The position numbers and the translations under genes are program-made. From a virus: a DNA stretch of 25,714 nucleotides. The stretch spans positions 1 to 25,714 of IMG/VR virus record IMGVR_UViG_3300006916_000338; one strand, given 5' to 3'. The notes under the pieces are model-generated. The model made no database searches. It worked only from the letters and a program-made list of their open reading frames with translations, and was not told the DNA's origin. How positions within the stretch are numbered: the stretch's first letter is position 1; each line of letters begins with the position of its first letter. Below are positions 1-25,714 of the stretch, piece by piece.

Positions 1-90
1 CAAATAAGTGCTGAACACATCTTCTACGTTCAGGGCAGCACCGCCAGCATTACCAGCCGCAGCCTGTAGCATCTTTTTCTTAGTAGCCAT
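1..90 (-). CDS. Fibre-type structural protein, N-terminal fragment (cut by window edge)
   Basis: Only the first 30 residues are present; the gene runs off the left end with no stop. It starts MATKKKMLQAAAG and continues with an Ala/Gly-rich stretch ending in NVEDVFSTYL. The start is well supported by AAGGAG eight bases upstream of the ATG. From memory, similar openings are seen in tail-fibre or LamG-type proteins of marine phages, and its place at the end of the adhesin cluster agrees. The function is therefore inferred mainly from position. It lies 12 bases downstream of the 245-residue fibre gene and is probably in the same transcript. Confidence 0.6.
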   Translation of the reverse strand, partial: MATKKKMLQAAAGNAGGAALNVEDVFSTYL

Positions 91-102
91 TATTGTAGCT
101 CC

Positions 103-840
103 TTATGCTAATGCTTGACCCGCAGTGAAGCCGTACCAGTTAGTCCCGCCATCCCGTGTGGTGAACACGAAGATGTCCTTCGCACTAGCTGTTGCTGTCA
201 GGGTTGGAGCAGTAGCAGCAGGCCAGTCAACACTTGCAGGCCATGTGACTGTGTAGCCAGAAGCTGAAGCATCTTGGATGATCTCGATGGAGAACGTGTA
301 GGACGTGCCGCTTGCTGGTGGGTTGCTGAAGGTGAACGTGGTGTTGCCTGATAGAGTTAAGCTGAAGGAGTTACCATTGTGGCAGTTGACCGCTGGGGAT
401 GTACCAGAGAGGGCAGCGTAGGTTTCGTTGTAGCTACCTGCGATTAGTTCACCTGCTACATCTCCACTATCACTAGCTAAAGTACCTGTAATATTCACCC
501 CTGTGCTAGTTGTGTTTAGCCTCTTGCCATTATCATAGTACAATTCCACAGCATTATCAGCCAAGAACACAGCCATGTTCTCACCTGTTGCACTTTCAAT
601 TTGAACATTGCTTGAGCCTTGAATGTAAAGAACGCCCTGACCTTGGTCACTGATGTAACTATTGCCGCCATCGTGATAAATCTGCAAGTCACTGCTATCG
701 CCTAGCTGTATCTTATCGTTATCTTTTAAGTTAATGCTGCCACCATCAATGTTTACATTATCCTTATCCTGATACGCCATTGTACCAAGGTCAGCATTTG
801 TAGGCACCTGATCGGGGTTTGTTCCAGTAAGTTTAGCCAT
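103..840 (-). CDS. Short tail fibre-like protein (245 aa) sharing modules with the long fibre
   Basis: Probable virion adhesin. The N-terminal part (residues 1-45) carries short repetitive polar segments. A DLQIYHDGGNSYI module follows at about residues 51-63, a motif common in fibre proteins of marine phages. The C-terminal 105 residues form a beta-rich domain with SGNTTFTF, WPASVDWP and a GGTNWYGFTAGQALA end. This domain and the DLQ-YH module are both clearly related to the same modules in the 1134-residue fibre at 4778-8182, so this gene reads like a reduced copy of that fibre without its repeat shaft. The start codon overlaps the upstream stop as TAATG, with GGGAG nearby. It may be an auxiliary fibre or a host-range alternative; no enzymatic motif is visible. 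Confidence 0.75.
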   Translation of the reverse strand: MAKLTGTNPDQVPTNADLGTMAYQDKDNVNIDGGSINLKDNDKIQLGDSSDLQIYHDGGNSYISDQGQGVLYIQGSSNVQIESATGENMAVFLADNAVELYYDNGKRLNTTSTGVNITGTLASDSGDVAGELIAGSYNETYAALSGTSPAVNCHNGNSFSLTLSGNTTFTFSNPPASGTSYTFSIEIIQDASASGYTVTWPASVDWPAATAPTLTATASAKDIFVFTTRDGGTNWYGFTAGQALA

Positions 841-1223
841 TATTCATCTCCCGCCCACTTGCGATACGGTGTCGCTGGTGCATCTACGGTTGGCAGTGAA
901 GCCACCTGTTCATCTGTTAGCTCTTCACGAAGGTTTGCGTGGTAGCCATCAACAGCTTCCATCTCGGCATACTCCATGCCCTCACCGTCAGTCAGCATAG
1001 TGCCTGTCGCACGATACATGGTGCCGATGATGTCGAGCATGGGCGTGTCCGCCATCCACTCGTATGCGCCGCTGGGGCCATCCCACTCAGCGTCTGGCTC
1101 TAAGTCATCAGGACGACTATTGAGTGCATCAGTGGGATCATACTCTTTGTGTGCCAGCGATGCAGCTTCTAGGGCTTCCCAGAGTGCCACTTCGGAGGGG
1201 GCTTTGAGGTAATACGTTGTCAT
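840..1223 (-). CDS. Fibre-associated protein, possible assembly chaperone (127 aa)
   Basis: An acidic, Tyr/Trp-containing 127-residue protein with no membrane segment. The C-terminal stretch DGYHANLREEL followed by ASLPTVDAPATPYRKWAG resembles small proteins often encoded next to fibre genes in alphaproteobacterial phages and prophages. By analogy these may aid fibre folding or cap the fibre, but nothing in the sequence proves this. The start has GGAG nine bases upstream. It lies 3 bases downstream of the large CBM/LamG fibre gene and its stop overlaps the next start (TAATG), so it is co-expressed with both. Confidence 0.65.
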   Translation of the reverse strand: MTTYYLKAPSEVALWEALEAASLAHKEYDPTDALNSRPDDLEPDAEWDGPSGAYEWMADTPMLDIIGTMYRATGTMLTDGEGMEYAEMEAVDGYHANLREELTDEQVASLPTVDAPATPYRKWAGDE

Positions 1224-1226
1224 AGC

Positions 1227-3185
1227 TTATGCCTCCGTCATGGCTTGTAGGGTGGCTGATGAAAGTGCCTTTGGGTATAGGGCAACTTTACTAATGTGCG
1301 CACATTTTCTACTTACAGCGTTAAACGTTCCGTATCCTATGGTTAGTTTAATATCATCAGGAGTTGCCGCTAAGAAGGTGATACCTCCATCGCCATTGTC
1401 AACACTTGATATTTCCCCGTTCATTGCATAGTACACAGGAACAGTCCCAGATGTTCCTTCCCACGAGATTGCTATCCTGTTTTTACCGTTTAAGGGGCTA
1501 ACTCCTGAATTAATATCGCCGCCGTGAGTTGGCTGGTAATACCCACTAGGGCTATTAGAATAACCAACACCAAGATAGTTATTATTATCCTTACCTATTG
1601 AAGCAGCAAATGCAGCCTTTGTGTTGTCTGGGTCATAGATTGCGTCAACTTGGAATGTGCCTTCAATAGTGTTGATGTAGTTCAGCATTGTAGCTTCAAG
1701 GATTTCGGCAGTATCAACCGCCCTAGTCACAGTAGACCCAGAGGTGGGGATGTATGACGTTGGAAAGGAGCCGACTTCTACTTGTGCGCCCCAGACGTAG
1801 ATGCCTGAGTAGCCATCGCCATCATATGAAAGTGAACCATTTTGAGCGCATGAATATACAGCAATGTTTGGGGTTCCTGTTGAGGCTGTTGTTACTGTGA
1901 TAGAGCAACGATACCACCCATTTCCCACATCCTCCATTGAAGTAGGTGGGCTATTCGTTGCCGTCCCGACAGTACCGTTCGACAAATTATACCAAGTCCA
2001 GTAAGAGGTTGATCCGCTGTAGATGTTTAATGCTAAGTAATCACGCTCTGCCTTTTTTGCGAATAAAGACAACGTGTAGGTAGTGGACGCCGACATAGGT
2101 GGGAACGTGACCATGCTGTGGCTAATGCTTGCAGTAGTGTTTTCTTGTATTTTATTGCCAGAAAGAGTGCCGTCTGGAGCAACAACTGCAGCAGTAATTA
2201 GTGAAGAATTTGAAGTAGAAAAGTTAGAAAGATCACCAGACTGCGTCAGCAAATTCGTCCGAGCTTCCTCAATCAGCAGCCCTTTGCTTTCACCTGTCAC
2301 TGGATCGTGGTCAAACCGTGCCTCACCGGATGCCGCTGTTTGCAGCACTGGCTGGTATTTCACGATGGGGCTAGAGGTTGTCGCTGTGTAGGCTGTGGCG
2401 GAACTGCGCTGTTCTAGCTGGAACCCCCAGATAAAGAACTCAGAGCCTGACGCAATGTTAGTAGCTGGCGCACCGTTTCCTGTGCTGTCTGCAAAACTAG
2501 CGTCAACAAATATAGTTTGCGCAGTGCCTGCTGATGTCCCAGAAAACGTTACACGATACCAGCCATTGCCCACATCTGTTGTTGTTGGAGTGCCTTCATC
2601 TGTACCCACTGTAGTGCCGTCTGAAAGATTTATTGTCCTAGCAGATATTGTGTCAATATAACCATTGCCGCTAGTCCTTGACTGCATATTTACACGAACA
2701 TAATCCCAGTTTGACTTCTTCAAGTACACGCTTGCAGTGTACGCTGTTGAGGCCAATCCTACGGGGCTTTGAGCCACGTTTCGATATGGACCTTCAGTTG
2801 TAATCTCAATTGTATTAGCTGTTGTTGTTCCATCAGGCGCAGTTGTTGTATTAGCTGTACTTGTTGTGCCAGAACCTGCCCAAGGCGAAAGTGTCGTATT
2901 CTGACTGTAGGTAATCAAATTCTCCTCTGCCTTAGCCGTGGTCTTACCATCCCAGTAAGTCGCAGTGGAGCCACGGGTAAACGTGATCCGTGGATCAAGG
3001 GTCTTGCTGTTCGCAAAGTCTAGCAGAAGGGACGGGCGAATGTCGGGGAGGTCAGCAGTATTGTCTAGCTGGTTAAGTTCTGCAGCAGATGCAGTGAGGT
3101 CACTAATCTCTGATACACTAATAGCCCCATCAGCCAGTGGATTACCCGCTGCGATTAGGTTTGCTAAGTCTCTTGCTTTTGTCAT
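1227..3185 (-). CDS. Tail fibre with two carbohydrate-binding-like modules and a C-terminal LamG-like domain (652 aa)
   Basis: Predicted receptor-binding adhesin. After an N-terminal helical region (residues 1-50) comes an ITFTRGSTATYWD segment near residue 70. Two homologous beta-sandwich modules follow, at about 95-260 and 317-485. Each contains a DVGNGWYR motif and ends in a WGxQxE strand (WGFQLEQ and WGAQVEV), the pattern of CBM4/9-like carbohydrate-binding folds. A link with EARTNLL lies between them. The last 160 residues resemble a concanavalin A/LamG lectin-like domain. The duplicated module suggests multivalent sugar binding on the host surface. GAGGATAACTAA before the ATG is a good ribosome-binding site. 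The domain names are recognised from motifs and not from a search; a structural adhesin role is likely. Confidence 0.8.
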   Translation of the reverse strand: MTKARDLANLIAAGNPLADGAISVSEISDLTASAAELNQLDNTADLPDIRPSLLLDFANSKTLDPRITFTRGSTATYWDGKTTAKAEENLITYSQNTTLSPWAGSGTTSTANTTTAPDGTTTANTIEITTEGPYRNVAQSPVGLASTAYTASVYLKKSNWDYVRVNMQSRTSGNGYIDTISARTINLSDGTTVGTDEGTPTTTDVGNGWYRVTFSGTSAGTAQTIFVDASFADSTGNGAPATNIASGSEFFIWGFQLEQRSSATAYTATTSSPIVKYQPVLQTAASGEARFDHDPVTGESKGLLIEEARTNLLTQSGDLSNFSTSNSSLITAAVVAPDGTLSGNKIQENTTASISHSMVTFPPMSASTTYTLSLFAKKAERDYLALNIYSGSTSYWTWYNLSNGTVGTATNSPPTSMEDVGNGWYRCSITVTTASTGTPNIAVYSCAQNGSLSYDGDGYSGIYVWGAQVEVGSFPTSYIPTSGSTVTRAVDTAEILEATMLNYINTIEGTFQVDAIYDPDNTKAAFAASIGKDNNNYLGVGYSNSPSGYYQPTHGGDINSGVSPLNGKNRIAISWEGTSGTVPVYYAMNGEISSVDNGDGGITFLAATPDDIKLTIGYGTFNAVSRKCAHISKVALYPKALSSATLQAMTEA

Positions 3186-3197
3186 TTAGTTATCCTC

Positions 3198-3665
3198 TTA
3201 TGCAGGCTTTACAGGCCAGTCAGCCTCATTAAGGTTTGGAAAGTTAGCGTGGCTTGTGATGTCCCTCAGTGCCTGACGATATGTTGCCCATGCTGTAGCA
3301 TCTACGGGGGCGTCAGCTACTTGTGTCCAGTCAGATTGCATTAAAAGATTATCACGCTGCCCACGATTAGACAAAGCAACGCTATCGTCCCACGCCTGTG
3401 TCTCTTCAGCGGTCTTGCTTGATGTAGTCCAGCCAACAGTCCAAGCGCCAGCAACCAAAGATGGTGTAGCTTCCTGTTCAACCTTCTGTGTACGGTCATC
3501 GATGCTAGGCATGTCTGTATATACAACAGTGTATACGCCATAGCTTTCAAGCATCTCACTAGGGATTTGCTTTGGGAACGAGGTGTTAGAGTTGTCACGG
3601 CGTAGTTGCCCTACGGAATAGGGGTATGTATCTACACTACCGCTTGTAATTTTGACGAGCGACAT
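3198..3665 (-). CDS. Tail fibre assembly chaperone-like protein (155 aa)
   Basis: The C-terminal half contains RGQRDNLLMQSDWTQV, APVDATAWATYRQALRDI and FPNLNEADWPVKP. This is the signature of the small phage tail assembly chaperone family (R-LL--SDWTQ--D then W--YRQ-LRD). Members normally sit beside tail fibre genes and help them fold or trimerise, and this one lies between two predicted adhesin genes. The N-terminal 60 residues (MSLVKITSGSVDTYPY onward) match the usual front part of such proteins. AAAGGAG precedes the start. It is cytoplasmic during assembly and probably absent from the virion. Confidence in the family is fairly high, while the fibre it serves is inferred. Confidence 0.75.
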   Translation of the reverse strand: MSLVKITSGSVDTYPYSVGQLRRDNSNTSFPKQIPSEMLESYGVYTVVYTDMPSIDDRTQKVEQEATPSLVAGAWTVGWTTSSKTAEETQAWDDSVALSNRGQRDNLLMQSDWTQVADAPVDATAWATYRQALRDITSHANFPNLNEADWPVKPA

Positions 3666-3683
3666 TTAAGTCTCCTTTTGTGT

Positions 3684-4781
3684 TTAACCGAAGTCTTTGT
3701 AGGCTATGCCAGCACACGTTGGGCCAGATGTGGGAAAACCAGTTAAAACGGGATCAGCATACTTGCTCCCAAAACCTGTTGTGGAGTCAAACTCATATGC
3801 GTTCATTAGTTTGGCGTTGTTTACACCAAGAAATACGACATCTCCCGCTGTATTAAAGGCAACATTAGTGCCTGTGGCACTTGCAGGAGAGGCAGTGCTT
3901 GACAACTCTGAACCTAAAGTGCTTGTCGCATTATCCCACGCAAAAGCCTTTACATAAGGGTAGGTGTTTGTCGCAACAACTATAGCTTTATCATCAGGTG
4001 AAAACTGTGCATCATACGGATAGAAAGAGAACGAGGGTGACACATTTGTCCCAAGCCCCGTTACGTCATTCCATGTATAAATCAATAACCTTTGTGTAGC
4101 TGTGGCAGTCACCGCAGAAAACATTACATGGTCACCAGCACTGTTCCAACTAACACGGTACTGTCCACTTACATTAACCGCAGTGTCTTCTTCTGTACCG
4201 TAGCCAGAGCCAGTCCACTTAATAACTTTAGCACGATTAGATACTGTACCAATCCAATTATCAGTATTAGACCAAGCTATACCTTTTGCCTCTTGCCCAC
4301 CCAAAAAGTTACTTGTGTATCTAGCCCCAAAGCCACTTGAGTCAGACCATTGATAAGTGTAAAAGTTGTTGCTGCTAGTATTTGATGCTAGAGAAACAAA
4401 ACTGCCAGAGTTGCTAAAAGCTAATCCTGTTGCACTACTACCTGAAGGTAGACTTGAGGGGTTACTGTATTTAGCACCCAATGCCCCTCCAGCAAAAGCG
4501 TAAGCAGACACAAGGGGTGAGTCAAAGTGAGTAAACACAATCGCACCACCATCACCTGACCAACCAACCTGACCTTGAGTAGCTGGTCTATTGGGAGGAG
4601 CTGTTGATCCTGCTGGAATATTTTGATACGTCCCAAACCCATCGTTTTTGTTAAACGGTATGACAACAAGAGAGTTCCGTAGGTCTGAAACAGTACCACT
4701 ACAAGCAATCGCAACATACTGCTCTGTTTCACCACCAGCACCAGCCGCTGCGAGTGCGGCAAGTTTACTAATCACACTCAT
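3684..4781 (-). CDS. Beta-propeller-like virion protein (365 aa)
   Basis: The protein consists of about six or seven repeats of roughly 45-55 residues. Each has a pattern like WSxxGxxxxF or AFSxSGxFVS followed by YxWxxxxGFGxxYxxP (for example GGALGAKYSNP, SSGFGARYTSN, TTGFGSKYADP). This is the look of a WD40/YVTN-type beta-propeller. I chose the ATG at 4781 because it overlaps the upstream fibre stop as ATGA; a start further upstream at 4814 would intrude into the fibre gene. The N-terminus (MSVISKLAALAAAGAGG) is helical and may anchor it to the particle. The function is unknown; its position between fibre genes suggests a peripheral adhesin or receptor-binding component. No sialidase Asp-box is convincing. 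Confidence 0.65.
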   Translation of the reverse strand: MSVISKLAALAAAGAGGETEQYVAIACSGTVSDLRNSLVVIPFNKNDGFGTYQNIPAGSTAPPNRPATQGQVGWSGDGGAIVFTHFDSPLVSAYAFAGGALGAKYSNPSSLPSGSSATGLAFSNSGSFVSLASNTSSNNFYTYQWSDSSGFGARYTSNFLGGQEAKGIAWSNTDNWIGTVSNRAKVIKWTGSGYGTEEDTAVNVSGQYRVSWNSAGDHVMFSAVTATATQRLLIYTWNDVTGLGTNVSPSFSFYPYDAQFSPDDKAIVVATNTYPYVKAFAWDNATSTLGSELSSTASPASATGTNVAFNTAGDVVFLGVNNAKLMNAYEFDSTTGFGSKYADPVLTGFPTSGPTCAGIAYKDFG

Positions 4782-7700
4782 GCTAATGCAGCCCCAGCTT
4801 GGAAGCCGTACCATGTAGTACCGCCATCGTAGGTGATAAAGACCAGCACATTAGTCTCGCCACTAGCAGGTGAGTCAGGAGCAGTACCACCTGCCCAATC
4901 AACAGAGCTAGGCCATGTCAATGTATGTGTGCCGCCAGCCGTTACCTTGAGTGTGAAGCCAACAGAACGCCCTGAAGTAACACCAGCAAAAGTGAAAGTA
5001 GTATTACCAGATGTGCTAATAGCAAAGCCACCCGCTGTGTCAGCATCAATGCTAGGCGTAGTGCCTGACAAAGCTGTGTAACCTTCTTGAGTAGTGCCTA
5101 CATAGCCAACGCCAGAAAGGTGGAGGTCTTTGAAGCGGTTGCTTGATGAGCCAAGATTTATAGCAGCATCTCTAGCGCCTCCATTAGTACCTCTTGGTAC
5201 CATATGAGGGCCAGCGGGATCAAATAACAAAGTTACATCAGATTTACCAATGTAAGGTAAGCTAACGTAAGACCCAATACTCCCCACAGTGGTGCCGTCT
5301 TTGTAGAAAGTGGCAAGGTCTCCATCACTGTTAAGGCGTGACAATATTAATGATACATCATTGCTAACGGCTGACCTGACCCCATCAACACTAGATATAA
5401 CAGTGCCAGCAGTATTTACGCTGTTTACGGTTTTACCAACATACAACTTACCGCTGCTGTCAATATCTACATAGGAAGTACCCGTATTAGCGTTCCTAAA
5501 ACTTAAAGTTGAATCAGCATTTACGTTTGATTTACCTATAGCGTAATCGGTGCCGGGGCTTGAGCTAAATACTAAAGACCCAAAACTTGTGTTTGAGCCT
5601 GTAGCGTTTGAGTCTCTTATTGTAGCTAAAGCACCAGATGTTGCTTGTGGAACGCCGTACAGATAGAATAATGAACTTTGGGCTGTAGTACCAATGGTGA
5701 GTTTATCAGAAACCACAGTACCTGTTACGTCAATTCCTGTGGCGTCAGTGTTTAAAACAGTAGTTCCGTTATGTCGTAACTGTGCGCCAGCATCGTTTTG
5801 GAACAAGGCAATCGTTGACCCATCGCCGTCTTCGATGCGAACCTCATTTCCCCTAATCCGCAAGTCGCCAGTGCCTTGCTCATATATATAACTTGTTGAC
5901 CCTGTATGATACACCTGCAAATCCGCAGACGCACCAAAAGTCGCCTTCACGTTGTCGCCGTAAGCCAAGTTACCCGTCATAGTATCGCCAGCTACTTCTA
6001 CGTAACGAGCATCAGCCTGTGACTTAGTATAAGTATCAGCTACTACAAATGTACCATAAGCTACAATGTCTACGCTATCACCTGCTGTAGCACCTGTAGT
6101 CAACACAACGGATGTACCACTTGTAGCAGTAAAGTCTGTACCACTGATAAGCTTCACACCGTTTAGGTATACATCTACATAGCCGGGGTCATATGTAACA
6201 GCAAAGGTAGTCTGACCAGATGTAGCTGTATAAGTCTGACGTTCAGCTGTACCGTTTACAGATGAACCAGCAGCCTGCCATCCAGAGCCGCCGTAGACAT
6301 ACATGATGTCAGTCGTAGTATTGAAGTACAAAGCACCAGTAATAAGTGCATCACCGTCATTGTCTAACGCAGGAGCAGAAGCCTTAGCACCTAAGTAACG
6401 ATCATCAAAGTCATCGTATGATGCAGCGGCATTGGTTGCAGAGGTTGCAGCTGCAGTAGCAGAGTTACCTGCATTAGTCTCACTGGTAGCAGCATTGGTA
6501 GCTGAGGTAGCAGCAGCAGTAGCACTAGCAGAGGCAGCAGTAGCTGAACCAAGTATACCATCTACATATGTTTTAGTTGTAAGGTCAGCAGCATTAGTTG
6601 GGGTGTGAGTAGTTGTAATTGGTGAACTGCCCATATTAATGGAACCTGTCATGGTTCCACCAGTCAGAGCTAAGAATGTAGTGTCAGCATAGTTTTTGGT
6701 TGCTGCGTCCTGTGCTGCAGTAGGATCACCCAAGCCAGTAATCTTACTTGTACCCATAGCAATAGCACCAGTCATAGTGCCACCTGCCAGTGGTAACTTA
6801 GTAGCAATGCTAGTGGTTACAGTGTTTGCAAAGTCGGCATCATCGCCCAGCGCAGCAGCTAGTTCGTTTAGTGTGTCCAGTGTGCCGGGTGCAGAGTCAA
6901 CCAAGTTAGCTACGGAGGTATCTACATACCCCTTAGTTGCAGCATCATTTGTATTAACTGGTGTAGTCAGGTTAGTGATGGTAGCTGTAGTACCAGCATT
7001 CATATTCAACGTACCATTAACCGTTACGTCTTGGAACGATGATGTACCTGTAGAAGTTACGTTACCTGTCAGATTACCTGTGACATTACCAGTTACATTT
7101 CCAGTGACGTTACCTGTTACGTTACCAGTAAGTGGACCTACAAAGCTAGTACCTGTAACGGTTGTACCTGTTATAGCTGCAGGACTTGCTGCACCAATAA
7201 TAGCACCGTCAATAGCCCCACCATTAATATCAACAGTCGCCAAGGTGGCTTGTCCAGATGTCGATACAGTCGTAAAGCTACCAGCAGCAGCACTAGAAGC
7301 ACCAATAACTGTACCATCAATATTACCTGCGTTAATGTCTACTGTAGCTAGTGTAGTTGTACCAGTAGCTGACAGTGTAGTGAAAGCACCTGTAGAGGGA
7401 GTAGAAGCACCAATAGTGGCATTATCAAGAGTACCACCGTTAATGTCTGCAGTAGCTGCAGTAAGACTTGTGTTGGCTGCAAGTGTGGTAAATGTACCAG
7501 CTACAGGTGTAGTGTTACCGATAACTGTATTGTCTGCTGCACCTGAGTTAATGTCGGCAGAAGTAATTGTTGCTGTGCCTGTGAAAGTAGACGTACCTGT
7601 TACAGCAAATGTACCGCCTACTGTAGCATTACCTGAAGCATCCATAGTGGTAAAGTCTGCAGCAGCGGGAGTAGTCCCACCGATAGCTGTACCATCTATT

Positions 7701-8182
7701 GTACCACCATTAATGTCGGCAGTAGTAGCTACAACAGAAGTGAATGTACCGGCAGCTGGAGTTGTACCACCAATGACTGTACTATCAATAGTACCGCCTG
7801 TAATAACTACAGAGTCAATATAACCAATACCATCAATATACAGGTTTTTAAACTCTGCACCTACTGCACCCAAGTCTACATCATCGTCAGTTACAGGTAC
7901 AATAGCACCGTCTTGAATGCGTATCTGTTCTACTGCAGAACCACTTACCTCTGTATATACACTGATACGGTTGTTTGTTGTATCTACGACTACTTTGTTC
8001 TGAGCATCAAGATCGGCAATGAGTGGTACGTAAGTACCTTCAGCAGAAGTGCCATCGTGTTTGTGACCCGTGCTGTTATTAAAAGCATCACGGATAGCGT
8101 TAAACTCTGCGTTTACTGGTGCAGCTTTGATAACCGCATTTGCGATAATGTCAGCTACGGACTGTCTGGTATATCCCGCCAT
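4778..8182 (-). CDS. Major tail fibre, repetitive (1134 aa)
   Basis: This is the largest gene here. Residues 1-120 form the likely virion-attachment region (opening MAGYTRQSVADII). Residues about 125-340 hold six divergent copies of an ADINGGTIDGTVIG(G/A)TTPAAGTFTT unit of about 30-40 residues, a beta-helical shaft pattern. Residues about 350-376 are a tandem TGNV run. Two DAATKGYVD or DAATKNYAD segments follow, then an Ala/Ser/Thr-rich coiled-coil stretch (about 545-590), an ALYFNTTTDIMYVYG segment and a beta module near 650-680. A DLQVYHTGSTSYI module lies near 750, and the C-terminal domain (1036-1134) ends GGTTWYGFQAGAALA. The last two modules are shared with the 245-residue protein. The start has GGGAG upstream and directly follows the nozzle gene stop. 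Presumed trimeric host-recognition fibre. Confidence 0.85.
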   Translation of the reverse strand: MAGYTRQSVADIIANAVIKAAPVNAEFNAIRDAFNNSTGHKHDGTSAEGTYVPLIADLDAQNKVVVDTTNNRISVYTEVSGSAVEQIRIQDGAIVPVTDDDVDLGAVGAEFKNLYIDGIGYIDSVVITGGTIDSTVIGGTTPAAGTFTSVVATTADINGGTIDGTAIGGTTPAAADFTTMDASGNATVGGTFAVTGTSTFTGTATITSADINSGAADNTVIGNTTPVAGTFTTLAANTSLTAATADINGGTLDNATIGASTPSTGAFTTLSATGTTTLATVDINAGNIDGTVIGASSAAAGSFTTVSTSGQATLATVDINGGAIDGAIIGAASPAAITGTTVTGTSFVGPLTGNVTGNVTGNVTGNVTGNLTGNVTSTGTSSFQDVTVNGTLNMNAGTTATITNLTTPVNTNDAATKGYVDTSVANLVDSAPGTLDTLNELAAALGDDADFANTVTTSIATKLPLAGGTMTGAIAMGTSKITGLGDPTAAQDAATKNYADTTFLALTGGTMTGSINMGSSPITTTHTPTNAADLTTKTYVDGILGSATAASASATAAATSATNAATSETNAGNSATAAATSATNAAASYDDFDDRYLGAKASAPALDNDGDALITGALYFNTTTDIMYVYGGSGWQAAGSSVNGTAERQTYTATSGQTTFAVTYDPGYVDVYLNGVKLISGTDFTATSGTSVVLTTGATAGDSVDIVAYGTFVVADTYTKSQADARYVEVAGDTMTGNLAYGDNVKATFGASADLQVYHTGSTSYIYEQGTGDLRIRGNEVRIEDGDGSTIALFQNDAGAQLRHNGTTVLNTDATGIDVTGTVVSDKLTIGTTAQSSLFYLYGVPQATSGALATIRDSNATGSNTSFGSLVFSSSPGTDYAIGKSNVNADSTLSFRNANTGTSYVDIDSSGKLYVGKTVNSVNTAGTVISSVDGVRSAVSNDVSLILSRLNSDGDLATFYKDGTTVGSIGSYVSLPYIGKSDVTLLFDPAGPHMVPRGTNGGARDAAINLGSSSNRFKDLHLSGVGYVGTTQEGYTALSGTTPSIDADTAGGFAISTSGNTTFTFAGVTSGRSVGFTLKVTAGGTHTLTWPSSVDWAGGTAPDSPASGETNVLVFITYDGGTTWYGFQAGAALA
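7054..7134 (-). repeat. Tandem TGNV-coding repeat inside the long fibre gene
   Basis: Six to seven units of about 12 bases, each encoding Thr-Gly-Asn-Val or Leu, lie in tandem within the fibre shaft. The protein repeat is nearly perfect but the codons vary between units (GTT/GTA/GTC, ACC/ACA). Selection therefore acts on the protein, and copy number may still change by slippage in steps of four residues. Confidence 0.7.
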
Positions 8183-9721
8183 TTAGAGTCTATCTCCCAC
8201 CCCGAAAGTAATCACTATGCCTTGAATGCTGTGTGATGCGTTTGTATCGTTTGTTACGTATTTAAGTGATGCCGACTTACCTGAGCCTGAAACGTTAGTA
8301 CGCTGTACTGGTGCAGGGTTGCCATCAAAGATTGCTGTACTATCATACAAGGCTTCATTATAGTAAGCTGCAGCACCTTGTGTTGTTAGTGTAAAGTTAG
8401 TTGGACTTAGTGTATCTACGTCTTCGTAGTCATACAAGGCAGACATAACGATCTCGTTGTCACCCTCAGAACGCAAGTAAGTAGCTACAGTGTAGAATAC
8501 TTTACGCTGTTCTGGGTCTTGCATGTGAAAGAATGGTGTCTGGAATACACTAAAGATGTCCTCACCATCAAAGTCATTGCCTTGCTCTTGGCGGTGTACC
8601 TTACCGTTGCTATCACCATGTATAACAAACTCATTCTGACCAATGTAGCCAGAGGTAGCACACGTAGTAAATACGCCAAGCATCTGACCGTACTCAAACT
8701 GTAGTCCGTTAGGTGTCTGTCTAAAGCCACCAATAATACCCTGACCATCTGCAGCACCAAGAAAGTATCTAAACTGTGTTTTCTGTCTAATAACTACAGC
8801 GTCTAACTTATCTAAGTCTACATCAAATACAACGTCAGTAAAGATAGACTGAATGTCTTTAGATACTGTCTCAAGGTTAACGTCACCAATTTTATCAGTA
8901 CCAGTAACAGGACGCAAGCCATCCTGTGATAGGAATAGTAAGTCACCACCAATTTCAACTACACTATCCGTAGCAAGGCAACCCAAGTCATCCGTAACTT
9001 CTTGCAATACAAAGTCTGCAATGTTGTTGCCTACAAGCTTACGGATATTGTTAGTACCAAAGACGTAGAGTGCGTCACGGAAAGACTTGATAGCTACAAT
9101 AGGAAAGCCTACATTAATAACACCTGCACCATCAGCAGGGTCAAAGTCAGTCTCTTCATAAGGGGAAGAAAACCACAGGTTAGTAGGCTCAGTAGCGTCA
9201 CCTGCTAAGAATAAATGGTTTTTAAATGTATGAGATACTTTAGGTGCGCTGGGCGCATTGGCATTAGTAATCTGTGTGTAGGTTGTACCGTCATACGTAG
9301 CTGCTGGATTAACACCATCTGCGATTACTACTTTTGGTGTACCCCAATTGTAACGAGTAAAGCGTACTTTAGGGTAAGTAGATACATCTACAGAGGCAGG
9401 TGTAGTAATAGTAACCCAAGCAGATGTAGCAGTATCCCAGTAGTACAGGTAGTTGGTACTACCGTTGTCGTGTCGTGCAGCTAGGATGCCATCGTTAACA
9501 CCATTAGCTACACATACGCCCAACACTTTGTTAAAGCCCGGTACAGTACCATAGTCATTGCTGTAGCCACTAATCTTACGGTAGCCACCAGTAACAGCAG
9601 GCTCGTAGTTAATCAACGAGATAGCTGAACCCGGCTGTGTCTCACCCTGTGATAGCACATCACGGCTGGTGTTAAGACCGCCTTGGCAGAAGACTTTAAA
9701 GGAGGCTAAATTATCAGCCAT
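8183..9721 (-). CDS. Tail nozzle / stabilisation protein, P22 gp10-like (512 aa)
   Basis: Recognised as a podoviral tail accessory protein: the N-terminus has FKVFCQGGLNTSRDVL and LINYEPAVTGGYRKISGYS. The central region is beta-rich, with HLFLAGDATEPTNLWFSSP and FRDALYVFGTNNIRKLVG, typical of P22 gp10-like stabilisation proteins that fold as propellers and close the tail tip. A later KIGDVNLETVSKDIQSIF stretch also fits. Its gene overlaps the tail adaptor gene by one base (TAATG) and precedes the long fibre, the usual place for a nozzle that carries fibres. It would be a virion protein at the distal end of the short tail. Length is close to the family norm of about 470-520 residues. Confidence 0.75.
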   Translation of the reverse strand: MADNLASFKVFCQGGLNTSRDVLSQGETQPGSAISLINYEPAVTGGYRKISGYSNDYGTVPGFNKVLGVCVANGVNDGILAARHDNGSTNYLYYWDTATSAWVTITTPASVDVSTYPKVRFTRYNWGTPKVVIADGVNPAATYDGTTYTQITNANAPSAPKVSHTFKNHLFLAGDATEPTNLWFSSPYEETDFDPADGAGVINVGFPIVAIKSFRDALYVFGTNNIRKLVGNNIADFVLQEVTDDLGCLATDSVVEIGGDLLFLSQDGLRPVTGTDKIGDVNLETVSKDIQSIFTDVVFDVDLDKLDAVVIRQKTQFRYFLGAADGQGIIGGFRQTPNGLQFEYGQMLGVFTTCATSGYIGQNEFVIHGDSNGKVHRQEQGNDFDGEDIFSVFQTPFFHMQDPEQRKVFYTVATYLRSEGDNEIVMSALYDYEDVDTLSPTNFTLTTQGAAAYYNEALYDSTAIFDGNPAPVQRTNVSGSGKSASLKYVTNDTNASHSIQGIVITFGVGDRL

Positions 9722-10446
9722 TAGAAAGAACCGCTAAAAGAAGTATTACGTCCTTGTAAAATAACTGTAGAGCGAAGACCCAGTGGATCGTCTAGTAATA
9801 CACGGCGCATAGCTTTAATGCCATCTTCAAAATTCTTTTGGTGCATTGCTGCACTTTGTTCATTGCTACGGAAACGCATCATAAACATCATAGCACCGTC
9901 AATTAATACGTGCTTAAAACGATCCGGGATAATTGCTATATCACTATATACAGTTAAGTCTTGTGGGTACGACCAGTAGATATACTCTACTTCATACGCA
10001 GCATTAGGAACAGGAGTAACACCAAACTTATCTTCGTATGTTTGATAAACTACAACAGGTGCGGCTTCGCCATTTACGGTATCTCCTGTATCATCTGAGG
10101 TACGGTAGTTACGAATGTATTCATCATAAGAAATAGGGTTTAGCCTACGTGGTGCATTACTCTCAGAGGAAAGCTGTTTAATGTAAAACGTATCCCAATC
10201 TACACTAGAGTAATCTGCAGGAAAACTATACTGACGTGTACCAACGGATAAAGTTTGTGTGTACGTAGTTTTAAGAAAAGGCCACTCTTGACCGTCTTGT
10301 AAAATAAGTCGGATGCTACTGTTAATTGCATCTTTTGCTAGTGCTTGAACGTTACGTGCAGTATCAAATCCATCACCCGCAATATCAAGGGTAACTTCAT
10401 TCATACGCCGTAGAAGTTCGTTCACTAGAGAAACATACGTAGCCAT
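9721..10446 (-). CDS. Head-to-tail adaptor / tail tubular protein A-like (241 aa)
   Basis: The start is placed at the ATG at 10446 (MATYVSLVNELLRRMNEV), which has AGGA seven bases upstream; an upstream start would run into the capsid terminator. The N-terminal helices (LLRRMNEV then ALAKDAINSSIRLILQ) and the EWPFLKT...VGTRQYSFPADYSSVDW stretch are characteristic of phage adaptors of the P22 gp4 / T7 gp11 type, which form a ring beneath the portal. The C-terminal part has a helical MMFMMRFRSNEQSAAMHQKNFEDGIKAM region (quoted in pieces: MMFMMRFRSNEQ, then AAMHQKNFEDG). It follows the capsid gene and precedes the nozzle, as in podoviruses. Confidence 0.8.
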   Translation of the reverse strand: MATYVSLVNELLRRMNEVTLDIAGDGFDTARNVQALAKDAINSSIRLILQDGQEWPFLKTTYTQTLSVGTRQYSFPADYSSVDWDTFYIKQLSSESNAPRRLNPISYDEYIRNYRTSDDTGDTVNGEAAPVVVYQTYEDKFGVTPVPNAAYEVEYIYWSYPQDLTVYSDIAIIPDRFKHVLIDGAMMFMMRFRSNEQSAAMHQKNFEDGIKAMRRVLLDDPLGLRSTVILQGRNTSFSGSF

Positions 10447-10458
10447 GTTATATCCTAA

Positions 10459-10498
10459 ATACAAAAAAGATAGAAGGGGCCAGCATGTAGCCAGCCCC
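10459..10498 (-). terminator. Intrinsic terminator after the capsid gene
   Basis: On the minus strand a nine-pair stem GGGGCTGGC / GCTGGCCCC (two G-T wobbles) closes a TACAT loop at 10476-10498. It is followed by TTCTATC and then a run of six T, giving a U-rich tail. It lies 12 bases after the capsid stop codon and ahead of the adaptor start. It would end most capsid transcripts while letting some read through to the tail genes. Confidence 0.75.
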
Positions 10499-10509
10499 AA
10501 CTATTTATC

Positions 10510-11580
10510 TTAGGCCAAGTTATACTTAGCTGTGACAAGACCTTCGGGGCGCAAGATTTTGCGACCATAGAGATGCATACCACGAACAATGTCAGCAAAG
10601 CTGTCTGGATCACGGTATGTTTCTGTCTTGTTGATCTGCTCGGCAGTTGCAACGGAAGAGTCATGACCAGCTACGATAACACCGTAGTTAGTAGACTGTG
10701 CCGCTGTACCTGTTGTCGATGCACCAGTACCAACAGACGGAAGGTTGTTTGAAACGTGTACACGGAAACCGTGGAAGTTGTTCAATACAAGACCATTCTG
10801 AAGACCTGCTCCACCGTAGTCTGCGTTCAAAAGACGTGAATCTTCGTCACGAAGTACTTCCATCATCACGGGATCAACAACAATCCAGCGACCTTGGGTA
10901 GGTACGTTTTGTGCATCAAGCAAACGTGCCATACGTGCAACCAGCATTGCTGGAGATACGTAAGCAGTTGGCAGTGCAGTTGCACCGGGCAAACGAGCAG
11001 CAACAGGGATAGAGTCCCCAGCTACACCTGCGGTAGTGATGTTACCAAAGTTTGGACGGGAAAGCTTGTTAGCTGCAAGCAGTTCATCTGTGCCTGCAGT
11101 TGCGTCAGCTTTAGTGCCGTTAACTTGGTCGTTCACTGTGTCGGCATTGTCATGCAGTGCAGACTGTTTGAAACCAGACAAGTAACCAAGAACTTCTTGG
11201 TCATGTTGGTCAGCCAAACGGAAGGCAGCACGATCAGATGCAAGGGTTTGGAAATTGACGTGGCTATGAGCCTCTTCAATATCGTCCACTTTAAAAGCAA
11301 AATAGTTAGCTTTATCAATGACTAACGAGAAATCGTTATCTGTCAAATCTTGTTGAGTGATGGTTGTACCACGAAGATACGCAGAGACTGAAATTTCAGG
11401 CTCTTTAATAATCTTCACAGTGTCTCCCATGTTGGCGATCTCGCCAAAATAATCGTTGTTAGTGATTGCGTCAACAATAGATGCCTTGCGGAATGCAAGT
11501 TGCACCTGTTTGCTGTAAATAACAGGCGAGAAGTTGCCTGAGTTCAGGTTGGTATAACCCGAAGCTTTTCCGAATGCCAT
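10510..11580 (-). CDS. Major capsid protein, HK97 fold (356 aa)
   Basis: Forms the icosahedral shell. The N-terminus (FGKASGYTNLNSGNFSP then VIYSKQVQLAFRKASIV) and the DTVKIIKEPEISVSAYLRG segment match capsid proteins of marine podoviruses. The middle region AFRLADQHDQEVLGYLSGF corresponds to the spine helix, and GRWIVVDPVMMEVLRDEDSRL to a P-domain strand commonly conserved in these proteins. The length is normal. AAAGGAG lies seven bases before the ATG. It follows the scaffold gene after an unusual 262-base gap that contains a promoter and a stem-loop, and is followed by an intrinsic terminator, so it is arranged for separate high-level expression. Confidence 0.88.
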   Translation of the reverse strand: MAFGKASGYTNLNSGNFSPVIYSKQVQLAFRKASIVDAITNNDYFGEIANMGDTVKIIKEPEISVSAYLRGTTITQQDLTDNDFSLVIDKANYFAFKVDDIEEAHSHVNFQTLASDRAAFRLADQHDQEVLGYLSGFKQSALHDNADTVNDQVNGTKADATAGTDELLAANKLSRPNFGNITTAGVAGDSIPVAARLPGATALPTAYVSPAMLVARMARLLDAQNVPTQGRWIVVDPVMMEVLRDEDSRLLNADYGGAGLQNGLVLNNFHGFRVHVSNNLPSVGTGASTTGTAAQSTNYGVIVAGHDSSVATAEQINKTETYRDPDSFADIVRGMHLYGRKILRPEGLVTAKYNLA

Positions 11581-11746
11581 AATAATTCTCCTTTAGCATT
11601 TAGATTACAGATGCAAACTATTAATTACTTATGCGAAGGCTATGTACTACTAGGGTGCGTTCTTTAGAAAGTTGGCCTACCTTCTATTAAACGGGCCATG
11701 AGACATTAGGTTGTTCGATAACTGTTATTATTGTTTGCTAAGTTGT

Positions 11747-11796
11747 TAGTAGTGCTGAGTAACCGTAGTTGATACCTAGCGGGGTCAGCACTACTA
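11747..11796 (-). promoter_or_regulatory. Structured stem-loop in the capsid 5' leader
   Basis: A perfect 12-bp inverted repeat (TAGTAGTGCTGA / TCAGCACTACTA, 11747-11758 and 11785-11796) encloses a second stem, CCGTAG (11763-11768) with CTAGCGG (11776-11782), closed by a seven-base loop with one bulged G. The result is an 18-pair two-part hairpin with a 4 x 2 internal loop. It begins about seven bases downstream of the start point predicted from the promoter at 11810-11837. No U-run follows, so it is not a terminator. A 5' mRNA-stabilising hairpin is the simplest reading; a protein-binding or riboregulatory role is possible. Confidence 0.7.
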
Positions 11797-11809
11797 CATT
11801 GTACATATA

Positions 11810-11837
11810 GTTATATCATAAATAACTAAGATGTCAA
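11810..11837 (-). promoter_or_regulatory. Sigma70-like promoter for the capsid gene
   Basis: On the minus strand TTGACA (11832-11837, perfect) is followed after 16 bases by TATAAC (11810-11815, five of six). It sits just past the scaffold stop codon and reads into the capsid leader. The start point would be near 11803, giving a leader of about 220 bases. The -10 region shares the 13-mer TAGTTATATCATA (plus-strand reading) with a second leftward promoter at 20984-21012. Confidence 0.65.
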
Positions 11838-11842
11838 TAGGT

Positions 11843-12715
11843 TTATCGGGCATTTCCCGACATATCGTAAACAAACTTTCCTGTACGGATAGATTCCATA
11901 ATTTCGTCAGAAAGTTTCTCGTATTCTTGAGAAGACATTTTATTAACTTGTGACTCTGAGAAAACTCCTACTTTGCTTTCTGTGTCAGGAGCGCTACGTT
12001 CAGAACGATTACCTACGGAACGTGCAGCGTCACGATTGTTAGATGTCTTTTTAGTTTTAATACCCATGTCAGCTTTATACAAATCAATTGCACGTGCAGC
12101 TGAACGAGCATCACTATCGTTTTCATATAGAGCATCTTGTACCCACTTGGGTTGCTCTTCTACCCACTCGTGGAACTCATCGCTATCACGAATAGTATCG
12201 AAGTCAGGGTGTGCCTGTAAGAGTTGTGCTTCCGCTTTTTCACGGGCAGCGTTTGCTCTCATCTCATCAATTTCTTTAACACGTTCTTCTAGTCCCTGCG
12301 ACTGTTCACGTGCCTTTTTAACTGCAATAGTTTCTACAATTGCCGCTACATCTGGGTACTTAGTTGCCCATGCCTCAATGTCTTCGTCCGACTTAGGCAA
12401 TCGCATTTCTTTACGGGTAGCTTGCTCAAGCTGCGCTTCTAGTTTAGCAAACTTATCTTCCCAAGTCTTTTCTTTTTCTTGTACGTGTCTGCGAAGATCA
12501 CCGTAACGTTTCTTAAAACTTTTATCTTCTGCATTTACAGGTTCTTGATCGTCTTCCTGTACTGCACTTTCTTTAGTTTCACCGTTTTGTTGCGCAATTA
12601 ACTCGTCAAGTTCTTCTTGCTCATGCTTGCGGCGTTCTTCATTAGAGTATTTACGATTTGCAAATGCTGCAACTTTAGGTGTCTCTACTCCACCCATAAC
12701 GTTAGTATCATTCAT
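11843..12715 (-). CDS. Capsid scaffolding protein (290 aa)
   Basis: A highly charged, helical protein placed directly before the capsid gene. Residues about 20-50 and 65-105 are rich in Glu/Lys/Arg/Gln (ERRKHEQEELDELIAQQN, DLRRHVQEKEKTWEDKF) and predict coiled coil. A conserved block HPDFDTIRDSDEFHEWVEEQ with PKWVQDALYENDSDARSAAR follows at about 170-210; I recall this block from scaffold proteins of marine podoviruses. The C-terminal 50 residues contain a basic stretch and a short helix, where scaffolds bind capsid subunits. It is expected to direct procapsid assembly and then leave. No protease motif is visible. Confidence 0.8.
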   Translation of the reverse strand: MNDTNVMGGVETPKVAAFANRKYSNEERRKHEQEELDELIAQQNGETKESAVQEDDQEPVNAEDKSFKKRYGDLRRHVQEKEKTWEDKFAKLEAQLEQATRKEMRLPKSDEDIEAWATKYPDVAAIVETIAVKKAREQSQGLEERVKEIDEMRANAAREKAEAQLLQAHPDFDTIRDSDEFHEWVEEQPKWVQDALYENDSDARSAARAIDLYKADMGIKTKKTSNNRDAARSVGNRSERSAPDTESKVGVFSESQVNKMSSQEYEKLSDEIMESIRTGKFVYDMSGNAR

Positions 12716-12782
12716 ATTTCAGTTCTTTCATACTGGGGCCACCGTAGCCTGTGTTGGCAGGGGGATGAGTAGCCAGTCAAAT

Positions 12783-12820
12783 ATAGCAGATTATATTTTG
12801 TTTACGTGCTGCTATGTCAC
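12783..12820 (-). promoter_or_regulatory. Possible promoter with an inverted repeat upstream of the scaffold gene
   Basis: In the 136-base gap before the scaffold gene the minus strand has TATAAT (12790-12795, perfect -10) and GTGACA (12815-12820, five of six -35) with a long 19-base spacer. A 7-bp inverted repeat, ATAGCAG / CTGCTAT (12783-12789 and 12809-12815), flanks the -10 box and could be an operator or a hairpin. The spacer length lowers confidence. Confidence 0.4.
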
Positions 12821-12851
12821 GATATTTAATTGTATATTATTAAATAAACAA

Positions 12852-14783
12852 TTAATCATCCCAACCACTTTTAGAACCCGCCATAGACCCTGCTTTAGTT
12901 CCTGCACCAAGACCTTTAGATGTATTTCTAGACCTAGTAGCTGCAGCTTTTTGAGTTGTTGCGGCTGTTTTGCTTGCTTTTGATTGTTGTGTCGTACTAG
13001 TTTTAGGGGGCGAGTTATCTTTAGGAGGAGAGTTATCTTTTTGGCTTTGTCGTTGGGCAAGAGCACTTACATATCCTGTATCACCTGCCTTTTTACCACT
13101 GCTATCTACTCTTCCTGTAGTGGCTACCCCACTTGTAGCTGCTGCAGTTTGTGCGGCAGTTGGGGCGGTTCTACCTCTTTCTTCGTCACTACCCATACTA
13201 AGTGTAGCGGCACTAGATGATGATTTTTGTGACGCTGTTCGTTTTGCTGTAGCTGCAGCCAAAGCCCAATCCATTTGACTGACTACTTTATTTTCAATAG
13301 GCGGCGAGTTATCTTTAACTTGTTTAGCTACTGTCTTAACTTGTTCATCATCAAGACCTAGAAGATCTTTTATGCCGCCTATAATATTATCAAATATACC
13401 ACCTATACCAGTACTTTCAGGAACTTTAATACCACGCTTTTTCATTTCTTCAGTAATAGTATTTCTTGTAGAACGTGTAGCCCACGAACCAAACAAACCA
13501 AATACAGGGTTTACTGCAGTTAGACCAGCCATTAAAGCAACGGCAGTTTGGTTTTGTGCGTATGCCTTCTTTAAATCTGCATCACTTAAAACACCATAGT
13601 CTATTGGTTCAGGTGTTTCTATAGGTGGAGGATCATCATTACCACCTGTAACCTGCGTACTTTCAACTACGGTAGACTCTAGGTCAGAAATAGTTTCATC
13701 TACGGTTTCATCGTAGGGTACAAACCCATCTGGGATAGGTGTTACCGGATTACCGTTGTAAAAATAAAAGTCACGCTTTTCATTTGTCTCTTTATTAATA
13801 TACGTAAGAGAAGTATATTTATCTTCTATTGTAGGTACAAACTTATCTTCCGTAGATGCCGTACTTACACCAGCTGTATTTGTTACGTTATTCGTAGCAG
13901 TAGTTGAAACCATATTATCGGGAAGACTACCATCATTAAATGGAGTTGCCTGATTGGTAACAAACTTAGGCATATAGCCACCTGCAGGTGAAGGTGTAGG
14001 GGCAGGTGGTGCAACGGAACTAGGTGGAGGAGCATATGTTGAAGATGTCTGTTGACCTTGATAGATAGAAGGTTGATAGCCACCAATGCCTGTAGCAAAG
14101 GTTCCTTGGTTAGCGTACACTACACCACCCTCTGCCATTTCACGTGGGCTATCATCCATGTCACCACCGACAATAACTAAATCGGCAGGACCAAAAGGCA
14201 TATCATCAGGAATAGTAGCCTCTTCACTATTACCCATTTGACCCATAGCTTCCATTCGCTTAAGGCCCATCTTAGCTTCTTGACGTAGTTCCATAAGTTT
14301 ATCTAACCCATGATAGCGTACTACGTCTGCAGGAAATACAAACTCACCTTCACTGAGCATTGCAGGAATATCGTCACGCACTTCTTTACGTGAGCTACCT
14401 ACAGGAACATCATTGCCCGATTGTTCATCGACCATGCCGCCTTCATCTTTAAGACCGCCATCTTCAAAGAGTTCCATTTGTTTTTCTAACATAGGAGTAC
14501 CACCTTTATTAAACTCAAGAGAATTACTACGGCTTTGGGCAGCCTCAATAGCTTCTTCTAATTCATTATGTATACTAGTAGGTTTTATTAAACCTTCATT
14601 TAACATTTCTATTACTTGATCTTCAGAATATTGCTTGCCGCCATGTATAGTAGGAATATTGATCCACTTACCTTTATACTCTATGGTTGTAGATTTTTCA
14701 GATACCATTTCACCTTCGGCGGTTTCATAAACGTCCCTACCTGCTTGTGTTTGTTTACCTGTTTTTTTACCTACGTCAGCCAT
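12852..14783 (-). CDS. Large virion-associated protein of marine podoviruses (643 aa)
   Basis: Function unknown. Residues 1-60 contain TTIEYKGKWINIPTIHGGKQ and YSEDQVIEMLNEG. Residues 95-235 hold a segment I recall from many marine phage genomes: FEDGGLKDEGGMVDEQSGNDVP, DDIPAMLSEGEFVFPADVVRYHG and EATIPDDMPFGPADL (given in parts). The middle is Pro/Thr/Gln-rich and low in complexity. The C-terminal 150 residues are Ala/Thr/Ser/Lys-rich with three KDNSPP repeats and a basic end (SRNTSKGLGAGTKAGSM). A short hydrophobic helix (VALMAGLTAVNPVFGLFG, about 430-450) could insert into a membrane. Its place between portal and scaffold suggests a head or ejected internal protein. A weak RBS and the 8-base overlap with the preceding gene suggest coupling. 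Confidence 0.65.
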   Translation of the reverse strand: MADVGKKTGKQTQAGRDVYETAEGEMVSEKSTTIEYKGKWINIPTIHGGKQYSEDQVIEMLNEGLIKPTSIHNELEEAIEAAQSRSNSLEFNKGGTPMLEKQMELFEDGGLKDEGGMVDEQSGNDVPVGSSRKEVRDDIPAMLSEGEFVFPADVVRYHGLDKLMELRQEAKMGLKRMEAMGQMGNSEEATIPDDMPFGPADLVIVGGDMDDSPREMAEGGVVYANQGTFATGIGGYQPSIYQGQQTSSTYAPPPSSVAPPAPTPSPAGGYMPKFVTNQATPFNDGSLPDNMVSTTATNNVTNTAGVSTASTEDKFVPTIEDKYTSLTYINKETNEKRDFYFYNGNPVTPIPDGFVPYDETVDETISDLESTVVESTQVTGGNDDPPPIETPEPIDYGVLSDADLKKAYAQNQTAVALMAGLTAVNPVFGLFGSWATRSTRNTITEEMKKRGIKVPESTGIGGIFDNIIGGIKDLLGLDDEQVKTVAKQVKDNSPPIENKVVSQMDWALAAATAKRTASQKSSSSAATLSMGSDEERGRTAPTAAQTAAATSGVATTGRVDSSGKKAGDTGYVSALAQRQSQKDNSPPKDNSPPKTSTTQQSKASKTAATTQKAAATRSRNTSKGLGAGTKAGSMAGSKSGWDD

Positions 14784-15000
14784 TTTTTAATACTTCGTCT
14801 CTAAGTAATTTCAATCTACGTAATTGATAGATTGCACCTTGTGCTCTGTGTACTGCAACTATATTATCGGACTGTTCCATAGAACGATGCTGTTGAGCAA
14901 TAATATAATCTAAGTATTCACTAAAGTCAGCCCACTGCTGGTGGTTGTTGACCAGCGGCTTGAGCTTGTTGAGGTGCTCCTTGTCCTTCTGCATTTCCAC
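14776..15000 (-). CDS. Small conserved protein encoded after the portal (74 aa)
   Basis: A helical protein with LNKLKPLVNNHQQWADFSEYLD and a C-terminal RAQGAIYQLRRLKLLRDEV segment. The pattern is familiar from small genes following the portal in marine podoviruses, where the role is unknown. The gene starts inside the portal gene and overlaps its end by 74 bases in another frame. Two starts are possible: a GTG at 15000 with AAGGA four bases upstream, or the ATG at 14994, ten bases from the same AAGGA. The stop overlaps the start of the 643-residue gene by eight bases. It may be a scaffold or packaging accessory; this is inference from location only. Confidence 0.65.
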   Translation of the reverse strand: MEMQKDKEHLNKLKPLVNNHQQWADFSEYLDYIIAQQHRSMEQSDNIVAVHRAQGAIYQLRRLKLLRDEVLKNG

Positions 15001-17050
15001 TGAATCCTTGTTCTTGTGGTGTAGGTACTTGGCCCGTACCTATGTTACCGCCACCTGCTCCAGTTGGGTCCATAGGGTTACCACCTTGTACTGGAGGTTG
15101 TTGTTGTTGAAAACCCTTCATGAGTTCAGCTTGAATTGCAGCTTCATCCATGTTATTAGTTACTTTGTCAGGGTCTAGTTCAAGAGACTTTGCAATCTCA
15201 CGTATAATATACTGGAATTTTGCAAAAGGTGCAAGGGTAGGATTAGAAGAAATTTGCATAAATTGCATTAATCTTTGACTACGTACTTCATTAGCCATAA
15301 GACTTTCTGTGCCACGAGCTTTAACTTCTAAGTCACCTTTGATATTTGGATCAAAGTCAAACTGCATGTTAAAGCGAAATAGACCTTCGCCTAGTGGACG
15401 CAGTAGGTAGTCATCTACATTTTTAATAACACTTTTAATGCCGCCTTGTGCAGCACCCATAAGCATAGAAATACCTGAAGCTGTACGTCCTACACCTGAC
15501 ACACCTGTTTGACCATGTGCAAAAGATGGGAAGCCTGTGCTTTCATCTGCAAGTACACGTGCCTTATCAAAAAGCTGTAGGTTTTCGCCGGATACGTTAG
15601 GAAACTTAGTACCAAAGATAGCTTGGCCCGGTGCACCACCCTGTCTGCGGAACACTTTACCGGGGTACACTGACATGTCTTGTCCCGGTACAAGGTTAGT
15701 TTCATCTACTTCTAGGATCAAGTTACCTGACAGTACGGCATTATCTACAGCCATACGCATGAAACCATTCATAAGTGTTTGAGTATCGTCCATGTTTTCG
15801 GCAATACCTACACCAAAGAATGAGTAAGGGTTTAATTCATATGGTGCAGCCATGTAAGGAATACGTGCAGGTTTAAATGGATTAAGAACCATACGCAGCA
15901 ACTTACCGTTACAAATCCAAACGTTTGCCTGTAATTCATCCACTTCAGATAGTTCATCTGGAATGTCTACGCCTTGCTCTAGTAGCATATCAACGTCTAC
16001 CATACCCCAGTACTCTAAAACTTCAAAACGTTCTATACCGTGGTCAGGAGAATAATCAGATAGATCATCTTCCCAATATTCTTTAGTGTAGTTTTCACCA
16101 AGTTGAATTGCTTCATCAATTACATTAGAACGAAAGAAAGGTCTACGCTTAAGACCACGCAATTGACTACGTGACATCTTATGACGTTCAATTACGTACT
16201 GAGCTTCATCCATGTTTGTTGCATCTGGGTCTGGATAAAAGTTCCAAACTGATACATGAGATACCTGTGGAATAGTTTTAATACTAGGTGAGTATTCACC
16301 ATCCTCATTCCAACTAGGGTATTCTTTGTCTACAGCAAACGGACCCTTCATAACACCAGTACCAAACAGTGCCATCTCAAAGGCAGTACTACGCAAGTGT
16401 TTACTTGCACCGGACTCTTCTAGCTGGTCATGTATTTTCTTCTGCATCATTTTAGCGGCAACCATAGCTGGGCTAAATGTAACAGAAGTAGGTGTTTTAC
16501 CTGCACCCTCACGGACGTTATCAACACCTTCAAACTTATTCTTTAGTGGGCCTAAACTTTCGGCAAGTGTCTTTGCAGTTGCACCTGCTGGTATATCACG
16601 ATTATCACCGGGATAACCGTATGGGCTTACCTCTTCTTCTAAGCCTGATTCACGCAACTGTTCTGGCTCTGCAGGGTCAAAACTAACATCTGCAACTACA
16701 CCTTCCGGTAGTTCAGTAGGGTCTACAGACAATGGAAACTTTTGTGCCGCAAATAGTACATCTACAATCTGACCATACGCAGCAAGTGTTTTTGTTTTAG
16801 TAACTTTAATAAACACACGAGACTTTTCAGCCTCTGTAAACTGTACGTCTGGACTGTATAGACCACGATAGTTTCGATAAGAACGTAACCAACGTTGCTC
16901 ATCTTGCTGTCGGTAGTCATCTGCACGGTTATATTTTTCCATAATAAATGGAATAATATTAGAAGTGTCGGCATCATCAACAGATGAATCATCACTATCT
17001 TCTAGTGCAATAGCTTCATCTTCGATAAAGTTGTCGTTATCTTCTGCCAT
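14927..17050 (-). CDS. Portal protein (707 aa)
   Basis: Dodecameric head vertex ring through which DNA is packaged and ejected. Evidence: length near the usual 650-750 for P22-like portals, position right after the large terminase, and portal-like blocks such as QDEQRWLRSYRNYRGLYSPD (about 45-65), DVLFAAQKFPLSVDPTELP, HVSVWNFYPDPDATNMDEA (near 270) and NPYSFFGVGIAENMDDTQ (near 430). The region from 520 to 600 has SGVGRTASGISMLMGAAQG and VDDYLLRPLGEGLFRFNMQ, typical of the portal crown/stem area. The N-terminal 30 residues are acidic and the last 50 are Gln/Pro/Gly-rich and probably disordered. AAGGA precedes the ATG. The 3' end overlaps the next small gene. Confidence 0.85.
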   Translation of the reverse strand: MAEDNDNFIEDEAIALEDSDDSSVDDADTSNIIPFIMEKYNRADDYRQQDEQRWLRSYRNYRGLYSPDVQFTEAEKSRVFIKVTKTKTLAAYGQIVDVLFAAQKFPLSVDPTELPEGVVADVSFDPAEPEQLRESGLEEEVSPYGYPGDNRDIPAGATAKTLAESLGPLKNKFEGVDNVREGAGKTPTSVTFSPAMVAAKMMQKKIHDQLEESGASKHLRSTAFEMALFGTGVMKGPFAVDKEYPSWNEDGEYSPSIKTIPQVSHVSVWNFYPDPDATNMDEAQYVIERHKMSRSQLRGLKRRPFFRSNVIDEAIQLGENYTKEYWEDDLSDYSPDHGIERFEVLEYWGMVDVDMLLEQGVDIPDELSEVDELQANVWICNGKLLRMVLNPFKPARIPYMAAPYELNPYSFFGVGIAENMDDTQTLMNGFMRMAVDNAVLSGNLILEVDETNLVPGQDMSVYPGKVFRRQGGAPGQAIFGTKFPNVSGENLQLFDKARVLADESTGFPSFAHGQTGVSGVGRTASGISMLMGAAQGGIKSVIKNVDDYLLRPLGEGLFRFNMQFDFDPNIKGDLEVKARGTESLMANEVRSQRLMQFMQISSNPTLAPFAKFQYIIREIAKSLELDPDKVTNNMDEAAIQAELMKGFQQQQPPVQGGNPMDPTGAGGGNIGTGQVPTPQEQGFSGNAEGQGAPQQAQAAGQQPPAVG

Positions 17051-17060
17051 TTATTTTTCC

Positions 17061-18641
17061 TTAATAACCAAAGGTAGCATCAGCTACTCGCATTCCGTTG
17101 TAGTGTGATCCACCAGAATCAAAATCAAAAACACTAAAACGTGGTCTTGACATGATACCATATCTTAACGCATCGTACAAGTGGTCTTCTGCATGAGTGT
17201 CGATGTCTTCTGGATTTTTCTTATCAATTGGTAATGCAGGTAGCTGTGAAATAAGATTAGTACAATTTTTAAAAAACACTAGTCTAGGTTCTTCCGTATA
17301 CTCGTCTACCTGTAAGCGTCTGTGTATTTCGTTTTTACCTGCTACACGAGAACCTTTGGAGCGATCAGATGGACGCCAACGACAGCCACGTTGTATCATT
17401 TGTTCTGCAAGACTTGGCCCTGTATCACCACGTTTGTGCCAAAGCGAACTGTCCAACACACCGTACTTAATATTACCGTCACCTGCCTCTAGTTCATTAA
17501 CCATGTCGGCAAGATCAACCGCAAGTACTTTGCTAACGTATAGTTCACGGTATACAATAAGTTGTTCACTAGGGGATACAGCGAACCATATAACGCCAGA
17601 ATAACTTCCATAACCATAATCACATGCCCTAAACTTAACCCAGTTGTGTGGAATATCAAAAGGTTCAACTACGTGTACATTTCTATCGAACTCCGTAAAG
17701 GCTGCGCCCTCTTTAATATCCCAGTCACCTTCAAGCAACTGTCTACGCTGCTGCTCCGGTAGAGATAAAAGCATGGCTTCGTAGTCACCTTGCTCCGCTA
17801 GATATGGATTGTCCTTTAGTCTTGCAGGAATAAACCTACGTTTAAATAAAGGCTTACCTGCTTTAGGATGTCCAGCAGGGTACTTTAATTGCTCACCACT
17901 ATCAATATCGGTAGCTATAAACGACTCACCTGCAGGTGCAGGATCAATAAACATTTTTTTAACCCAGTGATGTCCTCTGCCGCCGGGGTTAGTAGTAGCT
18001 CTCATTGACAGTGGTAAAGCAGGGTCTGCAGTACGTAAGCGAGACCTCATGTAGTTCCACGCATAGGGCGTAGACCATTGAGTTAACTCATCAAATCCTA
18101 TCCAACTAAAAGCTAGACCTTGGTAACGTGTAACGTCTTGGTCTTTGTCTAGGTAACTTAACCACAGTGTAGCACCAGAGGGTGCAGTCCATGTCATCTT
18201 ACGTTCTGACCACTTAATACCGGGCCAAATCTTTGGGTACATTTCCTGCGACTTAGTAATAAGTTCTCTTAGTTCTTCCGTAGTATGTCGTAGTAGCAAG
18301 CCTGTAAAAGCCGGGATGCCCATGTAGCGTAACGGATCAGCCAACATGGCGTAGCTCTTACCCCCACCAGCACTGCCACCATATAGTACTTCACGCTCAC
18401 TAGACGCAAGGAAGTCAGTTTGTGGTCCTTTATTAGGCTTAAAGATTACGTTGTGTTGCTCTTCAACCTTCTGAGTAAACTCATCTACTATTACTGTAGG
18501 ATTAAGCTGCTTTGTTGCTACTGTCTTTTTCTTTTGCGCCGATACGTTTACTTTCGATTTCTTCCGCTTTGGCGATTGCCTTTTTCGCATAGTCTGCCCA
18601 TCTGCGTAGGCTTCCAGCTTTGTTTTTTCTTTGTCGCTCAT
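17061..18641 (-). CDS. terL: Terminase large subunit (526 aa)
   Basis: DNA-packaging motor. The ATPase half has a Walker A, GGSAGGGKS (residues 88-96), a Walker B, IGFDE (181-185), and an ATTNPGG coupling motif (215-221). The nuclease half has acidic residues in CDYGYGS (D341), GVLDSSLW (D397) and DHLYDALRY (D486, D490), as expected for the RNase H-like headful or cos-cleaving domain. The first 45 residues are basic and lie in DNA shared with the upstream HTH gene (140-base overlap), so translation may really begin later, for instance at the ATG at 18593. No strong RBS is seen for either. The stop lies 10 bases before the portal start. Confidence 0.93.
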   Translation of the reverse strand: MSDKEKTKLEAYADGQTMRKRQSPKRKKSKVNVSAQKKKTVATKQLNPTVIVDEFTQKVEEQHNVIFKPNKGPQTDFLASSEREVLYGGSAGGGKSYAMLADPLRYMGIPAFTGLLLRHTTEELRELITKSQEMYPKIWPGIKWSERKMTWTAPSGATLWLSYLDKDQDVTRYQGLAFSWIGFDELTQWSTPYAWNYMRSRLRTADPALPLSMRATTNPGGRGHHWVKKMFIDPAPAGESFIATDIDSGEQLKYPAGHPKAGKPLFKRRFIPARLKDNPYLAEQGDYEAMLLSLPEQQRRQLLEGDWDIKEGAAFTEFDRNVHVVEPFDIPHNWVKFRACDYGYGSYSGVIWFAVSPSEQLIVYRELYVSKVLAVDLADMVNELEAGDGNIKYGVLDSSLWHKRGDTGPSLAEQMIQRGCRWRPSDRSKGSRVAGKNEIHRRLQVDEYTEEPRLVFFKNCTNLISQLPALPIDKKNPEDIDTHAEDHLYDALRYGIMSRPRFSVFDFDSGGSHYNGMRVADATFGY

Positions 18642-18921
18642 TGTCCAACCGTTTCTTTAATCCTACGTGCGATATGGACCTGCCAGTATTTCTTGCAAGC
18701 CAATTCGCCACTTCTCGATATGAATACTGTTTAAGGTATTTCTTTGCTTGTTCAAGCATATCAAGTTCGTGTTCAATTGGCAAGAGAATTTGTGTATCCT
18801 CTGGATCAATTTCGTAACCAAAAGGAATGGTTCTTGCTACACGTGGGATTGGAACCCATTCATTATCTTCTTTTAGATCGGTTGGCTGTGGAAGTTTCCA
18901 CGTACCTACTTTCTTAGTCAT
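18502..18921 (-). CDS. HTH protein encoded between the terminase subunits (139 aa)
   Basis: Contains IPRVARTIPFGYEIDPEDTQ and a helical core with a helix-turn-helix look: YSYREVANWLARNTGRSISHVG followed by LKKRLDNERQRK. This part resembles recombinase/resolvase-type HTHs. The C-terminal third is Lys/Ala/Glu-rich and helical. Three consecutive ATGs open the frame (18927, 18924, 18921); AGGA fits the last one best. The 5' end overlaps the small terminase gene and the 3' end overlaps the large terminase by 140 bases. It may be a second DNA-recognition factor for packaging. The HTH is well supported, the role is inferred from position. Confidence 0.7.
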   Translation of the reverse strand: MTKKVGTWKLPQPTDLKEDNEWVPIPRVARTIPFGYEIDPEDTQILLPIEHELDMLEQAKKYLKQYSYREVANWLARNTGRSISHVGLKKRLDNERQRKNKAGSLRRWADYAKKAIAKAEEIESKRIGAKEKDSSNKAA

Positions 18922-19288
18922 CATCATCCTGTGGGTTTTTAGCTGGCATTAACATAACACCACCCTTTGCCTCTACTTGCATCTTTTCAGTTTTAACCAA
19001 ACCTGTACGATCAAGTAATTCTTTAGCTGCCTGCATCTTATCACGAATACCTAGCTCTGTAGGATCATATAGCGCACCCACCATAGCCATTGCAGCTTTG
19101 GGGGCGTTACGTGCAAGGTAACTATGTGTCACATCAATAATCTCTTCCTTAAGACTATTTGTAACTTCAGTGTTAGAAGTATTAGCTGAGTAACCCGCCA
19201 ACATTTTAGCGGAGGTAATGTCACCACCCGCTTCATCCATAAGGACAGCTAAGAACTTTTGTTGACGCTCAGTTAACTCACGTGCCAT
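18914..19288 (-). CDS. terS: Terminase small subunit (124 aa)
   Basis: Recognises the packaging site on the viral DNA and hands it to the large subunit. The N-terminus LTERQQKFLAVLMDEAGGDI followed by SAKMLAGYS is the classic HTH of this family (LT-KQ-KF----- ... A--AGYS). A central helix pair includes SYLARNAPKAAMAMVGAL and IRDKMQAAKELLDRTGLV, the oligomerisation part also seen in relatives. The tail is acidic (DDDD end). AAAGGAAG lies upstream of the ATG. It is immediately upstream of the HTH gene and the large terminase, in the same transcript. Confidence 0.8.
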   Translation of the reverse strand: MARELTERQQKFLAVLMDEAGGDITSAKMLAGYSANTSNTEVTNSLKEEIIDVTHSYLARNAPKAAMAMVGALYDPTELGIRDKMQAAKELLDRTGLVKTEKMQVEAKGGVMLMPAKNPQDDDD

Positions 19289-19301
19289 AATACTTCCTTT
19301 A

Positions 19302-19754
19302 TTACATTAACTCGAAATGTGGGCCATCAATAAATGGTCTACGGCCTTGGCTACGGCGTAAGTCTACGTATGCCATCATTGCATCTTCAGCTGTACCTGC
19401 ATAAGTACGAATGTCACCCTCTGACCAAGCTGCACCCCACTTAATGGCTACACCAAGTTCCTTAGCTGCCTCTTTCATTGCGTCACAAAGATCATCATAG
19501 ACATTGAGTTCCCATACGCCCTTACCATCTACGTAAGCCATAAGGTCTACGGCTCTACCTTCTAGGTGTTTGGACTTCATAGTCTGGGACTTACCTGCCG
19601 CTACAAGTTTCTCTTGCTCTTCTACTGTGCGTAGACCATAGATAACTCCAAAGTCTACCTTGGTTAGCTCAATAGCACGTTTGACTACAGCGACTAGTTT
19701 CTCATCTACGCCTTCCATCTTAGCTAGGCTACGACTTGATAGTTTAAATGCCAT
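19302..19754 (-). CDS. Endolysin: M15-type L-alanyl-D-glutamate endopeptidase (150 aa)
   Basis: Cuts peptide stems of peptidoglycan at lysis. The zinc-binding pattern of M15 peptidases is complete: SKHLEGRAVD (H63, D70) and DGPHFEL (H146). YGLRTVEEQ near residue 40 matches the conserved arginine segment upstream. The region between the tryptophan-containing KWGAAWSEGD and the last histidine is about 20 residues longer than in compact members and includes TAEDAMMAYVDLRRSQG. There is no signal peptide, so export depends on the holin encoded just upstream on the same transcript. The RBS is weak and translation may be coupled to the holin gene, which ends two bases before. Confidence 0.88.
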   Translation of the reverse strand: MAFKLSSRSLAKMEGVDEKLVAVVKRAIELTKVDFGVIYGLRTVEEQEKLVAAGKSQTMKSKHLEGRAVDLMAYVDGKGVWELNVYDDLCDAMKEAAKELGVAIKWGAAWSEGDIRTYAGTAEDAMMAYVDLRRSQGRRPFIDGPHFELM

Positions 19755-19755
19755 A

Positions 19756-20112
19756 TTATTTTTTACCTGTAAAGAATTTAGATACTGATCTCATACCAAT
19801 GCTTGCACTTACAATACCACCCAGTGAATACTGATACCACGTAGGCATAGACTCAAGGGATGCAAAGCCAGCCTGTACAATTTGGTTACCCCAGTCACCA
19901 CAAAATGCAAGGATAAGAGGAATACTAAATAACAAAGTAATCCACTCGTCCTTCCAAGAGTTCTGGGTACTGTTCATTGCAGCAATGTCCCAGTCAAGCT
20001 CACCTGTTGCTTGCTTAACACGGATTTCTGCATTGGCTTTTTGTATTGCTACCTTACCGTCAAGGTAAGAAGAAGCAAGACCACCTACTGCACCTATGAT
20101 CTGACCTATCAT
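19756..20112 (-). CDS. Holin of the three-transmembrane, gene-transfer-agent type (118 aa)
   Basis: Forms lesions in the inner membrane that let the endolysin out. A Gly/Ala-rich N-terminal segment (residues 1-17, MIGQIIGAVGGLASSYL) precedes a hydrophilic stretch and the WKDEW motif (53-57), which I recognise from the GTA_holin_3TM family. Hydrophobic helices follow at about 58-74 (ITLLFSIPLILAFCGDW) and 92-110, with a basic tail KFFTGKK. The family is typical of alphaproteobacterial phages and gene transfer agents. The start overlaps the upstream stop by four bases (ATGA). Neighbouring endolysin and membrane genes support the role. Confidence 0.82.
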   Translation of the reverse strand: MIGQIIGAVGGLASSYLDGKVAIQKANAEIRVKQATGELDWDIAAMNSTQNSWKDEWITLLFSIPLILAFCGDWGNQIVQAGFASLESMPTWYQYSLGGIVSASIGMRSVSKFFTGKK

Positions 20113-20354
20113 TTATTATAACTCTCTTCGTGTACTACACGTGTTGGTGTTACTGTAGTCTTAGACTCTTTGCCCATCCAGATACCAAAACATCCTGTGA
20201 GAGCGCCCATACAGACTGATACAAGGCCAGACTGTGCTACACTAGGATCAGGTAGTGACATAAACCAGTGTACCGCTTGATACGTCAGTACAGTGACTGC
20301 CAGCATCATAAGCCGAGGTAGTACTTTCCAATCGTCTAGTACTGTATTAGCCAT
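20109..20354 (-). CDS. Small two-helix membrane protein of the lysis cassette (81 aa)
   Basis: Hydropathy shows two membrane helices at about residues 12-34 (LPRLMMLAVTVLTYQAVHWF) and 41-62 (QSGLVSVCMGALTGCFGIWM), with a short polar link and a hydrophilic C-terminal tail of 20 residues. It is translationally coupled to the holin (ATGA) and to the gene upstream (TAATG). It could be an antiholin, a second holin or a spanin partner; it has no lipobox and no long periplasmic domain, so spanin is least likely. I do not recognise a named family. Confidence 0.7.
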   Translation of the reverse strand: MANTVLDDWKVLPRLMMLAVTVLTYQAVHWFMSLPDPSVAQSGLVSVCMGALTGCFGIWMGKESKTTVTPTRVVHEESYNK

Positions 20355-20611
20355 TACGTCCTCCGAAAACGTTTAGCCGTTTTAGCTGCCGCTTTAGGTT
20401 GCTTAGAAAATTGTTTACCCGCTTGAGTATCTTTTCTTTTCTTAGCTGTACTTGCTGCATACTCTTTGTTAGACATAGCTTTAATAGCGCCAGCCGGAAG
20501 GTAACGCTCTCCAGTAGCTTTTGGACCTTGTGTAGAAGGTTTACCACTTTTGGTTCTCCAGTCTTGTTTCGTCCATCTATTAAGACTTTTTTGTGATTTG
20601 GATAGGGCCAT
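20354..20611 (-). CDS. Small basic protein, DUF5872-like (85 aa)
   Basis: A Lys/Arg-rich protein with KSQKSLNRWTKQDWRTKSGK, then GERYLPAGAIKAMSNKEYAA and a TAKKRKDTQAGKQFSKQP tail. The motif set SLxxWxxQxWRTKSGK ... GERYLP ... KKRxDTxxGKQFSxQP is one I know from many marine phages and large DNA viruses and recall as DUF5872. The function is unknown; the charge suggests nucleic-acid binding. Its start overlaps the stop of the 62-residue gene (TAATG), and its stop overlaps the next start, so it is one of a coupled string of small genes. Confidence 0.75.
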   Translation of the reverse strand: MALSKSQKSLNRWTKQDWRTKSGKPSTQGPKATGERYLPAGAIKAMSNKEYAASTAKKRKDTQAGKQFSKQPKAAAKTAKRFRRT

Positions 20612-20799
20612 TATTTATAGCCCCCACCTTTTGCTTTGTATTGCTTTGCAACCATTTGTGCCTTACGTGCGCTCCACTGTCCGGGCTTTCCACCTTTGCC
20701 ACCAGCTTTAACAGAGGCAACAAGACGCTTGCGCATAGTAGGCTTAGTATAATTACCTGCCGCATTAACCGTTGAAGATTTTTTGGGAGATTTCGCCAC
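20611..20799 (-). CDS. Small basic conserved phage protein, GTG start (62 aa)
   Basis: Encodes AGNYTKPTMRKRLVASVKAG and GGKPGQWSARKAQMVAKQYK, a short pattern widely seen in marine phages and often linked with the DUF5872-like gene. I place the start at the GTG at 20799 because homologs as I recall them begin MAKSPKKS and because GGA lies about eight bases upstream. The TTG at 20811 would add four residues with no support. The 5' end overlaps the DUF1127 gene by 35 bases in another frame. It is strongly basic and Gly-rich. A DNA- or RNA-binding role, or packaging in the head, is conjecture. Confidence 0.72.
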   Translation of the reverse strand: MAKSPKKSSTVNAAGNYTKPTMRKRLVASVKAGGKGGKPGQWSARKAQMVAKQYKAKGGGYK

Positions 20800-20914
20800 G
20801 TGTAATTCCAATATCTTTTAGTTCTTTATCGGACATATTACGAAGCAACCAATAATCTGCACGGCGTTGTTGTGCTACTGCGACTGCTTCAAACCAATTA
20901 ATTAACCATTTCAT
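20765..20914 (-). CDS. DUF1127 (YjiS-like) small protein encoded by the phage (49 aa)
   Basis: The ATG at 20914 is preceded by a strong AAGGAG at eight bases; a start further upstream lacks one. The protein opens MKWLINWFEAVAVAQQRRAD and its second half, LLRNMSDKELKDIGITRGEI, is the DUF1127 signature (L--M-D-EL-DIGI-RG-I). In alphaproteobacteria such proteins are arginine-rich and very small; some bind RNA and influence small-RNA turnover and growth control. A phage copy could act on host RNA metabolism, but that is inference. It is the first gene of a leftward run that leads into the lysis and packaging genes and has its own promoter candidate. Confidence 0.8.
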   Translation of the reverse strand: MKWLINWFEAVAVAQQRRADYWLLRNMSDKELKDIGITRGEISQKIFNG

Positions 20915-20939
20915 GTTTATAACTCCTTGTATCATGAAT

Positions 20940-20962
20940 GTATACTTACATATCAAGTATAC
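20940..20962. promoter_or_regulatory. Inverted repeat in the DUF1127 leader
   Basis: GTATACTT (20940-20947) and AAGTATAC (20955-20962) form a perfect 8-bp inverted repeat with a seven-base spacer. It lies between the predicted promoter (20984-21012) and the start codon of the DUF1127 gene. It could be an operator or a leader hairpin. A related GTGTATACTTA string occurs in the divergent region near 23690. Confidence 0.5.
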
Positions 20963-20983
20963 AAAGAAGTTATACCATAGTTA

Positions 20984-21012
20984 GTTATATCATACTATAG
21001 ACAATAATGCAA
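20984..21012 (-). promoter_or_regulatory. Promoter for the DUF1127/lysis/packaging genes
   Basis: The minus strand has TTGCAT (21007-21012), a 17-base spacer and TATAAC (20984-20989). The match is moderate, but the -10 lies within the 13-mer TAGTTATATCATA that is also present at the capsid promoter. It sits in the only sizeable gap (106 bases) in this part of the leftward gene run. Confidence 0.5.
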
Positions 21013-21020
21013 CCCCGCTA

Positions 21021-21380
21021 TTACCCTACTGGGACGAAGGTCTCAGTTACAGTAAGGATAGTGTCAATATGCCCAGCGGAAGTAGGTACGTTTTGTATCT
21101 TATCGCCCGGTTGTAGTACTAGGTCAATGTTTGTAAAGGTAATGTAATCACCTGAATTTAGACTCTTGCCTGACAGAAAGTGAGATGTGTAGTTATCAGC
21201 TGCTACGTACCACTCTACATCTACAGAGTTTGTACTACCACCACCATTAACTATGTGGATGAACGTAACCTCAGCTACACAGTTAGCAGGGCATGTATAT
21301 ACAACCTCTGTAGCGGTGCCACTATTGTGACCATACACAGAACGCATACGTGCTGGTTTACCTTGATTAAGTAAAGACAT
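21021..21380 (-). CDS. Probable small structural (beta-sandwich) protein (119 aa)
   Basis: The composition is that of a beta-rich virion protein: it has EVVYTCPANCVAEVTFIHIV near residue 25, VEWYVAADNY in the middle and LQPGDKIQNVPTSAGHIDTI towards the end. I recognise the general pattern (small decoration or fibre-like phage proteins with a CPANCxAxV strand) but not a named family. There are two cysteines close together and no membrane segment. The RBS is weak. It precedes the promoter for the DUF1127 operon and follows a block of basic proteins. It could decorate the head or tail; that is a guess. Confidence 0.6.
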   Translation of the reverse strand: MSLLNQGKPARMRSVYGHNSGTATEVVYTCPANCVAEVTFIHIVNGGGSTNSVDVEWYVAADNYTSHFLSGKSLNSGDYITFTNIDLVLQPGDKIQNVPTSAGHIDTILTVTETFVPVG

Positions 21381-21385
21381 GTAGT

Positions 21386-21964
21386 CTATTTATTCCCGTT
21401 AAGTTCATTCATATAAACTTCAAATGCAGATTTAGTTTTACCCATGTTAACTGGCAAACCAGTCTTTTTCTTTTCTGCAGGTGTCATCTTACTCCACTTA
21501 GCATAAGTTAGGTAAGGACTACTGCCCTTAAATGGTGCAGTAGTTTTTTTATTTGCTATGTACGCTTTAGCTTTGACAAGGTTTTCCTGTCTACGTCTAG
21601 CTGCATCTGCTTTAATTTTAGCATTGGCTGCATCTACTTCTCTCTTCTCGGCTACCGTCATGTCACCGTAACCATTACCTGCACGAGTTATTGTATCGGG
21701 ACGTGCTTTAGGTCGTGTAGATTTAACTGGTCTAGCTTTAGGGCGTAAGGAAGTTTTTACTGCTGCAGCTGATTCAGATTTCTTATTAGTTTTAGATTTA
21801 CCAAAATCATTGGCCCACTGAGTAAGTGTCTTACCGGACTTCTTAAGTTCCTCTGCAGTTACTGCAAGTTTCTTTGTACCCTTCTTATCATAGAAGAATT
21901 TAGAACCTGCCTTCTTTGCAGCTGCCACTGTACGAGGTTTACCAGCTAGTTTGTCCTTAGCCAT
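21386..21964 (-). CDS. Lysine-rich protein with RPKARP repeats (192 aa)
   Basis: A very basic protein. The first 60 residues alternate Lys/Ala/Gly (AGKPRTVAAAKKAGSKFFYD, then GTKKLAVTAEELKKSGKTL). The middle has two close RPKARP repeats (about residues 75-90), and later come helices rich in Ala/Lys/Arg (DAANAKIKADAARRRQENL). The end has YAKWSKMTPAEKKKTGLPVN. No enzyme motif is seen. This composition suggests DNA binding or packaging inside the head, as for other lysine-rich genes in this block. AGGAG lies seven bases upstream of the start. Function not known. Confidence 0.65.
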   Translation of the reverse strand: MAKDKLAGKPRTVAAAKKAGSKFFYDKKGTKKLAVTAEELKKSGKTLTQWANDFGKSKTNKKSESAAAVKTSLRPKARPVKSTRPKARPDTITRAGNGYGDMTVAEKREVDAANAKIKADAARRRQENLVKAKAYIANKKTTAPFKGSSPYLTYAKWSKMTPAEKKKTGLPVNMGKTKSAFEVYMNELNGNK

Positions 21965-21979
21965 ATGCTATCTCCTAAG

Positions 21980-22261
21980 TTACTCTGTAGTCCACGCTTC
22001 ATTCTCAGGAGTAGCAGGATCATCTTTTACAAAGTAACCCTTCTCTGTACGTGCCCGTACTTTCTTACCCGTTTTCTTTTTCTCAGTTTTAGCTGCCGTG
22101 ACTTTAGAGCTAAGTATTTCTTGGACCTTACCATCTGAACACCAGTAATCTCCATACGGATCAAAGGCTGCAAGTACATCACCTAAGCGTGTAGTTACAG
22201 CTTCTTCCGTTACAAGATACCCATGTTCTTCAAGTACGGTTTTATAATCTAAGAATTTCAT
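21980..22261 (-). CDS. Hypothetical protein, start coupled to the Cys peptide gene (93 aa)
   Basis: I choose the ATG at 22261 because it overlaps the stop of the 29-residue gene as ATGA; the longer reading from 22282 would run through that gene. The protein opens MKFLDYKTVLEEHGYLVTEE and contains RLGDVLAAFDPYGDYWCSDG, a compact alpha/beta-looking half. A Lys-rich linker (KTEKKKTGKKVRARTEKGYF) and an acidic end follow. No family recognised. It belongs to the coupled string of small leftward genes. Confidence 0.62.
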   Translation of the reverse strand: MKFLDYKTVLEEHGYLVTEEAVTTRLGDVLAAFDPYGDYWCSDGKVQEILSSKVTAAKTEKKKTGKKVRARTEKGYFVKDDPATPENEAWTTE

Positions 22262-22347
22262 TTCTTCTTCTTTCCCATACATTTTCCTACTGCCTTACAT
22301 TTAAGAGGGGTAGGACACCCCTTACATGTTTTAAATTTAGGTGCCAT
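22258..22347 (-). CDS. Cysteine-rich mini-protein (29 aa)
   Basis: Reading from the ATG at 22347 gives MAPKFKTCKGCPTPLKCKAV and then GKCMGKKKK. Four cysteines sit at 8, 11, 17 and 23 (C-x2-C-x5-C-x5-C), with a Lys-rich end; this could bind one zinc or iron ion. The start overlaps the upstream stop as TAATG and the stop overlaps the next start as ATGA. Such exact coupling on both sides supports real translation. I recall similar CKGCPxPxKC peptides in other marine phages, always unannotated or hypothetical. The role is unknown. Confidence 0.65.
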   Translation of the reverse strand: MAPKFKTCKGCPTPLKCKAVGKCMGKKKK

Positions 22348-23108
22348 TATTTTTTATTTCCCTGTGTAGGTTTCATAGAGGCACCACAGTTAGCGTACCC
22401 ACCTCTACTATACTTTTTAGGTTTGGACATTCCACCTTTAGCAAGTCTAGGCTTTGCTTTAGCTTCTTGTTTACGCAACTCTTCAGCAAGTTCTTTTTTT
22501 GTCATGTCACTTGGCTTACGTGGCGTAGTTTTTTCTGAAAGTGCCATGCTTTTATCTAAAGTTACTGGTTTAGCCTTTTTATTAGCTATGCCTTGTTCCA
22601 TAGAGCGAACGTTTTTATACAGTTCAGCTGCCTCAATACGTTCTATAATAGTTTCATATTGAGATTTAGTTATAATATTATTTTTATAATCTGTATTTGC
22701 CTGTCTTGCAAAAGCGTTACGTGCAGCAGTAGGGAGCGAACGATATTTATCCATGCTCAGGGGTTTAGGACCAGCCTTAGTTAGCATAGCGGAAATTGAA
22801 CCAGTAGCATTTATTAAACGTTCTTTACTACTTTGTTTTTCAGTATCCTTAGATGGTCTATCCTCTGGCATTAATACTTCAGAAATATCACCAGAATCTT
22901 TTTTCTTAGTTTTAGCCTTGGCTTTTTGGCCTAGCTTTTCATTAGCTTCACGCTTTGCTTTAGCGGCTTTAGCTTTTGCTACTTGTTCTTTAACCAAAGA
23001 ATCTATGTCTTCTACTTTTTTATTACTATTCTTTTTTACATTTTTTGCAGACTTAGCTGCCTTCTTAGCTTTCATTGCTGCACGAGCAGCTGCCGACAAT
23101 ACACCCAT
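22347..23108 (-). CDS. Lysine/alanine-rich protein with a Gly-Asn-Cys tail motif (253 aa)
   Basis: The N-terminal 100 residues are an Ala/Lys/Glu helix-forming stretch (AARAAMKAKKAAKSAKNVKK, LVKEQVAKAKAAKAKREANE). The middle holds MDKYRSLPTAARNAFARQAN and a helix with QYETIIERIEAAELYKNV. The C-terminus has a KYSRGGYANCGASMKPTQ ending that I recall from several marine phage proteins as a short conserved tail. It may be a minor head or ejected protein, as inferred from basic composition and place. The RBS AAGGAAA is adequate. It is the upstream partner of the cysteine mini-protein gene. Confidence 0.65.
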   Translation of the reverse strand: MGVLSAAARAAMKAKKAAKSAKNVKKNSNKKVEDIDSLVKEQVAKAKAAKAKREANEKLGQKAKAKTKKKDSGDISEVLMPEDRPSKDTEKQSSKERLINATGSISAMLTKAGPKPLSMDKYRSLPTAARNAFARQANTDYKNNIITKSQYETIIERIEAAELYKNVRSMEQGIANKKAKPVTLDKSMALSEKTTPRKPSDMTKKELAEELRKQEAKAKPRLAKGGMSKPKKYSRGGYANCGASMKPTQGNKK

Positions 23109-23125
23109 TTTAATATTTCCTTATA

Positions 23126-23404
23126 TTACCATTTTACTTTATCTGCCCAGTAAGCTGCACTTAACTTACCACGCTTAATGTTCTTTGCATGACGTGCCTT
23201 AAAACTTGCACGTTTCTTCTTCATCTTGTCCGATTCACCTGCTTTAGGCTTACCTGCAGTACTTGCACCTTGCTCACCAAAGCGTATCATCTTAATGGTA
23301 GTACCTTCCTTAGCAAGTACTACATGAGATTTGGTAGGATGTTTAGGTGTACGCTTGGGTTTGTTATACCCACTGAATGTTTCACCTCTATATTCAACCG
23401 TCAT
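23126..23404 (-). CDS. Small basic conserved protein, DUF6321-like (92 aa)
   Basis: YRGETFSGYNKPKRTPKHPT, KMIRFGEQGASTAGKPKAGE and SFKARHAKNIKRGKLSAAYW followed by ADKVKW make a highly conserved pattern in marine phages and some giant viruses; I recall it as DUF6321 but have not checked. The FKARHAKNI-KGK-S-AYWA-KVKW end is especially distinctive. The function is unknown; it is often one of the most widely distributed small phage genes. The start is inside the end of the upstream 71-residue gene (11-base overlap), which indicates coupled translation. Confidence 0.75.
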   Translation of the reverse strand: MTVEYRGETFSGYNKPKRTPKHPTKSHVVLAKEGTTIKMIRFGEQGASTAGKPKAGESDKMKKKRASFKARHAKNIKRGKLSAAYWADKVKW

Positions 23405-23609
23405 GTCCGTCCGTCCAACCTTCCATACGCATAGCCCACTCTACGTGCTCTAACGTAAATGATTTACCGTAGTGGGCATCCACTGCAGTCTTTACATAAA
23501 ATACATCACTATGAGGAATGTGCAACTTATCTAAGTTACCATCTAATACATGTTTATAGAACTCTTCCAAAACATTGTCTGTATATAGTTTTACTGATTT
23601 TTTAGCCAT
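23394..23609 (-). CDS. Hypothetical protein, first gene of the leftward block (71 aa)
   Basis: The ATG at 23609 (MAKKSVKLYTDNVLEEFYKH) is preferred over a TTG at 23615. The rest includes SDVFYVKTAVDAHYGKSFTL and a C-terminal EHVEWAMRMEGWTDGHDG. It is a soluble, helical protein with no recognised family. The ribosome-binding site is weak. It is the most upstream leftward gene, adjoining the divergent AT-rich region, so its transcript probably starts there. Confidence 0.6.
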   Translation of the reverse strand: MAKKSVKLYTDNVLEEFYKHVLDGNLDKLHIPHSDVFYVKTAVDAHYGKSFTLEHVEWAMRMEGWTDGHDG

Positions 23610-23903
23610 TGTCAATACTTAATTACAAATCTCTCGCCTAAAGGCAATTTTCACTTACGTATATACTACATGTAAGTGTTGTACTGTACGTGTATACTTA
23701 TATGTTTATATAGTTAAGTATAATTATAAGTAAGTATATATACATTTAACTGTTTCACTGTACGTGTATCACTTTAAGTGACCCTACCCTAACACCTAAC
23801 ATATATAGTTTTACACATTCTACAATACATGTCAACCCCTAATCGTATAGTGTGTATGTATTGTGATATATGTTACAGCTTTGTTACACGTATGTTACTT
23901 ACT

Positions 23904-23964
23904 ATTTGTGATCACGTATTAATGCCCCTACCCAAACTGTATTATACCATTTGTGATCACGTAT
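23904..23964. repeat. Direct repeat ATTTGTGATCACGTAT, two copies
   Basis: The 16-mer occurs at 23904-23919 and 23949-23964, exactly 45 bases apart (about four helical turns). Each copy has the 8-bp palindrome GTGATCAC at its centre and a half-site TGTGA, which recalls CRP/FNR-type operators. The second copy runs straight into a TATAAT (23962-23967). Likely paired operator for a regulator of the divergent genes. Confidence 0.55.
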
Positions 23965-24069
23965 AATAGGTCCACATCGGCCCTATGTACATGTAAACCA
24001 GTATATATGTAATGTGGTTAACAGTGATATTTCCTGATCTGTGTATTTGTACGTATATACTAACGTATA

Positions 24070-24096
24070 CCCCCGGCATGGCCCCTGCCCACCCCC
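24070..24096 (-). promoter_or_regulatory. Canonical G-quadruplex motif on the minus strand
   Basis: On the plus strand, C-tracts of 5, 4, 3 and 5 bases (24070-24074, 24082-24085, 24088-24090, 24092-24096) are separated by 7, 2 and 1 bases. The minus strand therefore meets the G3+N1-7 rule for an intramolecular G-quadruplex. It is a sharp G/C island in otherwise AT-rich DNA, just upstream of the rightward genes. Confidence 0.5.
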
Positions 24097-24153
24097 TCCT
24101 CAACGTGCAATTCTGCGCATAATGCAAGGTCATGACGTGTGTTGAAAGCAAAT

Positions 24154-24450
24154 ATGCCATCACATTCCACCAACATACCGAAGGTATACATCAAATCAAA
24201 CACTTACTTGTCTACGACAACTGTTATGCAATCAGTTGCCACCATTTATGGTGATAGAAACAGGGAGATTTTCACATCGAAGATGTGTTGTAGATGCCGA
24301 GTACAAATACTATACCCCACCATCAGAGATGGTCATGTCACATATCCACAAGCCGTGCATAGCTCTGCCAATGGTCATTTGAAGTGTCCAACATTGGACG
24401 ATACCATATACAAAGTATATGACAAATATGCCACACAAATGGTGACCTAA
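24154..24450 (+). CDS. Doubtful open reading frame, orphan (98 aa)
   Basis: From the ATG at 24154 the frame runs MPSHSTNIPKVYIKSN to ATQMVT without a stop; a GTG at 24139 would add five residues. It contains CCRCR near residue 44 and another cysteine in LKCPTLDD. The ribosome-binding site is poor, codon usage is not clearly phage-like and I recognise nothing. The same DNA carries six short perfect inverted repeats, so it may instead be a structured non-coding stretch. The LKCPTLDD part encodes a palindrome that recurs in the downstream genes. Confidence 0.3.
   Translation: MPSHSTNIPKVYIKSNTYLSTTTVMQSVATIYGDRNREIFTSKMCCRCRVQILYPTIRDGHVTYPQAVHSSANGHLKCPTLDDTIYKVYDKYATQMVT
24386..24399. repeat. 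Palindrome GTCCAA-CA-TTGGAC, copy 1
   Basis: First of four copies of GTCCAA-YR-TTGGAC. With its flanks it is the exact reverse complement (17 of 17 bases) of the fourth copy at 25682-25695 and its flanks. It lies within the doubtful 98-residue frame. Confidence 0.65.
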
Positions 24451-24545
24451 TCCAAGCTGGAGCCTCGCATGAGTTTAGCGCACGAACTTCGTAATTACTT
24501 GTAATTACTGCAGTCATCCGTGAAACGGCCTGCACCGAGGATCAC

Positions 24546-24569
24546 GTCATGAGAAACCATGACTTGACA
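24546..24569 (+). promoter_or_regulatory. GTCATG inverted repeat next to a perfect -35 box
   Basis: GTCATG (24546-24551) and CATGAC (24558-24563) flank six bases, and TTGACA (24564-24569) begins at once after the second arm. The best -10 at normal spacing is poor (TACTAG at 15 bases), so the promoter may require an activator bound at the repeat, or the repeat may be a repressor site. The fused form GTCATGAC is also found at 24129-24136. Confidence 0.45.
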
Positions 24570-24598
24570 ACTTATACTATACTCTACTAGTTTATAAA

Positions 24599-24638
24599 GA
24601 GAACTATATCTCACTATTTGTGAGAGATATAGGTTCTC
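24599..24638 (+). promoter_or_regulatory. Strong hairpin in the leader of the first rightward gene
   Basis: GAGAAC-TATA-TCTCAC (24599-24614) pairs with GTGAGA, then TATAG, then TTCTC (24620-24638) across a TATTT loop. This gives 16 base pairs with a two-base and a one-base bulge. It ends 36 bases before the ATG at 24675 and has no T-run, so it is not a terminator. It could stabilise the mRNA, bind a regulator, or act as an operator in the DNA. Confidence 0.6.
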
Positions 24639-24674
24639 TCATATAAACAGAGTATAGATAAAGGGACTACCGAA

Positions 24675-25247
24675 ATGACAAATTCAGCAACAACAAAAAC
24701 TACCGAAGGTACTACAATCTCAGCTCTTGTAAAGGAAGGCAAAGCCTTAGCATCAATCTGGAAACAGACTAACAGTCTGAAACATACCATCAAAGCCTCT
24801 GGCTTCGACACCAGACTTGGCAAACTCTTACAAGAGTTGAAAGCTCAATCCACTTTGGATTCCGGTCAGATTAGTCGTCAAACTCTGACGATGTACGGCA
24901 TCAATATCATTGATCGTCGTCGTCGTTCTGAAGCTCTGTGGTTCGTTGAAAACGAAGTAGAGTGCCGCAAGTTCATCGAAGATGGTAAGTTCAAAGGTAC
25001 TTCACTTACTGCTTTGCAGAAAGCAATGCGAGATGCAGCTAAAGCTGATGAAGAAACCACCGAAGGTGAAACGTCCAATGTTGGACAGTCTGATGCAGAA
25101 CAGCCAAAGGCTGATACAACTAAGCCTCGTATCTCTCACAAAGTGATGGTCAATACCATCATTGCTCAAGCCGAATTGAATGAGCTTGATCTTGAAGAGA
25201 TCATCACTGATCTGATGGCTGCACTTGAAAAGCGTCAAGCTGCATGA
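24675..25247 (+). CDS. Rightward early-type protein of unknown function (190 aa)
   Basis: No family recognised. It is hydrophilic and mostly helical. Residues 1-110 form one block with LVKEGKALASIWKQTNSLKH, DRRRRSEALWFVENEVECRK and SLTALQKAMRDAAKADEE. An acidic, Thr/Gln-rich linker (about 122-148) joins it to a helical C-terminus (VMVNTIIAQAELNELDLEEI). RRRR near residue 78 might contact nucleic acid. AAAGGG lies about nine bases before the ATG. The coding DNA is exceptionally rich in small perfect inverted repeats, many within codons for these helices. It is the first gene of an ATGA-coupled trio opposite in direction to the structural genes, so an early host-takeover or regulatory role is a reasonable guess. 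Confidence 0.75.
   Translation: MTNSATTKTTEGTTISALVKEGKALASIWKQTNSLKHTIKASGFDTRLGKLLQELKAQSTLDSGQISRQTLTMYGINIIDRRRRSEALWFVENEVECRKFIEDGKFKGTSLTALQKAMRDAAKADEETTEGETSNVGQSDAEQPKADTTKPRISHKVMVNTIIAQAELNELDLEEIITDLMAALEKRQAA
25073..25086. repeat. Palindrome GTCCAA-TG-TTGGAC, copy 2
   Basis: Lies inside the 190-residue gene, where it encodes part of TSNVGQ. The reading frame differs from that of the other copies, so conservation is at the DNA or RNA level. Confidence 0.65.
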
Positions 25248-25444
25248 GATACAAAGTATCTTCCTACAAAGCTAGTGTTGAGCAGGATATGCTCGACACA
25301 GCTATGGCACAGTTCTGTGAACTGGCAGAAGAAATGAACCGTCCAACATTGGACACTTTGATTGCCAACACGTTAACTCCAGAGGAGTTAAAGAAACGTA
25401 TTCCCACATTAATCCACGATAGTGGATGGAAGGATTTAACATGA
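25244..25444 (+). CDS. Small rightward protein of unknown function (66 aa)
   Basis: The ATG overlaps the stop of the preceding gene by four bases (ATGA), and its own stop overlaps the next start in the same way. The product is a soluble helical protein opening MRYKVSSYKASVEQDMLDTA, with EEMNRPTLDTLIANTLTPEE in the middle and a short C-terminus ending GWKDLT. I recognise no family. NRPTLDTL is repeated as NRPMLDTL in the mini-frame at 25654. At least five dyads lie in its 201 bases, among them the longest of the array (25373-25391). Confidence 0.7.
   Translation: MRYKVSSYKASVEQDMLDTAMAQFCELAEEMNRPTLDTLIANTLTPEELKKRIPTLIHDSGWKDLT
25341..25354. repeat. Palindrome GTCCAA-CA-TTGGAC, copy 3
   Basis: Lies inside the 66-residue gene, encoding part of NRPTLDTL. 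The flanks (AACC before, ACTTT after) are the same as at copy 4, while the two central bases are inverted. Confidence 0.65.
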
Positions 25445-25602
25445 CCTATGCTGAAATTCGTATTGCCATTGCCGCCTATGTAGGTTGCAGCGTAGCTCTG
25501 GCCTATCTGTTGCTGGTATCCTTTGGATACATTCAAGAGGATGGCTATGGAATATACATTCCAGATGTTGGTGGCTACCATATTTCCCCTCTTGACAAGT
25601 AG
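25441..25602 (+). CDS. Small single-pass membrane protein (53 aa)
   Basis: Starts by ATGA overlap with the preceding gene and ends with TAG at 25600-25602. One hydrophobic helix spans about residues 6-30 (IRIAIAAYVGCSVALAYLLL), followed by a polar, Gly/Tyr-rich tail (QEDGYGIYIPDVGGYHISPL). There is no signal peptidase site, so it would stay in the inner membrane with the tail probably outside. Candidate roles for such an early phage protein include superinfection exclusion or inhibition of a host membrane process; the sequence does not decide. The end of the gene contains the -35 box of the next promoter. Confidence 0.65.
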   Translation: MTYAEIRIAIAAYVGCSVALAYLLLVSFGYIQEDGYGIYIPDVGGYHISPLDK

Positions 25603-25651
25603 TATTACATAGTTATATAACACTGATACTTTAGTGAAAGTGTTATATAAC
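25592..25651 (+). promoter_or_regulatory. Promoter with a 13-bp inverted repeat operator
   Basis: TTGACA (25592-25597) is followed after 16 bases by TATATA (25614-25619), or after 18 by TATAAC. GTTATATAACACT (25612-25624) and AGTGTTATATAAC (25639-25651) form a perfect 13-bp inverted repeat with a 14-base spacer. Each arm holds the palindrome GTTATATAAC, and the two palindromes are 30 bases apart, close to three helical turns. The left one covers the -10 box and the right one lies just after the start point. This is the geometry of a repressible promoter. It faces right, out of the window. Confidence 0.6.
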
Positions 25652-25653
25652 AT

Positions 25654-25713
25654 ATGTTTAATACTAACACTGAAACAAACCGTCCAATGTTGGACACTTT
25701 AAAAGGATGCTAA
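25654..25713 (+). CDS. Possible leader mini-frame (19 aa)
   Basis: ATG at 25654, directly after the operator, to TAA at 25711-25713: MFNTNTETNRPMLDTLKGC. No good ribosome-binding site precedes it. It repeats NRPxLDTL from the 66-residue protein and contains the fourth palindrome. AAAGGA near its end could be the RBS of a gene beyond the window edge. It may be a leader peptide, or just an untranslated leader with the palindrome. Confidence 0.3.
   Translation: MFNTNTETNRPMLDTLKGC
25682..25695. repeat. Palindrome GTCCAA-TG-TTGGAC, copy 4
   Basis: Lies just before the end of the window, within a possible 19-codon frame and upstream of an AAAGGA that could serve a gene beyond the edge. Confidence 0.65.
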
Positions 25714-25714
25714 A

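Follow-up and report, generated by a model that had tools for sequence, protein, structure and literature searches.

DUF1127 is a large family of bacterial proteins, and its role is disputed, with RNA binding and kinase binding as the two proposals. According to the accessible parts of two reports, members from bacterial hosts bind PhoR or RNA, and they work across distant species (PMC12501420, PMC10253847). For YjiS of Salmonella, the available part of another report describes membrane association and contact with SsrA, and no association with RNA (PMC11707872).

The short DUF1127 proteins (SDPs) of Agrobacterium tumefaciens and YjiS of E. coli and Salmonella resemble the phage protein described here in family, length (47-54 aa), DIG motif and basic helices, and also in an N-terminal helix with a hydrophobic face. 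Unlike them, the copy studied here is phage-borne, has fewer arginines and sits in a packaging gene set. CcaF1 of Rhodobacter sphaeroides is of the same family, and its host belongs to the same order as the hosts of the phages. It differs in being 71 aa long and in being followed by the CcsR sRNAs; no sRNA cluster is known behind the phage gene.

Two described mRNA leaders are relevant as well. In phage T4, early long transcripts of gene e lock the site of translation, and late ones, whose start lies within the stem, are translated efficiently, as the accessible part of PMC3014915 has it. In gene e, and also in soc, 49 and I-TevI, the Shine-Dalgarno sequence of the longer transcripts lies in an RNA helix, as is predicted here. 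The DNA encoding the 5' strand of this helix holds the -10 box of a promoter in T4 and a -10-like box here, and the shorter transcript would be free of it. Both leaders are linked to lysis timing (PMC3014915). The leader studied here differs in its gene, which is a DUF1127 gene, and is a prediction from sequence. It is an analogue and not a member of the gene e type, because its boxes are sigma-70-like (TATAAC) and not the T4 late TATAAATA. The second leader is that of duf1127_1 of S. meliloti, also a DUF1127 gene controlled by its mRNA leader, but there the leader acts through Rho-dependent attenuation and an ORF upstream (PMC12218461, accessible part).

Phage DUF1127 genes are already labelled in the records of CRP-603 (gp69), Melnitz and RHph_I1_18, as labels only. 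A literature search on DUF1127 and phages, outside subscription journals, found no paper on phage-encoded members, judged by titles and the openings of abstracts, and the term 'DUF' is absent from the main texts of the two HMO-2011-type phage papers searched. The family is known; the predicted expression switch of the phage variant looks new.

A short phage copy under purifying selection could reveal which function matters in the attacked cell, and this one is small enough for a test by one complementation experiment. Its leader would show that an abundant group of marine phages, too, times expression in the way of the T4 lysis genes. The reading preferred here, held with just under even confidence, is that a phage-borne DUF1127 gene, expressed late through an RNA lock, stands in for the short DUF1127 regulators of the host and retunes nutrient or RNA control.

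Phage identity and gene order

The whole stretch of DNA analysed, called the window below, is a 25,714-base IMG/VR virus record. Its large terminase subunit (TerL) is 83.7% identical to that of CRP-345, 83.0% to that of CRP-1 and 80.6% to that of HMO-2011, and because of these identities it is classed as an HMO-2011-type phage. Gene-order comparison finds the terminase, portal and capsid synteny of the same group. A DNA polymerase with a DnaJ insertion is another mark of this group (PMC9038755); judging by its order of structural and packaging genes, the window has no replication genes.

The host is probably a member of the Rhodobacterales. An alphaproteobacterial host had already been suggested by the initial annotation, and this holds up: TerL is 83-84% identical to that of the roseophages CRP-345 and CRP-1, and a tblastn search of 50,697 phage records with the DUF1127 protein gave 27 matches, all 27 of them in phages of Rhodobacterales-type hosts.

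Behind DUF1127 follow, all on the minus strand, phrog_17747, phrog_14910, a phrog_10198-like gene, phrog_2524, the M15 endolysin, the small terminase subunit (TerS), a further ORF, TerL and portal (Table 1). In CRP-345, the gene preceding the endolysin is annotated as spanin2 family. The gene had been described as heading a lysis/packaging operon. The gene order is right, and a single transcript presumably covers these genes.

Table 1 Features of the locus in the window.
Feature	Position	Strand	Basis or remark
Small upstream gene, 119 aa, weak phrog_1276	21021..21380	-	constant left neighbour of DUF1127
Conserved box CGGGGTTGCATTAT, contains P1 -35	21004..21017	-	exact match here only in window
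Predicted promoter P1, TTGCAT-17-TATAAC, extended TGn	20984..21012	-	conservation
P2: second -10-like box, extended, TGGTATAAC; unlocked transcript may start from it	20969..20977	-	spacing
Outer stem 5' strand TATAACTTC (predicted), overlaps second -10-like box	20966..20974	-	RNA fold
Inner inverted repeat TGTATACTTG-ATATG-TAAGTATACA	20939..20963	-	arms vary among relatives, pairing kept; fold
Shine-Dalgarno AAGGAG, 8 nt before ATG	20923..20928	-	sequence
Outer stem 3' strand GGAGTTATA (predicted), holds Shine-Dalgarno	20918..20926	-	RNA fold and pairing conservation
DUF1127 protein, 49 aa	20765..20914	-	Pfam PF06568, pN/pS, AlphaFold2 model; opens lysis/packaging gene set
phrog_17747 protein	20611..20811	-	PHROGs; overlaps DUF1127 end
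phrog_14910 protein	20354..20611	-	PHROGs
phrog_10198-like small protein, lysis cassette	20109..20354	-	PHROGs; lysis role inferred from place
phrog_2524 protein, lysis cassette	19756..20112	-	PHROGs; lysis role inferred from place
M15-type endolysin	19302..19754	-	Pfam and PHROGs
Terminase small subunit	18914..19288	-	Pfam and PHROGs
Terminase large subunit	17061..18641	-	Pfam, PHROGs, identity to relatives
Portal	14927..17050	-	relatives with portal annotated at matching place

The protein and its family

Open reading frame and Pfam searches place the gene at 20914-20765 on the minus strand, with an ATG start. The product matches PF06568 with an E-value of 5.5e-8 and 32.9 bits, against a curated (gathering) cut-off of 23.3 bits in Pfam. 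A profile search was the check named initially for the assignment to DUF1127, and it confirms it. A chance match is ruled out by this score together with the relatives, as 42 of 42 aligned ones also match PF06568 at E<=0.1. The L..DIG.xR core is present, with L24, L32, D34, I35, G36, R39 and I42 invariant in 20 phage proteins. A TTG start, giving 63 aa, is ruled out too: relatives keep the ATG, and in some of them a stop codon stands only a few codons before it. In PHROGs, the protein matches phrog_26566 alone, of unknown function (E 0.012), and a search of NCBIfam with it gave no match.

The gene is under purifying selection. Across 25 unique relatives pN/pS is 0.168 (~0.17), and it is 0.178 in the 149 of 300 pairs with pS <0.5.

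The AlphaFold2 model of the protein has helices at residues 2-25, 29-35 and 39-47, with a mean pLDDT of 81. No PDB structure is a significant fold neighbour of this model (best E 3.2, SAM domains), and a PDB sequence search gave weak SAM-domain matches alone. Among predicted folds the neighbours are weak, and are viral DUF1127/YjiS-like models (best E 0.022). There is only a hint of a SAM-like fold.

Arginine is a hallmark of the family, with a mean of 14%, although it is outside the Pfam definition (PMC12501420, accessible part). The window protein has 4 arginines in 49 residues (8.2%), or 4 in the 37 of the domain. Domains of HMO-type phages have 10.6% arginine, versus 17.3% in 54 host domains. 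Most of this gap is filled by lysine: arginine and lysine together amount to ~17.5% in 69 HMO-type domains and 19.6% in the 54 host domains, and the basic make-up is kept. The shift from arginine to lysine may be explained by the A+T-rich phage genome.

One clade of 77-79 aa proteins has a conserved N-terminal extension that starts with MYLTYDYPSQ (loci L037-L077, for example L042, 2991-3230).

Conservation at the locus and spread among phages

A protein search in IMG/VR gave 233 encoding stretches, and 80 loci were retained. A second sample was selected by TerL, which avoids selecting on the gene itself, and consists of the best 80 of at least 598 loci. Here DUF1127 lies between the left neighbour and TerS in all 21 loci containing both, and is present in all 13 further loci that have another upstream gene only. 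This means that it is at its place in 34 of the 34 loci reaching that place, among the best 80 of at least 598 by TerL. Loci showing neither marker contain it in 7 of 46 cases; many such contigs begin inside the cassette.

The lysis cassette is downstream of DUF1127 in the window clade and upstream of the left neighbour in other clades. Whichever side the cassette takes, DUF1127 stays beside the left neighbour in this comparison of clades. As a side observation, the promoter and DUF1127 look like a fixed unit, and the cassette like a module that moves around it (L018-L061 and others).

Among described HMO-2011-type phages, a profile search of whole records finds the domain above the cut-off in CRP-3, -9, -13, -207, -345, -603 and -738, and tblastn finds it in CRP-1, -2, -212 and -235. 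That is 11 out of 11 CRP HMO-2011-type roseophages among the matches listed (7 by profile, 4 by tblastn). The same search of whole records finds no DUF1127 in HMO-2011, which has a SAR116 host, or in the SAR11 phages HTVC033P and HTVC115P. Within the group, the gene therefore follows the host: it is present with Roseobacter-type hosts and absent with SAR116 and SAR11 hosts. Those HMO-2011-type phages that infect the Roseobacter group carry DUF1127 as a fixed gene at the head of the packaging set (here the lysis and packaging set). In the record of CRP-13 the ORF (4992-5156) is overlooked, and TerS alone is annotated there.

Outside this group, matches above the cut-off in whole records are found in the Cobavirinae CRP-5, SIO1 and P12053L, the Autographiviridae CRP-118 and CRP-403, and CRP-7. 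They are also found in the Sinorhizobium phages phiM12 and Phosso, Agrobacterium phage Atu_ph07 (two copies), Ochrobactrum phage OspM_OC, Rhizobium phage RHph_I1_18 and the Methylophilales phage Melnitz-3. CRP-171 and CRP-114 score just under the cut-off. All DUF1127-bearing phages searched infect alphaproteobacteria except Melnitz, and the phage copies are mostly unannotated.

Some single records deserve mention. The DUF1127 gene of Melnitz-3 (2393-2611), with a Methylophilales (betaproteobacterial) host, is the one clear case outside the alphaproteobacteria. The classic roseophage SIO1 (AF189021) has an unannotated DUF1127 ORF at 2992-3171, flanked by gp19 (MazG-like) and ribonucleotide reductase. 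A search with YjiS of E. coli matches only three records, all Salmonella-derived, of which two are 501-kb bacterial contigs and one is an unannotated 6-kb phage-named record.

The family occurs in 51 of 142 sampled genomes from the class of a Devosia genome, many of them multi-copy. A tree of 96 domains (37 columns) joins all 27 HMO-type rows in a single clade (SH-aLRT 96) and places the other phage copies elsewhere. Judging from these sequences, repeated capture from hosts is likely, with the well-supported branches forcing one origin only.

Promoter and leader RNA

The initial annotation gave the gene its own promoter. This agrees with what is found in relatives, where the predicted TTGCAT-17-TATAAC recurs upstream of the gene; a second copy of it was not found in the window. 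Out of 92 unique upstreams, 51 combine a P1-type promoter with two TATAAY boxes of which the second is preceded by TGn. A single TATAAY box is seen in 30, and none in 4, each of them from a phage that is not of the HMO-2011 type. TGn precedes the second box in 15 of 15 leaders chosen by a GTT or GAAT 3' end, and in most predicted folds of these it has no pairing partner. The box RCGGGKWTKSMAW was rejected as a multi-copy regulator site, given at most 2 matches per record in 12 records with a pattern that missed the window clade.

It is conceivable that the upstream repeats are DNA elements, be it tandem -10 boxes or a 15-bp direct repeat read by a phage regulator, together with a palindromic operator, and that RNA pairing is incidental. 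The boxes TATGRTATAACTAARTATGRTATAACT do form a 15-bp direct repeat, and the last two boxes keep this spacing in 52 of the 58 unique upstreams that have two or more. However, the inner inverted repeat has 44 different arms in 68 unique leaders, which pair without a kept sequence, and a bound operator would not allow this. In 38 of these 68 the repeat beats shuffles at the 5% level. When halves are exchanged between relatives, its score falls from 18.0 to 12.4 in the window clade; for the other clades the fall is from 11.8 to 8.0. Nearly all other starts in the window, moreover, are not folded like the DUF1127 leader. DNA elements are accordingly regarded as an improbable account of the repeats.

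The preferred reading is a lock in the RNA, and it starts from the Shine-Dalgarno sequence. The ribosome-binding site, AAGGAG, had been called strong; in a transcript from the upstream promoter, however, it is predicted to be base-paired. In the window clade TATAACTCC would pair with GGAGTTATA, in another clade CTATCTC with GGAGATAG, and in CRP-9 CTACTCC with GGAGTAG. The minimum-energy fold of the window has a longer outer stem and a partly rearranged inner stem.

The outer stem is invariant in 22 unique leaders of the window clade, and in other clades its two strands have changed in concert. If the two main clades exchange arms, the duplex scores drop from 24.7 and 21.7 to 14.8 and 18.0; in a smaller clade, C, the A arm fits as well as its own. 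Another within-clade count found one two-sided change among 8 outer-stem pairs. Given that the pairs hardly vary within a clade, such counts neither support nor weaken the stem, and the covariation rests on the comparison between clades.

There were 71 unique leaders, of which 4 were dropped for having no Shine-Dalgarno sequence at the chosen start, and 67 were folded. Of these, 64 fold better than shuffles (z < -2). The Shine-Dalgarno sequence is predicted to be unpaired with a mean probability of 0.20, versus 0.49 in shuffles; at the 5% level for its access, 33 of 67 leaders pass and 34 do not. In two leaders (L038, L039) it is open, at 0.98. Within the window, the DUF1127 leader has the lowest z (-4.06) of 26 starts with a true start codon, and 24 of the other 25 have z > -2. 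The gene at 21386-21964 on the minus strand, starting at 21964, is the second one in the window whose ribosome-binding site is predicted to be hidden (z -2.69, unpaired 0.09).

For the short transcript, the fold assumes a P2 start 7 nt after the second TATAAC, at about 20962. With the arm removed, the predicted unpaired Shine-Dalgarno rises from 0.20 to 0.85, and 58 of 67 leaders gain more than 0.4. At 15 C the rise is from 0.19 to 0.78.

A hairpin at this location could also serve mRNA stability, by shielding the message from 5'-end-dependent RNase E, and have nothing to do with the timing of translation. In the window clade the inner hairpin would begin at or near the assumed P2 start, which fits. 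Such a shield leaves the pairing of the Shine-Dalgarno sequence with the -10 arm unexplained, however, and stability as the explanation is given little weight.

The promoter and the lock are predictions from sequence, and the predicted lock is absent from the initial account of the gene. A search of the window against Rfam found no family. An RNA model built on one clade (R1) matches almost only directly before DUF1127, with the window clade weak or unscored, and has no match in HMO-2011, HTVC033P and HTVC115P. No lock of this kind is seen in front of the DUF1127 genes of other phage groups, so the lock would be a trait of the HMO-2011-type group and not of DUF1127.

Possible role during infection

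Under the proposed lock, the arm in read-through RNA, or in RNA started at P1, would pair with the Shine-Dalgarno sequence, and the DUF1127 gene would be shut. P2 lies on the arm; its RNA would lack the arm, start at the inner hairpin and be translated. Since P2-started RNA alone would escape the arm, the gene is presumably silent in read-through RNA and the protein made late. An early take-over protein is disfavoured by the late position of the gene and by the predicted lock on its translation. The HMO-2011-type phages include temperate ones (PMC9038755, accessible part), and the lock could therefore also silence the gene in a lysogen.

The phage protein would then replace the host's own short DUF1127 regulators. 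This short, basic, three-helix protein with its amphipathic first helix may dock on a host partner, which could be a membrane sensor kinase such as PhoR, or RNA. Docking would retune the nutrient or RNA control of the host during virion filling. The partner and the effect are suggested by analogy with the family.

Two narrower roles have been weighed. The first is that of the initial annotation, which saw manipulation of host RNA metabolism: the protein would bind phage or host RNA as CcaF1 does, and alter mRNA or sRNA processing. The accessible part of PMC10253847 describes CcaF1 as RNA-binding and reports that microaerobic growth is impeded when it is overexpressed. In RHph_I1_18 the gene lies within an RNA-repair cluster (995-4900) with a CCA-adding enzyme, a Thg1-type enzyme, an RNA ligase and PNK, and the copies of Phosso and phiM12 are near tRNA genes. 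CcaF1 is one line of evidence, but YjiS is described without RNA association, as noted above, and the phage copies have less arginine, the residue linked with RNA binding in CcaF1, partly as an A+T effect. The copy in the window also has no RNA-processing genes as neighbours by Pfam and PHROGs, and Rfam finds nothing in the window. An RNA-turnover effector is thus possible but on the whole unlikely.

The second is a phosphate or nutrient switch: late in infection the protein would turn off the Pho response by binding PhoR. The accessible part of PMC12501420 reports that an Agrobacterium mutant regains pstS control with DUF1127 proteins taken from three other species (24-72% homology), and that Agrobacterium and E. 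coli members bind PhoR. The predicted long first helix of the AlphaFold2 model is in line with this. In Cobavirinae and in two roseophages of the Autographiviridae, MazG and class II ribonucleotide reductase enclose the gene tightly, with overlaps; in Cobavirinae it is also near PhoH. Against such a switch, the genes around the window copy have structural and lytic functions. Phages also usually profit from more, not less, phosphate uptake. It too seems a doubtful candidate, neither better nor worse than RNA turnover. The phage neighbours point both ways: Cobavirinae and Autographiviridae have MazG and ribonucleotide reductase there, and RHph_I1_18 has RNA repair.

A broader version of the preferred reading takes DUF1127 as a recurrent class of phage-made host regulator in unrelated groups of alphaproteobacterial phages. 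In HMO-2011-type phages, a promoter-inside-stem lock would make it strictly late, and perhaps the whole packaging set with it. This we put forward with some hesitation, as possible and less probable than the reading for this locus.

As a minor observation, the record of the Sinorhizobium jumbo phage Phosso has an annotated tRNA-Pyl(cta) at 6057-6132, near its DUF1127 gene.

Follow-up and report, generated by a model that had tools for sequence, protein, structure and literature searches.

At the start of the early region of HMO-2011-type podophages, we identified a dense array of short, perfect and mostly dissimilar inverted repeats, which lies at one conserved genome position, runs through non-coding and coding DNA and favours one strand. 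The explanation that fits best, to which we give a probability of a little under one half, is that the + strand becomes single-stranded in this zone through a rightward origin or an R-loop, and that its hairpins owe their perfect arms to template switching and their persistence in part to selection. The array was found in the window, the whole 25,714-base stretch of viral DNA that was analysed (a virus record of linear class), which is a fragment of an HMO-2011-type podophage. It encodes a terminase large subunit with 80-84% identity to those of the Roseobacter phages CRP-345 and CRP-1 and the Puniceispirillum phage HMO-2011, which have genomes of ~54-55 kb. The leftward genes of the window are structural, and the rightward ones, at its right end, are the counterparts of the genes opening the early region of CRP-345 and HMO-2011. 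Locus L009, identical to the window over the array region, extends the sequence rightward. The features are listed in Table 1.

Table 1. Features of the array region and its left flank, in window positions
Feature	Position	Strand	Remark
Mini-hairpin array	24240..25695	+	26 perfect dyads (arm 6-8, loop 2-5), 22 dissimilar; position conserved in relatives
Element A	24218..24253	+	Invariant CAACTG-9nt-CAGTTG hairpin, then hairpin A (24240-24253)
Element B	24486..24514	+	Outer pairs ACT/AGT, internal loop TC/TGC, hairpin B (24491-24508)
Hairpin CACATC-GAA-GATGTG, non-coding	24273..24287	+	Two-sided changes among relatives
Hairpin ACCATC-AGA-GATGGT, non-coding	24319..24333	+	Loop region exactly inverted, L015 vs L017
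Hairpin CATATAC-AAA-GTATATG, non-coding	24405..24421	+	Perfect dyad
Repeated palindrome GTCCAACATTGGAC, copy 1, non-coding	24386..24399	.	
Repeated palindrome, copy 2, in linker-coding part of 190-aa gene	25073..25086	.	
Repeated palindrome, copy 3, within 66-aa gene	25341..25354	.	
Repeated palindrome, copy 4	25682..25695	.	
First early gene, 190-aa helical protein	24675..25247	+	11 dyads inside
66-aa reading frame	25244..25444	+	5 dyads inside
58-aa reading frame	25426..25602	+	2 dyads inside
Long leader hairpin just upstream of 190-aa gene	24599..24639	+	HMO-2011: different long hairpin, same place
AT-rich intergenic stretch, leftward/rightward gene boundary	23616..24150	.	No tight-loop dyads

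A dyad was defined as a perfect inverted repeat with arms of at least 6 bp and a loop of 2-5 nt. An earlier note on this DNA had claimed about 24 of them and, in five leftward stretches read by eye, a lower density; counted mechanically, there were 26 in the array and 27 in the remaining 24.2 kb of the window (1.1/kb). Codon-preserving shuffles, set beforehand as the refutation test, left the excess in the array standing, with the late genes near expectation. The 190-aa gene contained 11 dyads compared with 0.98 expected (maximum 4 in 500 shuffles), the 66-aa gene 5 compared with 0.32, and the non-coding part at 24150-24674, when shuffled, 7 compared with 0.42. In the control genes, observed and expected numbers were 1 and 1.4 (terminase), 3 and 2.9 (portal) and 3 and 1.35 (capsid), and the polymerase genes were also near the shuffle expectation. 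Homologues of the 190-aa gene were similarly loaded, with 9 dyads vs 0.88 expected in HMO-2011 and 12 vs 1.2 in locus L018. Chance and base composition as the cause of the dyads are ruled out by these shuffles; the observation is real, and stronger than first stated.

Three-base loops predominate, as the earlier note had it, in 11 of the 26 dyads, with GAA, AAA and AGA common. Its statement that the dyads differ in sequence holds for 22 of the 26, the other four being copies of one palindrome, GTCCAAYRTTGGAC (called here the GTCC palindrome). Apart from this palindrome, a single mobile repeat is ruled out by the sequence dissimilarity. Dyads do occur in coding and non-coding DNA alike, with the correction that the whole left part, 24150-24674, is non-coding and carries the best conserved hairpins.

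An array at the same place is present in the cultured phages HMO-2011, CRP-1 and CRP-345 and in ~70 non-redundant metagenomic relatives, at ~6-7.5 kb upstream of the terminase in those whose contigs span the region. Pattern searches added many stretches to the set of relatives, giving 72 non-redundant regions, and as the sequences compared are related, the counts from them are not independent. Mean dyad density in the 72 regions was ~1/kb for kilobases leftward, ~4/kb in the 500 bp before element A and 8-14/kb over 1.25 kb rightward of it, and was near background by ~4.5 kb. The array therefore has a polarity: its left edge is sharp and sits at the conserved non-coding element, and it fades rightward over ~4 kb. 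CRP-9 has a weak array at most, and none was found in CRP-2, CRP-3, CRP-207, HTVC033P, the Manatee Spring phage and Rhizobium phage RHph_N3_19, some of these records being covered in part. The first 50 kb of phage N4 contained no array of comparable kind. A mild rise in perfect dyads was seen at 1-5000 of N4 (locus L109), with 7, 4, 4, 3 and 5 per kb compared with ~2.3/kb overall, far below the array in the window.

The hairpins of the array share rules rather than letters. With the GTCC palindrome excluded, loops of 3 nt were enriched 20-fold (104 vs 5.2), loops of 2, 4 and 5 nt five- to nine-fold, and longer ones about 1-3 fold, while arm length peaked at 6 bp and stopped at 7-8. The closing pairs of the 3-nt loops in the 72 regions were C-G in 131 cases, T-A in 69, A-T in 18 and G-C in 14, that is, 5' pyrimidine-purine 3'. 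C(GNA)G was enriched 21-fold at 4-bp arms and 113-fold at 5-bp arms, and G-C closed stems of 4-5 bp were not enriched. DNA hairpins with cGNAg triloops or with pyrimidine-purine closing pairs have unusual stability, and GNA mini-hairpins are cited as extraordinarily stable in several papers. Loop size, closing pair and GNA preference in the array are the rules of DNA mini-hairpins. There is also a strand bias, with GNA loops outnumbering TNC loops on the + strand by 67:8 in the non-coding part and 123:33 in the genes, compared with 22:21 outside the array. Within the whole array the ratio was 190 vs 41, with GNA on the non-template strand of the early genes, which indicates that the strand that matters is the + strand. 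A single-stranded stage, one of the causes offered in the earlier note, is the best fit to the DNA-type rules and to the one-strand bias; the exposure itself we infer. The cumulative skew shifts at the array region, and the direction of transcription shifts there too; an origin call from the skew was rejected because the two are inseparable.

The way in which the hairpins change between relatives points to their source. Compensatory change was looked for in hairpins whose arms differ between relatives: both versions were perfect in 260 of 802 comparisons (32%), compared with 62 of 2586 (2.4%) in control DNA, which was drawn from elsewhere on the same contigs and has genes of mixed orientation. 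The both-perfect share was 63% in the non-coding part and 12% in genes (about fivefold), and cases in which one arm had given way to the other's complement were only modestly enriched. Loops were found inverted as well. Of 24 comparisons in which the 3-nt loops had no position in common, 11 were exact inversions (0 of 15 in control DNA), and among 5-nt loops with three differences, 8 of 43 were exact reverse complements (0 of 60 elsewhere). Inversions between identical or near-identical flanks include GTAACC-AAA/TTT-GGTTAC in loci L126 and L132 and AAAGCC-AGA/TCT-GGCTTT in L224 and L125. A further case, ACCAC-CTTCA/TGAAG-GTGGT, distinguishes L015 from L017, two loci with 97% identity across the region.

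Template switching leaves inverted spacers (loops) and homogenised arms (PMC8604942), and the loop inversions together with the two-sided arm changes are therefore read as its footprint. It is very probable that template switching is the process shaping these hairpins. The perfecting of quasi-palindromes by template switching, suggested in the earlier note, has direct support in the loop inversions and two-sided arm changes, which are enriched in the array and rare elsewhere. However, no array is present in CRP-2, a phage of the same group as the array-bearing CRP-1 and isolated on the same host strain, which makes a general effect of polymerase or host an unlikely cause. The inversions in the array occur on arms of 5-7 bp, shorter than the ~10 bp or more of spacer inversions in a yeast study.

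It could be argued that the early leader and first messages are simply strongly folded RNAs, serving stability, translation control or evasion of RNA-targeting defence, for which template switching merely supplies the stems. The non-template strand has the sequence of the RNA, the array begins close to where the early unit starts and thins out over its length, and the stems covary among relatives, as is looked for in structured RNA, although covariation alone is no proof of a functional RNA. Template switching can also create and maintain RNA hairpins (PMC8794818). With C-G closing and arms of 4 or more, GNRA loops numbered 27 compared with 9 for other GNNA, and 4-nt loops showed some G-T excess. 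Single-pair breaks leaned to G-T (64 vs 30; control 193 vs 168), also within genes (42 vs 19, against the same control), giving gene hairpins a mild G-T excess. G-T is, however, one of the more stable mismatches in DNA too, and this lean therefore does not decide between DNA and RNA.

Against folded RNA, loops of 3 nt outnumber those of 4 nt, and those of 2 nt are frequent. One-mismatch stems with 3-nt loops were near chance and did not favour G-T (G-U in RNA) over A-C; in the cleanest class (purine or GNA loop, pyrimidine-purine closing, arm 6) there were 129 perfect stems, 13 with G-T, 12 with A-C and 39 others. Two sites each had more than 20 stems, among which the simple hairpins included no more than one likely G-U version. 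A search of the curated RNA families of Rfam gave only sub-threshold chance hits, and a known RNA family was set aside for want of a curated match. When folded against shuffles, 24200-24660 gave z = -6.2 (+) and -5.6 (-) as DNA and -4.7 (+) as RNA, and the genes at 24675-25600 gave a z of about -12 as DNA with 20 shuffles only. A depletion of one-mismatch stems, once suspected, was not clearly upheld against control DNA. Structured early mRNA, another cause named in the earlier note, is thus the weaker option, set back by the one-mismatch stems and helped by the breaks within genes; we consider it unlikely, and the hairpins probably form at the DNA level.

Another possibility is a purely mutational hotspot, in which the + strand is exposed in replication and template switching builds hairpins continuously, without selection. 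The loop inversions and arm homogenisation are what it predicts, broken pairs show little type preference, and hairpins in genes mostly turn over between relatives; many of the gene hairpins may well be by-products tolerated by the proteins. Hairpins A and B fit it poorly. Among relatives, 22 different perfect stems were seen for hairpin A, one likely T-G exception aside, and ~23 for hairpin B, the latter together with a few longer ones that have bulges or interior loops; in the outer pairs of element B, GTT/AAC and ATT/AAT also occur. Both hairpins keep their exact place between conserved motifs even as far as HMO-2011. Since this place is held even between phages in which identity of the neighbouring protein is down to 26%, both hairpins are likely to be functional. 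The fivefold stronger compensation of the non-coding part, compared with genes, also argues against a process free of selection, and a pure hotspot seems no likelier to us than folded RNA.

The adjacent 190-aa protein has a homologue in all array-bearing phages examined, with identities of 26-100%. It had no PHROG or Pfam match, its predicted fold (mean pLDDT 75.8, pTM 0.57) had no significant match in the PDB, and no known initiator or repressor was matched by the family or fold search. No bacterial or prophage copies of its gene were found in a search of genome contigs.

In the preferred reading, single-strand exposure with template switching and partial selection, the + strand, which is the non-template strand for the early genes, would be exposed from the conserved non-coding element rightward. 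It could be either the displaced strand or the lagging template at a rightward origin, or else the strand that an R-loop heading the early operon displaces; this link to an origin or R-loop is tentative, and we hold it with somewhat less confidence than the reading as a whole. The exposed strand would fold into hairpins of ~6 bp with 3-nt loops. Replication across a hairpin could then switch template, making both arms complementary in one event and sometimes inverting the loop, and selection would hold the hairpins of the non-coding element in their fixed positions, where they may serve for loading or priming. If a rightward fork came from the AT-rich left flank, the + strand would be the non-transcribed strand and the lagging-strand template at once. 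In a yeast assay on highly transcribed DNA in the absence of RNase H2, template-switch events needed transcription and were ~10-fold or more commoner when the non-transcribed strand was the lagging-strand template (PMC3820800).

A stronger form of this reading, which we think rather improbable, is that the first 1.5-4 kb of the early region is an encoded single-strand zone. Its dozens of mini-hairpins would act together, and what keeps their shape would be recurrent template switching, not just point mutation and selection. They may jointly act as priming or helicase-loading sites, or control coating by single-strand-binding protein.

Dyads could also be double-stranded sites for dimeric DNA-binding proteins, and for the repeated GTCCRAYRTYGGAC palindrome this is certainly plausible. 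Further copies of it lie at L009:11283 and L009:12258, and in relatives the copies extend from element A to ~+4 kb, with 508 of 510 to the right of element A. Its arms are uniform in 82 of the 91 loci that have three or more copies, being GTCCAA in most phages and GTCCGA in others. Since the arms are uniform within a genome and the copies confined to the region, a sequence-specific dimeric protein would leave such a pattern, and the palindrome is, judged by its sequence, probably an operator or iteron, with no candidate binding protein found among the proteins searched. Lambda-type origin iterons lie within the initiator gene and L5-type operators are repeated. The GTCC palindrome resembles both in having several dyad copies in and around the first early genes, and differs in the spread of its copies over up to 4 kb and in the lack of a match between the 190-aa protein and any known initiator or repressor. 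An immunity operator and a replication iteron are both possible, since an integrase is encoded by HMO-2011-type phages and integration at a tRNA-Met has been demonstrated for CRP-3 (PMC6918029). As an account of the whole array, however, dimeric sites are very unlikely, because the other dyads differ in sequence, share loop-length and closing-pair rules instead of letters, and have a strand bias, unlike a symmetric duplex site.

Hairpin promoters for an injected, N4-like phage RNA polymerase, which the earlier note had raised, are the least credible explanation. The N4 polymerase reads the template strand, and N4 early promoters have a 5-7 bp stem and a 3-nt purine loop of GNA type, which the array resembles with its ~6-bp stems and 3-nt purine loops. 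However, the array consists of dozens of sites, also inside genes, and its purine loops are found on the strand that does not template the early genes. No polymerase was matched among the large late proteins tested, a subset of the proteins of HMO-2011 and CRP-345; very large ones of 1246 aa in CRP-345 (L005:40843-44580, -) and 1128 aa in HMO-2011 (L007:16930-20313, -) had no PHROG or Pfam match.

We know of no prior description of such an array, and none was found among the open-licence papers searched. Single-strand origins, primosome assembly sites and single-strand promoters of plasmids work as folded single strands of non-coding DNA at a zone of entry or replication, but they are one or few structures of conserved sequence, unlike the array. 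Known template-switch (quasi-palindrome) mutations in E. coli, yeast and RNA genes (PMC8604942, PMC3820800, PMC8794818) share with it perfect arms, inverted spacers, short spacers and multi-base coding changes. They are, however, isolated events at scattered places, and spacer inversion in yeast involved arms of more than 9 bp, whereas the phage array has dozens of ~6-bp hairpins in one 1.5-4 kb zone, conserved in a lineage and strand-biased. Perfect, dissimilar inverted repeats within protein-coding genes are also described for Nematomorpha mitochondria (PMC6649704), where they reach 284 bp in mitochondrial genes, in contrast to phage dyads of ~15 bp in one zone that includes non-coding DNA. 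The array is a natural region in which the secondary structure of DNA appears to shape coding and non-coding sequence alike, with dozens of hairpins at one conserved place in the genome. If our reading is true, sequence alone would mark the place and strand of single-stranded DNA during infection by a widespread marine phage group, and the region would offer a natural system for template switching at high density, which is otherwise studied as rare events.

Two further observations concern the non-coding DNA around the left edge. At 24512-24560, to the right of hairpin B, there is a strongly conserved motif, GAAACGRCAGGCGCAGAGGATCACG in most relatives, which is recognisable even in HMO-2011. 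The AT-rich stretch left of the array, a candidate unwinding or promoter region, contains ATTTGTGATCACGTAT twice, at 23904-23920 and 23949-23966, and these could be regulator or promoter sites.
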